Positions 1-64,000 of a stretch of DNA of 64,000 nt are shown in pieces. The notes under the pieces were generated by a model that ran no database searches, was not told the DNA's origin, and worked only from the letters and a program-made list of their open reading frames with translations. How positions within the stretch are numbered: the stretch's first letter is position 1; each line of letters begins with the position of its first letter. Both the position numbers and the translations under genes were made by a program. Origin of the DNA: Bacteroidaceae bacterium (GTDB taxonomy: Bacteria; Bacteroidota; Bacteroidia; Bacteroidales; Bacteroidaceae); assembly GCA_024401225.1 (NCBI GenBank), contig JAKSLM010000003.1:1-64000 (forward strand), read 5' to 3'.

Positions 1-221
1 CTCTCGAAAAGAGTGGCACATATAAGTCTGTCTCGTTTTCGGTTGTTCATCATCCTGACAATCACTTTCTGGATAGTTCTATGAAAGAGTTTTCTATCCT
101 GACCGACTATTCTCCAAAGTTTAATAGCTTTACGTCTGATCAACTTATCCATGCAGCTGCAATAGACACCAACCTGAAGGAGTGGATTCAATGGTATTGC
201 AAAGTGTACTATGGAGAATGA
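1..221 (+). CDS. C-terminal end of an unidentified protein (partial)
   Basis: An open frame enters from the left edge in the third frame and runs about 72 codons to a TGA at 219-221. The visible residues are aromatic-rich and end in EWIQWYCKVYYGE. I see no motif that identifies a family. A strong hairpin lies about 40 bases after the stop, which suits the end of a transcription unit and supports the frame being real. The function cannot be told from this fragment. Confidence 0.55.
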   Translation, partial: LEKSGTYKSVSFSVVHHPDNHFLDSSMKEFSILTDYSPKFNSFTSDQLIHAAAIDTNLKEWIQWYCKVYYGE

Positions 222-262
222 TTTTTATAAGCAATCATCCTAACAAGAATGACAACAAAACA

Positions 263-312
263 AGCAGACCCACTGATTATCAGCAGAAATGCCGATTATC
301 AGTGGGTTTGCT
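263..312. terminator. Long stem-loop, probable terminator
   Basis: The arms AGCAGACCCACTGATTATC and GATTATCAGTGGGTTTGCT pair over about 19 positions with two mismatches around a 12-base loop. The stem lies 41 bases after the partial gene's stop. There is no good T-run, so termination is inferred from position and stem strength. Confidence 0.55.
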
Positions 313-493
313 GTTCCCCCAAAAGCCCATAAGCCATGTTGTGAACGGTACTTCCAAACTTATAACTAAATACTCCACCTACTTGGTGGAGAAATTTTGG
401 ACACCAGAACCGCATATCCTCTCCCCATAACGAATGAATGGTTTGCAATACGCATTGTAAGCCATTCATTGTTTATATATCGTTTGAATAAAT

Positions 494-540
494 AAAAAGG
501 GGCTAATTTTCTAATCAAACAAAAGGGGGCTAATTTTCTA
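494..540. repeat. Two direct copies of a 19-20 base unit
   Basis: AAAAGGGGCTAATTTTCTA at 495-513 recurs with one extra G at 521-540. The copies lie in the gene-free stretch before the cellulase gene. The role is unknown; a protein-binding pair is possible. Confidence 0.6.
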
Positions 541-610
541 AGAATGTTTTCAGAGGTCTTTCCGCTTCGATACAACCGACCTTCGGAACGATAACTTTCC
601 GCTTCGCTAC

Positions 611-650
611 TCATCGCGAAGCGCTTTCGCAGAAAGAAACCTGCGAAAGG
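611..650. repeat. GCGAAGCGCTTTC / GAAAGAAAC dispersed motif
   Basis: The motif ATCGCGAAGCGCTTTC followed by AGAAAGAAAC recurs near 8889-8925 before the WYL gene, and a related segment lies near 36700. Here CTTTCGCAG and CTGCGAAAG form a small hairpin. It is an intergenic dispersed repeat of unknown role. I saw nothing else gene-like between 222 and 725. Confidence 0.5.
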
Positions 651-725
651 TGCATTGATATTTGACAGATAAGGCATCATGCAGGGCACAAAAACAGCAC
701 GAAAAGCACAAAAGGTAGGATTGCG

Positions 726-757
726 TTTGGTGATATGGAGAGATTTGTGTATTTTTG
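726..757 (+). promoter_or_regulatory. Bacteroidetes-type promoter for the GH5 gene
   Basis: TTTG at 726-729 and TATTTTTG at 750-757 are 20 bases apart, matching the Bacteroidetes primary-sigma pattern. Transcription should start near 764, leaving a leader of about 80 bases before the ATG at 845. Confidence 0.6.
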
Positions 758-844
758 CACACGAAGAAGAATCAATCTGTCGCAACATACTACCACAACT
801 ATATCAACGAACCATCAATTGTTTAACTATAGCCTAATCAGTTC

Positions 845-2581
845 ATGAAACGAATGCTCCTCCTGCCACTTCTGTTCGTGGCAACTTCTTTCTACAACCA
901 CCTGAATGCCCAGATCACCGAGACTGCCACCGATGCGGTCAGGAATATGGGCGTGGGATGGAACCTGGGTAACACTCTTGATGCCAGCACTCCTGCCGGC
1001 AATTACAGCCAATCGTCCTACTGGGGTGCGCAAGGCCTGGAGTCGGAGACTTACTGGGGACAGCCTCTCGCCACTCCCGAGCTGTTTGCCATGATGAAGA
1101 ATGCCGGATACGGTGCCATACGCGTGCCCGTAACTTGGTATAATCACATGGATGCCAACGGCAATGTGAAGGTGGAATGGATGAAGCGTGTACGCACAGT
1201 GGTCGATCATGTCCTCAAGGCTGGCCTGTACTGTATCATCAACGTGCATCACGATACGGGTGCCGACAACGATAAGCATCAGTCATGGCTCAAGGCCGAC
1301 CTGTACTCGCAGAACAAGGATCGCTACGAGCTCCTTTGGAAGCAGATTGCGCAGGAGTTCAAGGATTACGACGGGCACCTGCTGTTCGAGAGCTACAATG
1401 AGATGCTCGACACCAAGAGTTCATGGTGCTTTGCATCATACAATACTCCTACCAGATACGATGCCACGCTGGCAAGGAATTCATACGATGGTATCAATGG
1501 CTATGCCCAGAGCTTTGTCAATGTGGTACGCGCCACAGGAGGCAATAATGCCACACGCAACCTCGTGGTCAACACTTACGCTGCTGCCAATGGTTCCGGC
1601 ACATGGAACACGCACCTGCAGGACCCGCTGAAGGAGATGAAGCTGCCTGAGGATAATGAGAAGGGGCATCTGATATTCGAGATTCACACTTACCCTCAGA
1701 TTGCCACGAAGAATGCACAGGGCAAGGTGGAGAACCGCAAGATGGAGGACATACGCAAGGAGATTGATGACAACATAGCCCACCTCAAGAATCACCTGGT
1801 GGCAAAGGGCGCTCCTGTGATAATCGGTGAGTGGGGGACGAGCAATGTGGATGCTGGCGATGGCAAGACTGACTATGATGTGCGTCCCGACCACATGAAG
1901 CTGTTTATCGAATATTTCGTCAAGCAGACCAAGGCTGCCGGCATGGCTGCCTTCTACTGGATGGGCATCACCGATGGCTTCTACCGCTCGATGCCTGCCT
2001 TCAGTCAGCCCGACCTTGCAGAATGTATGATCAAGGCTTATCACGGCAGCGACTTCAAGGGTGAGTACCCTACCCCACAGGCTGCAAGTGCTATCAGCTG
2101 CTTCGAGGGCGAGAAGGTGCTTGGATGGGGCAATGGCATTACCATAGCTGGTGCTCTGTTCAAGAGTATCGGTGCCTCAGGCCAACTCGAGCTGACTTAC
2201 AAGCACACGAAGAATGTAGACGACATCCAGTTCTTCTATGGTGACTGGAGCACGAAACCGCCTTTCATGGCCGATGGCAAGAAGTACGATGGCGACTTCA
2301 TACCTCACAGCCACTACTCAAGTCCGTTAGGGTCGGAGCACACCACGATCTTCACATTCGACGATGCGGTCTACGAACATCTGTGCAAGAAGGGTCTGAT
2401 AATACATGGTGATGGCATCACGATATACAAGGCGCAGCTCACCAACCCTGCATCAGCCATCGCTTCGCCTACCGTCACGCCTCATGCCGTCGATGCCTAC
2501 TACACCCTATCGGGCCAGCGCATCGCCCAGCCTTCGCACGGCATTTTCATAAGGGGTGGGAAGAAGGTTGTAGTGAGATGA
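845..2581 (+). CDS. Secreted glycoside hydrolase family 5 endoglucanase (cellulase)
   Basis: The 578-residue protein starts with a signal peptide (about residues 1-22, ending LNAQ). A GH5 (beta/alpha)8 barrel follows, opening with GWNLGNTLDAS. The predicted acid/base is Glu186 in FESYNEM and the nucleophile is Glu329 in IIGEWGTSN, the usual GH5 pair. It should cleave internal beta-1,4-glucan bonds outside the cytoplasm. Residues from about 420 form a beta-rich accessory region. The last 30 residues (YYTLSGQR...GKKVVVR) match the C-terminal tail common on secreted Prevotella proteins, possibly a type IX secretion or anchoring signal. It has its own promoter and a strong terminator, so it appears monocistronic. 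The exact substrate (cellulose, xyloglucan or mixed-linkage glucan) cannot be read from the sequence. Confidence 0.93.
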   Translation: MKRMLLLPLLFVATSFYNHLNAQITETATDAVRNMGVGWNLGNTLDASTPAGNYSQSSYWGAQGLESETYWGQPLATPELFAMMKNAGYGAIRVPVTWYNHMDANGNVKVEWMKRVRTVVDHVLKAGLYCIINVHHDTGADNDKHQSWLKADLYSQNKDRYELLWKQIAQEFKDYDGHLLFESYNEMLDTKSSWCFASYNTPTRYDATLARNSYDGINGYAQSFVNVVRATGGNNATRNLVVNTYAAANGSGTWNTHLQDPLKEMKLPEDNEKGHLIFEIHTYPQIATKNAQGKVENRKMEDIRKEIDDNIAHLKNHLVAKGAPVIIGEWGTSNVDAGDGKTDYDVRPDHMKLFIEYFVKQTKAAGMAAFYWMGITDGFYRSMPAFSQPDLAECMIKAYHGSDFKGEYPTPQAASAISCFEGEKVLGWGNGITIAGALFKSIGASGQLELTYKHTKNVDDIQFFYGDWSTKPPFMADGKKYDGDFIPHSHYSSPLGSEHTTIFTFDDAVYEHLCKKGLIIHGDGITIYKAQLTNPASAIASPTVTPHAVDAYYTLSGQRIAQPSHGIFIRGGKKVVVR

Positions 2582-2632
2582 AAAAAGTGAAGTGTGCTAT
2601 CGGCTGAGTCGATAACACACTTCACTTTTTTT
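2581..2632. terminator. Bidirectional terminator between convergent genes
   Basis: A roughly 22-bp stem (AAAAAAGTGAAGTGTG on the left, its complement on the right) with a 7-base loop is flanked by A-run and T-run. It starts at the GH5 stop codon and ends just before the stop of the leftward gene, so it can serve both. Confidence 0.9.
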
Positions 2633-2634
2633 CA

Positions 2635-3036
2635 TTACTGTTTTTGTTCATTCTCCCATGCTTCCCATTCGGCGAGAGCCTGCTTCCACACAGCCTCTGC
2701 CTCCTCGTCGGAGAGCACATGGTCAGACTCGCTTTCGGCAGGGAGTTGTGCTGCCTGAGCCTCAAGGTCGCGCTGGCGATCGCGCTCGCGCTTTTCCTTC
2801 ATGGCTGCGATGGTGGCATCGTCGAGTATCTTTATGATGCCTCGCTCCACGCAGCGGTCCAGTTCTTCGGGACCGAACGCTTTGCCCTGTTCGCCGAAGT
2901 CGCTGATGTTGAATTCGAAGTTGACACGCAGCTGATGGCGTATCTGCTTCTGCTGAAAACGAGTACCCGCACACTTCCTTCCAAGAAGCATGCGGATAAT
3001 CTTTATTTCCCTTGCGGAATATTTGTTACGTCCCAT
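2635..3036 (-). CDS. Conserved Bacteroidales protein of unknown function
   Basis: The 133-residue protein is highly charged: a basic N-terminus (MGRNKYSAREIKIIRMLLGRK), a middle ending in ILDDATIAAMKEKRERDRQRD, and an acidic C-terminal helix rich in Glu and Trp. No signal peptide or membrane segment is visible; it looks helical and soluble. I chose the ATG at 3036. A start at 3063 is possible, but its extra residues would be encoded by the palindromic repeat just upstream, which occurs at many other gene borders. I do not recognise a characterised family. It is separated from leuD by a 450-bp repeat-filled gap, so it is probably transcribed alone. Confidence 0.7.
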   Translation of the reverse strand: MGRNKYSAREIKIIRMLLGRKCAGTRFQQKQIRHQLRVNFEFNISDFGEQGKAFGPEELDRCVERGIIKILDDATIAAMKEKRERDRQRDLEAQAAQLPAESESDHVLSDEEAEAVWKQALAEWEAWENEQKQ

Positions 3037-3040
3037 AAAA

Positions 3041-3094
3041 GACCCTCTCTGTCCTTCGGACATCTCCCCCGTAGAGGGGGAGAGCCATCCGGAT
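3041..3094. repeat. GC-rich palindromic repeat, copy 1
   Basis: This is a copy of a roughly 45-bp family that reads GACCC(C/T)CTCTG, a small hairpin, then CTCCCCC-loop-GGGGGAG. It abuts the start codon of the leftward gene at 3036. Other copies border the leu genes and fill the gap at 10.2-10.5 kb. Confidence 0.85.
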
Positions 3095-3150
3095 AGTTTT
3101 CTTGAGGGGATTAACTATATTATTATTCAACTTTCGCAAGTGTTTGTTCT

Positions 3151-3403
3151 TTGATTTTTATTAAGATTTTAGTTAAGATGTCGAGCCCGAAGGGCGATCC
3201 CGAATAAAACCCTTCTCAAGAGCGACGAACTGGAGCGCATTTTTGGTAAGGATTTTGTTTAAAGATTTTTATCCTAACCATAATCTATAACTAAAAATCT
3301 CAACTGAAAATACGCTCGAATACCTCGCATTTAGAAGGTCATTTGAGGGGGATCGTCGCTACGCTCCTCGAAATCTTAACTATAATCTTTAGAAAAATCT
3401 AAA
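3151..3403. repeat. About 250-bp dispersed repeat, copy 1
   Basis: The segment matches the reverse complement of 34147-34381 along its whole length, including blocks such as GGGCGATCCCGAATAAAA and GCGACGAACTGGAGCGCATT. Its ends carry inverted TTAGTTAAGAT-like arms, and just outside lie ACTTTCGCAAGT (3130-3141) and its complement near 3412. It has no coding capacity I can see and resembles a MITE. It fills most of the gap between leuD and the 2635-3036 gene. Confidence 0.8.
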
Positions 3404-3460
3404 ACTATTAACTTGCGAAAGTTATATTACTTTTATTCTCTGTTACTGTTTTGCACAACC

Positions 3461-3510
3461 CTTCTCCCCATAGAGGGGGAGATGCCCCTTAAAGGGCAGA
3501 GGGGGTCTTT
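3461..3510. repeat. GC-rich palindromic repeat, copy 2 (overlaps the leuD stop)
   Basis: Same family as 3041-3094, opposite orientation. It supplies the last six residues (KTPSAL) and the stop codon of leuD. Confidence 0.85.
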
Positions 3511-4112
3511 TCGTATGCTTCAATCTTATCGGTGTTGGAAAGAAGGAAGTCGATGTCGTCGTAGGCGTTCATGAGGCAGTACTTCTTGTACGTATTGATG
3601 TCGAAGTGCTCGCTGTGGCCTGTAGTGACGTTAGTGACTGTCTGGTTTGGCACATCGACCTTAACCTCTGCATTAGGGTTCTTAGCCACGGTATCGAAGA
3701 GCTCGAGCTGGAACTCGCGGCTTACGATGACTGGGAGCACGAAGCAGTTGAGGAGGTTGTTGCGGTGGATGTCGGCAAACGATGATGAGATGACCACACG
3801 GATGCCATAGCCTGCGATGGCCCATGCTGCATGCTCACGGCTCGAGCCTGAACCCCAGTTCTGGCCACCGATCACGATCTCGCGCTTGCCACGCGATGGT
3901 ACCTCGTTGAATGGTGCCTGGTTCATGATGAAGTCAGGCACAGGATTGCCATCAGCATCGTAGCGGATGTCGTGCATGAAGGCATCGCCATAGAACTTTG
4001 GATCGCGTGTGGTGAACGCAAGGAAGCGTGCAGGGATGATATTGTCTGTATTGTTGTTGTCAATTGCAATTGGTATGCAAGTTGACTGAATTATGTCGAA
4101 TTTTTCTTTCAT
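3489..4112 (-). CDS. leuD: 3-isopropylmalate dehydratase, small subunit
   Basis: The 207-residue protein is the swivelling small subunit of isopropylmalate isomerase, which pairs with LeuC to convert 2- to 3-isopropylmalate in leucine synthesis. The IGGQNWGSGSSREHAAWAI stretch is the family signature, and DNIIPARFL near residue 24 is typical of the N-terminus. The length is normal. It follows leuC after 173 bases that hold two palindromic repeats. The C-terminal KTPSAL and stop are encoded by repeat copy 2, and copy 3 ends a few bases before the ATG. It is probably controlled by the leuA attenuator, but the repeats may separate the messages. Confidence 0.95.
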   Translation of the reverse strand: MKEKFDIIQSTCIPIAIDNNNTDNIIPARFLAFTTRDPKFYGDAFMHDIRYDADGNPVPDFIMNQAPFNEVPSRGKREIVIGGQNWGSGSSREHAAWAIAGYGIRVVISSSFADIHRNNLLNCFVLPVIVSREFQLELFDTVAKNPNAEVKVDVPNQTVTNVTTGHSEHFDINTYKKYCLMNAYDDIDFLLSNTDKIEAYEKTPSAL

Positions 4113-4118
4113 AATGAA

Positions 4119-4172
4119 GACCCTCTCTGTCCTTCAGATATCTCCCCCCCCCATGGAGGGGAGAGCCATCCG
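4119..4172. repeat. GC-rich palindromic repeat, copy 3
   Basis: Same family as 3041-3094 and same orientation, lying directly before the leuD start codon. The C-run is longer here (eight C), so the copy has drifted. Confidence 0.85.
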
Positions 4173-4238
4173 GGTAGTTTGTGGGATGTTTGTTTTAATT
4201 TGTTTTAGTTCACTATAGTTAGAAATCAGACCGCCAGC

Positions 4239-4287
4239 CTTCTCCCCCTCTACGGGGGAGGTGGGCAAAGCCCAGAGGGGGTCTTTT
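4239..4287. repeat. GC-rich palindromic repeat, copy 4
   Basis: Inverted copy directly after the leuC stop codon. Together with copy 3 it brackets the leuC-leuD gap. Confidence 0.85.
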
Positions 4288-5749
4288 ACTTTCTTGGGTC
4301 AGTGATTACACCTGTGATGGCAGATGCTGCAACTACGAGTGGAGAGGCGAGTATGGTGCGTGCACCTGGTCCCTGGCGGCCTACGAAGTTGCGGTTGCTG
4401 GTAGAGATGGACAGCTTGCCTGCTGGCACCTTGTCGGGGTTCATGGCAAGACATGCTGAGCATGATGGCAGACGGAGCTCGAAGCCTGCCTCCTCAAGGA
4501 TCTTATCAATGCCCTCGTCGATGATCTGCTGGCGCACGAGCCATGATCCTGGCACGAGCCATGCTACCACGTTGTCGGCCTTCTTCTTGCCCTTCACTAC
4601 CGATGCAAAGGCGCGGAAGTCCTCGATGCGTCCGTTGGTGCAAGCGCCGAGGAAGCAGTAGTCAACTGGTGTGCCCTCGAGCTTCTGACCTGGCTTGAAC
4701 TGCATGTAGTCGAGCATGCCGAGGAACTGTTCCTTCTCGGCTTCCGACATACCTTCGGTGGTAGGTATGCACTCATCGATGGCGATACCTGCACCAGGGT
4801 TGGTGCCGTATGTGATGCGAGGAGCGATGTCCTCAGCGCGATAGGTCACTTCCTTGTCAAACACGGCATCTGGGTCGGAGTAGAGCTTCTTCCACTCCTC
4901 AACAGCCTTGTCCCACTCAGCACCCTTAGGAGCATACTCGCGGTCCTTGAGGTAGGCGAAGGTGATCTCGTCAGGTGCGATGAGTCCTGCACGGCTACCC
5001 ATCTCGATCGAGAGGTTGGAGAGTGTGAGACGGCCTTCCATCGACATGTTGCGGATAGCCGAACCGGCATACTCCACTGCGTAGCCTGTAGCGCCCGATG
5101 TGGTCATCTGAGCCATGATGTAGAGTGCCACATCCTTGGCTGTGGTCTTCTCAGGCAGTGTGCCTTCGATGTTGATGCGCATGGTCTTTGGCTTGGACTG
5201 GAGGATGCACTGCGATGCAAGCACCTGTGCCACCTCGCTGGTACCGATACCCATGGCGATAGCTCCTACCGCACCGTGGGTAGAGGTGTGCGAGTCGCCG
5301 CACACGATGGTCATGCCTGGGAGCGAGAGTGCCTTCTCAGGACCTACCACGTGGATGATACCGTTGTCCTTTGTGCCCATGGCAAAGTGCTTGATGCCGA
5401 AGTCGGCACAGTTCTTTGCGAGTGTCTCCACCTGCTTGCATCCTACAGGGTCGTCGATGCGTTCCTGCTGGTCGGATGGTGTGTTGTGGTCGGGCATCGC
5501 GATGACATGATCAGGGCGGAACACCTTGATGCCTTTGTCGCGAAGTGTGTCGAACGCCTGTGGTGATGTCACCTCGTGAGCATACAGGCGGTCAATATAG
5601 AGTTGTGTTGGGCCGTCCTCCACGTTCTGTACCACGTGAGCGTCCCATATTTTGTCGAATAAGGTAGACCCTCTCTGTCCTTCGGACATCTCCCCCGTGA
5701 GGGGGAGAGAGTTGGCGTTGGGATTTCCTACAGGATTATTTGTATTCAT
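4286..5749 (-). CDS. leuC: 3-isopropylmalate dehydratase, large subunit
   Basis: The 487-residue protein is the aconitase-fold large subunit, which holds the [4Fe-4S] cluster. [21 protein letters not shown] and the cysteine region [14 protein letters not shown] are present, with the later cluster ligands in [12 protein letters not shown]. The mature family normally begins about [14 protein letters not shown]. Here MNT is followed by about 25 extra residues before TLFDKIWD, and these include MSEGQRGS encoded by palindromic repeat copy 5. The repeat appears to have entered near codon 3 in frame. Translation could instead start at the ATG inside the repeat (5689), which would leave only eight extra residues. 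The rest has normal length. Confidence 0.95.
5668..5710. repeat. GC-rich palindromic repeat, copy 5 (inside the leuC 5' end)
   Basis: This copy has the same sequence as 3041-3094, but it lies within the open frame of leuC, adding codons including an in-frame ATG. Confidence 0.85.
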
Positions 5750-5921
5750 TTATTGTATGTCTAATTTTATTTATTACTTTATCTGTCTCGAACATGACCT
5801 CCTCATTTGTAAACTACCTCGCAAAATCCTTCAACAATTCATATCTATCAGGACCTGCAGTCTTGAAAAAAGTTGGAGGTTCATACATATCATTAAAAAA
5901 CTATGCGCAGCGATAACGGCC

Positions 5922-5967
5922 ATTCCCCCTCCCCATTACGGGGGAGGGTTGGGGAGAGGGTCTTTTT
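5922..5967. repeat. GC-rich palindromic repeat, copy 6 (diverged)
   Basis: Inverted, diverged copy (CCCCCTCCCC...GGGGAGGGTTGGGGAGAGGGTC) directly after the leuA stop. The remaining 5750-5920 gap shows no gene. Confidence 0.75.
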
Positions 5968-7465
5968 ACTTAAATTTATTTATACAATCAATATATGCTT
6001 CAACCGATGCGGTAACGATGTCGGTGTTGGCACCGAAACCGTAGTAGACATGACCATTGTACTCAACCTGCATGTGTACCTTACCGAGGTCGTCCGAACC
6101 CTTGCTGATGGCCTGGATGGTGAACTCCTTGAGCACCATCTCACGCTTGATGATAGTCTTGAGAGCCTTGATGGCAGCATCGACAGGGCCATTGCCCGAA
6201 GCGGCAGACTCGAAGTGCTCGTTGGCAATCGAAAGACCGATGGATGCTACCGAGCGCACGCCCTTGCCTGTTGTGACCTGGAGGTAGTCGAGCTTGATGT
6301 TGTGGCCCTCTGTGCGCTCTGCACCTGCAAGCACGAGGATATCGTCGTCGGTGAGTTCCTTCTTCTTGTCGGCAAGAGCAAGGAAGTCGGCATAGATCTT
6401 GTCAAGCTTCTCACCATCCACATCCACACCATTGATGTGGAGACGGTACTTGAGCGCTGCACGGCCCGAACGAGCTGTGAGCACGATGCTTGCCTCCTCG
6501 ATTCCCACATCCTTAGGGTTCATGATCTCGTAGGTCTCAGAGTTCTTGAGCACACCGTCCTGATGGATGCCCGATGAATGGGCGAAGGCATTCTTACCCA
6601 CGATGGCCTTGTTAGGCTGCACAGGCATGTTCATGAGCGAGCTGATCATGCGCGATGTAGGGTAGATCTTAGTGGTGTTGATGTTGGTCTGGATGTTGTA
6701 CTCTGGGTGGAGCTTGAAGATCATTGCCACCTCTTCGAGCGATGTGTTGCCGGCACGCTCGCCGATACCGTTGATGGTCACCTCCACCTGACGCGCACCG
6801 CCCAGCACACCTGCCACGGTGTTGGCTGTAGCCATGCCGAGGTCGTTGTGACAGTGGGTAGAGAGGATAGACTTGCCTGCAGCAAATGCATCAACGTGCT
6901 CATAGAGGTACTTGATCTTCTCCTGGTACTCGTTTGGCACACGGAATCCAGTAGTGTCAGGGATGTTACATACGGTAGCACCTGCCTTTGTTACTGCATC
7001 TATGACGCGAGCCAGATACTCATTGTCAGTACGGCCAGCATCCTCAGCGTAGAACTCCACGTCCTCCACGTAGCGCTTGGCATACTTCACGGCTGCCACG
7101 GCACGCTCGATGATCTCCTCAGGTGTGGAGTTGAACTTATACTTGATGTGGGATGGCGAAGTACCGATACCGGTGTGGATACGTCCGCGCTTAGCGTACT
7201 TGAGGGCTTCGGCTGCCACGTCGATATCCTTCTCCACCGCACGAGTGAGTGCACAAATAGTAGGCCAAGTCACGGCCTTCGAGATCTCAACCACCGAGTT
7301 GAAATCGCCTGGACTGGAGACTGGGAATCCAGCCTCGATGACATCCACGCCGAGGCTCTCGAGCTGACGTGCTACCTGGATCTTCTCAACCGTGTTGAGC
7401 TGGCATCCTGGCACCTGCTCGCCGTCGCGCAGTGTAGTGTCAAAAATAAAAAGTCTGTCTGCCAT
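5966..7465 (-). CDS. leuA: 2-isopropylmalate synthase
   Basis: The 499-residue protein condenses acetyl-CoA with 2-oxoisovalerate, the committed step to leucine. [13 protein letters not shown] at residue 8 is the HMGL-like signature, and [13 protein letters not shown] carries metal-binding histidines. GIHQDGVLK follows, and the C-terminal 130 residues form the LeuA regulatory dimer domain. I start at MADRLFIF (7465) because the longer frame to 7555 would be translated through the attenuator hairpin. It is the first gene of leuA-leuC-leuD. leuB is not in this window. Expression should depend on leucine supply through the upstream leader peptide and terminator. Confidence 0.96.
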
Positions 7466-7530
7466 ATTATATTTAGTTGTATTTTTTTCCTGAGCAATGA
7501 GCGGTTTCTTCCACCGTGAAGGCATGACGC

Positions 7531-7571
7531 CAAATAAAAGTAAAACCTTCCTCACTGCTGTGAGAAAGGTT
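7531..7571 (-). terminator. leu attenuator terminator
   Basis: On the minus strand AACCTTTCTCAC (7571-7560), loop AGCA and GTGAGGAAGGTT (7555-7544) form a 12-bp stem with one G-U pair, followed by TTACTTTTATTT. It lies about 65 bases before leuA. Its left arm can pair instead with GTGAGAGAGGT (7623-7613), which would prevent termination. Confidence 0.85.
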
Positions 7572-7590
7572 AAACATTGTCAGTATGTCT

Positions 7591-7686
7591 TTAAGCATTA
7601 AAGCATACGCACACCTCTCTCACTGCGAGCCTTGTAAGTCGTAGTGATAGAAGGTTTAGAAGTGCAGAAGTGCCTGATGCTTTCAT
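7591..7686 (-). CDS. Leucine-rich leader peptide of the leu operon
   Basis: A 31-codon frame starts ATG at 7686 and stops TAA at 7591. Residues 9-20 read LLNLLSLRLTRL, which is seven leucines in twelve codons. These codons overlap the segment (7658-7643) that can pair with 7613-7626. That gives the classic 1:2, 2:3, 3:4 attenuator plan: with leucine scarce, the ribosome stalls on the Leu codons, segment 2 pairs with segment 3, and the terminator at 7531-7571 cannot form. The peptide starts about 14 bases from the predicted transcription start. The peptide itself probably has no function once made. Coordinates and codons were read by hand; the regulatory role is inferred. Confidence 0.82.
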   Translation of the reverse strand: MKASGTSALLNLLSLRLTRLAVREVCVCFNA

Positions 7687-7706
7687 TTTTATCTTTATTT
7701 TGGGTG

Positions 7707-7736
7707 CAAAATTATAAATTTTATGTGTAAAAACAA
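7707..7736 (-). promoter_or_regulatory. Promoter of the leu operon
   Basis: On the minus strand TTG (7736-7734), 19 bases, then TAATTTTG (7714-7707) is an exact Bacteroidetes promoter. Transcription should start near 7700, just ahead of the leader peptide. Confidence 0.8.
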
Positions 7737-7798
7737 AATATTTGCTTACATTTTATGTTTTTCTCTTGAAAAACGTCAGCAAACCATAAAACTTTTGC

Positions 7799-7806
7799 TA
7801 CTTTTG
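7799..7806 (+). promoter_or_regulatory. -7 element for the HD-domain gene
   Basis: TACTTTTG fits TAnnTTTG and lies 43 bases before the ATG at 7849. No convincing -33 element is at 19-20 bases upstream. Confidence 0.45.
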
Positions 7807-7848
7807 CATATTGAACAATATAAATCAAATATATCATTCGTCATCATC

Positions 7849-8712
7849 ATGGATAAGGAATACATCGTACTTTCGCGTCAGGACGCTGTGGCTCGCACCG
7901 GCGCTCCATATATTAATATTAAGGTGGCTAACGAAGATGGCAACGAACAGTTGTGCGTCTGGGATGTGCAGAAGACTGCCGGTCCGAAGGTGGGACAGCT
8001 GGTGTCGTTCACCACCATACGCGACAACCAGGGCAAGAAGTCGGCCGCCTTTCTCGACATGAAGGTGGGAGCCTTCCCTCAGGAGGGACACCCTCTGTAC
8101 CGATTCATTCCGCGTCCGATAAAGAAGGAGGAATGGGATGCCACCATCAGCCATCTGCTCACCTTCTGCAAGGACCAGCGCCTCACCGACTTCATCAGTC
8201 GCCAGGCCGAGGAGCTCTTCAAGCCTTACAGCCTGAAGCCTGCTGCCACCAGCGTGCATCATGCCTTCCCGGGCGGACTGCTCAACCACACCTACCAGAT
8301 GCTCCACATGCTCGAGGGCATATACCCTGTCATGCCTTACCAGGACGACATGAAGATAGAGCGCTGCATCATCGGCATCCTGTTCCACGACTGGGGCAAG
8401 CTGTGCGAGTACAACACCGATGGCGAACCATTGGAGAATATGTACCTGCTGGGCCACATATACATGTCGGCCAACTACCTCAACAATCTGCTGCGCGAGA
8501 TTGATGGACTCGACAAGCGCGAGATCAATTTCATCGTCCACTGTGTGCTTGCTCACCACGGGCAGCTCGACTACGGTTCGCCTGTAGTGCCATGCATCCC
8601 TGAGGCTCAGCTCATCAACTATCTTGACAACATATCTGCCAAGGCCGATGTGTTCAACACCACAGGCAACATGGAGAAGGCATTCGCCCTCGGCACTCAT
8701 GTGGTAAAGTAA
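7849..8712 (+). CDS. HD-domain protein, YhaM-like 3'-5' exoribonuclease family
   Basis: The 287-residue protein has an N-terminal nucleic-acid-binding OB-like part (about 1-90) and a C-terminal HD phosphohydrolase domain. Metal ligands are in HHAFPGGLLNHT, LFHDWGKL and VLAHHG. This order matches YhaM-type exonucleases, which trim RNA or single-stranded DNA from the 3' end. I start at MDKEYIVLS because the upstream extension would cross the promoter. It is divergent from the leu operon. The cytoplasmic nuclease role is inferred from architecture; other HD-domain hydrolases remain possible. Confidence 0.75.
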   Translation: MDKEYIVLSRQDAVARTGAPYINIKVANEDGNEQLCVWDVQKTAGPKVGQLVSFTTIRDNQGKKSAAFLDMKVGAFPQEGHPLYRFIPRPIKKEEWDATISHLLTFCKDQRLTDFISRQAEELFKPYSLKPAATSVHHAFPGGLLNHTYQMLHMLEGIYPVMPYQDDMKIERCIIGILFHDWGKLCEYNTDGEPLENMYLLGHIYMSANYLNNLLREIDGLDKREINFIVHCVLAHHGQLDYGSPVVPCIPEAQLINYLDNISAKADVFNTTGNMEKAFALGTHVVK

Positions 8713-8872
8713 TTCAACTTTCGCAAGTTTCCAACTTGCTCTCGTTGAAAGTGAAGAGTGAAGAACGAAGAGTGAAGAATGCAAATTGCACGGCTTATAA
8801 TTCTCCTCTAAATGAAGAGTAATGAGTGTGCGTATTCCCATTCTTCACTCTTCACTCTTCGTTCTTCACTTA
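8713..8872. repeat. Dispersed 85-bp repeat with a long inverted arm
   Basis: 8713-8797 (TTCAACTTTCGCAAGTTTCC onward) is repeated almost exactly at 59114-59198, in both cases directly after a stop codon. GTGAAGAGTGAAGAACGAAG near 8749 is complementary to the stretch ending near 8870, so the transcript could form a stem of about 30 bp. Confidence 0.7.
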
Positions 8873-8946
8873 CAAGTTGAGCATGCGTTATCGCGAAGCG
8901 CTTTCATAGAAAGAAACTTGTATAAATTAATATTAAAAGTGATAAC

Positions 8947-9867
8947 ATGACCAAAACCGAATCCCTGCTCGCCCTCATCCCCCTGCTGACCAACAACACG
9001 CAGTACACCAAGGAGGACCTTGCCGACCGCCTCGGCACCACCGTGCGCAGCATCAACCGCTACATCACCGAACTTGAGGAGGCGGGATTCGACATCGAGA
9101 AGGAACGCCGCATATATTCCATCAGCCTCCACTCCCCTTTCATACGCTCCGTGAGCAAGCACCTGCGCTTCACGGGCAGCAACCTATCCACCCTCGTGGC
9201 ACTAATCCGCGAGGCCGACAGCAGCAATGCTGCCATACGCAACCTACGCGTGCAGTTCAACAACATATATGGCGACACGCTCTTTGAGGGAGTGAAGATA
9301 GACAAGGAGTACAACCGCAATCTCGACACCATCTACCAGGCCATCAAGCATCGCCGCAAGGCCATACTGCATGGCTACTATTCGCCCAACAGCCAGTCGA
9401 AGAAGGACCGCCTCGTGGAGCCCTTCCGCTTCATCATGAACGACAACTCCATACGATGCTACGAGATCGAGAGCGGCATGTGCAAGACGTTCAAGATGGC
9501 TCGCATCACCGAGGGCATCACCCTCCTCGATGAGGAATGGGAGCACCATGCCAAGCACACCAGCTACTTCACCGACATATTCGGATTCTCGGGCGAGCGC
9601 ACCTACCGCATCACCCTTCGCCTCGGCATCCTCGCCGCACGCATACTATGCGAGGAGCATGGAGTGAGCATGAAGGAGATGACGCAGGAGGACGACACCC
9701 ACTGGATCTATGCCACCAACGTGTGCAGCTATCAGGGCATCGGACGCTTCGTAATGGGACTCATATCCGACATCGACATCATCCACGGAGAGGGTTTGAA
9801 GGCCTTTTTGAGCGAAAATTTAAAAGTTTTAACAGAAAAACTCGATTCTTCCCACAAAATTCTTTAG
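8947..9867 (+). CDS. WYL-domain transcriptional regulator
   Basis: The 306-residue protein has an N-terminal winged helix (residues 3-60, with YTKEDLADRLGTTVRSINRYITELEE), a linker, then a WYL-type domain (roughly 130-215, with ILHGYYSP and RLVEPFRFIMND) and a C-terminal WCX-like extension. WYL proteins are DNA-binding regulators that sense a ligand, often nucleotides or single-stranded DNA. It is followed 77 bases later by a small membrane protein it might control. The ligand and targets are unknown. Confidence 0.82.
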   Translation: MTKTESLLALIPLLTNNTQYTKEDLADRLGTTVRSINRYITELEEAGFDIEKERRIYSISLHSPFIRSVSKHLRFTGSNLSTLVALIREADSSNAAIRNLRVQFNNIYGDTLFEGVKIDKEYNRNLDTIYQAIKHRRKAILHGYYSPNSQSKKDRLVEPFRFIMNDNSIRCYEIESGMCKTFKMARITEGITLLDEEWEHHAKHTSYFTDIFGFSGERTYRITLRLGILAARILCEEHGVSMKEMTQEDDTHWIYATNVCSYQGIGRFVMGLISDIDIIHGEGLKAFLSENLKVLTEKLDSSHKIL

Positions 9868-9944
9868 AAAGGACAGATTCTGTCCCAAAACCGTCGTTAC
9901 TTTGCAGCGTAAAAAAAATTAAACAACCAAAAAGTAACGAATAT

Positions 9945-10226
9945 ATGGAAAAGAATGTAATCCTTTCACCAGCATCAAAGGCTGAATTTTCACTTTCGTC
10001 AGTACTCGAGAACACATCCTTCGCACAGAACGCCTCACAACTGTTTTCTGCCATCATGGAGGAGAACGTATCGCCTCGCCAGGCCCTCCTCGCCCTCAAT
10101 GCCATGCTGGCCCTCGTATGCCTCATGTTCCCTATCGGCATCTCCATCGCCCTCCGCATCGTATTCTTTACATGGTTCGCCATCGCAATCCTCCAGTGCA
10201 AGAATGCAGGGATGGGGGAAGAATAG
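9945..10226 (+). CDS. Small membrane protein of unknown function
   Basis: The 93-residue protein has a hydrophilic N-terminal half (MEKNVILSPASKAEF...) and a hydrophobic C-terminal half with one or two membrane segments (about residues 47-83, LLALNAMLALVCLMF and ISIALRIVFFTWFAIAIL). I recognise no family. The ATG at 9945 is preceded by an A-rich leader and a TTACTTTGC promoter-like box near 9897, so it may have its own promoter. Confidence 0.65.
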   Translation: MEKNVILSPASKAEFSLSSVLENTSFAQNASQLFSAIMEENVSPRQALLALNAMLALVCLMFPIGISIALRIVFFTWFAIAILQCKNAGMGEE

Positions 10227-10230
10227 GAGA

Positions 10231-10486
10231 GAAGACCCCCTCTGGGCTTTGCCCATCTCCCCCGTAGAGGGGGAGAGAAAACCATGCGGCGAGCATTTTT
10301 ATGGTAAGAGAGGCCGTGCGGTGAGATTATATATTTACACAATTCCCCCTCTATGGGCGAGAGCATCATGCAGCAAAGCTATGTCCGCATGGTGCTCCCC
10401 ATAGAGGGGGAGCTGTCTGAAAGACTGAGGGGGTCTTCTCTCTCCCCCTCTACGGGGGAGATGCCCAAAGGGCAGAGAGGGTCTTC
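10231..10486. repeat. Cluster of GC-rich palindromic repeats
   Basis: The gap between two convergent genes holds three full copies (10231-10277, 10394-10438 inverted, 10439-10486 inverted) and a partial copy near 10341-10363 of the family described at 3041-3094. Each folds on itself and adjacent copies can fold on one another. No gene is visible. Confidence 0.85.
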
Positions 10487-10490
10487 TTTT

Positions 10491-12515
10491 TTACCAAATC
10501 TTCACTCTCTTCTCAGGAGCTACGTACATTGGATCATCCTTGGTGATGCCGAATGCCTCGTACCACATATCGATGAGAGGGAGGGCACCGTTCACGCGCC
10601 ACTCGCCGAGTGAGTGAGGGTCCATGTTGGTGAGACGGCGGATCTCAGCCTCTGTGATGTTCTGAGCCCATACACCTGCGTAGGCGAGGAAGAAACGCTG
10701 CTCAGGAGTGAAACCTTCCTTCACATCGAGAGGCTTCTTCTTCATGGCATTCTTGAATGCAGCATAGGCAAACTTCAGACCACCGTGGTCGCCGAGGTTC
10801 TCACCGCAGCAGAGGTCACCATTGCCGTTGAGGTCAGGAAGCACCTTGATAGCCGAGAAGAAGTCCTTGATCACCTGTGCACGCTCGTTGTACTTGTCGC
10901 CATCGCCTGCTGCCCACCAGTCGCGGAAGTTACCATCCTTATCGAACTGGCGACCCTGATCATCAAATCCGTGGCTCATCTCGTGGCCGATCACTACACC
11001 GATGGCACCATAGTTGAATGCATCGTCAGCATCCATATCGAAGAATGGGTACTGGAGGATTCCGGCAGGGAAGCAGATCTCGTTGGTTGTAGGGTTGTAG
11101 TAAGCATTTACGGTCTGTGGAGTCATGTGCCACTCGTTGCGGTCCACAGGCTTCTTCCACTTGCGAGCGATGAAGTCCTTGTGTGCCCACTTGCTCACTT
11201 CCTTCATATTCTCATAGAGGTTCTTTGCAGGATCGATGGTCATCTTGCTGTAGTCGCGCCACTGGTCAGGATAACCGATCTTCACGTAGAAGGCATCGAG
11301 CTTCTCGTGTGCAGCCTTCTTGGTTGCAGCGCTCATCCACTCCTGTGCATCGATACGCTCACCGAGGGCAATCTGAAGATTCTTCACGAGCTCCTCCATA
11401 CGAGCCTTGTTGGCTGCAGGGAAGTACTTCTCGCAGTACATCTTGCCTACTGCCTCACCGAGCACACCATTGACCGAATTTACCGAGCGTTTCCAGCGTG
11501 GCTGCTGCTCCTTGGCACCAGTCATGATGCGTGAGTGGAAGTCGAACTCCTCAGCATACACCTTGTCGCCGAGCATGCCGCCAGCACCCTCGAGTATCTG
11601 CCACTGGAAGTAGTCCTTGAGTTCGCCGAGCGTAGTGGTGTTCCACACCTCGAGAGCCTTCTTGAGAGCCTCAGGCTGACCTACCGACAGGTGATTGATG
11701 CCTGTGATGCCCTGCGAATTGAAATACTTGTCCCAGTTGTAGCCCTTGAAGTCCTTCTTGAACTGTGCATAGCTCATCTTGTGATAGTTGGCAGCAGGGT
11801 CGCGGAGCTCCACGTTGCTCTTTCCAGCGCGAGCCATGGTAGTCTCGAGAGCCACGATGTTCTCCATCTTCACGCGTGCATCCTTATCCGACATGCCAGT
11901 GAGCTTGAACATCTTTACGATGTGCTCCTTGTAAGCCTCGAGGATAGCCTTGTTGGCAGCATCGTCCTTCACATAGTAGTCGCGCTCTATCGAGTAGCCA
12001 CCCTGCGAGATCTCGAGGATGTTGTCCTTGCTCGACATCATGTCAGCACCGATGTATGCACCCCAGAGGTCGCCACATCCTACGCCTTCCTCACCAAACT
12101 TCACCAGGAGGTTGAACAGCTCGTCAAGAGTCTTGACAGCTGCCACGCGGTTGAGGTCGGCCATGACAGGAGTCACGCCTTCCTTGTTCTGGCGCACCGA
12201 GTCCATGCGGAGAGCGTAGAGGTCGCCAATCTTCTGGCCCAGGCTACCCTTCTCCTGCTTCTTCGAGGCGAGTTCCTCGATAATCTCACGAATACGCTTG
12301 TTGTTCTCCTCAGCTACGGTGTTGAACGAGCCGAAGCGAGCATACTCAGGTCCGAGCGGATTGTTCTTCATCCATCCGCCGCATGCATACTGGTAGAAGT
12401 CAGTTCCAGGCTTCACGTCCTTGTTCATGTTCTCCAGTCTGATACCTATGCCCTGGGCCATTGCAGCCGAGGATATAGTCATTGCAATCATAGGGATAAT
12501 GTGCTTTACTTTCAT
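10491..12515 (-). CDS. M13 family zinc metallopeptidase (neprilysin/PepO-like)
   Basis: The 674-residue protein starts with a signal peptide (residues 1-20, AMTISSAAMAQ) and so acts in the periplasm or outside. The catalytic zinc motif is GHEMSHGFDDQG near residue 520, with the third ligand in CCGENLGDHGGLKFA about 60 residues on, and a family-typical NAYYNP stretch upstream. M13 enzymes cut peptides on the amino side of hydrophobic residues. The C-terminus ends in VKIW, typical of the family. A TAAATTTG box at 12558-12551 on the minus strand may be its promoter. It stands alone. Confidence 0.93.
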   Translation of the reverse strand: MKVKHIIPMIAMTISSAAMAQGIGIRLENMNKDVKPGTDFYQYACGGWMKNNPLGPEYARFGSFNTVAEENNKRIREIIEELASKKQEKGSLGQKIGDLYALRMDSVRQNKEGVTPVMADLNRVAAVKTLDELFNLLVKFGEEGVGCGDLWGAYIGADMMSSKDNILEISQGGYSIERDYYVKDDAANKAILEAYKEHIVKMFKLTGMSDKDARVKMENIVALETTMARAGKSNVELRDPAANYHKMSYAQFKKDFKGYNWDKYFNSQGITGINHLSVGQPEALKKALEVWNTTTLGELKDYFQWQILEGAGGMLGDKVYAEEFDFHSRIMTGAKEQQPRWKRSVNSVNGVLGEAVGKMYCEKYFPAANKARMEELVKNLQIALGERIDAQEWMSAATKKAAHEKLDAFYVKIGYPDQWRDYSKMTIDPAKNLYENMKEVSKWAHKDFIARKWKKPVDRNEWHMTPQTVNAYYNPTTNEICFPAGILQYPFFDMDADDAFNYGAIGVVIGHEMSHGFDDQGRQFDKDGNFRDWWAAGDGDKYNERAQVIKDFFSAIKVLPDLNGNGDLCCGENLGDHGGLKFAYAAFKNAMKKKPLDVKEGFTPEQRFFLAYAGVWAQNITEAEIRRLTNMDPHSLGEWRVNGALPLIDMWYEAFGITKDDPMYVAPEKRVKIW

Positions 12516-12550
12516 TTTGATTTTTTTGTTTTGTTTTTATAAAATATGTG

Positions 12551-12558
12551 CAAATTTA
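12551..12558 (-). promoter_or_regulatory. -7 element for the M13 peptidase gene
   Basis: The minus strand reads TAAATTTG, matching TAnnTTTG, 36 bases from the start codon. The -33 element is not clear. Confidence 0.4.
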
Positions 12559-12655
12559 CGGAGAATTTTTCAAACAATAACATTTTTCGTCCATAAATTG
12601 CCCATATCCGAATTATTCTTACTACATTCGCACCAAATAAGAAACCAAAACCATT

Positions 12656-13831
12656 ATGAACAAGTATTTTTCACTCGCATTTGCTGCAGCATTTGCAGCC
12701 ATGCCTCTCCATGCCGACACCATCGTTCCAGAGGATGAATCGGCCGATGATCGCACCGAGGAGTTCCTCTCCGACGAGCGCCTTGAGGAGGGCGTCATCA
12801 CCCAATACATCAACCGTTCCATCGCCTCGGCCATGAGCGCCACGGCAGCCCCTGAGGACGAGCAGCCTACCTTCGGACGCACAGTCACCAAGTGGGCTTC
12901 GGCACCTAAGTTCGGAGGCTATGTGATAGGTTCGTACAAGTACAACACGAGCGGTGATAGCAACCAGTTCAATGCCCGCCTCGTGCGCTTCTACGTTGAT
13001 GGCACCATCTTCAACGACTTCAAGTATCGCCTTCAGCTTCAGATGAACGGCAGCAGCCCTCATGTCAAGGATTTCTACCTCGACTGGAGCCACTGGAAGG
13101 AGTTTGGCATCAAGATCGGACAGTACAAGCGTTCATTCACCTTCGAGAACCCTTACAACCCTTGGGATGTGGGTGTGGGCGACTATGCACAGCTCGTGCA
13201 GAAGTTTGCCGGCATGGGCGACATCTGCGGTGAGGCCAACATGGGCGGACGCGACCAGGGCATCCAGGTGCATGGCGACCTCTTCCCTATCGGACAGAAC
13301 AAGCATCGCCTCGTGCACTACGAGCTCGGACTCTACAACGGACAGGGCATCAACACCGGCGATAAGAACTCACGCAAGGACTTCATAGGCAGCATCCAGT
13401 TCCAGCCTATCAAGAACCTCTTCCTCGGAGGCTTCTACTGGAATGGCAACTATGTCAACAGTTCCAACCAGACCCTCGACCGCAACCGCTTCTGCTTCGG
13501 TGCCAAGTACGAGACCACAGAATGGTCGGCACGCATGGAGTATGCACGCGAATGCAGCGACCAGTTTGATGGAGCCGATGCCCTCTACATGACAGTAGGC
13601 ATACCATGCACCCCATGGCTCAAGACCTACCTCAAGTACGACCTCTACCGTTCCGATGGCAGCAACGACAACGCTCGCACCATCTACACCGTAGCGCCTA
13701 ACTTCCAGCTCCACAAGAACCTCATGTTCCAGCTGCAGTACAACTACGTGAACGCAAAGTCGGCCACAGCCACCGGCACCAACAGCAACAACCACTCCGA
13801 ATTCTGGCTCGAGACCTACTTCCGCTTCTAA
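12656..13831 (+). CDS. Outer-membrane porin (phosphate-selective porin O/P type)
   Basis: The 391-residue protein has a signal peptide ending near residue 20 (AAMPLHA), an acidic N-terminal stretch (EDESADDRTEE), then alternating amphipathic strands ending in an aromatic residue (ETYFRF), as beta-barrel outer-membrane proteins do. LYLDWSHWK-like and KIGQYKRSFTFENPYNP resemble the OprP/OprO fold. The channel's substrate is unknown. The ABC-F gene starts 9 bases after its stop, so the two are probably cotranscribed. Confidence 0.8.
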   Translation: MNKYFSLAFAAAFAAMPLHADTIVPEDESADDRTEEFLSDERLEEGVITQYINRSIASAMSATAAPEDEQPTFGRTVTKWASAPKFGGYVIGSYKYNTSGDSNQFNARLVRFYVDGTIFNDFKYRLQLQMNGSSPHVKDFYLDWSHWKEFGIKIGQYKRSFTFENPYNPWDVGVGDYAQLVQKFAGMGDICGEANMGGRDQGIQVHGDLFPIGQNKHRLVHYELGLYNGQGINTGDKNSRKDFIGSIQFQPIKNLFLGGFYWNGNYVNSSNQTLDRNRFCFGAKYETTEWSARMEYARECSDQFDGADALYMTVGIPCTPWLKTYLKYDLYRSDGSNDNARTIYTVAPNFQLHKNLMFQLQYNYVNAKSATATGTNSNNHSEFWLETYFRF

Positions 13832-13840
13832 CAGAGAAAA

Positions 13841-15847
13841 ATGATATCAGTAAACAACCTTACCGTTGAGTTTTCCGCCACTCCCCTCTTCGTTGATGCC
13901 AGCTATGTCATCAACCCCAAGGACCGCATAGCCCTCGTGGGAAAGAACGGAGCCGGAAAGTCAACCATGATGAAGATCATAGCTGGCATGCAGCAGCCCA
14001 CATCGGGCAATGTGGCACGCCAGAAGGACATCACCATAGGCTACCTCCCGCAGGTCATGGTACTCTCCGACACACGCACCGTGATGGAGGAGGCTGAGAC
14101 CGCCTTCGCCCACATCGCCGAGATGCAGGCGCAGCTCGACCGCATGAACGAGGAGATAGCCAGCCGCACCGACTACGAGAGCGAGAGCTACATGGAGCTC
14201 ATCGAGCGCTTCACCCACGAGAACGACCGCTTCACCATGATGGGAGGCGTCAACTATCATGCAGAGTTGGAGCGCACCCTCCAGGGCCTCGGCTTCCAGC
14301 GCAGCGACTTCGACCGCCCTACGAGCGAATTCTCCGGAGGCTGGCGCATGCGCATCGAGCTTGCCAAGCTCCTCCTGCAGAAGCCCGACCTCCTGCTCCT
14401 CGATGAGCCTACCAACCACCTCGACATCGGTTCCATCCAGTGGTTGGAGCAGTTCCTTGCCCAGCGTGCCAATGCAGTCATGCTCGTGAGCCACGACCGT
14501 GCATTCATCAACAACGTGACCAACCGCACCATCGAGATCACTTGCCACCGCATCAACGACTACCGAGTCAAGTACGACGACTATGTGCGCCTCAAGGACG
14601 AACGACGCGAACAGCAGCTCCGCGCCTACGAGAACCAGCAGAAGGAGATAGCCGAGATCAAGGCCTTCATCGAGGCATTCCGCTACAAGCCTACCAAGTC
14701 CAACCAGGTGCAGTCGCGCATCAAGCAGCTTGAGAAGATAGTACCTATCGAGGTCGATGAGATCGACAACTCGCGCCTCAACCTCAAGTTCCCTCCATGC
14801 CTCCGCTCGGGCGACTACCCAGTCATCTGCGACACCGTGGGCAAGACCTACGGCACCCATACCGTATTCTCGGGAGTCGACCTCACCATCAAGCGAGGCG
14901 AGAAGGTAGCCTTCGTAGGCAACAACGGTGAGGGCAAGTCCACCCTTGTCAAGTGCATCATGGACTCAGCTGCCATCGAACCCATCCAGGGCGGCTACGA
15001 TGGCAACCTCAAGGTGGGCCACAACGTGCAGATAGGCTACTTCGCGCAGAACCAGGCACAGCTCCTCGATGGCGACATCACCGTGTTCGACACCATCGAC
15101 CGCGTGGCAAAGGGCGACATCCGACTCAAGATACGCGACATCCTCGGCGCCTTCATGTTCGGAGGCGAAGCGAGCGACAAGTTCGTCAAGGTACTCTCCG
15201 GAGGCGAGCGCTCACGCCTTGCCATGATACGCCTGCTCCTCGAACCCGTCAACCTCCTCATCCTCGATGAGCCTACCAACCACCTCGACCTCCAGTCGAA
15301 GGATGTGCTCAAGCAGGCCATACGCGACTTCGATGGCACAGCCATCATCGTATCGCACGACCGCGACTTCCTCGATGGCCTCGTTGACAAGGTCTACGAA
15401 TTCGGAGGCGGCAAGGTGCGCGAACACATAGGCGGCATCTACGACTTCCTTCAGAAGAAGCAGATCGAGTCGCTCAACGACCTCTCCTCACAGATGTCGT
15501 CAGCAGGCTCCCCATCCGCCCCAAGCGCAGCGCAAGCCAGCCAGCCTACCCCAGCTCAAAAGGGCGAGGCAGCCGCAGGGCAGAAGGCATCTGGCTCCCT
15601 CTCGTTCGAGGAACTCAAAGCACGCAACAAAGCAATCAAGAAAATAGAGAACGCCATAAAGGCAGCCGAGCAGACCATAGCCCAGCTCGAAGGCCGACTC
15701 GCCGAAGTGGAAGCCAAGCTTGCCACACCCGAAGGCGCAGCCGACCAGTCGCTCTTCACCCTCTACGGCGACCTCAAGCAGCAGCTCTCCGATGCAGAGG
15801 ACCAATGGACCGAACTATCGATGGAGCTCGACGACATGCAGCAATGA
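13841..15847 (+). CDS. ABC-F family ATPase (ribosome-associated)
   Basis: The 668-residue protein has two ABC domains and no membrane segment. Walker A motifs are GKNGAGKS (near 37) and GNNGEGKS (near 365); signature motifs are SGGWRMR and SGGERSR, each followed by LLLDEPTNHLD or LILDEPTNHLD. The linker between the domains is the ABC-F interdomain type, and the C-terminus carries a Ser/Ala/Pro/Gln-rich tether and a coiled coil. ABC-F proteins act on the ribosome E site to relieve stalls or antibiotic block. Middle gene of a porin-ABC-F-DUF1460 set. A paralogue lies at 38357-40033. Confidence 0.92.
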   Translation: MISVNNLTVEFSATPLFVDASYVINPKDRIALVGKNGAGKSTMMKIIAGMQQPTSGNVARQKDITIGYLPQVMVLSDTRTVMEEAETAFAHIAEMQAQLDRMNEEIASRTDYESESYMELIERFTHENDRFTMMGGVNYHAELERTLQGLGFQRSDFDRPTSEFSGGWRMRIELAKLLLQKPDLLLLDEPTNHLDIGSIQWLEQFLAQRANAVMLVSHDRAFINNVTNRTIEITCHRINDYRVKYDDYVRLKDERREQQLRAYENQQKEIAEIKAFIEAFRYKPTKSNQVQSRIKQLEKIVPIEVDEIDNSRLNLKFPPCLRSGDYPVICDTVGKTYGTHTVFSGVDLTIKRGEKVAFVGNNGEGKSTLVKCIMDSAAIEPIQGGYDGNLKVGHNVQIGYFAQNQAQLLDGDITVFDTIDRVAKGDIRLKIRDILGAFMFGGEASDKFVKVLSGGERSRLAMIRLLLEPVNLLILDEPTNHLDLQSKDVLKQAIRDFDGTAIIVSHDRDFLDGLVDKVYEFGGGKVREHIGGIYDFLQKKQIESLNDLSSQMSSAGSPSAPSAAQASQPTPAQKGEAAAGQKASGSLSFEELKARNKAIKKIENAIKAAEQTIAQLEGRLAEVEAKLATPEGAADQSLFTLYGDLKQQLSDAEDQWTELSMELDDMQQ

Positions 15848-16707
15848 AACGTACACTCACACTCATCCTCATCGCCCTTCTGGCCACCATCGCCACCCGT
15901 GCAGCCAGTCCGGTCGAATACACCAAGGCCGACTCCATCAAGGTAGTCACCATGCTCCAGCAGGCGAAGACGCAGCGCCAGGGCGAGAACCCCGTGCTCT
16001 ACTTCGCCAACCAGTTCATCGGCATCCCCTACGTGGGCCATACCCTCGAACTGGGCGACACCGAGCACCTCATAGTCAACCTCCACGAGCTCGACTGCAC
16101 CACCTTCATCGAGACCGTCCTTGCACTCGCCCTATGCGACAAGGACGACACACGCACATGGGCCGACTACTGCCGCAACCTCACCAAGGTGCGCTACCGC
16201 AACGGCCGCATGACCGACTACACCTCGCGCCTCCACTACTTCACCTGGTGGGCGAAGGACAACCAGCAGCTCGGCATCGTGCGCGAAGTGACAGGAAGCG
16301 GCAATCCATTCACCGCTACCCAGACCGTGAACATCAACTACATGACCACCCACCCTTCGGCCTACAAGCAGCTCAAGTCCCATCCTGAGTTCGTACCCAT
16401 CATCCGCAAGTACGAGCAGGCAACCAACGGCGAGACCTACCGCTACATCCCTAAGTCCAAGCTCGCCCAGGGACCATCCACCTCGCTCGGAGTCATCAAG
16501 AGTGGCGACATCGTAGGCATCATCACCCGCAAGGCAGGACTCGACACCACCCACCTCGGCATCGCCGTGTGGCAGAACGGGCGCCTGCACCTCCTCAACG
16601 CCTCAGCCATCTACCACAAGGTAGTGCTCGACTCCAACACCTTCTTCGACTATAGTCAGAAGCAGAGCTCCCAACTGGGCATCCGAGTGCTGCGCTTCGT
16701 GGAGTAA
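15844..16707 (+). CDS. DUF1460 family, N-acetylmuramoyl-L-alanine amidase-like protein
   Basis: The 287-residue protein has a signal peptide (residues 1-20, ending ATRA) and an NlpC/P60-like fold. Candidate catalytic Cys is in HELDCTTFIETV, and His in DTTHLGIAVWQNG. IKSGDIVGIITRK fits the DUF1460 core. Its likely substrate is peptidoglycan stem peptides in the periplasm. The ATG overlaps the ABC-F stop codon (ATGA), so translation is coupled. A longer frame to 15805 would overlap the upstream gene without reason. Confidence 0.85.
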   Translation: MKRTLTLILIALLATIATRAASPVEYTKADSIKVVTMLQQAKTQRQGENPVLYFANQFIGIPYVGHTLELGDTEHLIVNLHELDCTTFIETVLALALCDKDDTRTWADYCRNLTKVRYRNGRMTDYTSRLHYFTWWAKDNQQLGIVREVTGSGNPFTATQTVNINYMTTHPSAYKQLKSHPEFVPIIRKYEQATNGETYRYIPKSKLAQGPSTSLGVIKSGDIVGIITRKAGLDTTHLGIAVWQNGRLHLLNASAIYHKVVLDSNTFFDYSQKQSSQLGIRVLRFVE

Positions 16708-16785
16708 AAAGCCCCCCATCCGCTTTTTTTTCATCCCACAGCACATATTTTTTCAAAACATACATCTTATTTCATAAATAAATCG

Positions 16786-16793
16786 TACCTTTG
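16786..16793 (+). promoter_or_regulatory. -7 element for tRNA-Leu
   Basis: TACCTTTG fits TAnnTTTG, 34 bases before the tRNA. The preceding 16710-16785 stretch is T-rich without a clear hairpin. Confidence 0.55.
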
Positions 16794-16826
16794 CACCCGC
16801 AATACGAAAAAGTATTGTATCAGGTT

Positions 16827-16913
16827 GCCGAAATGGTGGAATGGTAGACACGAGGGACTTAAAATCCCTTGGGCATTGCGCCCGTGCGGGTTCGAGCCCC
16901 GCTTTCGGTACCA
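16827..16913 (+). tRNA. tRNA-Leu (anticodon UAA)
   Basis: The 87-base gene folds as a class II tRNA with a long variable arm. The acceptor stem GCCGAAA pairs with TTTCGGT, including G1-U72 as in E. coli tRNA-Leu(UAA). The anticodon stem AGGGA/TCCCT encloses CTTAAAA, giving UAA. The T arm GCGGGTTCGAGCCCCGC is standard and CCA is encoded. Confidence 0.97.
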
Positions 16914-16923
16914 AGGCAAACAG

Positions 16924-16960
16924 AAAAAAGACCTCAAGGACATCTTGAGGTCTTTTTTTT
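16924..16960 (+). terminator. Terminator after tRNA-Leu
   Basis: GACCTCAAG and CTTGAGGTC form a 9-bp stem extended by A-run/T-run pairing, with eight T after it, starting 10 bases from the tRNA end. Confidence 0.9.
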
Positions 16961-17001
16961 ATCTGCTATAAACAAAGACTTATACAAGCTTCGCAAGTTC
17001 G

Positions 17002-17349
17002 CTAATGCATTATGTTATAGATTTTATAATATTCAAACGCCCACTTCTGAATGTATTCATCATAGTCATCAATGTACTCCTTCTGCGCCTCCCAATCCTG
17101 TACAGTTGGGAAATACAGTTCGCAGGGGTTGTATTTTGCAAAACGTTCCTTTCTTTTATCCTCGTATTCATGTGGAAACCGTTCCTTACGTTCCCTTTCC
17201 CTTCCAAACTCCTCATCCGCCTTACGCCTTGCCTCCTTCACATCCTTAGGGGTAAACAGATCCTCAAAGAAACCAGCAACGATGTACCCCACAGGAATAC
17301 AGATTACAAATATTACTGCAAAAATAACTATATCAATCAAAAACTTCAT
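17002..17349 (-). CDS. Small single-pass membrane protein, unknown function
   Basis: The 115-residue protein begins with a membrane helix (MKFLIDIVIFAVIFVICIPV) followed by a charged helix rich in Glu, Lys and Arg and a C-terminal part with many Tyr and Trp (EYIQKWAFEYYKIYNIMH). I recognise no family. The ATG at 17349 lies inside the end of the NUDIX gene (17-base overlap), so the two are translationally coupled. Confidence 0.6.
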   Translation of the reverse strand: MKFLIDIVIFAVIFVICIPVGYIVAGFFEDLFTPKDVKEARRKADEEFGRERERKERFPHEYEDKRKERFAKYNPCELYFPTVQDWEAQKEYIDDYDEYIQKWAFEYYKIYNIMH

Positions 17350-17755
17350 ATCTGCCAAAGTTGAGGTCTTTTACCGAATTCACCACATTTACATCCGCAG
17401 GCAACCATTTGACACTATCCAGTTCATCCATTCCCAACCATCGTGCATCTTCGTGCTCAAGGAGCGATAACTGGCCATTGATGATGGTACTGAGGTAGCA
17501 ATGCATTGTAAGGTGAAACTGAGGATAGTCGTATTCAACAGTCGTAAGCAACTCCCCCACCTCAATCTCCGTAGCCAGTTCCTCACGTATCTCACGTTTC
17601 AAAGCATCTTCGGGAGTTTCTCCGGGTTCAATCTTTCCACCCGGGAACTCCCACCAATCCTTCCATTCGCCATATCCTCGTTGGGTGGCAAAGAGTTTGC
17701 CATCGCGAAGAATGATGGCAGCAACGACATTTATGGATTTCTTTTGTTCGTTCAT
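17333..17755 (-). CDS. NUDIX hydrolase (MutT-like)
   Basis: The 140-residue protein carries the NUDIX box GGKIEPGETPEDALKREIRE near residue 40, with the trailing EEL and preceding WWEFPGG typical of MutT/8-oxo-dGTP diphosphatase relatives. It should hydrolyse a nucleoside diphosphate derivative, possibly oxidised dGTP. Length is right for a single-domain enzyme. The next gene overlaps its end. Confidence 0.88.
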   Translation of the reverse strand: MNEQKKSINVVAAIILRDGKLFATQRGYGEWKDWWEFPGGKIEPGETPEDALKREIREELATEIEVGELLTTVEYDYPQFHLTMHCYLSTIINGQLSLLEHEDARWLGMDELDSVKWLPADVNVVNSVKDLNFGRYEVFD

Positions 17756-17784
17756 AATCTTTATCCAATAGCTTTATATTGACG

Positions 17785-17862
17785 ATGCGGATTTACTTTG
17801 CAAAGAAAAATGTATTATGTTTCAGTAATTTACACCAAATACGGATTTACTTTGCATAGAAA
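17785..17862. repeat. Direct repeat at the edge of the restriction island
   Basis: CGGATTTACTTTGCA followed by AAGAAAA or TAGAAAA occurs near 17791 and near 17843, about 52 bases apart. It lies at the border between ordinary genes and the AT-rich restriction operon, and may be a paired promoter-like box or a trace of insertion. Confidence 0.45.
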
Positions 17863-17965
17863 ACTCAACCATAGAAAGGTATGTAAGTCGCATCTTGTTG
17901 TCTTCACTAATGATGTGGGTGTAATCAAAAGGATAAGATGTGATGATGCAAAACTAACTATTCCT

Positions 17966-20248
17966 TCAAATCAGGTATTTCATCAAATCAGACATCTTTA
18001 CGACAAATGGCCTGCCAAGTGGTTCGTCCTCTTTAATAAAGTCGTTCAACAATCGTGTTAAGTCTATTTTCCTTTCATTAGGGAACTTGTTTGGAACAAC
18101 TTCTAACCCAAAAAGCATATACATACGTTTCATGTATTGCCTTTCAACTCGAGATTCATAGGTATCTGTTGGGAATCTGTTAACATTAAACGGATAGTGC
18201 AGTTCTTTCAGCCTATCCAATCCTGCATATTCCAAACGTTCGTCTGTAGCGACATCATAATACTCACTTGCATATAGTCTGTCTTCCATATAAAGCAGCA
18301 GATGCTTGATATTAAAAAACATTCCATCTGGGGTAACCGCACCCTCACGATGGTCTCCTGTGTTTATGCGGATATTATACTTACCTTGTGTAAATACCCA
18401 TTCTCTTTGGGCAGTACTACGCACACACCCCACGAGTACAAGTGAATCGTCAAGTGATGCTGCAGAATACTTTTCTCCTTCTATCTCTACAACCTTTGTT
18501 ATTGCTGGTTCCGGATTCTCACCAATGCCATTCTCTACAACAAAGAAATGCTTGCGGAGTTCTGTAAGTAACTCTTCGTTGTTCCCCTCAGGATCCTCTT
18601 TGTCGAGAGCCAAGGAGAAAACCTCATCATTACCGAAGGGAGTGAAGATTTTTCCAAGTGTCTGCTGAAAATGCTCCCTCAAATAGGTCTTTGCATCCAC
18701 ATTCGGATGTGCTTGCATTGCATAGAACGAGTACTGCTCTGTCAACATTCTTTGTATCTCAGAGCGGAATGTATCTCGCACTCGCTTCTTCCAAGCGTCC
18801 TTCTGTAGGCTGTTATTTCGTGCATACAGAGATATGACATAAAGGAAGTTCACATCATAATGGCAGATAAGTAACGTGTCTCGATCAAAGAGTCTGTTTT
18901 CAAAGTGTGAGTTTGAGAAATGAGTATTCTTCTTATCTGTAATCTCAACTTCATCCTTGTAACTGAGTTCCTGATTCAGCTTTGCGCTGATGAAGAAGTT
19001 TGGTATTACGTTGTACCCTTCTGTCACATCATCACGCAACTTAGGTACATTGCCAAAGTTCTTCTTGTCGTACTGTAACTCTTCATCATCCCTCGCATCA
19101 TTCATGAACAGATTCAGATTCCATTGGATGACATTCCTTGCGTAGGTAAACTGCTTATAGACAGATTCCCTGCCAACCTGATTACCACGCTTGTAATACT
19201 TCGAGTCACCAATATAGTAGATTGGCTTATCCTCATCATGTGTAGTCAATCCCTGATAGCTATACATGTGGTCGATGCGTTTGCCATCATCTTGCTCCTT
19301 TAGTCCTGCAGGGATGTTGCGATCACCAACCAACTCATCAATAATTGCCTCAAACACGATATTGAAGTTCTTTACCAGAAGGTATTCCTTTTGCTCGGTG
19401 CTGACATAGATCTGACGAGCCGTATCAAAGAAAGCATAGCACAAATCCCAAAGTTGCAGCGCCTTGTCAGAGAAGTACTTGTACTTTATCTGCTTCAGGC
19501 GCATTTTGCCCATGCCATTCATATACACCTTAAACTGTCTACCAGTTATCAGTTCGAAGTTGCAGTTTATATCTACAGGAAATCCGTAGTGATCGCTGAT
19601 ATAATTCAAGATAGAGAAGAAGATAACAAGCAACTCCTCGTCAAAATTGATCTGTCTCTTCTTGTTGACTGGACGCAGATATACAGCATTACCATCTTGA
19701 ATGATGGCCGTTGTTGTACCGATGGTCTTGTTCCAATTTATCTTGTTGAAACCAGCATGGATATTGCGCAGTATGTAGAAGAAAAAATCCTGATTATCCT
19801 TATTGAATTGAACCAGAGATAACAAGATGTCGAGGAAGGTGTTGCTTAGGTGCTTTCCTCCATTGCCCACCTCTGCTATCTTTTTGTGATATACAATGCT
19901 TGTCTTGTTACGCTTATCATTATGGAACACCACAATAGCACGGTATATCCATACAGCAAACTCATAGATGAAGTCCTTCTCTTGCTGAGTCAGAGGATTG
20001 TGGGCATCAAGGTTGATGATTTCCTCTGGACTATACTTGCCAAAAACGAGTTCCTTGCCATCCACATCCTCCAATAGCACTTTAGGAAGGATAAACACAC
20101 AGTCACGAACATCCTTGTCGGTATTGTAGAAATAACCGACATAGTTCACGCTGACATAGCCTTCTACATTCTCAAGAGCATCAATACCCTTGAGAACATC
20201 CTTCACATCAGCGGCCGCATATTTATGTTCTTCTATGATGATGCGCAT
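17966..20248 (-). CDS. LlaJI-type restriction endonuclease subunit
   Basis: The 760-residue protein matches the LlaJI restriction-endonuclease family, which combines a McrC-like role with a PD-(D/E)XK nuclease. The likely catalytic patch is YYIGDSKYYKRGNQ (near residue 355), preceded by a conserved Glu in FEAIIDEL. It is predicted to be the cleaving partner of the McrB-like AAA+ protein encoded 18 bases upstream. It is the last gene of the operon. Base composition is clearly more AT-rich than in the flanking genes, fitting acquired DNA. Recognition may be GACGC-like by analogy with LlaJI, which cannot be checked here. Confidence 0.8.
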   Translation of the reverse strand: MRIIIEEHKYAAADVKDVLKGIDALENVEGYVSVNYVGYFYNTDKDVRDCVFILPKVLLEDVDGKELVFGKYSPEEIINLDAHNPLTQQEKDFIYEFAVWIYRAIVVFHNDKRNKTSIVYHKKIAEVGNGGKHLSNTFLDILLSLVQFNKDNQDFFFYILRNIHAGFNKINWNKTIGTTTAIIQDGNAVYLRPVNKKRQINFDEELLVIFFSILNYISDHYGFPVDINCNFELITGRQFKVYMNGMGKMRLKQIKYKYFSDKALQLWDLCYAFFDTARQIYVSTEQKEYLLVKNFNIVFEAIIDELVGDRNIPAGLKEQDDGKRIDHMYSYQGLTTHDEDKPIYYIGDSKYYKRGNQVGRESVYKQFTYARNVIQWNLNLFMNDARDDEELQYDKKNFGNVPKLRDDVTEGYNVIPNFFISAKLNQELSYKDEVEITDKKNTHFSNSHFENRLFDRDTLLICHYDVNFLYVISLYARNNSLQKDAWKKRVRDTFRSEIQRMLTEQYSFYAMQAHPNVDAKTYLREHFQQTLGKIFTPFGNDEVFSLALDKEDPEGNNEELLTELRKHFFVVENGIGENPEPAITKVVEIEGEKYSAASLDDSLVLVGCVRSTAQREWVFTQGKYNIRINTGDHREGAVTPDGMFFNIKHLLLYMEDRLYASEYYDVATDERLEYAGLDRLKELHYPFNVNRFPTDTYESRVERQYMKRMYMLFGLEVVPNKFPNERKIDLTRLLNDFIKEDEPLGRPFVVKMSDLMKYLI

Positions 20249-20266
20249 GGATTTCGAGGAATTCTT

Positions 20267-22507
20267 TTAATTGTATTTTTGGATAGAGAATGAAAGATTC
20301 AAAGCGTCCTTTATCTCATTCAAAACATTTATTACAGTTTCATCCGCTGCGCCCTTTACAAAGTGATACCCACCTATCTCCACATAAGAGTACTTTGTAG
20401 ATTGTAAAATCGCATCGTATTGCTGTTTTGAAGCTAATGGACAGTTCAACCTTCTATATTTTGACTGTTCAATAATAGGTACAACTCGGTCCAATCCTAT
20501 CTTTTGTAATGACTTGGTGTAAACTTCAAATTTGGTCAAGTTATCAGATGAGAATACCTCATCATCGAACGTTACCGATTTAAGATAGTCATGATGACTT
20601 TTTTTTGAGTCTTCATATTCTTCATCATCGTCTTCCGCTTCTGTACTGTCTACCACTTCCACACCAAGGTTGTTCAAGAATAATTCAACCTTATCTTTCT
20701 GAACGATGGCATTTCCCTTTATATCAGACTTGTAGAACTTGCCGAAAGAAAGCTCTGTGCCATCAACATCCTTGAAGATTGATCCTTCAAAGCCATTGTT
20801 CTTGAATACATCATTCCAAAGGTAGAAGATGACCTTACCCACAAACTTTTCAGCGGATATGGTTCCATTAGTAGCCTTGCAGAAGAAGAAACCTAGTTTC
20901 TTATCCTCAGATTGAGTTGCTTCACCGACTTGTGCATTTATCTTTTCAAGGAATGACCACCAATCATACTTCTTGGTTGCACCTTCGATAGCCCACTTGA
21001 TTTCACGACCGCTTTCATCAAAGCCCTTTCCTATAGGCATATACTGCCATTCCCAACGACGCTTGAAGGCTGAATCTATTGGGAAGAGACTCTGATCACT
21101 TGTGTTCATAGTTGCCCAAATGTAGAGGTTGTCAGGCAAAAGAAGAATGTCACCGTTTAGTACTTCTTTCACAACATCACGCCCCTTATAGTGTTGGTTG
21201 ATGCTATCTGCGTTGTCAATGCTAATACCCTTAAACGCCTTTGCAAGCTGCTTCTTCATATCCTTATCTGCATTGATAGGATAAACGGAGAATCCATAGT
21301 CGTTACGGTCAAGCAATTGGAAGAGGTCACCGAATATCTGAGCGCAGTTACCACGATTAATCTCTTCAATTACAAGGTATTGTTTCTTTGCTGTTTCGCT
21401 ATTCTCTGCATAGTATATCCACGCACTTACGTATGCTTGAAGGAATGCTTGATCAACAAATTCATAGATAATCTGCTCTTTGTGAAGCACGGTGCTACCT
21501 ATCTTCATTGGCTGTCCTAGTTCATCACAAATAGGTAGCAATCCCATAGTTGGCTTATAAGCTCCCACAAATGTTGAATAGTCACTATCTGGATGGAAGG
21601 TTGTGCGAATTACGCTTTCGCCTTCAGTCTTCTCATTGATAGTGTGCGACTTTCCAGTGCCTGGAGCACCATAATAGATTTGCTGAAGATTTTTAGGTTC
21701 AACTTCTTTTTTAGGTTCCACCGTATTAGGAGAGAACTCAACTACGCTGTATGGTGTATTAACTGTATTCATATAACTGATATATTCTAAAGTTGCCAAA
21801 TTAAAATCCTGAGTATTTGAAGGATACCAGAACTTGTTGTATGTTATAAGTTCATCGATGTAACCCTTGTCAATCAGATAGTCTTCATGAGTGGTCGAAT
21901 ATTTTAAGATACCCTTTGAGAATGAAAAACATTTAGAAGTATAAGTCAGAACATTTATTAGTTCTCGTGATTGCCTTCCGTATTGATTCCATTCGAGTAT
22001 ATTATCCACAACATCCTCGAAATCTTTATTCTGTTCTCTTGAAACCAAGATTTGTGCTGCTATTTCCTTGTAGTTTACCGCAGGGTTATTATAAACGAAA
22101 GGATTACAGAACACATAATACAAAATCTCACTCATACTCAATGCAGAAGTGTCGCTATTGGTAATCTCTGTAAGAGCAACCAACAACGAAACGACCGACC
22201 TGTACGGAGCAAGAAGGAGTCTTTCATTTATCGTATTTTGCAATGATTCTTGTGTCCTTACATTAGGAAACTGGAATTTTAGGACAAAGTTACGTATTGC
22301 AAAGACAGGATTCTCTACTGCCTTTTCACACGTTTCCGTTCCACTATGTAAATTATAGTAGAATTTTAGCGTAGCAGCATTGTTATTGTCAGACTTATCT
22401 GCAATCTCAGAAACATTGTGCCCAGAGTTAATGAATTCCGCAACCCATTTGATTCTATCTGGAAGAGCAGAAATACGTTGATCTGACGTAAAAAGGTATT
22501 TAGGCAT
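20267..22507 (-). CDS. McrB-like AAA+ motor of the LlaJI-type restriction system
   Basis: The 746-residue protein has an N-terminal region of about 260 residues, probably for DNA binding, then a McrB-type AAA+ domain: Walker A YGAPGTGKSH (near 285), Walker B-like YLVIEEINRGN (near 375) with the McrB-specific NRGN, sensor region WATMNTSDQSLFPIDSAFKRRWEW. McrB relatives use GTP. It should translocate DNA and activate the downstream nuclease. Its start overlaps the stop of the upstream methyltransferase by 8 bases. An acidic linker (EAEDDDEEYEDS) precedes a C-terminal domain. Confidence 0.85.
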   Translation of the reverse strand: MPKYLFTSDQRISALPDRIKWVAEFINSGHNVSEIADKSDNNNAATLKFYYNLHSGTETCEKAVENPVFAIRNFVLKFQFPNVRTQESLQNTINERLLLAPYRSVVSLLVALTEITNSDTSALSMSEILYYVFCNPFVYNNPAVNYKEIAAQILVSREQNKDFEDVVDNILEWNQYGRQSRELINVLTYTSKCFSFSKGILKYSTTHEDYLIDKGYIDELITYNKFWYPSNTQDFNLATLEYISYMNTVNTPYSVVEFSPNTVEPKKEVEPKNLQQIYYGAPGTGKSHTINEKTEGESVIRTTFHPDSDYSTFVGAYKPTMGLLPICDELGQPMKIGSTVLHKEQIIYEFVDQAFLQAYVSAWIYYAENSETAKKQYLVIEEINRGNCAQIFGDLFQLLDRNDYGFSVYPINADKDMKKQLAKAFKGISIDNADSINQHYKGRDVVKEVLNGDILLLPDNLYIWATMNTSDQSLFPIDSAFKRRWEWQYMPIGKGFDESGREIKWAIEGATKKYDWWSFLEKINAQVGEATQSEDKKLGFFFCKATNGTISAEKFVGKVIFYLWNDVFKNNGFEGSIFKDVDGTELSFGKFYKSDIKGNAIVQKDKVELFLNNLGVEVVDSTEAEDDDEEYEDSKKSHHDYLKSVTFDDEVFSSDNLTKFEVYTKSLQKIGLDRVVPIIEQSKYRRLNCPLASKQQYDAILQSTKYSYVEIGGYHFVKGAADETVINVLNEIKDALNLSFSIQKYN

Positions 22508-23759
22508 ATTTCTCTGGTTTATATTTCTTTAGCAACTCAACTATTGATTCTGCTAATGCTTTTGCCAATTGGGGCGGTACAGCATTACCAATCATTTCAT
22601 AGACACTACCTCTTGCACCAAGAAATTCAAAATCCTTATCAAAACTTTGCAACAATCCAGCTTCACGTGGTGTTATGCTTCTTGCTTGCTTTGAGTCATA
22701 ATGAATAAATCTATTGCCATCTTTATGGAGATGGGCTATGATTGTTGTACTTGGTTGGTCTGGGTCAAGAACATGATATCTATGAATAGGTGACTTAGAA
22801 CCTATTTTTTTCTCATACAATTCGGCGATTTTTTTGCTATCATATTCTCGTTTGCCAGATTCAATGTCTTCTGCAAGAGTCTTATACGTATCCATGTCTC
22901 GTGTGTTGTTATAACGTGGCTGATGCCATGTTATATCACAAGATGGAGTCGAATGCGAGATGCGTCTGCGATGATGTTCTTCATCCCAATAAGCTTCTAA
23001 TTTAGGTAGATTACCAATGGCTTGACGAACGGTTATAGTATCACCTTTATGAGAAGGCAAAATATTCTCATAGAAGTCATTTAACATAGCTTGAATATCC
23101 ACACCTACGAAAACATCCTTATTAATGCCTACCATAATTACCCTTTTGCGGTTTTGGGGCACATTATAATCCGCAGCATTAACAATAGCATTAGGTAAAT
23201 CTTTAGTAATAACATATCCTTTCTTAGCAAATTCTTTTGGGATAATCTCTGATACCTTTTTGCCATGAGGTGCAGCACTCAAAATACCAGGCACATTTTC
23301 AAAAATGAACAAGTCTGGGCGGTATCTATCAACGATGGACAGATAGTGTTCAAACAAAAAGTTACGATAATCGTCTTCCATGCCATGTTGGTCTCTGACG
23401 CGTCCCGCAACGGAATATGCTTGGCATGGAGGGCCACCAATAATAATGTCGATTCCTGAAGCCTCGTTTACATAATAATCGAGTCCTTTACTACTACCAA
23501 AGTCTGGGTCATTACTCCAACCGCCAAACAACTCATCTTCACGCTGTATATCAAAATGCAAAACGCTTTCTACTGCGTTTTTTTTCTTCCATTTGGTTAA
23601 GAGTCGATTGCGAAGAGTGCGAACTTGTGGTTCTTTCCATTCAACTGCTGCAATATCATTATAACAGCCAGTTTGCATAAAACCGTCAGTAAGTCCACCA
23701 CAACCAGCAAACAAGTCGAGCATTTTTATTTTGTTTTTGACATTATTTTTATTTGCCAT
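22500..23759 (-). CDS. DNA (cytosine-5-)-methyltransferase 1
   Basis: The 419-residue protein has the ordered C5 methyltransferase motifs: I (MLDLFAGCGGLTDGF), IV (GGPPCQAYSVAGR with catalytic Cys), VI (FENVPG), VIII (QNRKRVIMVG) and X (GNAVPPQLAKAL). The region between VIII and IX is the target-recognition domain. With its neighbour it forms a pair, as expected for an asymmetric site where each strand needs its own enzyme. It overlaps the flanking genes by 8 and 11 bases. Confidence 0.95.
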   Translation of the reverse strand: MANKNNVKNKIKMLDLFAGCGGLTDGFMQTGCYNDIAAVEWKEPQVRTLRNRLLTKWKKKNAVESVLHFDIQREDELFGGWSNDPDFGSSKGLDYYVNEASGIDIIIGGPPCQAYSVAGRVRDQHGMEDDYRNFLFEHYLSIVDRYRPDLFIFENVPGILSAAPHGKKVSEIIPKEFAKKGYVITKDLPNAIVNAADYNVPQNRKRVIMVGINKDVFVGVDIQAMLNDFYENILPSHKGDTITVRQAIGNLPKLEAYWDEEHHRRRISHSTPSCDITWHQPRYNNTRDMDTYKTLAEDIESGKREYDSKKIAELYEKKIGSKSPIHRYHVLDPDQPSTTIIAHLHKDGNRFIHYDSKQARSITPREAGLLQSFDKDFEFLGARGSVYEMIGNAVPPQLAKALAESIVELLKKYKPEKYA

Positions 23760-24837
23760 TTTTCTTTAACCATTTTAATATTTCTGAAGCCACAGCTTTA
23801 CCCAGCATTGGAGGGACGGCATTTCCTACTTGTCTATATTGCTGAGTTTTATTACCATAAAAGATAAATTTATCATTAAAGGATTGAAGTCTTGCACTTT
23901 CCCTTACTGTAGGGATTCTGTTCCACTTATAATGAAAATGAGAACGATGTCCGGTGTTTATCGTCGGTGACGGTTTCTTACTATGATATCGTGTCAAAGC
24001 CTCATGATATTTATAAATACCATCATATTCTGGTGGCAAGGACTTGTAATTTTTGCCTTCAGGAACCATTGCAATGAACTTTTTGGTTTTTGCATCATGA
24101 ATTGTTCCTTCGTGATTGTGTATTGCATCAGAACCACTTCTCATAAGTTCCTGATATGCCGATTGAGGCTCACATGGGTAATCTTGAATTTTATCGCCAA
24201 TTACATCTATGAGTGGTGGCAGATCACCAATGGCTTGTTCACAGGTTACATAATCTTCAGGTTTACATATTGGCGTAGGGTATTCAAATTCAGTTTCTGA
24301 TCCCAACAGACCCACAAACACCACACGTTTTCTTATCTGCGGAATTCCATAATCTGGAGCATACAGAATTTTAGGTTCACCCATCTTGTAGCCAAGCTTC
24401 GTAAAGTCATCAATGATTTTCTCTTTTACGAGTCCTCCATGAAGCTGAATCATCCCTGGAACATTCTCTAACACAACAGCTCTTGGTTTTAGAACGCGTG
24501 CAGTCTTTACCATTGCCTGATAAAGTTTATTTCTGGAATCATCAATTTGACGAGGGCCTGCCAAAGAAAAACCTTGACATGGGGGACCACCAACCAGTAC
24601 ATCTAGAGTATAGTTGTTCGTTTCAAAGAATTCTTTAATTTTATCTACGTTGTCGAGATTGAACAAGTCAAGTTTTTTTGCTACAGCTCCTTCGTGATTT
24701 TCCGCAAAAGTCTTCAATGCCACATCATCAAAATCTACACCGAGTTTCACAGAGAAACCAGCATCGATAAAACCTCTTGATAAACCACCTGCTCCACAAA
24801 ACAAGTCCAATACCGTATATTCCATATTCTTTTTCAT
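23749..24837 (-). CDS. DNA (cytosine-5-)-methyltransferase 2
   Basis: The 362-residue protein has motif I (VLDLFCGAGGLSRGFIDAG), motif IV (GGPPCQGFSLAGPR), motif VI (LENVPGM), motif VIII (QIRKRVVFVG) and motif X (GNAVPPMLGKAV). It differs from its neighbour mainly in the target-recognition region, so the two should modify different strands of one asymmetric site, as M1 and M2 of LlaJI do. It protects host DNA against the two downstream restriction subunits. Confidence 0.95.
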   Translation of the reverse strand: MKKNMEYTVLDLFCGAGGLSRGFIDAGFSVKLGVDFDDVALKTFAENHEGAVAKKLDLFNLDNVDKIKEFFETNNYTLDVLVGGPPCQGFSLAGPRQIDDSRNKLYQAMVKTARVLKPRAVVLENVPGMIQLHGGLVKEKIIDDFTKLGYKMGEPKILYAPDYGIPQIRKRVVFVGLLGSETEFEYPTPICKPEDYVTCEQAIGDLPPLIDVIGDKIQDYPCEPQSAYQELMRSGSDAIHNHEGTIHDAKTKKFIAMVPEGKNYKSLPPEYDGIYKYHEALTRYHSKKPSPTINTGHRSHFHYKWNRIPTVRESARLQSFNDKFIFYGNKTQQYRQVGNAVPPMLGKAVASEILKWLKKNGK

Positions 24838-24887
24838 TGTTATGCAATTTTGTCTGCCACAAAAAGTAAGGTGTTAGGTCGGATATT

Positions 24888-25961
24888 TTATGCTAAAGGA
24901 TTAAAGCTGCCGGCTCCTAAAGAACAAAGTATGCTGTTACATCTATCAGCAAATTCATCAGATACAGTTCGATCACGGAAATTTAATCTGTGTTGTTCAC
25001 AAGTGAAAAAACTATCTCTTTCAACTCCAAGATGAGTGGCTAGTTGATTAAGCGTATCTTTTACAAAATCTTCATTGAAAAGTGTTTTGGTGGACAAAGC
25101 TCGATCCCATATAGTTGGTAAAAGTAAAAGCATGAATTTTAATCCAGCCATTTTAATTGCAGCTCCTGCTTCTTTTTTTGAAGTAGCAAATTTGAAGGAT
25201 GCAAATTTTTCCCAAGCACACAAATATGTGCAAATGACTTTCACTTTCTGGTCTTCATTTAATGGTGTGCCGTTAATAAGCATATTGTGAATTTTAGCCT
25301 GTTTCATTGCAGCCATTATCTCCTTTGCTTTTACACCATTAACAATTTTTTCAGCACTCATGATAACATGGCCTCTAAGCGGGTATTCTTCACTGAGTTT
25401 CTGCACAACAGAATAGAAGTTTTTCTCTTCTTCAGAAACCATATTAAGTTGCATCTTGAACCACATCAGAAGATTTCCGCTGACTTTCTCTTGCTTCTCG
25501 TTACAACTAATAAATATTTTTCGTCTTTGATTTAATGTTGGCTTATCATAAAGGGTGAATCCAAGGTCGTAAGTTACATCTTCACTAAGTTTGCAGATGT
25601 CGCTTTGGAACGAATACAATCTATGCTGACCATCCATTACATCTATTTTGTCTTTATAGTTTGCAAATTCGCTATTTTCCTCCGGGAACTCAATATAATA
25701 GAAATCCCCTTCTTCACATTTCTTTATTTCAAAACTATTATCCTTAGTTGCTAAGGTTAATGTGTTTGGCAATATGCCCTCTTCATCGCTTATATATTTT
25801 GCTATATCTAGTACTCTTTTTTTATTAAGAGGACGCTGCGCATCTTGTACTTCACTCATTTCCACCTTGACACAGACTTTAACCAAATCACGAGGGTTGA
25901 TTTTTCCTATATAACAAGTTTGTCCATGTTGTGTTATTTTCTGAAGATATATTCGCTTCAT
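24888..25961 (-). CDS. DGQHR-domain protein (DndB-related)
   Basis: The 357-residue protein contains VMDGQHRLYSF (near 110), the hallmark of DGQHR proteins, a ParB/DndB-like group linked to DNA modification systems. The N-terminal part (SEVQDAQRPLNKKRVLDIAKYI) and FISCNEKQEKVSGNLL are also typical. Its biochemical role is unsettled; DndB relatives regulate transcription and may read DNA backbone state. Placed between the HNH gene and the methyltransferases with gaps of 9 and 50 bases, it is clearly part of the operon. This gene is not part of the classical LlaJI set. Confidence 0.8.
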   Translation of the reverse strand: MKRIYLQKITQHGQTCYIGKINPRDLVKVCVKVEMSEVQDAQRPLNKKRVLDIAKYISDEEGILPNTLTLATKDNSFEIKKCEEGDFYYIEFPEENSEFANYKDKIDVMDGQHRLYSFQSDICKLSEDVTYDLGFTLYDKPTLNQRRKIFISCNEKQEKVSGNLLMWFKMQLNMVSEEEKNFYSVVQKLSEEYPLRGHVIMSAEKIVNGVKAKEIMAAMKQAKIHNMLINGTPLNEDQKVKVICTYLCAWEKFASFKFATSKKEAGAAIKMAGLKFMLLLLPTIWDRALSTKTLFNEDFVKDTLNQLATHLGVERDSFFTCEQHRLNFRDRTVSDEFADRCNSILCSLGAGSFNPLA

Positions 25962-25970
25962 ATGCCAATT

Positions 25971-26480
25971 CTAATTTAATTTTAATAAACTTTTGAATAT
26001 GTAGTCTGTGTGACAACTTTTACTTTCATTACAAGTACTGCACAGATATTGATAGTTATCTTTTAATTCATCCCCAACCAATACCCAAGGAATTATATGG
26101 TCAACATGTATTTTGGAAAAATCATTTCCTAGCTGTTCCCCACATACTGCGCAAAGTCCTTTTTGCTGATTGTAGAGTTTTTGTTTGAATTCCAATGGGA
26201 AACCTTTCCTCTTGTTTGATTTATTGAAATAAGCCTTAATCCATAAGTTGAGCAGCTCGGTATCAGATTCATTTGCATCATAATTGAAATTCTGCTTTAT
26301 TATAACTCTTGTGGTAACTAACTTGTCTGTTGATTGCTTATAAAGATTAGTTATATGTGTTTTGAATGAATTATCTTTGTTCATTCTTCCTACTAATTTT
26401 TTTAGCATATTTAGAAGAAGGGTGCGCCTATATTCTTCTTTTATAGCTTCATTAGAGGCTAGTTCTTCAAGTGTTGCCAT
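25971..26480 (-). CDS. HNH endonuclease
   Basis: The 169-residue protein has a C-terminal HNH domain: CAVCGEQ, then HVDHIIPW with the catalytic His, an Asn in DNYQYLC, and CSTCNESKS, giving a zinc-binding CxxC pair around the beta-beta-alpha metal site. The N-terminal 90 residues are helical and unfamiliar. Substrate is unknown. Sitting 16 bases after the XRE gene and 9 before the DGQHR gene, it is part of the restriction operon and may add a second cutting or nicking activity. Confidence 0.85.
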   Translation of the reverse strand: MATLEELASNEAIKEEYRRTLLLNMLKKLVGRMNKDNSFKTHITNLYKQSTDKLVTTRVIIKQNFNYDANESDTELLNLWIKAYFNKSNKRKGFPLEFKQKLYNQQKGLCAVCGEQLGNDFSKIHVDHIIPWVLVGDELKDNYQYLCSTCNESKSCHTDYIFKSLLKLN

Positions 26481-26496
26481 ACTTTATTCATTATAT

Positions 26497-26787
26497 CTAT
26501 CCCTCCAAATACTCGCACACCTTGTTGGTGTAATCTGCGATGGTGAGTGGTTGATCGCCCTCGTTCATAAAGAGTGCTTCGATTGGGATGTGGAAGTAGT
26601 GAGCTATGAGGTTGAGCTGATTGAGAGTGTATTTGTTGCCATATTTGAGGCTTTCGATGTTGCCGATATGGCCATTGGTGGCTCCCAATATGATGGCAAG
26701 CTGCTGCTGACTTATATCGTTATCAACCCTCAGTTTTTTCACTTTATTGATGATCTGTATCTGGTAATCAGTCTTTGAAACTGCCAT
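26497..26787 (-). CDS. XRE-type helix-turn-helix regulator (controller protein)
   Basis: The 96-residue protein has a Cro/C1 helix-turn-helix (residues 10-65: NKVKKLRVDNDISQQQLAIILGATNGHIGNIE) and a short helical tail. It is the first gene of the restriction operon and fits a C-protein that delays or limits restriction. I start at MAVSKTDY (26787); an ATG-like start 30 bases upstream would lie over the promoter. A perfect 12-bp palindrome at 26856-26867 upstream of the -7 element is a candidate operator. Confidence 0.85.
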   Translation of the reverse strand: MAVSKTDYQIQIINKVKKLRVDNDISQQQLAIILGATNGHIGNIESLKYGNKYTLNQLNLIAHYFHIPIEALFMNEGDQPLTIADYTNKVCEYLEG

Positions 26788-26814
26788 GTTAGTCAAGGTT
26801 TTAGTTTTACTCTG

Positions 26815-26822
26815 CAAATATA
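26815..26822 (-). promoter_or_regulatory. -7 element of the restriction operon
   Basis: The minus strand reads TATATTTG, matching TAnnTTTG, about 30 bases from the start of the XRE gene. A good -33 element is missing, which suits an activator-dependent promoter. Confidence 0.5.
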
Positions 26823-26855
26823 TGAATATATATTTTATTTATTACTCTATATTTG

Positions 26856-26867
26856 TGAGTATACTCA
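26856..26867. promoter_or_regulatory. Candidate operator for the controller protein
   Basis: TGAGTATACTCA is a perfect 12-bp palindrome centred about 40 bases upstream of the -7 element, where C-protein boxes commonly lie. A related half-site ACTC occurs nearby at 26843-26847. Binding is inferred. Confidence 0.4.
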
Positions 26868-26991
26868 TAATTTACGAGCAAACGCTTATTTTAACGCGAA
26901 TACAGTAAATGACCACATAGTAAAAGTCCCAACACACCAACGTGTCAGGAGCCTTTATTCATAGCATCGCAATCTACAAGAGCGCAAACAA

Positions 26992-27484
26992 GCAAATGGG
27001 CGAAAAGTTATCAAGAAACATTCGGCAGCCTCGATTCGCATGTTTTTTCTTTCGAAATGTACCATATTTCCTTATAGTGGTTTTTCTTAGTGTGTTTTTG
27101 AAGGAAAAAGGCACTGTATAAATAACTAATAATTAAGAGTTTAGAAACATCCAGTGGCAAATACCTACTTTTTCTTTTAAAACTTTCTTCACACGCGTGT
27201 GTGGAAGGGTTTTTAAAGGAAAAACCACTAAAAAGCCACTAACACTACGTAACTACCTGATAATGAATATGAATCCCAGTGTCATTTTTTTCCATTTTCA
27301 CACTAAAAAAAGACACTGAGCGTACTTTCGTACTAAAAATGGTTACCCTACCCCACTACCTTCGTTCCTTAATCCTACGATTCGTTTACCGGGCAATAAT
27401 TGCAACTGAAAAAAATTGACTCGGATATCAAGACTATCCATACACTTCTTTTTTCAAACTACAAAGCAAATGGGCGAAAAGTTA
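26992..27484. repeat. 474-bp repeat, copy A plus start of a second unit
   Basis: The unit runs from GCAAATGGGCGAAAAG at 26992 to 27465, and the next unit begins at 27466 but is cut at 27484. It is nearly identical to 28873-29346. It holds several short inverted repeats built on AGTGTC...AAAAAAAGACACT. No plausible gene is encoded. Positions 26880-26990 before it show nothing clear. Confidence 0.85.
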
Positions 27485-27500
27485 GGCTCATATTATATCA

Positions 27501-27528
27501 AAGGCTCTTGGCAAATGTCAAGAGCCTT
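27501..27528 (-). terminator. Hairpin after dinD
   Basis: AAGGCTCTTG and CAAGAGCCTT form a perfect 10-bp stem with an 8-base loop, 34 bases after the dinD stop. The T-run on the minus strand is short. Confidence 0.65.
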
Positions 27529-27561
27529 CTACATCTCATATATACTATTTAGTGTACCAAT

Positions 27562-28389
27562 TTATTTCTTCTTAGGTTGCACCTTTTTCTCTTCAGCTGT
27601 CAGTCGTCGTTCAACCTTCTTCACGTCTTCTCCTGGAAGGAAGTTCTCGGGAGCAATGCCACGCTGCAAGAGCATGTTGCGCACAGCAAGGTTGTTATCC
27701 ACATGTTCCTTTTCAATAGGCAACTGCCCATAGAGGTTCTTCTGCTGTACGTTTACACTTGTCATTTCTGCTGCAAAATCCTTTGCCTTGATGCCGAGAG
27801 TTGGGAGGAAGTCGGCTACAGGACGGCTCTGAGGAGCACCAAGACGACGTTTGAGCACAGCTGTATCCATGTGGAAAAGAGCTTTGTCGCCTTTGCTGCG
27901 GATGATGGCAAATCCTTTGCTGTCAACGCCACGTTCATATAGCACACCCGAAAGATGTTTCTCTGTCTCTGCCAGTTTATGACGAGCCACTACACGTTCA
28001 TTCTCAAGCATTCGACGTTCTACAAGTTCTGCAACTCGTGTCTGGATGGCAAAGTAGTTCTGCGCAAAAGATATTTCTGGCTTGCGAGGGTCACCATTCT
28101 GCGCTACAAGGTAACAGGCATAGCGAGTGAGCATGAAGTCATCTATTTCGCGTTCGGCCCCACTTCCCAACGGCACCTTTTTACTGACGCCGGTAAAATG
28201 GTCAGCAATCTCAATATCAGCGTTTTGGCAAGCCTCTTGAGCTTTCGCTAACACATTCTCAAAGGTCTGCCACTTTACGTATCCTAGTACGCCACACAAT
28301 TCTCGCGCACTCCAGCACTCCACACCTTCGTACTCACAAGCAATTGCCTCGAACTTGCCAAACAAGTCTTTTATTTCGTCAGATTTCAT
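27562..28389 (-). CDS. dinD: DNA-damage-inducible protein D family
   Basis: The 275-residue protein resembles E. coli DinD in length and in order of conserved blocks: ECWSARELCGVLGYVKWQTFENVLAKAQEAC, then DFMLTRYACYLVAQNGDPRKPEI and FAQNYFAIQTRVAEL. The N-terminal part is a BRO/antirepressor-like DNA-binding fold. E. coli DinD inhibits RecA strand exchange and belongs to the SOS response. The C-terminal tail is Lys-rich. It lies inside a cassette that interrupts a 474-bp repeat array, pointing to mobility, and sits beside the restriction operon, though on a separate promoter. Confidence 0.85.
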   Translation of the reverse strand: MKSDEIKDLFGKFEAIACEYEGVECWSARELCGVLGYVKWQTFENVLAKAQEACQNADIEIADHFTGVSKKVPLGSGAEREIDDFMLTRYACYLVAQNGDPRKPEISFAQNYFAIQTRVAELVERRMLENERVVARHKLAETEKHLSGVLYERGVDSKGFAIIRSKGDKALFHMDTAVLKRRLGAPQSRPVADFLPTLGIKAKDFAAEMTSVNVQQKNLYGQLPIEKEHVDNNLAVRNMLLQRGIAPENFLPGEDVKKVERRLTAEEKKVQPKKK

Positions 28390-28407
28390 TTTGTTTCAGT
28401 ATGTTGA

Positions 28408-28515
28408 TTATGTTTTTACCCTAATCTTCATTGTCAAAGCATATCTCTCGTACGTATGGGAATAGTTCTTATTCACATATATCTGCCCACCACTCTGCAC
28501 AATCTTCTGCACCAT
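28408..28515 (-). pseudogene. 35-codon fragment, unknown
   Basis: A short frame (MVQKIVQSGGQ...YALTMKIRVKT) ends 18 bases before dinD. Its ATG overlaps the stop of the 25-codon frame upstream (TGATG). The two could be pieces of one frame-shifted gene or a coupled pair of micropeptides. No family is recognised. Confidence 0.35.
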
Positions 28516-28592
28516 CAGTTCTCCTTGTAAACGGCTTTCACCTCTGCTGGAGTTTTACTTCCAATATTCAGAAACATGTTTTTATCTACCAT
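28515..28592 (-). pseudogene. 25-codon fragment, unknown
   Basis: Frame MVDKNMFLNIGSKTPAEV... ending in KEN. The next frame starts at its stop, and a +1 shift would fuse them into about 60 residues. It is read as a decayed remnant. Confidence 0.3.
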
Positions 28593-28637
28593 ATTGCTAT
28601 CTATCTTTAACTAACTGATCCAAAAAGATCTAAATAT

Positions 28638-28742
28638 TCAACTCTGAGATTTATCAACCTCACCCAACGTTTTGCCCTTAACTCCTTCGAGAAGGTTATA
28701 GACAAATGCCTTAGTGTATTTTCTATCGTCTGATGCTGCCAT
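28638..28742 (-). pseudogene. 34-codon N-terminal remnant, unknown
   Basis: The frame MAASDDRKYTKAFVYNLLEG...GKTLGEVDKSQS stops abruptly. It looks like the start of a larger protein rather than a complete one. I could not assign it; it may come from a restriction-type gene. Confidence 0.35.
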
Positions 28743-28841
28743 TATTCTATGTGCTACGTTCTTTTGTTCAAACAATGAGCCCTTTGGCTAGTCTTTTTTT
28801 GTTTCCAAAGCTAGAATAACCCGCTCATCCCATTTCGCTTG

Positions 28842-28872
28842 CAAATATACACTTCTTTTTTCAAACTACAAA
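28842..28872 (-). promoter_or_regulatory. Promoter of the dinD cassette, built across a repeat junction
   Basis: On the minus strand TTTG (28872-28869), 19 bases, TATATTTG (28849-28842) is an exact Bacteroidetes promoter. The -33 box lies in the last 25 bases of a 474-bp repeat unit while most of the -7 box lies in the cassette. An intact unit has TATGGATA at this place and would not be a promoter. Confidence 0.65.
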
Positions 28873-29346
28873 GCAAATGGGCGAAAAGTTATCAAGGCAC
28901 ATTCGGCAGCCTCGATTCGTATGTTTTTTCTTTCGAAATGTACCATATTTCCTTATAGTGGTTTTTCTTAGTGTGTTTTTGAAGGAAAAAGGCACTGTAT
29001 AAATAACTAATAATTAAGAGTTTAGAAACATCCAGTGGCAAATACCTACTTTTTCTTTTAAAACTTTCTTCACACGCGTGTGTGGAAGGGTTTTTAAAGG
29101 AAAAACCACTAAAAAGCCACTAACACTACGTAACTACCTGATAATGAATATGAATCCCAGTGTCATTTTTTTCCATTTTCACACTAAAAAAAGACACTGA
29201 GCGTACTTTCGTACTAAAAATGGTTACCCTACCCCACTACCTTCGTTCCTTAATCCTACGATTCGTTTACCGGGCAATAATTGCAACTGAAAAAAATTGA
29301 CTCGGATATCAAGACTATCCATACACTTCTTTTTTCAAACTACAAA
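28847..29346. repeat. 474-bp repeat, tail of an interrupted unit plus copy B
   Basis: 28847-28872 matches the last 26 bases of a unit, and 28873-29346 is a full 474-bp copy that differs from copy A at only a few bases near its start. Confidence 0.85.
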
Positions 29347-29700
29347 GCAAATGGGCGAAAAGTTATCAAGATACATTCGGCAGCCTCGATTCGTATGTTT
29401 TTTCTTTCGAAATGTACCATATTTCCATTCAGTGTCTTTTTTTAGTGTGTTTTTGAGAAAAAAAGACACTGAACAAAATGTTGAATATTAGCACATTATA
29501 GTTATCTAGTGTGTTTTTTACTATAAAATGCCTTAAAACCCCTTAATGCGCGTGCGGGATAAGGGTTTTTAAAGAAAATACCACAAAAAACACACTAACA
29601 CTACGTAACCACTTGATAATGAGCACACAATTCAGTGTCTTTTTTTTTCATTTTCACACTAAAAAAAAACACTGAGCATACCTTCGTACTAAAAATGGTT
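29347..29700. repeat. 474-bp repeat, diverged partial copy C
   Basis: The first 65 bases match copies A and B, then the sequence diverges while keeping the same outline: CAGTGTCTTTTTTT / AAAAAAAGACACTG hairpins, an interior GGGTTTTTAAAG and the terminal ACTGAGC...TTCGTACTAAAAATGGTT. It contains the clearest hairpin of the family at about 29430-29470. Confidence 0.75.
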
Positions 29701-29722
29701 GACCACCCACCGCTATAAAAGC

Positions 29723-29810
29723 AAACTCCTTGCAAGGAATCGGTCGAAACATTGCAAGGAGTTGCCTGAGTCCTTGCAAGGAGTTTACTGTTTCCTTGCA
29801 AGGTGTTGGG
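29723..29810. repeat. 22-bp tandem array with TCCTTGCAAGGA cores
   Basis: Four units spaced exactly 22 bases apart (cores at 29727, 29749, 29771, 29793) share a self-complementary core TCCTTGCAAGGA with about 10 variable bases between. A seven-unit version lies at 59523-59664. Confidence 0.85.
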
Positions 29811-29854
29811 TATATGGAAGGAATGTACAAAAGTCAACTTTTAGGACATGACAG

Positions 29855-32080
29855 TCACTTGATGCTTCCGGTCACAAGTCCTCGGCCATGGGTGCCTACG
29901 TAGACACGACCGTACTCCTGCATGTCGCCACAGATGTGGAGGACAAGGCCGTACTGGTGGGCATCGTCGTTGATGCGCTGCCAGGTGGTGCCACGATCGT
30001 CGGAACGGAAGAAGCCGTAGACATCGTCAACGATGCCGATGGCATAGAGTGCGGGATAGTCGGATGAAGGGTGTGCCTTTCCGAATCCGAAGGCGTAGAT
30101 GGTGGTGAGGTGTGGGAATGGCTGCCCAGGATTGAGGTCGGCATCGAGATGGTAGAGGCCATCGTAGGCTGCGAGCCAGAGGTCGCCCTCACGATCGGGC
30201 ATGGTGTAGATGCGGTCCTGCCCACCACGGTTGTCGCCTCGCGCTCCGCGTCCTGTGGCACGCAGCGTGATAGGCAGCTGGCGCGACTGGAAGGTGCGGC
30301 CTCCATCGATGCTGGTGTAGAGGGTGCGCGATGGGATGTCGACTGCATAGAAGCGAAGCGGATTGACCTTGTCGGCTACGATCTTGATGCCCTGAGGCAT
30401 GCCGTCGCATTGATGCCATGTGGTGCCACGATCGGTGGTGTAGTGTGGCGGTACGCCCTGAGGCGACCAGATCCATGTGGAGGCGTCGGAACTGACGGCT
30501 ATGTGGCCATGCTCGGCCTGATGGGTAGGTGCGGACTGGCATGACTGCCAGGTGCGTCCGCCATCGAGCGAGTAGGAGATGGCTGGAAGGTCGTAGAGGT
30601 GGTTGAAGATGACACCTACGCGCACCATGACTTCAGGACGGAGCCATGCTCCTGCCACGCCATCGGTGTTGCCGAAGTATGGGGCATAGTGCATGCCCTC
30701 AGGAACGGGGCGTGTGAGGTCGAAGTGGGTATAGCCTCCGTAGTCGCCCACTCCACTCACGATGCGTGCTCCCGTTGGTGGTGCATAGAGTTCGAGAGGT
30801 ACGGTTTCCTCGACTCCGCGGGATGCTATGCTCCATACGATGGTGTCGCCTGCGCGCTCGCCTGCGGAGAGGTTGAAGGTCTCCCAACCTCCGAAGCCGG
30901 TGGTGAAGTAGGCATGGTCGGAGTTGTGGGGATCGATCTCGATGTCAAACATCCAATGGAGGGGTGCCATGCTGGTGTAGGGTGCCTTGGAGTGGTCGTA
31001 GCGGTAGCCATGATGGAAGAGGGCTGTCCAGGTGCGTCCTCCATCGGTGGTGCGGAACATCTCCTCCTCGCCCAAGCCATGCTTGCTCCACAGGCCATGG
31101 GTGCTGACTATGAGGTGGGATGGGCGATGTGGATCGACCGATACGGCTGCATAGCCGAAGCCGGACTGTGTGCCTGCTGGGAATGGCATTGGGGTGATGT
31201 CGCGCCACTGGCCCTTACGGATGTCGTAGCACCAGACGGCGCCATCGTTCATGTTGGACGGTCCGGGTGAGTCGGCATAGGTGATGTAGAGTTTGCGATC
31301 GCTGCTGATGACCATGTGGGTAGGTCGGAGTCCGACTGGCTGATGAGGTACGGGCTGCCATGTGCGTCCACCATCGTGGGTGACGATGATGCTCTGGCGA
31401 TCGCGGAGCGAGACGGCTGCGTAGATGCTCTGCGTGCCGGCTGATGTGCGCTTCCTGGCATCGTAGACGACGGCGATGATGCCGCTTCCGCGATTCATGA
31501 AGCTGCGGCGATCGGTGCGGTCTATACGTTCGCTGACATCGGGGAAGGATGTGACCTGATGCCAGCTCTGTCCCTCATCGACCGAGCGCCACAAGCCATC
31601 CTGACGAGTGCCGAAGTAGATGATGCGCGGATTGTTGGGATCGACCATCATACGCTCTCCATTGCCTCGGCCGTTCTCGTTGCCACCCATTGCGATAGGC
31701 GTAGGCACCTGGGTGAATGTCAGGCCTCCATCGGTGGACTTGAGTATGCTGCCCTTCTGGCTGGTGTAGGTGCCGCAGGCGAGGTAGACCTTGTGTGAGT
31801 CGGTAGGGTCGATGGCTATGCTTTCCACGCCCTGTAGGTTGGCGTCGCGCAGGGATACCCAGTCGAGCATCTGTACCCATTGCTGCTGAGTAGCGTCCCA
31901 ACGGTAGGCTCCGCCCATATCGGTGCGGCAGTAGCGTACATCGGCATCGTGTGGATGAAGTATGAAGCCATCGAGAAATCCACCTCCCACGATGGGCACG
32001 TTGGTCCATTCGTAGGTCTGTGCCATGAGCGGTGCTGCAAGGGATAGGAGGGCAAGGATGGAGGTTGTGATCTGTTTCAT
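29855..32080 (-). CDS. Secreted GH74 xyloglucanase
   Basis: The 741-residue protein has a signal peptide (residues 1-20, APLMAQ) and the two seven-bladed beta-propellers of family GH74, seen as many SxDGGxTW/DxGxTW blade motifs (STDGGLTF, THDGGRTW, TTDGGRTW, SLDGGRTW, SIDGGRTF, SDDRGTTW). GGGFLDGFILHP...RTDMGGAYRW is the family's N-terminal signature and carries the likely catalytic base Asp; the acid Asp lies in the second propeller. The enzyme should cut the beta-1,4-glucan backbone of xyloglucan. Length is normal. It stands alone, not in a typical polysaccharide utilisation locus. Confidence 0.88.
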   Translation of the reverse strand: MKQITTSILALLSLAAPLMAQTYEWTNVPIVGGGFLDGFILHPHDADVRYCRTDMGGAYRWDATQQQWVQMLDWVSLRDANLQGVESIAIDPTDSHKVYLACGTYTSQKGSILKSTDGGLTFTQVPTPIAMGGNENGRGNGERMMVDPNNPRIIYFGTRQDGLWRSVDEGQSWHQVTSFPDVSERIDRTDRRSFMNRGSGIIAVVYDARKRTSAGTQSIYAAVSLRDRQSIIVTHDGGRTWQPVPHQPVGLRPTHMVISSDRKLYITYADSPGPSNMNDGAVWCYDIRKGQWRDITPMPFPAGTQSGFGYAAVSVDPHRPSHLIVSTHGLWSKHGLGEEEMFRTTDGGRTWTALFHHGYRYDHSKAPYTSMAPLHWMFDIEIDPHNSDHAYFTTGFGGWETFNLSAGERAGDTIVWSIASRGVEETVPLELYAPPTGARIVSGVGDYGGYTHFDLTRPVPEGMHYAPYFGNTDGVAGAWLRPEVMVRVGVIFNHLYDLPAISYSLDGGRTWQSCQSAPTHQAEHGHIAVSSDASTWIWSPQGVPPHYTTDRGTTWHQCDGMPQGIKIVADKVNPLRFYAVDIPSRTLYTSIDGGRTFQSRQLPITLRATGRGARGDNRGGQDRIYTMPDREGDLWLAAYDGLYHLDADLNPGQPFPHLTTIYAFGFGKAHPSSDYPALYAIGIVDDVYGFFRSDDRGTTWQRINDDAHQYGLVLHICGDMQEYGRVYVGTHGRGLVTGSIK

Positions 32081-32339
32081 GGGGTTATTTTGTTAAGAGG
32101 CTTTATTTAAGTTATTCAACTTTAGCATTTGCTAACTGCTTGATTTTTATCCCGAATTTAAGAATTAAAGAATTTATATTTGCGTAGTCAACATATACTG
32201 TTACTTATTCATATTGAATTATTGAGAATTACCGTTCGCAAGCGAACAGAAACCATCCGGATGCTATTATTATGCGAAGCATTGAAAATTCTCATTAATT
32301 CAAAATGTTAGAAAAAAAACAATATCTTACTGCGTACTA

Positions 32340-32410
32340 AAAGTTCTTTATTTGGCTAACGCCGAGCTAATGGTTCGATAATTGGCTGACGCCGAGCTGA
32401 AAGGTTCGGG
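32340..32410. repeat. Two direct copies of a 28-30 base unit
   Basis: TTGGCTAACGCCGAGCTAA and TTGGCTGACGCCGAGCTGA, each followed by GGTTCG, lie about 32 bases apart in the 430-bp gap between the GH74 and DUF1846 genes. The rest of 32081-32339 is AT-rich with no gene visible. Confidence 0.6.
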
Positions 32411-32447
32411 ACAGAGTATAATCAAATGCTAAAGTCTAGTAAGAGAC

Positions 32448-32487
32448 ATGAGGCTCCCGATGCTCTGTGACGTCGGAAGCCTCATGC
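32448..32487 (-). terminator. Hairpin after the DUF1846 gene
   Basis: CATGAGGCT(C)CCGA and TCGGAAGCCTCATG form a 14-bp stem with one mismatch, 22 bases after the stop. The following T-run is weak. Confidence 0.6.
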
Positions 32488-32509
32488 TATGATGATGTGT
32501 GTGACAGGA

Positions 32510-33973
32510 TCAGAACTTCTTGACTGGCTCGCAGGTGAGTCCGCAGCCAAGCTTCTTGAAGATCTTGCGGTCAACCTCGCTGAGCATCACGGTGCTGTGT
32601 ACCTGGCAGCCGCGGAGGTTAGGCAGCTGGGCGAGGGCGATGCGGCAGTTGTTGTCGTGCTGTGAGAGGACGGAGAGTGCCACGAGGACCTCGTCGGTGT
32701 GGAGGCGTGGGTTGTGGCCTCCGAGGTACTCGACCTTGGTCTTCTGTATTGGTTCGATCATGCTCTGAGGGATGAGCTTGACCTCATGGTCGATGCCTGC
32801 AAGGTGCTTGGTGGCATTGAGGATGAGGGCTGCGCTGCATCCGAGCAGGGGGCTCGAGTGGGCTGTGATGATGGTGCCATCGGAGAGCTCGATGGCTGCC
32901 GATGTGTGGCCGCAACGGTCGCGGAGTTCCTTGGCAGCTGTGGTGCAACGGCGGAAGTCGGTAGTGATCTTTGCCTGGTTGAAGAGCATCTGGATCTTGT
33001 TGACCTCAGACTCGTTGTTGGCTCCGCTCACGTACTTGCCCTTGGCATCGTAGTAGCGACGTATGATCTCGTCCTTGGATGCGTCGCAGCATGCCTCATC
33101 GTCGGAGATGCAGAAGCCTACCATGTTGACTCCCATGTCGGTTGGCGACTTGTATGGGTTTTCGCCATAGATGCCTTCGAAGAGGGCGTTGAGGACTGGG
33201 AAGATCTCGATGTCGCGGTTGTAGTTGATGGCTACCTTGCCGTAAGCATCGAAGTGGAATGGGTCGATCATGTTGACATCGTTGAGGTCGGCTGTGGCTG
33301 CCTCGTAGGCGATGTTGACTGGATGCTTGAGCGGGAGGCTCCACACTGGGAAGGTCTCGAACTTGGCATAGCCGGCGCGTGTGCCTCGCTTGTTCTCGTT
33401 GTAGAGCTGCGAGAGGCAGACTGCCATCTTGCCGCTTCCAGGACCTGGTGCGGTAACGATGACGAGTGGACGCTCGGTCTCGACATAGTCATTCTTGCCG
33501 AAGCCTCCATCGCTGGCGATGAGGCTGACATTGTGTGGGTAACCGTCGATAAGGTAGTGGTAGTAGGACTTGATGCCCATGCGCTCCAGGCGCTGGCGGA
33601 AGGCATCGGCGGCACGCTGGCCGTCGTAGTGGGTGATGACAACGGAGCCGACAAAGAAGCCTCGGCCTATGAATTCGCTGCGAAGGCGTAGCACATCCTC
33701 GTCGTATGTGATGCCGAGGTCGGCGCGCACCTTGTTCTTCTCGATGTCGTCAGCGCTGATGACGATCACAATCTCGATGCTGTCGCTGAGCTGCGAGAAC
33801 ATGCGCAGCTTGGAGTCGGGCTGGAAGCCAGGGAGCACACGGCTGGCGTGATGATCGTCGAAGAGTTTTCCTCCCAGTTCCAGGTATAGTTTTCCGTCGA
33901 ATTGAGCGATGCGTTCCTTGATGTGCTCGCTCTGAATCTTGAGATACTTCTCGTTGTCAAAACCTATTTTCAT
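32510..33973 (-). CDS. DUF1846 family protein
   Basis: The 487-residue protein matches the DUF1846 family, whose members have an ATPase-like N-terminal fold; the biochemical role is not established. Visible landmarks are GGKLFDDHHASRVLPGFQPD (near 33), VTAPGPGSGKMAVC (near 180, a phosphate-loop-like motif) and SSPLLGCSAALILNA. I start at MKIGFDNEKY because a promoter (34036-34005) lies upstream of it and the longer frame would cross it. It is transcribed alone, with a hairpin after the stop. Confidence 0.88.
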   Translation of the reverse strand: MKIGFDNEKYLKIQSEHIKERIAQFDGKLYLELGGKLFDDHHASRVLPGFQPDSKLRMFSQLSDSIEIVIVISADDIEKNKVRADLGITYDEDVLRLRSEFIGRGFFVGSVVITHYDGQRAADAFRQRLERMGIKSYYHYLIDGYPHNVSLIASDGGFGKNDYVETERPLVIVTAPGPGSGKMAVCLSQLYNENKRGTRAGYAKFETFPVWSLPLKHPVNIAYEAATADLNDVNMIDPFHFDAYGKVAINYNRDIEIFPVLNALFEGIYGENPYKSPTDMGVNMVGFCISDDEACCDASKDEIIRRYYDAKGKYVSGANNESEVNKIQMLFNQAKITTDFRRCTTAAKELRDRCGHTSAAIELSDGTIITAHSSPLLGCSAALILNATKHLAGIDHEVKLIPQSMIEPIQKTKVEYLGGHNPRLHTDEVLVALSVLSQHDNNCRIALAQLPNLRGCQVHSTVMLSEVDRKIFKKLGCGLTCEPVKKF

Positions 33974-34004
33974 AAGATATTCATGTTTATGTTGAACCGG
34001 GGTG

Positions 34005-34036
34005 CAAAGGTAAGGAAAAGGTATCAATATTCCAAA
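34005..34036 (-). promoter_or_regulatory. Promoter of the DUF1846 gene
   Basis: On the minus strand TTTG (34036-34033), 20 bases, TACCTTTG (34012-34005). Confidence 0.7.
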
Positions 34037-34083
34037 TCTGAGGGATGAAAATGCGCTTTGTGACTTTTTTTCGTTGCGTTTTG

Positions 34084-34114
34084 TTGTCATTTCGATTTTT
34101 TTGCCTTACATTTG
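34084..34114 (+). promoter_or_regulatory. Promoter upstream of the dispersed repeat and 34411 gene
   Basis: TTG (34084-34086), 20 bases, TACATTTG (34107-34114). If it drives the 34411 gene, the transcript would contain the whole 235-bp repeat as its leader. Confidence 0.6.
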
Positions 34115-34146
34115 CAATTGAGTTGAGGAATACAAGTGTCGCATAT

Positions 34147-34381
34147 AGATTTTTATCGGGATTTTAGTTAGGATTTCGAGGAGCGTAGCGACGATCCCTC
34201 AAAATTACTCCCGAAAAGCGAGGTATTCGAGCGCATTTTTACTTAAGATTTTCATTTTGGATTATAATCTTAAACTAAAATCCTGACTGAAAATGCGCTC
34301 CAGTTCGTCGCTCTTGAGAAGGATTTTATTCGGGATCGCCCTTTGGGCTCGAAATCCTAACTAAAATCTTAATAAAAATCA
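34147..34381. repeat. About 235-bp dispersed repeat, copy 2 (inverted)
   Basis: Reverse-complement counterpart of 3151-3403. Its ends (TTTTATCGGGATTTTAGTTA and its near complement) are inverted, so the whole element could fold into a long imperfect hairpin. Confidence 0.8.
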
Positions 34382-34410
34382 ATAACATACAAAAACGAAA
34401 TTTTGAATTT

Positions 34411-34962
34411 ATGGAACAGAAGGAATATCTCGATAGTTATGAGTCGGCGCTGATGCAGCACATGCTGAAGATGCTGACATCGATGCAGCTGCTGGATGGC
34501 AAGTTGCTGGAGTCGGCTGACATCACGGACAAGTGGGACGAGGTGGCTCCTGCGTATGTGGCCGATAGCGTGAAGGAGATTGCCGACTACCCTTCGGTGG
34601 CTCTGGGATGGGCCATGTATCTCGGCATGGCTGTGGCTCGCTACTGGGACGAGGAGTGGAGCACGTACGGATGCGTGCCCAACCTGTATGAGTACCTGCG
34701 CGATAAGCGTGGCTACGACTACATGGATGAGGTGGTGAGAGGCGAGGTGCTGCTGCTCAAGGGCGAGGAGTACGACCGCATGGAGACGGTGGTGCAGGGA
34801 TGCGCCCAGCAGGTGCTGGCAAAGATCAGACACGAGCAGATTGAACCTCAGAGTCCGCTGGCATTTCACGTATATGCACGCAGCATACGCGTGCTGTACC
34901 TGATAGGTGCAAGCGTGGAACTCAAGGCGTTGGGGTATAAGTGGGAGGAAGTTAGGAGTTAA
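34411..34962 (+). CDS. Conserved helical protein of unknown function
   Basis: The 183-residue soluble protein begins MEQKEYLDSYESALMQHML and is mostly helical, with a conserved-looking core (YPSVALGWAMYLGMAVARYWDEEW) that could be mildly membrane-seeking. I recognise no family. It precedes rubrerythrin by 84 bases of A-rich sequence with short GGAAAATGGAGAATG repeats; the two may share a message. The leader holds a 235-bp dispersed repeat. Confidence 0.7.
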   Translation: MEQKEYLDSYESALMQHMLKMLTSMQLLDGKLLESADITDKWDEVAPAYVADSVKEIADYPSVALGWAMYLGMAVARYWDEEWSTYGCVPNLYEYLRDKRGYDYMDEVVRGEVLLLKGEEYDRMETVVQGCAQQVLAKIRHEQIEPQSPLAFHVYARSIRVLYLIGASVELKALGYKWEEVRS

Positions 34963-35046
34963 AATGGAAAATGGAGAATGGAAAATGGAGAATTAAGATT
35001 CAAACAATAATATAAAAAAAAACAATCACTAAAACAAAAAACAACT

Positions 35047-35586
35047 ATGGCAACAAAGTATTCAGGCACACAGACTGAGAAGAATCTGGAGGCTGCGTTC
35101 GCTGGTGAGAGCCAGGCTCGCAACAAGTACACTTATTTTGCATCGAAGGCTAAGAAGGAAGGATATGAGCAGATTGCGGCTATCTTCCTCCATACTGCCG
35201 ACAACGAGAAGGAGCACGCTAAGATGTGGTTCAAGGAACTGGCTGGTATCGGTTCTACTACTGACAATCTCGCTGCTGCTGCCGATGGTGAGAATTTCGA
35301 ATGGACTGACATGTACGAGGGCTTCGCACAGACTGCCGAGAAGGAGGGATTCCCTGAGCTCGCTAAGAAGTTCCGCCTCGTAGCAGCTATCGAGAAGCAG
35401 CATGAGGAGCGCTACCGTGCCTTGCTCAAGAATATCGAGATGGCTGAGGTGTTCGCTAAGAGCGAGGTGAAGGTATGGGAGTGCCGCAACTGTGGTCACA
35501 TCGTAGTGGGCGAGAAGGCTCCTGAGGAGTGCCCAACTTGTGCTCACCCACAGGCTTACTTCGAGGTTCGCGCTGAGAACTATTAA
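35047..35586 (+). CDS. rbr: Rubrerythrin
   Basis: The 179-residue protein has an N-terminal ferritin-like four-helix bundle with two ExxH-type motifs ([36 protein letters not shown]) for a diiron site, and a C-terminal rubredoxin domain with CRNCGH and CPTCAH for one Fe(Cys)4. It reduces hydrogen peroxide in the cytoplasm, a common oxidative-stress defence in anaerobes. Length is normal. Confidence 0.96.
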
Positions 35587-35692
35587 TACAATTAGAGCAA
35601 GTTCATTAACACCCAATCACCAGCGCTGTATTTTTTCACAAATACATTAGCACTACGCTCTTTTGTACTTTCTGACTGATAATTTTTGAATC

Positions 35693-35875
35693 CCCACAGA
35701 GGCACAGAGGAAACAGAGTTCTTCTTGTCACAAAGGCTTTGGCACTTCGTGCTGCGCTAAAGGAGGACACAGAGCCATGCGGCACTCATGATGGTACAAT
35801 CGCCAGAAGGGCGACTCTGTGCTCTCCCACTAACCGCATGGTAAATATCTCAGTGCTCTCTGTGTCTCTGTGGGA
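35693..35875. repeat. Widely spaced inverted repeat (CACAGAGGCACAGAG type)
   Basis: CCCCACAGAGGCACAGAGGA at 35693 is matched by the complementary CTCTGTGTCTCTGTGGGA near 35858, about 150 bases apart. Similar segments are common between Bacteroidetes genes. Nothing else stands out in 35590-35890. Confidence 0.6.
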
Positions 35876-35897
35876 AATCAGTCATAATAAACAAAGA

Positions 35898-35934
35898 AAA
35901 AAGAGAGGAACCATGAGGTTCTTCTCTTTTTCAT
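35898..35934 (-). terminator. Terminator after tRNA-fMet
   Basis: On the minus strand AAAAGAGAAGAACC and GGTTCCTCTCTTTT pair around CTCATG... with a T-run, ten bases from the tRNA 3' end. Confidence 0.8.
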
Positions 35935-35943
35935 TAGGAGTAG

Positions 35944-36016
35944 TTGCGGGGGTCCGACTCGAACGGGCGACCTCCAGGTTATGAGCCTGGCGAGCTACCA
36001 ACTGCTCCACCCCGCG
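35944..36016 (-). tRNA. Initiator tRNA-fMet (anticodon CAU)
   Basis: The minus strand begins CGCGGGGTGGAGCAG, as bacterial initiator tRNAs do. C1 cannot pair with A72, the hallmark that keeps initiator tRNA out of elongation. The anticodon loop CTCATAA has CAU, framed by CCAGG/CCTGG. Length is 73 bases, and CCA is not encoded. Confidence 0.95.
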
Positions 36017-36173
36017 ATGTATGTAGGAGTTTTAAGACATCCTTATGTCTAATTTGGAGGGTCCCTTCCGGAAAAGCGTTGCAAAGGTATGGAGTTTTGC
36101 CGACTTGTGCAAGTTTTTCGGGGCAAAAATGCAAAAATATATGTTTTTAAACAGCAAATTGCCTTTTTTTTTA

Positions 36174-36181
36174 TAACTTTG
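36174..36181 (+). promoter_or_regulatory. -7 element for rlpA
   Basis: TAACTTTG fits TAnnTTTG, 35 bases before the ATG at 36216. The -33 element is unclear. Confidence 0.45.
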
Positions 36182-36215
36182 CGCCATCAAAACTTAATCT
36201 TACCCCTTAAAACCC

Positions 36216-36593
36216 ATGAATTCTCTACTGATAGCACTGGCCATGATGTGGTCGGCTTACGGGACTGACTCCATACCTCAGAACAAGGCAGAAAAGCCGT
36301 TCCAGACGGGCAAGGCGACCTACTATGGCAATCGCTGGCACGGGCGACGTACGGCCTCGGGCGAGCGTTACCACAAGGATTCGCTGACCTGCGCACACCG
36401 CACGGCTAAGTTTGGCACTAAGCTGCGCGTGGTGAACAAGAAGAATGGCAAGGAGGTGGTGGTAAGGGTCAACGACCGAGGGCCATTCGGCAAGGGTATG
36501 GTGATCGACCTATCGACTGCCGCCGCACGAAAGCTGGGCATGCTGGCCGATGGCGTGGTGATGGTGGATATGTATGAGGTGAAGGGGAATTAA
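36216..36593 (+). CDS. rlpA: RlpA-like septal ring lytic transglycosylase domain protein
   Basis: The 125-residue protein has a short signal-like start ([16 protein letters not shown]) and one double-psi beta-barrel. [21 protein letters not shown] and [17 protein letters not shown] are RlpA signatures; the Asp in NDRGPF and the His in [15 protein letters not shown] are expected to act in cleavage of denuded glycan. There is no SPOR domain, so it is a minimal version. It acts in the periplasm during cell division. Confidence 0.88.
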
Positions 36594-36783
36594 GAATTAG
36601 GAATTATGAATTAGGAATTAGGAATTAAGAATTAGGAATTAAGAATTAGGAATTATGAATTAGGAATTAAGAGTTAGGAATTAAGAGTTAAGTCATCGTC
36701 CGCAGGACGGTTCTTGGCAAGCCAAGCGCTTCGCGATAAGGAGCGTAGCGATAACTTAATTCCTAATTCTTAATTCTTAATTC
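36589..36783. repeat. AT-rich AGAATTAGGAATTA tandem run with inverted counterpart
   Basis: Irregular repeats of GAATTAAGAATTAG fill 36589-36690, and the complementary CTTAATTCCTAATTC lies at 36755-36783, with a GC-rich spacer containing GCGCTTCGCGATAAGGAGCG. The whole can fold into a long hairpin between the convergent rlpA and folE genes. Confidence 0.65.
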
Positions 36784-36788
36784 AATAC

Positions 36789-37397
36789 TTATCTAATGCC
36801 AATCATATTGTAGAACTCGTTGCGTAGCTGCGGGTTCTGTTCGAATGCGCCAGTGAAGTAGCTGGTGGTCATCTTACCTTTGTTCTTAATGCCTCGCATC
36901 GACTTGCACATGTGCTGTCCCTTGAGCACGATGGCAAATCCGAGTGCATCGCCTCCGAGGGCATCGGAGAGCATATCGACGATGTCGTGACCCAGGCGTT
37001 CCTGTAGCTGCAGGCGGGCTGCACAGTAACCTACCACGCGTGCCACCTTGGAGATGCCAAGGATGCGGCCCGTAGGCGATGGGATGTAGGCGAAGTAGTA
37101 CTCGCCGAAGAAGGGTAGCATGTGATGCTCGCACATGGAGTAGTAGTCGCCCTCGTCGAAGATCATGTCGCTCGAGTGAGCCACATTCTCGAAGGTGGTG
37201 ATGGCTGGCTTGGCATCGGGATTGTAGCCGCGGAAGATTTCCTGCCACATACGCACGATGCGTGCTGGGGTGTCGATGAGTCCCTCGCTCTCGGTGTCGC
37301 CACCTATGTAGTCGATGAGTGTACGGATGGCATCGCGAGCCTCGTCGGGAGTTATCGTACGTTTAGTATCTTGTGGGTTTGAAGTGATAGTTTCCAT
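36789..37397 (-). CDS. folE: GTP cyclohydrolase I
   Basis: The 202-residue protein converts GTP to dihydroneopterin triphosphate. Zinc ligands are Cys in YYSMCEHHMLPFFGEYY (with the two following His) and Cys in KGQHMCKSMRG. SKVARVVGYCAARLQLQERL is the family core. I start at METITSNP; its 5' end overlaps the end of queE by 46 bases. Its place in a queD-queE-folE set behind a preQ1-type riboswitch suggests this copy mainly serves queuosine synthesis, though it could also feed folate. Confidence 0.93.
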   Translation of the reverse strand: METITSNPQDTKRTITPDEARDAIRTLIDYIGGDTESEGLIDTPARIVRMWQEIFRGYNPDAKPAITTFENVAHSSDMIFDEGDYYSMCEHHMLPFFGEYYFAYIPSPTGRILGISKVARVVGYCAARLQLQERLGHDIVDMLSDALGGDALGFAIVLKGQHMCKSMRGIKNKGKMTTSYFTGAFEQNPQLRNEFYNMIGIR

Positions 37398-37915
37398 TTT
37401 GGATGCTGAAGGATGTAGTTGATAGTTTGCTGAATTAACTCTTGGTTGCGGATAGGATCGCCCGTATCGCATGGCTGAAGGCTGTAGGCTGTGGCCTGGT
37501 ACTGATCGTAGACGGACATGTCCTGAGCCTCGTAGACCACTTTCAGTTCGTCGATGCGCTGTATGTTGACCTTGGCATACTTAGGCGAGCAGACCACCCA
37601 GTGGATAGGGCCTTCGGGCAGCGGATGGGTGCCGTTGGTCTCGATGTGGACCTGGCGATGGGCTGCGCTGAGGCGATGGAGCAAGGATGAGGTGAGCTGG
37701 AGTGTGGGTTCGCCTCCGGTGAGGATGACTACGCTGGAGGGATACTGAAGCACGGCATCCACGATCTCGTCCTCGGACATCTCAGTATAGGACTGGAAGT
37801 CGGTGTCGCAGAATGAGCACTTGAGATTGCAACCGGCAAAGCGCACAAACACGGCCGGTACGCCGGTGTGGCAGCCTTCGCCCTGAAGGGAATAGAAGAT
37901 TTCGTTGATTCTCAT
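37352..37915 (-). CDS. queE: 7-carboxy-7-deazaguanine synthase (radical SAM)
   Basis: The 187-residue radical-SAM enzyme carries CNLKCSFCDTDF (CxxxCxxC type) near residue 30 to bind the [4Fe-4S] cluster, and TGGEPTLQ near 65. It turns 6-carboxytetrahydropterin into 7-carboxy-7-deazaguanine in the queuosine pathway. FYSLQGEGCHTGVPAVFVRFAG is the QueE N-terminus. Start at MRINEIFYS. It starts 4 bases after the queD stop, and folE begins within its 3' end. Confidence 0.94.
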   Translation of the reverse strand: MRINEIFYSLQGEGCHTGVPAVFVRFAGCNLKCSFCDTDFQSYTEMSEDEIVDAVLQYPSSVVILTGGEPTLQLTSSLLHRLSAAHRQVHIETNGTHPLPEGPIHWVVCSPKYAKVNIQRIDELKVVYEAQDMSVYDQYQATAYSLQPCDTGDPIRNQELIQQTINYILQHPKWKLSLQTHKILNVR

Positions 37916-37919
37916 GGTC

Positions 37920-38258
37920 CTACTCGTCGTCTTTCTCGTACGATGCAATGTTGGATGTGCTTTCCTCCACATCAACACGATAGCAGTTTGGCACCTGATC
38001 GCACACCCATCGGGCAATGTTTTCGGCAGTAGGATTGAATGGCAGCAATTCGTTGAAATTGCCATGGTCGAGGTAGTCGTGGATCTGCTCCTTGATGTGG
38101 GTGAAGTCGATCACCATACCGTCCTGGTTGAGCTCGCGCGACTTGCAATGCACGGTGATTTTCCAGTTGTGGCCGTGCAGATTCTCGCATTTGCTGCGAT
38201 ACGAGAGATTGAGGGCATGACATCCGGCAATCTCCATCTGTTTGGAAACGTAATACAT
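37920..38258 (-). CDS. queD: 6-carboxytetrahydropterin synthase
   Basis: The 112-residue protein is QueD. Zinc histidines lie in AGCHALNL and ENLHGHNWKITV, and the catalytic Cys in RSKCENLHGHN. It converts dihydroneopterin triphosphate to 6-carboxytetrahydropterin. I start at MYYVSKQME (38258): the upstream in-frame ATG at 38291 is inside the predicted riboswitch, so the shorter protein is right. First gene of queD-queE-folE. Confidence 0.94.
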   Translation of the reverse strand: MYYVSKQMEIAGCHALNLSYRSKCENLHGHNWKITVHCKSRELNQDGMVIDFTHIKEQIHDYLDHGNFNELLPFNPTAENIARWVCDQVPNCYRVDVEESTSNIASYEKDDE

Positions 38259-38260
38259 AG

Positions 38261-38298
38261 TCAAGTTTTTTTCACTAGGGTATTCTTGCACCTAGGTG
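38261..38298 (-). promoter_or_regulatory. Candidate preQ1-I riboswitch before queD
   Basis: On the minus strand the P1 arms CACCTAG (38298-38292) and CTAGTG (38278-38273) enclose GTGCAAGAATACC. An A7 tail is followed by CTTG, which can pair with the loop CAAG, giving an H-type pseudoknot. The loop GGTGCAAGAATACCC aligns with B. subtilis preQ1-I (GGTTCTAGCTACACCC) with one base fewer. The tail ends 2 bases before the queD ATG, so ligand binding should block translation start. Confidence 0.75.
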
Positions 38299-38356
38299 GG
38301 TTAATATTTTTTCGGGGCCTATGGGGCTCATGAGCCTGGCAGGCACCCTATTGGTT

Positions 38357-40033
38357 TCATTTTCGCTCCAGCTCCTGCAGCGACTCCATCTTCTTGGTCT
38401 CAAGGAACTCGTAGATGCCGCATAGGTGCTCGCGCACGCGCTGGTGACCGAACTCGTAGACCTTGCTCACGAGGCCATCGAGGAAGTCGCGGTCGTGCGA
38501 CACGACGATGAGTGTGCCATCGAAGTCCATGAGTGCCTGCTTGAGGATGTCCTTAGTCTTGAGGTCGAGATGGTTGGTAGGCTCATCGAGGATGAGGAGG
38601 TTGAAGGGTTCGAGCAGCATCTTGAGGATGGCGAGGCGTGTGCGCTCACCTCCCGACAGCACCTTGACCTTCTTGGTGCTCTCCTCGCCTCCGAACATGA
38701 AGGCGCCGAGGAGGTCGCGTATCTTGTTGCGTATGTCGCCCTTTGCCACATCATCGATGGTCTGGAAGATGGTGAGCTCGCCATCGAGCAGCGATGCCTG
38801 GTTCTGTGCGAAGTAGCCTATCTGCACGTTATGGCCCAGCTGCATGTCGCCCTCGTGCTGCAGTTCGCCCATGATGCACTTGACCATGGTCGACTTGCCC
38901 TCACCGTTGCGGCCCACGAATGCCACCTTCTGTCCACGCTCGATGGTGAAGGATGCATTGGCAAACACCTTCTTCTGCTTGTGCTCCACATGGCCTGTTG
39001 CTGGATCGGTGACATCGAAGTCGAAGGTCTTCCCCACTCCATCGGCTATGACCGGATACTGGCCCGAGCGTGGTGATGGTGGGAACTTGAGGCGGAGGGC
39101 GCTTGTGTCCTCCTCATCGACCTCGATGATCTCGAGCTTCTCGAGCATCTTGACGCGGCTCTGCACCTGGAGGGTCTTGGAATAGGTACCCTTGAAGCGC
39201 TCGATGAAGTCCTTCGTCTCCTGTATCATCTTCTGCTGCTCCTCGTACTGCTTCTGCTGCTGCTCGCGGCGCTCCTTGCGGAGCTCGAGGTAGTGGGAGT
39301 AGGATGCACGGTAGTCGTAGATGCGGCCCATGGTGACCTCGATGGTGCGGGTGGTGATGCTATCGACAAACTTACGGTCGTGCGAGATGACTACCACAGC
39401 CTTGCCCGACTCCTTGATGAAGTCCTCGAGCCACTGGATACTCTCGATGTCGAGATGGTTGGTAGGCTCATCGAGCAGGAGCACATCGGGATTCTTGAGC
39501 AGGAGCTTGGCAAGCTCGATGCGCATACGCCAGCCTCCGGAGAATTCGCTCGTAGGGCGCTGGAAGTCGCTGCGCTCGAAGCCCAGGCCGAGAAGGATCT
39601 TCTCCACATCCTCCTCGAAGTGAGTCATATCGATGGCATAGAACTTCTCGGAGAGGGCGCTGACCTTCTCGATGAGCGCCATGTACTCCTCGCTCTCGTA
39701 GTCGGTGCGAGTCTCGAGCTGGCGATTGATCTCGTCGATCTCAGCCTCGGTCTCACGAAGGTAGGCGAACGCCTGCGAGGTCTCCTCAAAGACGGTGCGT
39801 CCATCCTCAGTCATGAGGTGCTGCGGAAGGTAGGCCACCACGGTGTCCTTGGGTGCGCTCACCTTGCCTCGGGTAGGCTGTCGCACTCCGGCAAGGATCT
39901 TGAGCATGGTGCTCTTGCCGGCTCCGTTCTTGCCCATGAGGGCTATGCGGTCCTTCTCATTGATCTGAAACGAGATATCCTTGAAGAGTGTCGTTCCTCC
40001 AAATTCCACAGCTATGTTGTCGACTGAAATCAT
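38357..40033 (-). CDS. ABC-F family ATPase, second copy
   Basis: The 558-residue protein has two ABC domains: Walker A GKNGAGKS and GRNGEGKS, signatures SGGWRMR and SGGERTR, and the LLLDEPTNHLD/LILDEPTNHLD Walker B blocks, joined by a charged ABC-F linker. It lacks the long C-terminal coiled coil of the copy at 13841-15847. It is expected to act on stalled ribosomes. A promoter lies at 40099-40069; it is a single-gene unit. Confidence 0.92.
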   Translation of the reverse strand: MISVDNIAVEFGGTTLFKDISFQINEKDRIALMGKNGAGKSTMLKILAGVRQPTRGKVSAPKDTVVAYLPQHLMTEDGRTVFEETSQAFAYLRETEAEIDEINRQLETRTDYESEEYMALIEKVSALSEKFYAIDMTHFEEDVEKILLGLGFERSDFQRPTSEFSGGWRMRIELAKLLLKNPDVLLLDEPTNHLDIESIQWLEDFIKESGKAVVVISHDRKFVDSITTRTIEVTMGRIYDYRASYSHYLELRKERREQQQKQYEEQQKMIQETKDFIERFKGTYSKTLQVQSRVKMLEKLEIIEVDEEDTSALRLKFPPSPRSGQYPVIADGVGKTFDFDVTDPATGHVEHKQKKVFANASFTIERGQKVAFVGRNGEGKSTMVKCIMGELQHEGDMQLGHNVQIGYFAQNQASLLDGELTIFQTIDDVAKGDIRNKIRDLLGAFMFGGEESTKKVKVLSGGERTRLAILKMLLEPFNLLILDEPTNHLDLKTKDILKQALMDFDGTLIVVSHDRDFLDGLVSKVYEFGHQRVREHLCGIYEFLETKKMESLQELERK

Positions 40034-40068
40034 TCGATTCTTTCCTATTTATATTAATAAAACGGCTG

Positions 40069-40099
40069 CAAAGGTACGACTTTTTGCAGACACCGCCAA
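40069..40099 (-). promoter_or_regulatory. Promoter of the second ABC-F gene
   Basis: On the minus strand TTG (40099-40097), 20 bases, TACCTTTG (40076-40069). Confidence 0.7.
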
Positions 40100-40265
40100 G
40101 CAAAGGAGGGAAATTTTGCTGTCAGCAGCAGCGAAGAACCACCCCATGATGGAGCCAAGACATGGGATTTGCAATAAAAAATGAAAAAAAATGCGCTTCG
40201 CACACAATGTTTTGCCTATAGTTTGCGTATATATAGTTATAAAAACCAACATAACACAAAGATTG

Positions 40266-40799
40266 ATGAATATACAGATAAGAGAAGCAAAAAGCGAGGA
40301 CGCAGGACAGCTACTGGCCATCTACGCGCCCTACGTGCTGGAAACAGCCATCACATACGAGTACGACATACCTACGCTCGAGGACTTCACAAACCGCATC
40401 GAGAGCACACTACGCAAATACCCATACCTCGTGGCAATAGCCGATGGGCAGATAGTCGGCTACGCCTATGCAGGAACCTTCAAGGGCAGGCGAGCATACG
40501 ACTGCTCGGTGGAGACAAGCATCTACATAGAACGTAACCACCACGGAATGGGCATAGGACGCATGCTGTACGATGAACTCGAACTAAGACTCAAGGCGCA
40601 GGGCATCACCAACCTCTATGCCTGCATCGCCTACACCGAGCATGAGGACGAATACCTGAATCTGGACAGCGTGCACTTCCACGAGAAGATGGGCTACACC
40701 CTCTGCGGCACCTTCCACCGATGTGCGGTGAAGTTCGACCGTCCTTACGACATGGTGTGGATGGAAAAGATGTTCGATATCGATAATTCACATAACTAA
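40266..40799 (+). CDS. GNAT N-acetyltransferase (phosphinothricin acetyltransferase-like)
   Basis: The 177-residue protein has the GNAT fold with acetyl-CoA binding at RNHHGMGIGRMLYDELE (near 100). The start NIQIREAKSEDAGQLLAIYAPYV, the ITYEYDIPT stretch and YACIAYTEHEDEYLN resemble the PAT/bar and MnaT group that acetylates phosphinothricin or methionine sulfone analogues. The natural substrate is unknown. Followed 17 bases later by a methyltransferase gene. Confidence 0.85.
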   Translation: MNIQIREAKSEDAGQLLAIYAPYVLETAITYEYDIPTLEDFTNRIESTLRKYPYLVAIADGQIVGYAYAGTFKGRRAYDCSVETSIYIERNHHGMGIGRMLYDELELRLKAQGITNLYACIAYTEHEDEYLNLDSVHFHEKMGYTLCGTFHRCAVKFDRPYDMVWMEKMFDIDNSHN

Positions 40800-40816
40800 G
40801 CATTAAGCCAACTGAT

Positions 40817-41590
40817 ATGCCACTTTCAAACATAGAAAAACATTACAACAAGCATAACGAGCACCGCCGACTGGGCCAAAGGCACGGCATCGTGGAGTTT
40901 GAGACCACCATGCACCACCTGCACCGTTTCCTCAAGCCAGGACAGCAGATACTCGACATCGGAGCCGGAACAGGCCGCTACACATCAGCCCTCATGGCTG
41001 AAGGCTACAGCGTGAAGGCGGTGGAGCTGGTGCGCCGCAACATCGAACTGTTCCTGAAGCACGAGCCTGCAGCCGACGTGGTGCAGGGCGATGCACGCAA
41101 CATGCCCTTCATACCTACCGCATCGGCCGATGTCACCCTGCTGCTCGGTCCGCTCTACCACCTCTTCGGCGATGAGGAGAAGCTCAAGGCTCTACGCGAG
41201 GCTAAGCGCATCACGAAGCCAGGCGGACTCATATTCGTAGCCTACCTGATGAACGAATACAGCATACTCTCCTACTGCTTCGATGAGGACCGCATCAACG
41301 ACCTCATGGAGCGCGGCGTGGTGGATAAGGACTTCCACATACAGGCACAAGCCGACGAACTATACGACTACATACGCCTCGAGGATATAGACCGTCTCAA
41401 CGCAGCAGCAGGACTGGAGCGCGTGACCATATTCTCGCCCGATGGGGCAGCCGACTATATGCGCACCCGACTCAATCGCATGAGCGACGACACCTTCGCC
41501 CGATTCATCGAATACCAGAAGTGCATCTCCGAGCGGCACGACCTCATCGGCGCAGGCAGCCACACGGTCGATGTGGTAAGATGCCCTTAG
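40817..41590 (+). CDS. Class I SAM-dependent methyltransferase
   Basis: The 257-residue protein has the SAM-binding motif ILDIGAGTGRYTSALMAEG near residue 45, an acidic second strand (VKAVELVRRN) and motif IV VTLLLGPLYHL. It looks like a small-molecule methyltransferase; the substrate is unknown. It probably shares a message with the GNAT gene, and a good terminator follows. Confidence 0.85.
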   Translation: MPLSNIEKHYNKHNEHRRLGQRHGIVEFETTMHHLHRFLKPGQQILDIGAGTGRYTSALMAEGYSVKAVELVRRNIELFLKHEPAADVVQGDARNMPFIPTASADVTLLLGPLYHLFGDEEKLKALREAKRITKPGGLIFVAYLMNEYSILSYCFDEDRINDLMERGVVDKDFHIQAQADELYDYIRLEDIDRLNAAAGLERVTIFSPDGAADYMRTRLNRMSDDTFARFIEYQKCISERHDLIGAGSHTVDVVRCP

Positions 41591-41617
41591 AAGCCGGATA
41601 ATGGTGCAGCAAAGCGC

Positions 41618-41656
41618 AACCCACGGCCTGTCGGAAGACGGGAACCGTGGGTTTTT
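41618..41656 (+). terminator. Terminator after the methyltransferase gene
   Basis: AACCCACGG and CCGTGGGTT form a 9-bp stem followed by TTTT, 28 bases after the stop. Confidence 0.85.
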
Positions 41657-41770
41657 ACATTTTGTATGGCATTTTCGGCAAAGATTTGACAAAATAATAG
41701 CGTAATACGACGTATTTTGGAAATAATGTAAGCAGTTTGTCTTCAAAATGTGTATTTTGTTATCTTTTTC

Positions 41771-41801
41771 TTGTTTATTACTTACATAATGCTTAACTTT
41801 G
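41771..41801 (+). promoter_or_regulatory. Promoter of the ATP-grasp operon
   Basis: TTG (41771-41773), 20 bases, TAACTTTG (41794-41801). Transcription should start near 41808, giving a 190-base leader. Confidence 0.75.
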
Positions 41802-41809
41802 CAGCGTCT

Positions 41810-42000
41810 TTTAGAACAAAAGGCATTTACACAACACAAAATAACAACAAACTGCAACCAAACACAAATAAAAATCAACAAACTGCAACCAAACACAAAC
41901 ACAAGGCGAAAGCCAACACAACACAAAAAAGAATTGCGACACAAGCACTAACAACTATTTTCCAACACAAACAACAAACACAAAAAAACATCTATTCTTT
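41810..42000 (+). promoter_or_regulatory. Unstructured C/A-rich leader of the ATP-grasp operon
   Basis: The leader is almost only A and C with few G, and it carries two exact copies of CAACAAACTGCAACCAAACA (41847 and 41877, 30 bases apart). Such leaders stay unfolded and, in organisms lacking Shine-Dalgarno use, favour strong translation. Protein binding at the repeats is possible. Confidence 0.6.
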
Positions 42001-43335
42001 ATGGCAGACGTAAGTATTAACGCTCTTGTCGACAGCAGAAACAGCGTCAACAAGTGGATGGAACGTTTCGGGGTAAGATTCGGAGTATACAAAAAAGGCG
42101 TATTCCGCGAGCAGCTTTTCCCTTTTGATTCAGTACCACGCATCATCAGCAAGAAGGACTGGGACTATCTTGAAAAAGGACTCCGACAGCGTGTTCAGGC
42201 ACTCAACATGTTTCTCTGGGACATCTACCATGACAAGAAGATCATCGCAGACGGCGTTGTACCTACGGAATTTGTCTACGCCTCGAAGGGCTACATGCCC
42301 GAGTGCGAAGGCATCGACCCTACGCTCAAAGTGTACGCCCACATAGCAGGCATCGACCTGGTGGAGGGCAAGAACGGGCAGTGGTACGTGCTGGAGGACA
42401 ACCTGCGCATACCAAGCGGAGCAAGCTACCCGATGATAGCACGCACCGTGACACGCAAGGTGACTCCTGAGGCTTTTGCAGACAATGCCGTGGCTGACAA
42501 CCGCGACTATGCCGACATGCTGCGACAGATGATGGAGGATGTCAACGAGGATCGCGGAATAGCCGTGATACTCACACCTGGCAGATACAATTCAGCATTT
42601 TTCGAACATTCATATCTCGCAGAGAAGACCGGCGCAACACTGGCCTATCCGGGCGACCTCATCGTGGAGGATAACATAGTGTACTACGAAGGCCTCTACC
42701 ACGAGAAGCAGAGGGTGGGAAGCATATACCGCCGCGTAAGCGATGAGTACATGGATCCACTCACCTTCGAGCCTGAGAGCCTGCTCGGCATACCGGGAGT
42801 GATGGAAGCCTACAAGGCTGGCAACGTGGCGCTGATCAATGCGATAGGCAACGGTGTGGCCGACGATAAGGGCATCTACTATTTCGTGCCTAAGATGGTG
42901 AAGTACTATCTGAACGAGGAACCAATACTGCAAAATGCGCCTACCTATCTCCCTTACTACAAGGAGGACTACGACTACATCCTCGCCAACATCGAAAAAC
43001 TGGTCATCAAGGATGTGGCTGAAGCTGGAGGCTACGGAGTGGTGTTCGGCAACGAGCTGACTCCGGAGAAGCTCGAGGAACTGAAGGCTCTCATCATCAG
43101 CGAGCCTCGCCGATGGATAGCACAGGAGGTGATAGACTTCAAGGATCTTGAGGTGCTCGACAGTGAGGGCAACGGTTCGATGCGAAAGGCCGATCTGCGC
43201 GCATTCGTGGTGAGCGGAAAGGAAACCCGCGTATGGGCATCAGGATTGACACGCTATGCAAGCAACCCGAACTCGTTTGTGGTGAACTCATCGCAGGGAG
43301 GCGGATTCAAGGACACTTGGGTAATGAACAAATAA
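42001..43335 (+). CDS. Circularly permuted ATP-grasp family protein
   Basis: The 444-residue protein belongs to the circularly permuted ATP-grasp type (DUF404/407), whose members are predicted to form amide or peptide bonds. Landmarks are LWDIYHDKKIIADGVVP, GIDLVEGKNGQWYVLEDNLRIPSGASYP (near 125), a DVNEDRGIAVILTPGRYNSAFFEH stretch, and the nucleotide-binding LVIKDVAEAGGYGVVFG. It is first in a five-gene operon with an alpha-E protein, a transglutaminase and two AstE-like proteins. That family context suggests synthesis or processing of a peptide-like modification; the substrate is unknown. Confidence 0.88.
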   Translation: MADVSINALVDSRNSVNKWMERFGVRFGVYKKGVFREQLFPFDSVPRIISKKDWDYLEKGLRQRVQALNMFLWDIYHDKKIIADGVVPTEFVYASKGYMPECEGIDPTLKVYAHIAGIDLVEGKNGQWYVLEDNLRIPSGASYPMIARTVTRKVTPEAFADNAVADNRDYADMLRQMMEDVNEDRGIAVILTPGRYNSAFFEHSYLAEKTGATLAYPGDLIVEDNIVYYEGLYHEKQRVGSIYRRVSDEYMDPLTFEPESLLGIPGVMEAYKAGNVALINAIGNGVADDKGIYYFVPKMVKYYLNEEPILQNAPTYLPYYKEDYDYILANIEKLVIKDVAEAGGYGVVFGNELTPEKLEELKALIISEPRRWIAQEVIDFKDLEVLDSEGNGSMRKADLRAFVVSGKETRVWASGLTRYASNPNSFVVNSSQGGGFKDTWVMNK

Positions 43336-43397
43336 CAATAACAAGGCAGACGAAGATGGAGAAGCCTATTATGAATTAAGAAAGACAAAGACGAACT

Positions 43398-44096
43398 ATG
43401 GTAAGAAGCAACACAATATCAGCCATGAAGGCCAATCGCCTGTTCTGGCTCGGACGATACGAAGAAAGAGTATACATGACGCTGCACCTGCTGCGCCAAT
43501 GCTACGACAAGATGATAGACGGCAACACAGCCGACTATGAGGAGTTCTGGTCGCGACTCGATTGCAGCGGAGCCTACTCCACTCCCGAGGATTTCCGCAT
43601 GGGTATGCTGTACGATGAACACAATCCAAACAGCATCATGTCGGAGATGAACTATGCAAAGGATAACGCCATCCTCCTGCGAGAGGACATCACGAGCGAG
43701 ACGCTCTCGTTCATCGAAATGTCGATCGCTCACATGAAGGCTTGCAAAGACAAATCGGAGACCAACATCACAGCCCTGCAGCCTATCACCGACTGGGGAC
43801 TCGCCTTCTGGGGATCTGTGTTCCAGCGCCTGCACAATCAGAAGATCATCGATCTCATCGTAATAGGTCGAAACATAGAATACATCGACATGCTGATACG
43901 CTTCGACTATCCGTTCGAGCGCATACGCCACGCCTACGAGGAGATAAAGTCGTACGGCAAGGATATGACACGCATATTCGACACCATGATCGAAGCTCAG
44001 CTCGACTCCCTGTTCACCAGCGAGAACTACGATCCGCTAAACATGGACTACAAGAACAAGGTGCTGAAGTACATCAATCAGCTGGTAATAGTGTAA
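43398..44096 (+). CDS. Alpha-E domain protein (DUF403)
   Basis: The 232-residue helical protein begins with the family hallmark MKANRLFWLGRYEERVYMTLHLLRQ. Alpha-E proteins occur almost always beside circularly permuted ATP-grasp proteins and transglutaminases, as here, and are thought to work in the same complex. The start at 43398 is MVRSNTISAM; the later Met at residue 10 is also possible. It follows the ATP-grasp gene by 62 bases. Confidence 0.88.
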   Translation: MVRSNTISAMKANRLFWLGRYEERVYMTLHLLRQCYDKMIDGNTADYEEFWSRLDCSGAYSTPEDFRMGMLYDEHNPNSIMSEMNYAKDNAILLREDITSETLSFIEMSIAHMKACKDKSETNITALQPITDWGLAFWGSVFQRLHNQKIIDLIVIGRNIEYIDMLIRFDYPFERIRHAYEEIKSYGKDMTRIFDTMIEAQLDSLFTSENYDPLNMDYKNKVLKYINQLVIV

Positions 44097-44112
44097 GGAC
44101 ATAAAGCAAGAA

Positions 44113-44868
44113 ATGAAACGTTACTTGTACAGCTACCAGACCATCGTGCGATTCTACGTGCAGGTGGACCGCCACTTCCTGAAGCTCAGATGCCAGCCTT
44201 CTGCCAGTGAGTATCAGACCATAGTGGACGAGAGCGTGGTGCTTCATCCTGTAGGTTTCCACATAAGCATAGGAACGGATGGATTCGGCAACCGCATCAT
44301 AACGGGCAGCTCGCTGATACCGCACGATTCGCTCGCCTACATCTCCTCCGGCATCGTGGAGCAGACGGACTACGCCATTCCTGATCCTTCGCCCCAGCCC
44401 TACTACCGATGCCACTCGGCACTCACGGAGCCATCGGACGAACTGAGGCTGATGGCAAAGGAGCACAAACAGGCTGCCGACCTCTGTCACGCTGTATACG
44501 AGGCGATGCACTACGAGCCAGGAAGCACCGATGTGCGCACCACAGCAGCCGAGGCCTTTGCACAGCGCAAGGGTGTGTGCCAGGACTTTGCACATATACT
44601 CTTAAGCCTGCTGCGTCTCAATGGTTACGCTGCACGCTATGTGAACGGACTGATAGTAGGCGAAGGTGCCACTCACGCATGGGTGGAGGTGCACGATGGG
44701 GAGAACTGGATAGCTTTCGACCCCACTCACAACTGCCAAGTGACTCATGGCTACATCAAGCTGGCTCATGGGCGCGATGCTAACGACTGCCCCGTATGCC
44801 GCGGTTCGATGTCGGGAAGCAACATCAGTCAGCAAACTGAAATAAAAGTAATAGTAAACGAGATATGA
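44113..44868 (+). CDS. Transglutaminase-like cysteine protease family protein
   Basis: The 251-residue protein has a transglutaminase core with Cys in AQRKGVCQDFAHILLSLLR, His in GATHAWVEVHDG and Asp in WIAFDPTHN, the full catalytic triad. The N-terminal 90 residues form a beta domain typical of these operon-linked members. Homologues are predicted to be peptidases or acyl-transferases acting on the product of the neighbouring ATP-grasp enzyme. No signal peptide is visible, so it is cytoplasmic. The next gene overlaps its stop (ATGA). Confidence 0.88.
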   Translation: MKRYLYSYQTIVRFYVQVDRHFLKLRCQPSASEYQTIVDESVVLHPVGFHISIGTDGFGNRIITGSSLIPHDSLAYISSGIVEQTDYAIPDPSPQPYYRCHSALTEPSDELRLMAKEHKQAADLCHAVYEAMHYEPGSTDVRTTAAEAFAQRKGVCQDFAHILLSLLRLNGYAARYVNGLIVGEGATHAWVEVHDGENWIAFDPTHNCQVTHGYIKLAHGRDANDCPVCRGSMSGSNISQQTEIKVIVNEI

Positions 44869-45854
44869 TAAAAGAAATAGTATCAACAGCTCTGCCTGTC
44901 GATGAGCGACTCCTGATTCGCAAGAATGTCATCAAGGGAGGAAAGGGGAAGAAGCGTTTCTGCATCGTAACCGGCACTCACGGCGACGAGCTGGAGGGAC
45001 AGATGGTGTGCTACGAGATGGCACGCCTGGTACAGAAGCATATTGATATGCTCGACGGAACAGTAGAGATCTACCCTGCCCTCAATCCGCTTGGCATCGA
45101 TACCATACAGCGAGGCGTGCCAAACTTCGACCTCGACATGAACCGTATATTCCCAGGCAGCGAGCAAGGCACGATGGCTGAGCAGACAGCCTTCCGCATC
45201 TGCAACGACCTGAAGGGAGCCGACATGGTACTTGACATCCACTCATCCAACCTCTACCTGCGCGAATCGCCACAGGTGCGCATCAACGTGCTGAACGAGG
45301 AGGACCTCGTGCCTTTCGCCCAGCATCTGGGAGTGGACTTCGTATGGGTACACGATGCTGCCACGGTGCTCGAAGCCACCCTTGCCCATTCGCTCAACTC
45401 GACCGGCACACGATGCCTCGTGGTGGAGATGGGAGTGGGCCAGCGCATCAACCACTACATGTGCTGCCACCTCGTGAAGGGCATCTTCAACCTGATGAAG
45501 GAGATGGGCATGTGGCTGGGCGACATCGACCTTACTGACATCACTACAGGACCATTGCTTCAGCCTATACGATGCAAGGGCAACCGCGTGACTTTCCTCA
45601 ACGCCGACTGCTCGGGAGTGTTCCTCACCGATGCCCGCACAGGCAAGATAGTGAGCAAGGGACAGAGCATCGGAACCATAGTCGACCCGCTTACGGGCAA
45701 GGTGCTTTCGGATGTCACATCGCCTATCGATGGATTCTTGTTTACCATACGCGCGTACCCTATAGTATATGAAGGCTCGCTCATGGCTCGCATATTCGAA
45801 TACAACGAAGAGGAGAAGCAAACCGTAGAAAACGTATCAGCAGCAGAACAATGA
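44865..45854 (+). CDS. AstE/aspartoacylase-like metallohydrolase (intact catalytic motifs)
   Basis: The 329-residue protein is of the succinylglutamate desuccinylase/aspartoacylase family, in the M14 carboxypeptidase fold. Zinc ligands are His39 and Glu42 in VTGTHGDELEG and the His in MVLDIHSSN; the catalytic Glu is in LVVEMGVG. NPLG...DLDMNRIFPG is the conserved Asn/Arg block. The C-terminal third is a beta domain. It should remove an acyl group from an amino acid or a peptide. Starts 4 bases inside the transglutaminase gene and overlaps the next gene by 4 bases. Confidence 0.88.
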   Translation: MIKEIVSTALPVDERLLIRKNVIKGGKGKKRFCIVTGTHGDELEGQMVCYEMARLVQKHIDMLDGTVEIYPALNPLGIDTIQRGVPNFDLDMNRIFPGSEQGTMAEQTAFRICNDLKGADMVLDIHSSNLYLRESPQVRINVLNEEDLVPFAQHLGVDFVWVHDAATVLEATLAHSLNSTGTRCLVVEMGVGQRINHYMCCHLVKGIFNLMKEMGMWLGDIDLTDITTGPLLQPIRCKGNRVTFLNADCSGVFLTDARTGKIVSKGQSIGTIVDPLTGKVLSDVTSPIDGFLFTIRAYPIVYEGSLMARIFEYNEEEKQTVENVSAAEQ

Positions 45855-46792
45855 GAAAGGAAACTATATTCAAGATGAAGTCGACCTATAGGGACGACTT
45901 TCGCATCGAAGGCTACTGGTTCGGTAGCGGCGAGAAGACCGCCTGCATCGTAGGTCCTATGCGAGGTGATGAGGTGCAGCAGCAGTATGTGTGCTCACAG
46001 ATTGTGAAGGTGCTGCAGGAGAAGGAAGGCAGAGGTGAGATAGCCGAAGGCAAGAGCATACTCGTCATCCCATCGTGCAACCCATTCTCAATGAATGTGG
46101 GTAGACGCTTCTGGGCAATGGACAACACCGACATCAACCGTATGTTTCCGGGTTACGATCAGGGAGAGACAACACAACGCATATCAGCAGCCATCTTCAA
46201 GCACATAGAAGGGTTCCGCTACGGCATGCAGCTTGCATCCTACTACGTACCGGGCGAGTTCGTGCCTCACGTACGAATGCTCAGCACAGGCTACGAGGCC
46301 ATCGATGAAGCAAGGCTGTTCGGATTTCCATACATAACCACTCGCACTCCGCTACCTTTCGACACCACTCTGCTCAACTACAACTGGCAGATATGGAACA
46401 CAGCAGCATTCAGCATCTACGCGGGTCGTACGGACCACATCGATGCAGCCACATCGCAGCAGACGGTGGATGCCGTGATCCGATTCCTCTATAACACCCA
46501 CACCTTCGTGAACCCGAGCGATGAGGCACCCGTACAGCCTGGATTCAACTCAGGCTTCATAAACGAAGACAACCTGGAGTCGGTCACAGCTCATCATGCA
46601 GGAATCTACGTTCGCAAGCACACAGCAGGCGACAGCGTGATGCCGGGCGAAGTACTCGCACACATCATCCATCCATACGATGGCCGCATACTCGAAGAGG
46701 TGCGATGCGAAAGCGGCGGACTGGTGTTCTTCTCTCACCACAGACCAATGGTGTATCAGAACGCCCTGCTCTACAAGATAAAGACTTCATAG
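45851..46792 (+). CDS. AstE/aspartoacylase-like protein lacking catalytic residues
   Basis: The 313-residue protein aligns with its upstream neighbour. CIVGPMRGDEVQQQ replaces the zinc motif CIVTGTHGDELEG, so the ligand His is Arg38. The second zinc His (DIHS) is gone (GMQLASYY instead), and the catalytic Glu block is not recognisable. The structural NPFSMN...NTDINRMFPG block is kept. It is therefore likely to be a non-catalytic partner of the first enzyme, for example in a heterodimer. Last gene of the operon, coupled by ATGA to the one before. Confidence 0.82.
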   Translation: MRKETIFKMKSTYRDDFRIEGYWFGSGEKTACIVGPMRGDEVQQQYVCSQIVKVLQEKEGRGEIAEGKSILVIPSCNPFSMNVGRRFWAMDNTDINRMFPGYDQGETTQRISAAIFKHIEGFRYGMQLASYYVPGEFVPHVRMLSTGYEAIDEARLFGFPYITTRTPLPFDTTLLNYNWQIWNTAAFSIYAGRTDHIDAATSQQTVDAVIRFLYNTHTFVNPSDEAPVQPGFNSGFINEDNLESVTAHHAGIYVRKHTAGDSVMPGEVLAHIIHPYDGRILEEVRCESGGLVFFSHHRPMVYQNALLYKIKTS

Positions 46793-46795
46793 CAA

Positions 46796-46879
46796 CAAGA
46801 CAAAAAAATTACTGCATAGCAGGAAGACAAAAAAGATTACTGCATAGCATCAAGACATAAGGTAATTACTGCATAGTAG
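46796..46879. repeat. Three tandem copies of a 27-29 base unit
   Basis: Units AAGACAAAAAAATTACTGCATAG, AAGACAAAAAAGATTACTGCATAG-like and AAGACATAAGGTAATTACTGCATAG start at 46796, 46823 and 46851, each with ATTACTGCATAG at the end, directly after the ATP-grasp operon. Confidence 0.85.
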
Positions 46880-46974
46880 CAGCAACATATAAACAATGGT
46901 TTTTTGCATTGTTCTACGCATAGGAACTATTTTGGGTATTATTGTTTTATCACTTTCATAAGTTAATGGAAGAA

Positions 46975-47066
46975 TATATTTGCGTCCGACTACGTCTCAT
47001 GCTGAAATAGCACGCAAACGCAGTCAAGAACACCCCGATGCCGTGAGGCATTGGGGTTGTTTTTTT
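46975..47066 (+). ncRNA. Candidate small RNA, about 80 bases
   Basis: TATATTTG at 46975-46982 is followed about 47 bases later by a strong terminator (AACACCCCGATGCC / GGCATTGGGGTTGTT, 47029-47061, then six T). No open frame of use lies between. The -33 element is weak. The unit resembles a short independent transcript, predicted 46989-47066. Confidence 0.5.
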
Positions 47067-47198
47067 CGTCACCGTCCGCAATGACCATTTTTTCCGCTGT
47101 GTGGGCGCACAATTGTGCATTTTGACGCCGTGTACCTACACAATTAATGATTTAAATCATAAAAATAGCGCTTTCCGTGATTTTTTCTTGTATTTTAT

Positions 47199-47570
47199 TT
47201 GTCACTTTTCAAAGAGTCCGTAACTTTGCATCGTCAAAAGGAAATAACAATTCCAGACGACAAACACAATAGGTTAGTTAAGGTATTAGTATTAAGGTAA
47301 AAGCTCAGTGGAGTATTAGTTTTTTAAGAATAGGTAAAATAGATTGTTTACTACAGGATGAACTAAAGATTGATAAAGCAAGGTAAGAATTAAAGGATAA
47401 AATAGGATTTAGGTTTTTTCATATAGGTAATTAGTTTAGGTAAAAAGAAGTTCTCAATTAAGTAGATTCTTTTTAGGTAAAAGTTTTTAAGGTTAGTAAT
47501 TAAGATTAGGTTTAAGTTTTAGTAAAAAACGAAGAAACATCGATGCGTGATGCACCGATGTTTTTCTTTT
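47199..47570 (+). ncRNA. Candidate noncoding RNA, about 335 bases
   Basis: An exact promoter, TTG (47199-47201), 19 bases, TAACTTTG (47221-47228), leads to a purine- and T-rich stretch with repeated TAGGTAAAA-type motifs and no meaningful open frame. It ends at the terminator AAACATCGATGC / GCACCGATGTTT with a T-run (47535-47570). The next gene runs the other way, so this is not a leader. Predicted transcript 47235-47570. Confidence 0.55.
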
Positions 47571-47587
47571 TTGTATGGCGATGGATA

Positions 47588-49558
47588 TTATTTCTTCACA
47601 TTCATGCTGACCTTGACCATGTAGATGATGATAGCAATATAAACCACGATGGAGAGGAGTTCGCTCATAGGGTTGCTCCACCAGCCTTCGTAGTCGAAGC
47701 TTACGCCGCAGAAACGTATTGCTGCGCTCACCACACCCATCAAGGCTCCACCAGCAATGAATCCGGATGCAAGCAAGGTGCCCTTCTCGCCTCGTGCATT
47801 GTTGAGCGTAGCATCAGCAGAGCGTGAGGTAACGTACCAATTGACTGCACCACCCACGAGGATTGGGAGGTTGAGCTCGAGCGGGATGAACATACCGAGA
47901 GCAAATGCGAGTGCAGGTACCTTGAAGAGGGTGAGCACGATGGCAATAGCAGCACCGATGCCGTAGAGAAGCCAAGGAGCACCCTGACCCGACATGAGTG
48001 GTTCGATGACTGCAGCCATAGCATTTGCCTGAGGAGCTGCAAGAGTAGAGTTAGGACCAAAGCCGTAGGTCTTGTTGAGAATCATCATGACTCCTGCCAC
48101 GGTAGCAGCCGACACGAGGACTCCAAGGAACTTCCAGGTCTCCTGCTTCTGAGGCGTGCTGCCCAACCAATAGCCAGTCTTGAGGTCGGTGATGAAGGCG
48201 CCCGCAGTAGAGAGGGCTGTACAGGTCACACCTCCCATGATCATTGCTGCCACCATGCCGCTTGTGCCGTTGAGGCCGCAAGCCACGAGCACTACTGATG
48301 CAAGGATGAGAGTCATGAGAGTCATTCCCGATACTGGGTTGGAACCGACGATTGCGATTGCATTGGCTGCAACGGTAGTGAACAGGAAGGCGATAACGCA
48401 CAGAAGGAGGAGAGCAACGACTGTGAACTTAATGCTGCCACCCATCACTCCAAGATAGAAGAAGAGGCCTGTGCAAAGCACGGTAAAGATGATGCCAAAC
48501 GAGAGCCACTTCATAGGGATGTCGCGCTGTGTGCGTGGAGTCTTGGCAGCTGCTGCCGCATCCTTCTTGCCACCGAGTTCGCGGCCTGCAAGCGATACTG
48601 CATCCTTGATGATCGGCCAACTCTTGATGATGCCGATGATGCCGGCCATCGCGATGCCTCCGATACCGATACTCTTGGCATACTTGAATATCTGTTCGGC
48701 ACTTGCCTCAGCAGCCACGACGCCTTCGCTTATCTCAAGTCCTGGAAAGAGGAGCGAGATGCCAGGCACGATAACCCACCACACGAGCATACTGCCAAGG
48801 CAGATGATGAATGCATACTTGAGACCGATGATGTAACCCATACCAAGCACAGCTGCACCGGTATTGATCTTGAACACGAGCTTAGCCTTCTCTGCAAGCC
48901 ATTCGCCTCCAGGGATGGCACGCGAAGTGAAGTTCTCGTTCCAGAGTCCGAAGCTCGCTACAACGAAGTCGTAAAGACCTCCGATGATGCCGGCAAAGAG
49001 GAGTGGCTTGACCTGATCGCCGCCCTTCTCACCGCTCACGAGCACCTGAGTAGAAGCTGTTGCCTCAGGGAATGGGTACTTTCCATGCATATCCTTTACG
49101 AAATACTTGCGGAATGGAATCATGAACAATACGCCAAGTATACCGCCGAGCAACGAACTGATGAACACCTGCATGAAGTTGACTGTAAGCTCTGGATACT
49201 TTGCCTGCAGAATGTAGAGAGCAGGGAGTGTGAATATCGCGCCAGCAACAATCATTCCCGAGCAGGCACCGATGCTCTGAATCATAACGTTCTCACCAAG
49301 TGCGTTCTTGCGCTTTGTAGCACTTGCCACGCCTACCGCGATGATGGCAATAGGGATGGCTGCCTCAAACACCTGTCCTACCTTAAGACCAAGGTAAGCA
49401 CTGGCAGCACTGAACAGCACAGCCATGAGCAAGCCCCATACCACCGACCACACGGTAACCTCGCGCGGAGCGGACTCTGGGTGCATCAATGGCACGTATT
49501 CCTCGCCTTCGCGCAGTTCGCGCATGGCGTTTTCAGGTAATCCTTTGTTTTCTTCCAT
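47588..49558 (-). CDS. OPT family oligopeptide transporter
   Basis: The 656-residue inner-membrane protein has about 15 hydrophobic segments and starts with a hydrophilic cap (MEENKGLPENAMRELREGEEYVPLM). SAASAYLGLKVGQVFEAAIPIAIIAVG and the NPVSGMT motif are typical OPT features. It should import small peptides or peptide-metal chelates using the proton gradient. It lies downstream of mdh but a strong terminator (49576-49612) lies between, 17 bases before its ATG. Confidence 0.92.
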   Translation of the reverse strand: MEENKGLPENAMRELREGEEYVPLMHPESAPREVTVWSVVWGLLMAVLFSAASAYLGLKVGQVFEAAIPIAIIAVGVASATKRKNALGENVMIQSIGACSGMIVAGAIFTLPALYILQAKYPELTVNFMQVFISSLLGGILGVLFMIPFRKYFVKDMHGKYPFPEATASTQVLVSGEKGGDQVKPLLFAGIIGGLYDFVVASFGLWNENFTSRAIPGGEWLAEKAKLVFKINTGAAVLGMGYIIGLKYAFIICLGSMLVWWVIVPGISLLFPGLEISEGVVAAEASAEQIFKYAKSIGIGGIAMAGIIGIIKSWPIIKDAVSLAGRELGGKKDAAAAAKTPRTQRDIPMKWLSFGIIFTVLCTGLFFYLGVMGGSIKFTVVALLLLCVIAFLFTTVAANAIAIVGSNPVSGMTLMTLILASVVLVACGLNGTSGMVAAMIMGGVTCTALSTAGAFITDLKTGYWLGSTPQKQETWKFLGVLVSAATVAGVMMILNKTYGFGPNSTLAAPQANAMAAVIEPLMSGQGAPWLLYGIGAAIAIVLTLFKVPALAFALGMFIPLELNLPILVGGAVNWYVTSRSADATLNNARGEKGTLLASGFIAGGALMGVVSAAIRFCGVSFDYEGWWSNPMSELLSIVVYIAIIIYMVKVSMNVKK

Positions 49559-49575
49559 ACTAACTGATAATAATG

Positions 49576-49612
49576 GAAAAAGTCGCGAGGTTGTTCGCCA
49601 CGCGACTTTTTC
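49576..49612 (-). terminator. Terminator between mdh and the OPT gene
   Basis: GAAAAAGTCGCG and CGCGACTTTTTC form a perfect 12-bp stem; T-run and A-run flank it. It lies 39 bases after the mdh stop and 17 before the OPT start. Confidence 0.88.
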
Positions 49613-49651
49613 TGTTTATGTTATAACGAAATGTTATTCTCAAAAACGTGT

Positions 49652-50644
49652 TTAGAGATTTGGATTCTCTGTTGCCCATTCAGCAACTGGTGGGATGATG
49701 CCGAGACCGATGATCTCATCACGCATCTTCTGCAAATGCTCGTATGAAGCCTGGAGAGCAGCCATCTCTTCCTCAGTACCCTCAGGAGCTGTGAAGTGAA
49801 CGCCTGTAGCGTCGATAACTGTAGGCATAGCCATCATAACGTTCTTCATGCCACACTTGTCGCAGTTTACGTAGCATCCTGCAGGCCACTTGAATGGCTC
49901 ACCGCCCATAGCGCCTTCGATCATCTTAACAGCCTGATATGATGGGCTCTGGAATGATGAACGACCACGAAGCTTGATGATGTTTGAACCACCCTGAGTA
50001 GTCATGTGCTTGATCTCTGCCCAACGCTCAGGAGAAGGCATCATGTCAGCAAGTGGCTTGCCATCGATGAGAGCCTTTGAAGCGAATACAGCCATCTGCT
50101 CACCGTGACCACCGTAAGTGTAAGCGTTAGTCACCTTGTCCTGCTGAACGCCGAACTCCATAGCGAGCTGCTGCTGCAGACGTGTAGAGTCGAGAGCTGC
50201 GAGCGATGTGAGCTGGTTTGGCTTAAGACCTGAGTGGATGAGAGCTGTGAGTGCAGTAACGTCAGCTGGGTTGAAGATTACAACAACGTGCTTAACGTCT
50301 GGGCAGTACTTCTTGATGTAGTCACCAAACTGTGCTGCGATCTGGCAGTTACCCTTGAGGAGGTCCTCACGAGTCATGCCCTCCTTACGAGGAGCACCAC
50401 CTGATGAGATGATATACTTTGCACCTGTGAATGCTACTTCTGGATCAACTGTGTAGGTAAGGTTTGCACCTGGGAAAGCACAATGTGCCATCTCGTCCAA
50501 CACACCGTGTACACCTGGCTCATAAATATCATAAAGGCAGATGTTAGGAGTGAGCCCAAGCATAAGTGCTGACTGAACCATGTTTGAGCCGATCATACCG
50601 CCGGCTCCTACGATAACGAGTTTTTCGTCTGTTAAAAATGCCAT
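49652..50644 (-). CDS. mdh: Malate dehydrogenase
   Basis: The 330-residue protein has an N-terminal Rossmann motif VIVGAGGMIGSNMV, and lactate/malate dehydrogenase features such as NPADVTALTALIHSG and the active-site His in NAYTYGGHGEQMAVFASKA. It interconverts malate and oxaloacetate with NAD(H), feeding the reductive branch to succinate in these anaerobes. The start at 50644 fits the promoter at 50706-50676. Confidence 0.92.
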   Translation of the reverse strand: MAFLTDEKLVIVGAGGMIGSNMVQSALMLGLTPNICLYDIYEPGVHGVLDEMAHCAFPGANLTYTVDPEVAFTGAKYIISSGGAPRKEGMTREDLLKGNCQIAAQFGDYIKKYCPDVKHVVVIFNPADVTALTALIHSGLKPNQLTSLAALDSTRLQQQLAMEFGVQQDKVTNAYTYGGHGEQMAVFASKALIDGKPLADMMPSPERWAEIKHMTTQGGSNIIKLRGRSSFQSPSYQAVKMIEGAMGGEPFKWPAGCYVNCDKCGMKNVMMAMPTVIDATGVHFTAPEGTEEEMAALQASYEHLQKMRDEIIGLGIIPPVAEWATENPNL

Positions 50645-50675
50645 AATAGAATGTGTTTTTAATTGGTTGTTGTCG

Positions 50676-50706
50676 CAAAATTATTCTTTTATTATTAAAA
50701 AAACAA
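50676..50706 (-). promoter_or_regulatory. Promoter of mdh
   Basis: On the minus strand TTG (50706-50704), 20 bases, TAATTTTG (50683-50676). Confidence 0.7.
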
Positions 50707-50747
50707 CAAAGTTGTGAAAAAATTGTCGTCACCTATAAAAAAAATCG

Positions 50748-50755
50748 TATATTTG
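50748..50755 (+). promoter_or_regulatory. -7 element of the aminopeptidase gene
   Basis: TATATTTG matches TAnnTTTG, 42 bases before the ATG at 50798; a TTG lies 22 bases upstream. Confidence 0.55.
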
Positions 50756-50797
50756 CGATGTTTTCGTACACAAAACCGACTAATTCTTAAACTCAAT

Positions 50798-52621
50798 ATG
50801 ACAATAACTGGTAAAGAACTACAACTGCGGCAATTGATGGAAAAGTGTGGAGTGCAGGCTTTCATTACGCCAAGTACCGACCCTCACTGTGGAGAATATG
50901 TTCCCGAAAGATGGAAAGCACGCAGATGGATAAGTGGATTCACAGGTTCGGCAGGAACAGCCGTCGTTACGACCGATAAGGCAGCCCTCTGGACCGACTC
51001 ACGATACTTCATACAAGCCACCGATCAACTGCAAGGCACCGACTACGTGCTGATGAAGGAGAAGATCGAGGGCACACCTACCATAGCTGAATGGCTGGGC
51101 AGCGTGCTCAAGAAGGGCGACACCGTTGCCGTAGATGGATGGGTGAACACCGTAAGCGAGGTGGAACAGCTCCAGAACGACCTCAAGGCCTATGGACTTA
51201 CTCTTCGCACCGACATCGATCCTTACGCAGAAATTTGGACCGACCGTCCTGGAGTGCCTCAAAGCAAGGCTTTCGTACAGGGCGTGGAATACTCGGGCGA
51301 GAGAGCCGCATCGAAGCTGAGCCGCATACGCGGTAAGCTTGGCGACAATGCTATCCTCGTTTGCTTCCTTGAAGACATAGCTTGGGCGCTCAACCTCCGT
51401 GCCGACGATATTCTGTACACACCATTTGTGGTCAGCTACCTCATCGTAACCCCAGATTCAGCCGTCCTATATATAAATAAGGAGAAAGTGACTGACGAGG
51501 TGGCACTCTACCTGAAGGGCGAAGGAGTAGACATCAAGGGCTACGACGACATCATCAGCGACCTTCAAACCATCGAAATGCCTGTGCAGTACGCACCGGA
51601 CAAGACCAACTATGCTGCCTACTCAGCCATTCGCAACGCAGTAAGCAAGCCATCGGTCATCTCCGAGATGATCATGTTCAAGAACGACACCGAGATTCGC
51701 GGCTATCGCAATGCCATGGAAAAGGATGGCGTGGCAATGGTGAAGTGGATCAAGTGGACGCTTGAGAACGTGCCACAGGGAGGACAGACAGAGCTCTCGC
51801 TCGCGGCAAAGCTTGAGCAGTTCCGTCGCGAACAGCCTCTCTGCATGGGCATCAGCTTTGAGAGCATCATGGGCTATGCACACCATGGTGCTATCGTACA
51901 CTACGATCCAACTCCAGAAACCGACATACCTGTCAAGCCAGAAGGCCTGCTGCTCATCGACTCAGGCGGCCAGTACCTTGATGGCACAACCGACATCACA
52001 CGCACCATTCCGCTCGGTCCTCTCACTCACGAGATGAAGCGCGACTACACCCTCGTACTGAAGGGTTGGATCGCACTGGGAAGCGCCGTGTTCCCTAAGG
52101 GTACAAACGGCACTCAGCTCGACGGATTCGCACGCCAGGCAATGTGGCGCTACGGCATCAACTACCTGCACGGCACAGGCCACGGCGTGGGTCAGTTCAT
52201 GTCGGTGCATGAAACTATCGACCTGCATCAGTTCCGCATGCAGTGGCGTCCAACCCCACTCCTTCCAGGCATGACCATCACCTGCGAACCAGGCATCTAC
52301 ATCGAAGGCAGCCACGGAGTGCGCCATGAGGACACGATGCTCGTGGTAGGAGCTAAGTTCGGACCTGATGGACAGGCACTTTGGACACCTGCTGAAGGAG
52401 GCACGCCCGATGCCGACCAGGGACTCACTTTCGGTCCTTACTACACCTTCGAGCACCTCACCCTCTGCCCTATCCTCACAAGCCCAATCCTTGTCGATAT
52501 GCTCACAGAGCCAGAACGCCTGTGGTTCAACAACTATCAGCAGATGGTATACGACCGCTTGGCTCCACGACTTGACGATGAGCACAAGGCATGGCTACGC
52601 AACGTGACGCTCCCTATCTAA
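50798..52621 (+). CDS. Xaa-Pro aminopeptidase (M24B)
   Basis: The 607-residue protein has two N-terminal creatinase-like domains and a C-terminal pita-bread peptidase domain. Metal ligands are Asp in IDSGGQYLDGTTDITRTI (two), His in YLHGTGHGVGQF and Glu in TCEPGIYIEGSHGVRHEDT (two). It removes N-terminal residues next to proline. Length suits the large eukaryote-like AmpP type. I start at MTITGKEL because the promoter lies between it and the more upstream ATG. No signal peptide is visible. Confidence 0.94.
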   Translation: MTITGKELQLRQLMEKCGVQAFITPSTDPHCGEYVPERWKARRWISGFTGSAGTAVVTTDKAALWTDSRYFIQATDQLQGTDYVLMKEKIEGTPTIAEWLGSVLKKGDTVAVDGWVNTVSEVEQLQNDLKAYGLTLRTDIDPYAEIWTDRPGVPQSKAFVQGVEYSGERAASKLSRIRGKLGDNAILVCFLEDIAWALNLRADDILYTPFVVSYLIVTPDSAVLYINKEKVTDEVALYLKGEGVDIKGYDDIISDLQTIEMPVQYAPDKTNYAAYSAIRNAVSKPSVISEMIMFKNDTEIRGYRNAMEKDGVAMVKWIKWTLENVPQGGQTELSLAAKLEQFRREQPLCMGISFESIMGYAHHGAIVHYDPTPETDIPVKPEGLLLIDSGGQYLDGTTDITRTIPLGPLTHEMKRDYTLVLKGWIALGSAVFPKGTNGTQLDGFARQAMWRYGINYLHGTGHGVGQFMSVHETIDLHQFRMQWRPTPLLPGMTITCEPGIYIEGSHGVRHEDTMLVVGAKFGPDGQALWTPAEGGTPDADQGLTFGPYYTFEHLTLCPILTSPILVDMLTEPERLWFNNYQQMVYDRLAPRLDDEHKAWLRNVTLPI

Positions 52622-52623
52622 AC

Positions 52624-52719
52624 AGAATGTTACCCGACGCGGTACGAATGCTACACAATGTGGTACGACTGCAACACGATGTGGTACGAATACTACACGA
52701 TTCGGTACGAATGCTACGC
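52624..52719. repeat. 21-bp tandem array (GGTACGAATGCTACACGATGT type)
   Basis: GGTACGA recurs at 52641, 52662, 52683 and 52704, exactly 21 bases apart, with a decayed copy before them. The units lie between the aminopeptidase stop and the histidine kinase start and are also in frame with the latter, as seven-codon repeats. Confidence 0.85.
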
Positions 52720-52740
52720 TTACACTCTAACAGCGCTGAA

Positions 52741-54060
52741 ATGACTCGATTTCTAACTATACTCATCATACTCTGCTTTAGCCTGACGGCTTCTGCCCAG
52801 CAACATACTGCACAGATCCAACGACTGTATGCACAGTACGACTCCTTGTACGCTCTTCATCAGTACGAGGAGGCATACCACGTGCTTGAACAGATCATGG
52901 ATGTGCAGCGTGAGGATCATCGAGTCAAGATGCAGAAAGGCACCAACCAGCTCAACGAACAGCTCAACAACGAGGATCTGAACCGCAAGCGCGCCGCACA
53001 GGAGAAGGAACTGACCATGCAGCACATCCGACAGTCGGAGTCGGACCGCCTGAAGGCCAAGCTCGAAGCCGATGCTGCCCGCATTGAGAAGAACGCCAAC
53101 GATGCAAAGATCAACAACGAGCAGATACGCTACGAGAACTTAAACAAGAAGTCGGAGATCACCAAGGTGAGGGAGTCTGCCCAGACGGAACGAAGCTATA
53201 AGCGAGCAGAACAGAACGCATTCTTCTCAAAACTCTCCATCATCATAGCCATTGCGGTGCTCATCCTTATGGTCATCATAATATGGTGGGCATACATGAT
53301 TAGGAAGACCAACAAGCGCCTCACTGGTATCATAAACCAGTTTAAGGACATGCGCAACCAGGCTAATGCGGCCAACCAGATGAAGAACATCTTCGTGCAG
53401 AACATGAGTCACGACATCCGCACTCCGCTCAATGCCATCATGGGATTCACTCAGATACTTTCCATCCCTGACCTTCCGCTGAGCAATGAGGAAAAGAAGT
53501 CGTACGAACACCACATACGCAATAGCGCCAACATGCTCACGATGCTTATCGACGACATCCTCAGCATCAGCGACATCGAGAACGGCAACTACGCCTTCAC
53601 CAACGCTACGCACAAGCTCAACACCATAGGTCGCCAAGCCCTTTCGTGCATTGAGTTCCGTGTAAGCGATGCCATAAAACTCTACATGACTTCGGATGTG
53701 GACGACGATTTCACCCTGTTCTGCGACTCACGCCGCGTACAGCAGATACTGATCAACTACCTCTCCAACGCCACCAAGCACACTACGGAGGGAGAGATTC
53801 ATCTGCACATCTCGACCAGCGAGGTGCCTGACATGGTGACATTCTCCGTTACCGATACGGGCACAGGCATTCCTGCAGAACTGGCTGACAAGATCTTCGA
53901 GCGCTTTACAAAGCTCAACGACTACAAGCAGGGTTCCGGCCTCGGTCTCAACATCTGCCGCGTACTGTCAGAGAAGATGGGAGGACGCGTGTACCTCGAC
54001 ACTTCGTACACCAACGGAGCACGATTCAAGCTCGACATTCCGATCAAGAGTGCTTCGTAG
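52741..54060 (+). CDS. Membrane sensor histidine kinase 1
   Basis: The 439-residue protein has a signal peptide (MTRFLTILIILCFSLTASAQ), a short helical sensor region rich in charged coiled-coil residues (30-155), one membrane helix (about 163-183, IIIAIAVLILMVIIIWW) and a cytoplasmic kinase core. HisKA has the phospho-accepting His in NMSHDIRTPLNAIMGF; HATPase has the N box LINYLSNATKHT, G1 DTGTGIPAEL and G2 GSGLGLNICRVL. I start at 52741, where the signal peptide begins; frames extending upstream are only the 21-bp repeats. No receiver domain and no response regulator are nearby. Confidence 0.9.
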   Translation: MTRFLTILIILCFSLTASAQQHTAQIQRLYAQYDSLYALHQYEEAYHVLEQIMDVQREDHRVKMQKGTNQLNEQLNNEDLNRKRAAQEKELTMQHIRQSESDRLKAKLEADAARIEKNANDAKINNEQIRYENLNKKSEITKVRESAQTERSYKRAEQNAFFSKLSIIIAIAVLILMVIIIWWAYMIRKTNKRLTGIINQFKDMRNQANAANQMKNIFVQNMSHDIRTPLNAIMGFTQILSIPDLPLSNEEKKSYEHHIRNSANMLTMLIDDILSISDIENGNYAFTNATHKLNTIGRQALSCIEFRVSDAIKLYMTSDVDDDFTLFCDSRRVQQILINYLSNATKHTTEGEIHLHISTSEVPDMVTFSVTDTGTGIPAELADKIFERFTKLNDYKQGSGLGLNICRVLSEKMGGRVYLDTSYTNGARFKLDIPIKSAS

Positions 54061-54121
54061 TATCAACATCATCCCAATAGAGTAATACACAACCAACCAC
54101 ACAACAGAAAGAAAAGTAAGA

Positions 54122-56254
54122 ATGCAACGCATCATCACCATAATATTAATCATCTTTGCCTGCTGGAGCCCGAAAGCCTCAGCACAGCACAACTTTTTCA
54201 AGATTGATGATGAATGCTACGCCATCTACCTCCGTGCACACCATCTGTACGATGATAGCATACAGTTCAGAGCTGCCATAAAAAAGGGCATCGAGCTGTC
54301 AAGAAAGAAGAAGGACGCAAAGGCTGAAATCATCATGGCATGCGAGGTATTGCAGTTCAACACTATGCACCACAAGCATAAAGCCATGCACGATAGTGCC
54401 AACAGGGTGCGCGAGCTATCGCAGAAGGCAAAACTGTGGCAGTACTTCTACTTCGCCTACCAGACGGAGATTGAGTACGACTACTCCAACAGCCACATGG
54501 CTGAGGGACGCACGCTCATGCAACGAATGCGACTCGAAGCCCTGCATCAGAACGACGTCACCAGCCAATGGTACACGTACAAGACCATGGGATTCATCTA
54601 TCTGCATCAAGGTATTCAGAACCTCGCAGAGAAGTATCTCAACCTCACCATCAGCCTGAACTCGAAACTCAACCCAAGGCAGTCCATCTCGCCTTCGTAC
54701 TGGGCTCTTGCCGAACTGAAGCCTGACCCTCGAGTACGCCTACATCTGTACGAGCAGGCTTTGAGCGCAGCCATCAACGAGCACGACTCCATAATGACCT
54801 ATGCCAACAAGGCCATCGCCTATGGTATGCTCAATGACGACAGTCAGTTTGAGGAGAACTATAAGCTGTTCGTGAGCAAGAACGGACCTATCTCGCCACG
54901 CACCGAGCAGCCAACAGAAAGAGCTCTGCTGGCTCTGCATGAGGCGTTCCTGGGCAACATCGACAAGGCCTACGAAATATGCTACGCCTACCGCAACCAG
55001 AAGGTGTGCCAGGAGGTGCTCATCCACATCTCCATACGTGCCAAGGACTTCAAGCGCGCTTGCGACAACTTCCACGGTTACATCATCTACACAAAAAAGC
55101 AGAACGAGGAGAGCCTCCGCAACCAGATGGAGGAGCTGAGCGCATTTTTCGAGAACGGACGCCTCAAGAACGAGATGGAGGAACAAGAGCTGCGACTCAT
55201 GCAGAGCCGTAAGCGCCAGGCAGAGATAGATCGCGACAACGAACTCTTCATAGCCGACACCATGAAGCTGCAGCTTGCATCATCGAGCCAGGAGATCATC
55301 AACCGTCAGCTTGCACGCGAACAGCACATCAACGATAGCCGCCTCGACACCGAGAAGGCAAGGCGTGAGCGAGTGAAGGCCGAGCAGCTCTCAGAGCAGT
55401 CGCGCCACGAACTCCTCATCACCTCGGTAGCTGCCGCTTCGCTTCTTATCATCGCTGTCATCATTCTGCTCTATGCAGTTCACCAGCGCAGGTCGGCAAA
55501 GAGACTTCGCCGCTACATGTCTGCACTCCACAAGGCAAGTATCGAAACGCGTGAGGCCAACGAGGCAAAGTCGAAGTTCATCCAGAACATGAGCCACGAA
55601 ATCCGCACTCCGCTCAATGCCGTAGTTGGTTTCTCCCAGATCCTCGCAGTCGATGGCATTCCTCTCTCGGACGAGGAACGCTCGGAGTATGGCACACACA
55701 TCTTCAACAATGCCAAGACTCTCAACATGCTCATAGACGATGTACTCAACATCAGCGACATCGAGAGCGGAAAGACAGTCATAAACTATCTGCCTCACAA
55801 CATCAACCAAATATGCCGTAACGTCATAGAGCAATCGCAGTATCGACTGATGAATGGAGTCACCATGACTCACACTACCGATATTCCGGACGACTACATC
55901 ACGGAGATCGATGCACGCCACGTGCAGACGGTTCTCCTCAACCTGATAAGCAACGCATGCAAGTTCACGCAAAAAGGCAGCATCACGCTCCACAGCTCCA
56001 TCAGCGAGCGTCCGGGATCTATCGCATTCCATGTCATCGATACCGGTATCGGAATCCCAGAGGACAAGTTTGAATTCGTCTTCAAGCGATTTGCCAAGAT
56101 CGATGAGTTCCAGCAGGGAGCCGGACTTGGTCTTCCGCTCTGCCGCAACGTGGCCGATGCTCTCGGAGGCAAGGTCTACATCGCTTCTTCATCGCCTGAG
56201 GGTACAGACATGGCTTTCATCATGCCATTGAAGGAATCGCAATCGGAACGATAA
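54122..56254 (+). CDS. Membrane sensor histidine kinase 2 (TPR-type sensor)
   Basis: The 710-residue protein has a signal peptide (residues 1-20, CWSPKASAQ), a 350-residue periplasmic helical region that looks like tetratricopeptide repeats, a coiled coil (EQELRLMQSRKRQ...), one membrane helix (about 435-455, LLIIAVIILLYAV), HisKA (NMSHEIRTPLNAVVGF) and HATPase (LISNACKFTQ, DTGIGIPEDK, GAGLGLPLC). The kinase half is close to its upstream neighbour, suggesting duplication. It follows after 61 bases. No partner regulator is in the window. Confidence 0.9.
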   Translation: MQRIITIILIIFACWSPKASAQHNFFKIDDECYAIYLRAHHLYDDSIQFRAAIKKGIELSRKKKDAKAEIIMACEVLQFNTMHHKHKAMHDSANRVRELSQKAKLWQYFYFAYQTEIEYDYSNSHMAEGRTLMQRMRLEALHQNDVTSQWYTYKTMGFIYLHQGIQNLAEKYLNLTISLNSKLNPRQSISPSYWALAELKPDPRVRLHLYEQALSAAINEHDSIMTYANKAIAYGMLNDDSQFEENYKLFVSKNGPISPRTEQPTERALLALHEAFLGNIDKAYEICYAYRNQKVCQEVLIHISIRAKDFKRACDNFHGYIIYTKKQNEESLRNQMEELSAFFENGRLKNEMEEQELRLMQSRKRQAEIDRDNELFIADTMKLQLASSSQEIINRQLAREQHINDSRLDTEKARRERVKAEQLSEQSRHELLITSVAAASLLIIAVIILLYAVHQRRSAKRLRRYMSALHKASIETREANEAKSKFIQNMSHEIRTPLNAVVGFSQILAVDGIPLSDEERSEYGTHIFNNAKTLNMLIDDVLNISDIESGKTVINYLPHNINQICRNVIEQSQYRLMNGVTMTHTTDIPDDYITEIDARHVQTVLLNLISNACKFTQKGSITLHSSISERPGSIAFHVIDTGIGIPEDKFEFVFKRFAKIDEFQQGAGLGLPLCRNVADALGGKVYIASSSPEGTDMAFIMPLKESQSER

Positions 56255-56320
56255 CCATAACAAGAAACGATAAAGATAAACGATAACGATAACTATAAAA
56301 TAACTACAACCTAACACATC

Positions 56321-57613
56321 ATGAAGAGAATTATTATTGCCATAGCAGCCTTGATGCTGCTTAGCACCCCAACGTTGAAGGCGCAAGCTGTGGATCAGCC
56401 AGCAATTTCCCAAGCGACCGTAACCTACAACAAGCCGGATGGCAAGGATATCTACATCCCTCGCGACCTGCGCAACAACGACTTCACCAACGCCGACTCC
56501 CAATGGAGCTATGCACGATGCGCCTACACCGATGATGTGATCATCTTCTGGGAGAAGCCCTTCGGACCTGATCTCGCACAGGCACCCGACTTGGAAGGTC
56601 AAAACATGAAGGTCGACCTCAACAATCTGCTCGCACGCATTCAGCAGTTCTACGATTACTTCAAGAACGACATGAAGTTCATCAAGCCAGGCAGCAATGC
56701 CGACCGCTACCGCATGATGGTGATGCTCAACTACTCGCTCGAGGGTACTGCCTACGGAGGCGACTACGACAACACCATCGGAGCGCTGTGGATTTCACCA
56801 AACAGAGTGCAGGACAAGAAACTCAACTGCATAGCCCATGAACTGGGACACTCGTTCCAATCGCAGATAGCATGCGACAAGCAGGGCGAGAGCTGGGGAG
56901 GCGGAGGCATCTTCGAAATGGCAAGCCAGTGGATGCTGTTCAACGTCAATCCTGAATGGCCAACTGACGAGAACTACCATTGGAAGGCATTCATCAAGAA
57001 TGCCCACCTGCAGTTCCTCGATTCGGAAAACATCTACCACTCGCCTTACATACTTGAGTACTGGAGCCAAAAGCATGGCCTCACGGTGATAGCCGACCTG
57101 TTCCGCAACGGCAAGCGAGGTGAAGATCCAGCATCGACCTACATGCGCATGTTCAACCTCACTCCCGAGGACTTTGCAAAGGAAGCCGTCGACTGCTACT
57201 CGCGCCTCCTTACCTTCGACTTCGCAGGCAAGCACGAAGCCAACAAGAAGTACGCAGGCGAGTTCGTGAACCAGGAGTCGCTGGAGACATTCGGCGCCAA
57301 CGTGATTCGCCTCAAGCACGAAGGTCACAAGAACATAAAGATAAAGTTCGAAGGCGATGGCGATAAGGCACGCGACGGCTTTGCCTACCGACTGGTAGCC
57401 GTCACTCACGATGCAAAGGCTTACTATGGCGACATCAGCACCAAGTACAAGAGCACGCTGAAGATGTCGCTCCCAGACGATGTGAAGGACGTGTACCTCG
57501 TCATCACAGGCTATCCAAAGGATGGGTACAAGCCTTACACGTTCAACCCATACGACCGCAACTCAAAGAAGGTGGAGCCTCGCCAATACGATTACTTGAT
57601 CAACGGAAAATAA
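56321..57613 (+). CDS. DUF6055-like secreted metalloprotein
   Basis: The 430-residue protein has a signal peptide (residues 1-22, TPTLKAQ) and a zinc-peptidase-like motif CIAHELGHSFQSQ (HExxH) near residue 172, followed by SWGGGGIFEMASQWM, where the Glu could be the third ligand. Such proteins are common in gut Bacteroidales and match my memory of DUF6055. Peptidase activity is not proven. It acts outside the cytoplasm. First of three close genes (gaps of 16 bases and a 4-base overlap). Confidence 0.72.
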   Translation: MKRIIIAIAALMLLSTPTLKAQAVDQPAISQATVTYNKPDGKDIYIPRDLRNNDFTNADSQWSYARCAYTDDVIIFWEKPFGPDLAQAPDLEGQNMKVDLNNLLARIQQFYDYFKNDMKFIKPGSNADRYRMMVMLNYSLEGTAYGGDYDNTIGALWISPNRVQDKKLNCIAHELGHSFQSQIACDKQGESWGGGGIFEMASQWMLFNVNPEWPTDENYHWKAFIKNAHLQFLDSENIYHSPYILEYWSQKHGLTVIADLFRNGKRGEDPASTYMRMFNLTPEDFAKEAVDCYSRLLTFDFAGKHEANKKYAGEFVNQESLETFGANVIRLKHEGHKNIKIKFEGDGDKARDGFAYRLVAVTHDAKAYYGDISTKYKSTLKMSLPDDVKDVYLVITGYPKDGYKPYTFNPYDRNSKKVEPRQYDYLINGK

Positions 57614-57629
57614 TAAAAACAACATAATA

Positions 57630-58169
57630 ATGGCACTAATAAAGACTGTATGCGGCCTCACTCCTCATTGGGGCAAGGACTGCTACTTTTCAGAGAATGC
57701 AACCATAGTAGGCGACGTCACCATGGGCGACGGATGCACAGTATGGTTCAACGCCATCGTACGTGGCGACGTCAACTACATCAAGATTGGCAACCGTGTG
57801 AACATACAGGACGGTTCATGCCTTCACACCTTATATAAAAAAGCAGCCATCGAGATAGGCGACGATGTCACCATAGGCCACAATGTCACCCTGCACGGAT
57901 GCAAGGTGAAGAATGGCGCCCTCATAGGCATGGGAGCCACGGTGCTCGATGATGCCGTGATAGGCGAAGGAGCCATCATCGCAGCTGGTGCGCTGGTGCT
58001 GAAGAACACTCAGATCGGCGATGGTGAACTGTGGGGTGGCGTACCTGCAAAATTCATCAAGAAGGTAGATCCTGACCAAGCAAAGGAACTCAACATAGGC
58101 ATCGCACAGCATTACCTCATGTATGCCGACTGGTATCGCGATTCCACTCCTCAACCAGAACAACAATGA
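57630..58169 (+). CDS. Gamma-carbonic anhydrase family protein (left-handed beta-helix)
   Basis: The 179-residue protein is a hexapeptide-repeat left-handed beta-helix of the YrdA/PaaY group, seen in VGDVTMGDGCTVWFNAIVRGDV, IEIGDDVTIGHNVTLHGCKV and IGMGATVLDDAVIGEGAIIAAGALV. Zinc His appear in GHNVTLHGC. Some members are carbonic anhydrases, others have unknown roles. Ends 4 bases inside the next gene. Confidence 0.9.
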   Translation: MALIKTVCGLTPHWGKDCYFSENATIVGDVTMGDGCTVWFNAIVRGDVNYIKIGNRVNIQDGSCLHTLYKKAAIEIGDDVTIGHNVTLHGCKVKNGALIGMGATVLDDAVIGEGAIIAAGALVLKNTQIGDGELWGGVPAKFIKKVDPDQAKELNIGIAQHYLMYADWYRDSTPQPEQQ

Positions 58170-59110
58170 TTACAAAAATCGACTTCGAATTCGACCGTGT
58201 AGCCAACTACATGGAGTTTGTGCCTTACGACGTAACCCGCAAGGGGCTGTACACCTGCAGCGAATTGTACGAAGGCTACTCGCCCGACCAGCCCAACTCC
58301 TACGCATCGTGCTACGACCAGCAGGTCTACCAGCACTTCCTTGACACAGGCAAGCTGACCGACTATCCACTTGAGTCGCTGGCACGCAGTCAGCACGACT
58401 TCTTCATCCGCAAGGCCATGAATGCCTTCCTCGAGCGCTATGAGAAGAAGAAAGTGGTAGGCGTGATGGGAGGTCACGGCCTGTCGCGTGCCGACGAGAT
58501 GTACCGCAAGGTGGCACTCATCAGCAAGCGCCTCACGGAGCAGGAATACCTCATGGTGACCGGAGGCGGTCCAGGAGCCATGGAAGCCACTCATCTTGGA
58601 GCATGGATGGCTGGACGCACGGATGCTGAGGTCGACAAAGCGATTAGCCTGCTGGCGCAGTCGCCAACGTTCCGCGACGAGGGATGGTTTGAGAGCACCT
58701 TCAAGGTGATGCAGGCCTTTCCGCAGACGAAGGGCTACGATAGCCTCGGAGTGCCTACATGGCTCTACGGCCACGAACCTTCTACCCCATTTGCCACCCA
58801 GATAGCCAAACTCTTTGAGAACAGCGTACGCGAGGACACCATCCTAACCATTACCTACGGAGGCCTCATCTTCTCTCCAGGATCGGCTGGCACCATGCAG
58901 GAGATATTCCAGGAGGCCGTGCAGGATCACTACCAGTCGTTCGGTTTCTCGAGTCCTCTCGTGTTCCTCGGTACCGAATTCTGGACATCGCAAGTACCTG
59001 TCTACCCATTCCTCGAGATGCTGCAGGACAAGGGATGCTACAAGAATCTCCTTCTCAGCATTTCCGACCATGTGGACGAGGTGGTAAAGATTCTCAACGA
59101 TTTCAAATAA
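58166..59110 (+). CDS. LOG family protein (Rossmann-fold nucleotide-binding)
   Basis: The 314-residue protein has the LOG signature pair: VTGGGPGAMEATHLGAW near residue 132 and SPGSAGTMQEIFQEA near 233, where LOG phosphoribohydrolases have GGxGTxxE. It is longer than typical 180-residue cytokinin-activating LOG proteins, with an extra N-terminal 85 residues. Its likely reaction is hydrolysis of a nucleoside monophosphate. The ATG overlaps the previous stop. Confidence 0.8.
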   Translation: MITKIDFEFDRVANYMEFVPYDVTRKGLYTCSELYEGYSPDQPNSYASCYDQQVYQHFLDTGKLTDYPLESLARSQHDFFIRKAMNAFLERYEKKKVVGVMGGHGLSRADEMYRKVALISKRLTEQEYLMVTGGGPGAMEATHLGAWMAGRTDAEVDKAISLLAQSPTFRDEGWFESTFKVMQAFPQTKGYDSLGVPTWLYGHEPSTPFATQIAKLFENSVREDTILTITYGGLIFSPGSAGTMQEIFQEAVQDHYQSFGFSSPLVFLGTEFWTSQVPVYPFLEMLQDKGCYKNLLLSISDHVDEVVKILNDFK

Positions 59111-59113
59111 GGG

Positions 59114-59198
59114 TTCAACTTTCGAAAGTTTCCAACTTGCTCTCGTTGAAATTGAAGAGTGAAGAACGAAGAGTGAAGAATGCAAATTGCACGGCTTT
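59114..59198. repeat. Second copy of the 85-bp dispersed repeat
   Basis: Matches 8713-8797 with a handful of changes (TTCAACTTTCGAAAGTTTCC start) and again begins just after a stop codon. Confidence 0.8.
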
Positions 59199-59315
59199 CT
59201 TCCCGTAAAAGAGGTTGACGATTCCCAAATCCGTCAAAAATTTCCCACAGACGCAATTTATAGCGCAATCATTCCCGTTTTTGCTAATATGGGAATGGTT
59301 GCGTTATAATTGTCT

Positions 59316-59510
59316 TACCTTTGCAATGTCTAAGGGATGCGGGAGCATGTTTTAGGTGAAACAAGTAAACATTTTTTTAAAGATCAACAATAGTTTTTTA
59401 CCAAATTAACAAAGGTGAAGTGTTAACATACTTCGGGGATAACATAAGTAATTGTTTTTGAATCGCAACAGGTCATCGATGAATTAGTTCATCAATGGCC
59501 TGTCACTTTT
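59316..59510 (+). ncRNA. Candidate noncoding RNA, about 180 bases
   Basis: TACCTTTG at 59316-59323 starts a stretch with no usable open frame that ends at a terminator (ACAGGTCATCGATGAA / TTCATCAATGGCCTGT, 59468-59503, then a T-run). It resembles the unit at 47199-47570 in plan. The -33 element is not clear. Predicted transcript about 59330-59510. Confidence 0.45.
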
Positions 59511-59522
59511 TTATGTACTCAT

Positions 59523-59664
59523 ACCCCTTGCAAGGCATCATCAAACTCCTTGCAAGGAATCGTCAAAGTCCTTGCAAGGAAACAGCGAAGTCCTTGCAAG
59601 GAGTTGCCTTACTTATTGCAAGGGATCACCCAACTTATTGCAAGGGGCCACCTCTTCCATTGCA
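59523..59664. repeat. 22-bp tandem array with TCCTTGCAAGGA cores, seven units
   Basis: Cores start at 59526, 59548, 59570, 59592, 59614, 59636 and 59658, exactly 22 bases apart. Units 2-4 are closest to TCCTTGCAAGGA; units 5-6 read TATTGCAAGG and the last is decayed. Same family as 29723-29810. Confidence 0.88.
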
Positions 59665-59669
59665 GATAC

Positions 59670-59769
59670 ATTGTCATATTGTCAATTGTCACGATTGTCA
59701 TTAAGGATTGGAGATTGGCAAAAATAGTGCAAAATAGAAGTATATATTTTAAAATAAAATATATACTTC
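59670..59769. repeat. Left arm of a long palindrome split by the IS element
   Basis: TTGTCATATTGTCAATTGTC onward and AAAATAGAAGTATATATTTT are complementary, in reverse order, to bases 61093-61165 after the IS. Joining the two flanks (one target copy removed) restores a hairpin of about 80 bases per arm, with a five-base loop (AAAAT). Confidence 0.75.
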
Positions 59770-61092
59770 CACTAGTGTCTCTTAAAATTAATTAATTGTT
59801 TTATTTAATATGCTCATGCGCAATTACATAGGTTTTGAAAACCTTGTCGCACTTTTGAAATGCGTACCTTTGCATCCAAATCAAAATTGGAGCAAATATG
59901 CATTCTGGTCACTATGTTTTTGCGCAGATAACCAAGTTCCTCCCGAAGAGGTACTTCGAACGCTTGACGGTCAAGTATGACGATCGTACACGAGGTTGGT
60001 CTCTTACCCATTGGAACCACTTGCTGGTTCTTATGTTCGGGCAGCTGCTTGGATGCAGAAGCCTCAGGGAGCTTACAGATATTACAGTCGCCCATGCTAA
60101 CAAATCGTTCTTCCTCGGCTTTGGGAAAGGTCTTGTCAATAGACAAATTCTTTCCAAAGCGAACTCCATCAGAGATTATCGAATCTTTGAAGAGTTTGCT
60201 TTTCACATGGTGGCTATTGCTCAATCGAAACGCCTTACCAGAGAGTTTGAATTGCATGGAAGATTCTATGCGGTTGACTCCACAACGATTGATCTCTGCC
60301 TGTCCGTTTTCAGATGGGCGAAGTTCAGAACGACCAAGTCTGGAATACGAATCCATACGCAGATTGACATCGTTACGGAGATACCCGTATTTTATAGAAT
60401 CACCAACGCTCAGGTACATGATGTCAACTCCATGGATTGGCTCACATACGAACCTCTTGCATGCTATGTGTTTGATAGAGGGTACTTTGACCTTGCAAGG
60501 CTCTACGAAATCAATTGCTCGGGAGCATTCTTCATCATTCGAGAGAAGTTTCATCCTACTTATGAGATTGAGAGCGGGATTGACTTTGAGGAAAGAGAAG
60601 ATAACGTCCTCCGTGACCAGACTGTTCGCTTCACTGGTAAGAGAAACAAAACGAATTATCCAGCAGCTATCCGACGCATTGTTTACTACTCGCCAGAACT
60701 TAGGCGTACCTTCACATATTACACAAACAATTTCTATCTTGAAGCAAAAAACATTGCGCTCCTTTATAAATACAGGTGGCAGGTTGAGCTGTTCTTCAAG
60801 TGGATCAAGCAGCATCTCCGCGTCAAGACCTTTTGGGGAGAATCCGAGAATGCAGTCCGTATTCAGATACATGTTGCCATCATCACATATTGCCTCATTG
60901 GTATCATCGAACATGACATACAGATTGGTCGTCCCATTGTTGAAGTCATGCGAATTCTGGGCAGTTCTCTGCTCACCATGGATGATATCAGAGACCTGCT
61001 TGAGCCACTCAAACGAACGGAGGACAAGCATGATGATATGCAACTTAGTTTTGACTTTCAATTCGATTAACATAATTTAAGAGACACTAGTG
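59770..61092 (+). mobile_element. IS4-family insertion sequence (complete)
   Basis: The 1323-bp element has perfect 17-bp terminal inverted repeats (CACTAGTGTCTCTTAAA) and is flanked by a 9-bp target duplication ATATACTTC (59761-59769 and 61093-61101). It holds one intact transposase gene, so it appears recent and probably active. Confidence 0.95.
59898..61070 (+). CDS. IS4-family DDE transposase
   Basis: The 390-residue protein carries the DDE catalytic residues: Asp in FYAVDSTTIDL, Asp in CYVFDRGYFDLARL and Glu in the Y-(2)-R-(3)-E-(6)-K signature YRWQVELFFKWIKQHL. The N-terminal part (FLPKRYFERLTVKYDDRTRGWSLTHWNHLLVLMFGQL) is typical of the ISPepr1-like IS4 branch. No frameshift or early stop is seen. 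It cuts and rejoins the element's ends. Confidence 0.95.
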   Translation: MHSGHYVFAQITKFLPKRYFERLTVKYDDRTRGWSLTHWNHLLVLMFGQLLGCRSLRELTDITVAHANKSFFLGFGKGLVNRQILSKANSIRDYRIFEEFAFHMVAIAQSKRLTREFELHGRFYAVDSTTIDLCLSVFRWAKFRTTKSGIRIHTQIDIVTEIPVFYRITNAQVHDVNSMDWLTYEPLACYVFDRGYFDLARLYEINCSGAFFIIREKFHPTYEIESGIDFEEREDNVLRDQTVRFTGKRNKTNYPAAIRRIVYYSPELRRTFTYYTNNFYLEAKNIALLYKYRWQVELFFKWIKQHLRVKTFWGESENAVRIQIHVAIITYCLIGIIEHDIQIGRPIVEVMRILGSSLLTMDDIRDLLEPLKRTEDKHDDMQLSFDFQFD

Positions 61093-61227
61093 ATATACTT
61101 CTATTTTGGGCTTGATGCGCATTTTTCATTTTCTTAATGACAATCATGACAATTGACAATATGACAACGCTCGTTTGCACTTGGGTACAACAATGGACAT
61201 ATGGTTAAAAATAATTGTAATAATGTT

Positions 61228-61257
61228 TTGTCGTTTGAAGAAATAATCGTAACTTTG
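61228..61257 (+). promoter_or_regulatory. Promoter of the thioesterase gene
   Basis: TTG (61228-61230), 19 bases, TAACTTTG (61250-61257), 36 bases before the ATG at 61294. Confidence 0.78.
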
Positions 61258-61293
61258 CAGAAGTAAAAAATAAGATATTTTTTCTTGGCGCAC

Positions 61294-62055
61294 ATGAGCA
61301 ACGAATTACCAAAAATAGGAACCTACCACTTGACAGTCGATCCATTCAATGTCGACTTCACTGGCCACCTCACCATAGGCATGCTTGGCAACCAGCTACT
61401 GAACTGCGCAGGCTTCCATGCCAACGAACGCGGATTTGGCATTTCCCGCCTCAACGAAGAGGACTACACCTGGGTGCTGTCGCGCATGGCAATCGAGTTT
61501 GACGACCTGCCTATGGAGTACCAGCATTTCACAGTCAACACATGGATCGAATCGGTGATGCGCCTCTTCACCGGACGTAATTTCGAGATTCAGGACCAGT
61601 TGGGACGAACCATCGGACACGCCAAGACCATGTGGGCCATGATCAACGTACAGACACGCAAGCCTGCCGACCTCCTATCCATCGGCGATGGCGGCATAGT
61701 GAAGTGGATACATACGGAGAAGGAATGTCCAATCGATGGTCCATCGCGCATCAAGGTAGCTGCCGATCAGCCTTCCGACACCATACGAGTGAAGTACAGC
61801 GACATCGACATCAATGGTCACCTCAACAGCGTACGCTACATAGAGCACATTCTCAACCTCTTCGACCTCAGCTACTACAAGAGCCATTGCATACGCCGAT
61901 TCGAGATTGCATACATTGCCGAGTGCCTGTTTGACGACGAACTCGCTCTATACCAGAGCTGCGACGATGGCGACACTTTCTCGGTCGAGATCCGCAAAAC
62001 GGCAAGCAACGAGGTGGTGTGCAGAAGCAAGATTTGGTTTAAGGAAAGGATCTGA
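61294..62055 (+). CDS. Acyl-ACP thioesterase (FatA/FatB-like)
   Basis: The 253-residue protein has two hot-dog domains. The N-terminal one holds GHLTIGMLGNQLLNCAGFHANERGFG and the C-terminal one SDIDINGHLNSVRYIEHILNLF, where Asn and His belong to the catalytic set of plant-type thioesterases. It should release fatty acids from acyl carrier protein. I start at the ATG 61294; a TTG nine bases upstream is less likely. Confidence 0.9.
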   Translation: MSNELPKIGTYHLTVDPFNVDFTGHLTIGMLGNQLLNCAGFHANERGFGISRLNEEDYTWVLSRMAIEFDDLPMEYQHFTVNTWIESVMRLFTGRNFEIQDQLGRTIGHAKTMWAMINVQTRKPADLLSIGDGGIVKWIHTEKECPIDGPSRIKVAADQPSDTIRVKYSDIDINGHLNSVRYIEHILNLFDLSYYKSHCIRRFEIAYIAECLFDDELALYQSCDDGDTFSVEIRKTASNEVVCRSKIWFKERI

Positions 62056-62067
62056 CGCCTAATATCC

Positions 62068-62127
62068 AAATCATAAATCATAAACCATAAACCATAAATC
62101 ACAAATCACGAAATCACAAATCACGAA
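62068..62127. repeat. Short AAATCATAAAC-type tandem run
   Basis: Irregular 7-8 base repeats (ATCATAA, ACCATAA, then AAATCACGAAATCACA) fill the gap between the thioesterase and the AsmA/TamB-like gene. Low-complexity sequence; function unknown. Confidence 0.6.
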
Positions 62128-62136
62128 ATTTTTCCC

Positions 62137-64000
62137 GTGAAGAAACTTGGCAAACATACAATCGCAGGATGGACATGGCGCATTCTCTTAGGAATGTGTC
62201 TCACCCCCGTCGTACTGTTTGCCATCTGTGCCCTGCTGCTCTGCATCCCTGCCGTACAGAAATGGGCAGTCGATTCCGCAGCCGACTACCTGTCGGAAGA
62301 GATGGGCATGAAGGTCACCGTGGGCAGCGTACGCCTCAAGACTCCAATAAGCATCAGCCTTGGCGACGTGCTTGCCATGTCCGACACCATTCCATCCGAC
62401 ACCATTCTCCACACAGACCAGCTTGAAGTCGTAGCCAAGGTACGTCCTCTACTCGACGGACAGCTCGAAGCCGACTGCTTCCGACTCACCGGCATCACCC
62501 TCAACACCATGGACCTCATCGATGCCATCAGCATCAAGGGAAAAGCAGGAGAACTCTATCTGGATTCGCACCACACGGACCTCAAGGCCGAGATTGCCAA
62601 CATCACCAACCTCAGTCTCTCGGATGCGCATCTGCTCCTCACCGTGCCCGACAGCGTGCCTGAGGACACCACTCCAAAGACTCCCGTAGCATGGCAAGTC
62701 AAGCTGCACGATGTCAAGCTGCACAATGTAGCCATCGACGTAAGCGTCCACCCTACCATCGACTCCATATTCGTATCAACGCATTTTGGCGAAGCATCCC
62801 TTGCCGGAACCCTGGATCTGAAGGACGAGATCTACAGCTTCAGCGGCATCAAGGCCAACAGTTCACGCCTTGCATACAACGACATGATCGGCCTCAGCGG
62901 CATGTCGCTTAGCCTCGACTCGTTCGAATACAAAGGCGCCACGGGCAATATGTTTGTAAGCATCGACAGCCTGTCAGGACAGGAGAAAAGCGGATTCAAC
63001 GTACGCAACGTTCGTGCCAAGGTGCTGATGGATTCGACAAGCATCACCATTCCTCAGGGCTATCTGCTTACCGACGATTCACAGGCAACGCTTGCCTACC
63101 GCATGGATCTCACAGCATTTGACGAGACGAACCCTGGCACCATGTCACTCAACATGCAGTCACAGCTCGGCAAGTCGGACATTCTCAACGCTGTCAGCCT
63201 ATACGACAAGCAGTTGGCAAAGACGGTCAACGCTTACCTCTCGGCCAAGCCAGCCATCATCAACGCCTCAGTCGAGGGCAACATGCAGGACCTCCGCATC
63301 CCCGACTTCTTTGCCAGCATCGACGGCCTTGGTACCGCAAAGGGTAGCATGAGCATGAAGGGCGACCTGATAGCCTGCGACATCGATGCCAAGACCAACG
63401 GAGGACACGCAGCCGACATTCCTTTGCCAGTATGCACAGCAAGTGTAAAGGGTACGTACGACATGAAGTCGGAGAAGTACAACGCCCACGTTCTGGCCGA
63501 CATCGACCGCTACATGTACGACAAGTTCAACCTATCGAACACCAACCTCGACGTACGCCTCCTTAACTATAATATCGATGGCAGCTGCATCATTGACAAT
63601 CCGCAGATGTCGGTTGCAGTCGACCTCGATGCTACACACAAGGACGGATGGCTATCAGGAGTGATGGACCTCGACATGGCTCATGCCGACATCCTTTCCA
63701 TGGGACTGACCGAGGACACCCTGCTCATCTCCACAGGCGGCAATATGGCATTCGAGACCAACCTCAACAACCTGTTCTCCATCAATGGTCATGTGAACGA
63801 GACTTCCTTGTTTCTCAGCAACGACACCATCCACACGGATCAGTTCGACATCGAAGCCAACACCACGCTCACATCCACTTATGCCGACATAGAGACAGGC
63901 GATCTCCACTTCAGCCTCAACATGCCAAGCAACCTCTTCAAAGCATCCGATAAGCTGGCAAAACTGACAAGCGAAGCCACGAAGCAGATTAAGAACCGCA
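62137..64000 (+). CDS. AsmA/TamB-like translocation and assembly protein (partial, N-terminal)
   Basis: An open frame starting with GTG at 62137 runs off the right edge after 621 codons. The start has a membrane anchor (residues 13-34, WRILLGMCLTPVVLFAICALLLC), then repeated beta-strand units such as VTVGSVRLKTPISISLGDVL and LEADCFRLTGITLN that fit a long beta-taco fold of AsmA/TamB proteins. These move phospholipids or help insert outer-membrane proteins. GTG is used as start because no in-frame ATG lies between it and the upstream stop. The C-terminal DUF490-like domain, if present, is outside the window. Confidence 0.8.
   Translation, partial: MKKLGKHTIAGWTWRILLGMCLTPVVLFAICALLLCIPAVQKWAVDSAADYLSEEMGMKVTVGSVRLKTPISISLGDVLAMSDTIPSDTILHTDQLEVVAKVRPLLDGQLEADCFRLTGITLNTMDLIDAISIKGKAGELYLDSHHTDLKAEIANITNLSLSDAHLLLTVPDSVPEDTTPKTPVAWQVKLHDVKLHNVAIDVSVHPTIDSIFVSTHFGEASLAGTLDLKDEIYSFSGIKANSSRLAYNDMIGLSGMSLSLDSFEYKGATGNMFVSIDSLSGQEKSGFNVRNVRAKVLMDSTSITIPQGYLLTDDSQATLAYRMDLTAFDETNPGTMSLNMQSQLGKSDILNAVSLYDKQLAKTVNAYLSAKPAIINASVEGNMQDLRIPDFFASIDGLGTAKGSMSMKGDLIACDIDAKTNGGHAADIPLPVCTASVKGTYDMKSEKYNAHVLADIDRYMYDKFNLSNTNLDVRLLNYNIDGSCIIDNPQMSVAVDLDATHKDGWLSGVMDLDMAHADILSMGLTEDTLLISTGGNMAFETNLNNLFSINGHVNETSLFLSNDTIHTDQFDIEANTTLTSTYADIETGDLHFSLNMPSNLFKASDKLAKLTSEATKQIKNR

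Follow-up and report, generated by a model that had tools for sequence, protein, structure and literature searches.

The locus described here raises the question of what an ATP-grasp/alpha-E/transglutaminase core produces, and it does so in a particular form: what do two AstE/AspA-fold proteins, one of them apparently dead, do beside such a core? The core families are known from the Anbu operon (ATP-grasp, alpha-E, transglutaminase and Anbu; Iyer 2009 and Valas and Bourne 2008, as cited in PMC5666114 and PMC6376114). In their passages on this operon, both papers state, citing Iyer 2009, that the core is predicted to make or modify a peptide, in line with the peptide-like modification invoked by an initial sequence-only reading of our locus. 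The window analysed here is a stretch of 64,000 nucleotides from a Bacteroidaceae genome, and it carries the following features:

41771..41801, + strand: Bacteroidota-type promoter, TTG-N20-TAACTTTG, read from the sequence
41802..42000, + strand: A/C-rich untranslated leader, not conserved in relatives
42001..43335, + strand: circularly permuted ATP-grasp protein of the type B clade, predicted carboxylate-amine ligase (PF14403 CP_ATPgrasp_2, 2e-139)
43398..44096, + strand: short alpha-E protein (PF04168 Alpha-E, 1.9e-20, model positions 6-164 of 294)
44113..44868, + strand: transglutaminase-fold protein with intact Cys156-His188-Asp203 (PF01841 Transglut_core, 2.2e-18)
44865..45854, + strand: AstE1, AstE/AspA-fold zinc hydrolase with predicted catalytic residues intact (PF24827 AstE_AspA_cat, 1.2e-22)
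45851..46792, + strand: AstE2, apparent AstE/AspA-fold pseudoenzyme (PF24827 AstE_AspA_cat, 1.1e-7)
47032..47066, + strand: terminator-like hairpin with an 11-pair stem and a 4-base loop (hairpin 47032-47057), then a T run

The five open reading frames span 42001-46792 on the + strand, and their coordinates and Pfam matches agree with the five co-directional genes of these families that had been named from the sequence. Genes 1 and 2 are separated by 62 bases and genes 2 and 3 by 16, and the transglutaminase/AstE1 and AstE1/AstE2 junctions each overlap by 4 bases, which confirms what had been read for the last three genes. Elsewhere, 4-base overlaps were found at 41 of 72 alpha-E/transglutaminase, 51 of 77 transglutaminase/AstE1 and 32 of 79 AstE1/AstE2 junctions. 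None of the five proteins has a strongly hydrophobic stretch (top 19-residue mean 1.11), which is compatible with a cytoplasmic location.

The physical clustering of the five genes was explored through patterns taken from an AstE2 alignment and sought in one-per-species genomes. The search gave 326 confirmed relatives, the best 80 of which were retained (246 others lie outside the set; the 80 contain 76 different AstE2 cores, and all 80 titles name Bacteroidota). Seventy of the 80 loci carry all five genes, co-directional and in the order of the window, although in one of these the ATP-grasp gene is spread over two frames; in the other ten the genes present keep the order and the contig ends before the rest. 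The nearest named locus, from Candidatus Minthosoma caballi (L057), a Bacteroidales, encodes an AstE2 that is 80% identical. The ATP-grasp family was also sought in 295 genomes of the order, where ten were over the cut-off, the window included, and four more matches under it were left out. Seven of the ten are of the five-gene kind (counting the window and one cut inside AstE1) and three of the classic kind. Besides the window, five of the six five-gene order-mates have all five genes, the sixth being the one cut inside AstE1, as do eight of nine family-mates, the ninth being cut; the locus, order-mate and family-mate sets overlap in genomes. Because the same order recurs in 70 of the 80 named loci and again in order-mates for which the ATP-grasp gene was the sole query, it is not due to chance. 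The AstE pair is fixed with the ATP-grasp/alpha-E/transglutaminase core of type B. The conserved-neighbourhood check in Bacteroidales thus upholds the tight link proposed in the sequence-only reading, and the variable linkage named there as its refuter was not seen.

A hidden extra gene was rejected, since the commonest flanking family of at least 110 codons occurs in 15 of the 80 loci and the commonest small peptide frame (25-110 residues, within 1.2 kb) in nine; the flanking families of the 80 loci include no conserved transporter or tailoring gene. The OPT-family transporter gene downstream of the operon (window 47588-49558) was discarded as a partner: it is encoded on the opposite strand, and a search of the 44 other genus genomes at E 1e-100 gave no relative, against AstE1 in 12 of 45 genus genomes; this transporter may be a recent arrival. 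The AstE2 line was found in 10 of 201 family genomes, the window included, and, among 345 genomes sampled across the phylum, in the window genome only; five other phylum genomes match AstE2 with E between 3.9e-23 and 3.4e-21, as ordinary AstE proteins do. In the genus-mate G1165, the operon and the upstream methyltransferase gene are on different contigs. Such patchy occurrence looks like the outcome of repeated loss or transfer. Carriage by phages was dismissed, since none of 39 pattern matches in viral contigs is a relative of AstE2, and an anti-phage defence role was set aside as none of the five proteins has a PADLOC match.

The ATP-grasp protein is a clear family member (465 bits against PF14403, cut-off 32; E 2.4e-114 against the solved relative 3n6x). 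In a tree of this family, it falls into a clade of 21 five-gene rows with support 100/100, apart from 36 others (31 other Bacteroidota and five Proteobacteria); for this tree, the program warned of long branches and a bootstrap not fully settled. Core residues are common to type B and 26 non-B rows, and 47 positions are specific to type B, so that the substrate may differ from that of the Anbu system. The alpha-E protein scores 74 bits against PF04168 (cut-off 20.8) over part of the model only (6-164 of 294); the median length of alpha-E frames in type B is 239 codons (n=72), and other frames of more than 250 codons have 309-464 (n=19). The transglutaminase-fold protein also matches PF08379, and over 78 rows its triad holds C in 75 (three rows gapped), H in 77 (one gapped) and D in all 78.

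Members of the AstE/AspA family cleave an amide that adjoins a free carboxylate. The labels zinc ligand, general base and carboxylate binder are given to residues of AstE1 and AstE2 on the assumption that both follow aspartoacylase. AstE1 has the H-x2-E, distal H, N-R pair and general base E of AstE/AspA hydrolases and in this shares the catalytic set of DoeB, aspartoacylase and succinylglutamate desuccinylase. Over 80 rows, H39 and E42 are each present in 78 (the other two are gapped), H126 in 79 (one gapped) and E188 in all 80, and every ungapped row has the H, E, H ligands and general base E by which we recognised a zinc hydrolase. AstE1 scores 56.8 bits against NCBIfam DoeB (cut-off 402.7), and its solved relatives include the N-acetyl-diaminobutyrate deacetylases 6twl and 6twm.

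AstE2 belongs to the same family (PF24827, 32 bits, cut-off 25) but differs from its zinc hydrolases in having neither histidine nor the base. At the H39, E42 and H126 columns of AstE1 it has R38, E41 and A129, each in 81 of 81 rows, the R38 count being partly built in, as one seed pattern contains this residue and 79 of the 80 loci carry that seed. At the E188 column it has Tyr190 in 80 of 81, giving R, E, A and Tyr where a zinc hydrolase has H, E, H and E. These columns were confirmed by profile-profile alignment to AstE1 (match probability 99.8), and three solved chains align H opposite R38. In 14 loci found by other routes (five order-mates via the ATP-grasp gene and nine family-mates by profile; eight share their AstE2 core with one of the 80 and six are new), R38 was seen in 14, A129 in 13, with T in the remaining one, and Tyr190 in 14. 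AstE2 keeps the N-R pair (N96, R97) and R86, and its own near-invariant residues include R38, Q127, H140, N176, N178, W179 and Q180.

Loss of the zinc site in AstE2 leaves at most one zinc hydrolase in the operon. The two acyl-removing AstE enzymes of the sequence-only reading do not stand, since all, or almost all, of the AstE2 rows examined are without the base and without two of the three ligands for zinc; residue states and profile alignment alike led us to reject two active enzymes. The alignments point instead to AstE1 as the enzyme and AstE2 as a conserved, apparently dead pseudoenzyme. AstE proteins of other Bacteroidia are catalytically intact in 34 of 34 rows (31 different), and AstE1 and AstE2 cluster together against these 34 with support 99/97, which would fit an old duplication, with the caution that the AstE2 branch is long. 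Judged by mean identity over 67 rows (AstE2 62%, alpha-E 53%, transglutaminase 48%, in loci selected through AstE2), AstE2 is under constraint. dN/dS values, computed between the window and L057, L058 and L061 only, were set aside, synonymous sites being saturated in many comparisons. The partial correlation of pairwise distances between AstE1 and AstE2, 0.48 before any significance test, is at the top of ten gene pairs (next 0.42) and would be compatible with a physical pair.

How does this operon relate to the Anbu operon? The window has all three core families, in the core order of the three classic order-mates and of a Klebsiella record. It differs in having AstE1-AstE2 and no Anbu, in an ATP-grasp protein of a separate 100/100 clade and in an alpha-E protein that, as in type B generally, is about 80 residues shorter. 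None of the five operon proteins matches a proteasome family in Pfam, and PF00227 has no match in the window genome (84% complete). Each of the three classic (non-type-B) operons over the cut-off in the order is adjoined by a proteasome-type gene. No AstE gene lies in the stretch read at any of 20 further Bacteroidota ATP-grasp loci; five of these have Anbu and 15 have neither (nine with the core and no detected Anbu, six with the ATP-grasp gene only). The co-directional frames of most of these 15, judged without a Pfam search of the unlabelled ones, show no obvious Anbu-sized neighbour after the core. In four of the five Bacteroidota loci with Anbu, its gene is not the last one but sits between those for alpha-E and transglutaminase, and three of five plasmid loci have no Anbu. 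A plain one-slot swap of Anbu for AstE is weakened by the 15 of 20 loci that have neither, and the same count implies that the core does not always have a hydrolase as its neighbour. The AstE pair likely takes Anbu's place in part only: Anbu is one, inconstant partner of the core, and in type B the constant partner is AstE. Searches of open-licence literature gave no paper whose title or opening abstract lines describe the AstE version; Iyer 2009, outside that scope, may already show it.

Three further observations concern the wider family. Many Bacteroidota loci (L180-L197) have the core with neither Anbu nor AstE detected, which would leave room for other kinds of partner. In some Bacteroidota, an additional match to the circularly permuted ATP-grasp family lies in a frame of 857-905 residues, about twice the usual length and thus probably a fusion with another domain (G565:C9, G859:C1, G531:C15, G910:C91, G518:C5, G836:C12, G781:C10, G795:C13). 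Four successive genes on a 91-kb Enterobacter roggenkampii plasmid (L178) are, in turn, an ATP-grasp gene, an alpha-E gene, a transglutaminase-family gene of 3.3 kb and another ATP-grasp gene.

The expression signals of the operon are shared with its relatives in part. The site at 41771-41801 was named after what we take to be the Bacteroidota promoter consensus. In 65 upstream regions (the window and 64 loci with enough upstream sequence), a TAnnTTTG box within 300 bases was found in 56, against 11.7 in base-shuffled copies, and the box together with a full TTTG box at a spacing of 17-23 bases in 23, against 0.6. The promoter described in the sequence-only reading is visible in the window and the A/C-rich leader is real there, but the leader is not conserved: A+C content in its final 120 bases is 79% in the window and 56% on average over the 65 rows. 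With this and no Rfam match at E 0.1, the idea that the leader is a regulatory element common to these operons was abandoned. The promoter and the first part of the leader are spanned by an imperfect inverted repeat of 22 bases with 73% complementarity (window 41732-41855). Just past the last gene and ahead of the terminator-like hairpin, a 28-base repeat (AAAAAAATTACTGCATAGCAGGAAGACA type) occurs three times in tandem (46790-46886). Terminator-like sites in the region are not in excess (5, against 5.7 in shuffles).

Two other systems offer partial parallels. Cyanophycin ligase contains an ATP-grasp domain. AstE1 matches 8ein, which with 8eip we take to be the cyanophycin dipeptide hydrolase, weakly and C-terminally (E 5e-6), and the best TIGR02068 (cyanophycin synthetase) score in the window genome (84% complete) is 118 bits, against a cut-off of 850. 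The likeness is of an AstE fold acting next to a ligase system, since in cyanophycin clusters AstE-fold proteins split beta-Asp-Arg dipeptides, as set out in the relevant part of PMC10206079. The RimK/RimB and Rlo systems, in the sections of PMC12239564 devoted to them, likewise pair an ATP-grasp ligase-type protein with a hydrolase, but the ATP-grasp family is another one, an aspartic protease stands where the window has AstE, and the Rlo transglutaminase is inactive and membrane-bound. Among the five operon proteins, no Pfam match at E 0.001 was found to a retropepsin-like protease or a RimK-type ATP-grasp.

We tentatively propose, with a probability of about 0.4, that the operon is a form, with AstE, of those ATP-grasp/alpha-E/transglutaminase systems of which the Anbu operon is the best known, and that it makes an amide product, which AstE1 cuts with the help of AstE2. 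The ATP-grasp protein, probably with alpha-E, would activate a carboxylate as acyl phosphate and join it to an amine, giving an amide-linked peptide or conjugate. This ligase step is suggested by family membership and by the Yersinia Anbu-operon homologue, which frees phosphate from ATP according to the biochemical part of PMC6376114; the same part reports no detected peptidase activity for Anbu and no stable complex with its operon partners. The transglutaminase-fold cysteine enzyme may then trim or transfer the product, and AstE1, as a zinc amidohydrolase, would cleave the amide bond next to a residue whose carboxylate is free. AstE2, with its carboxylate binders kept and its zinc site gone, could be the non-catalytic substrate-binding or regulatory subunit of AstE1. 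Gene complement, fixed linkage, residue states and the lack of Anbu in the window genome are observed; we infer the reactions, the AstE1-AstE2 complex, the substrate and the assumption of Anbu's job by the AstE pair; a cycle of ligation and removal is possible.

The ligase might, as a tentative alternative, make a small molecule, a dipeptide-like metabolite or N-acyl amino acid, with AstE1 as a biosynthetic processing or deprotecting step rather than a reversal and AstE2 as a scaffold. The deacetylases 6twl and 6twm among the relatives of AstE1 act on small molecules, and the operon has neither a conserved sixth gene nor a small peptide frame; however, transglutaminase-fold and alpha-E partners fit a simple dipeptide route poorly, and such a pathway would sit oddly with the missing transporter or tailoring gene. 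We consider it unlikely that the product is a nitrogen store, a nitrogen-rich amide made under nitrogen limitation from which AstE1 frees amino acids as in cyanophycin breakdown. The AstE-fold dipeptidase of cyanophycin clusters would fit this, as would regulation: in the expression data of PMC8050072, P. putida PP_2685 (proteasome-type) and PP_2688 (ATP-grasp) rise by log2 4.44 and 3.99 on nitrate versus ammonium, and the B. cenocepacia homologues are assigned to the NtrC regulon in the relevant section of PMC5491218. Yet these data come from Proteobacteria and the classic type, the expression section of PMC5666114 reports Anbu-operon genes unchanged under various other conditions, and no match in the window genome reaches the cut-off for cyanophycin synthetase.

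Less probable still is an AstE2 that is active through zinc-independent chemistry or that inhibits AstE1. Its own near-invariant residue set is more than decay would leave, but would equally fit a binding interface, and no precedent was found in the literature searched. To return to our preferred reading, a bolder and rather doubtful extension of the amide-cutting AstE1-AstE2 pair would make it a heteromeric zinc 'eraser': recognition of a tag or modified end would fall to the dead subunit and its removal to the live one, pointing to reversible peptide conjugation in Bacteroidales. If true, this 'eraser' would be an M14-like pair in the position that a proteasome-like particle has in some other bacteria.

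This operon of gut Bacteroidales offers a new handle on the products of the core ligases. Here the core is naturally tied to a well-understood hydrolase fold and a pseudoenzyme, which makes the substrate class predictable: an amide that adjoins a free carboxylate. Both AstE1 itself and an inactive form of it could serve as tools to trap and identify the product, so that the question is directly testable.
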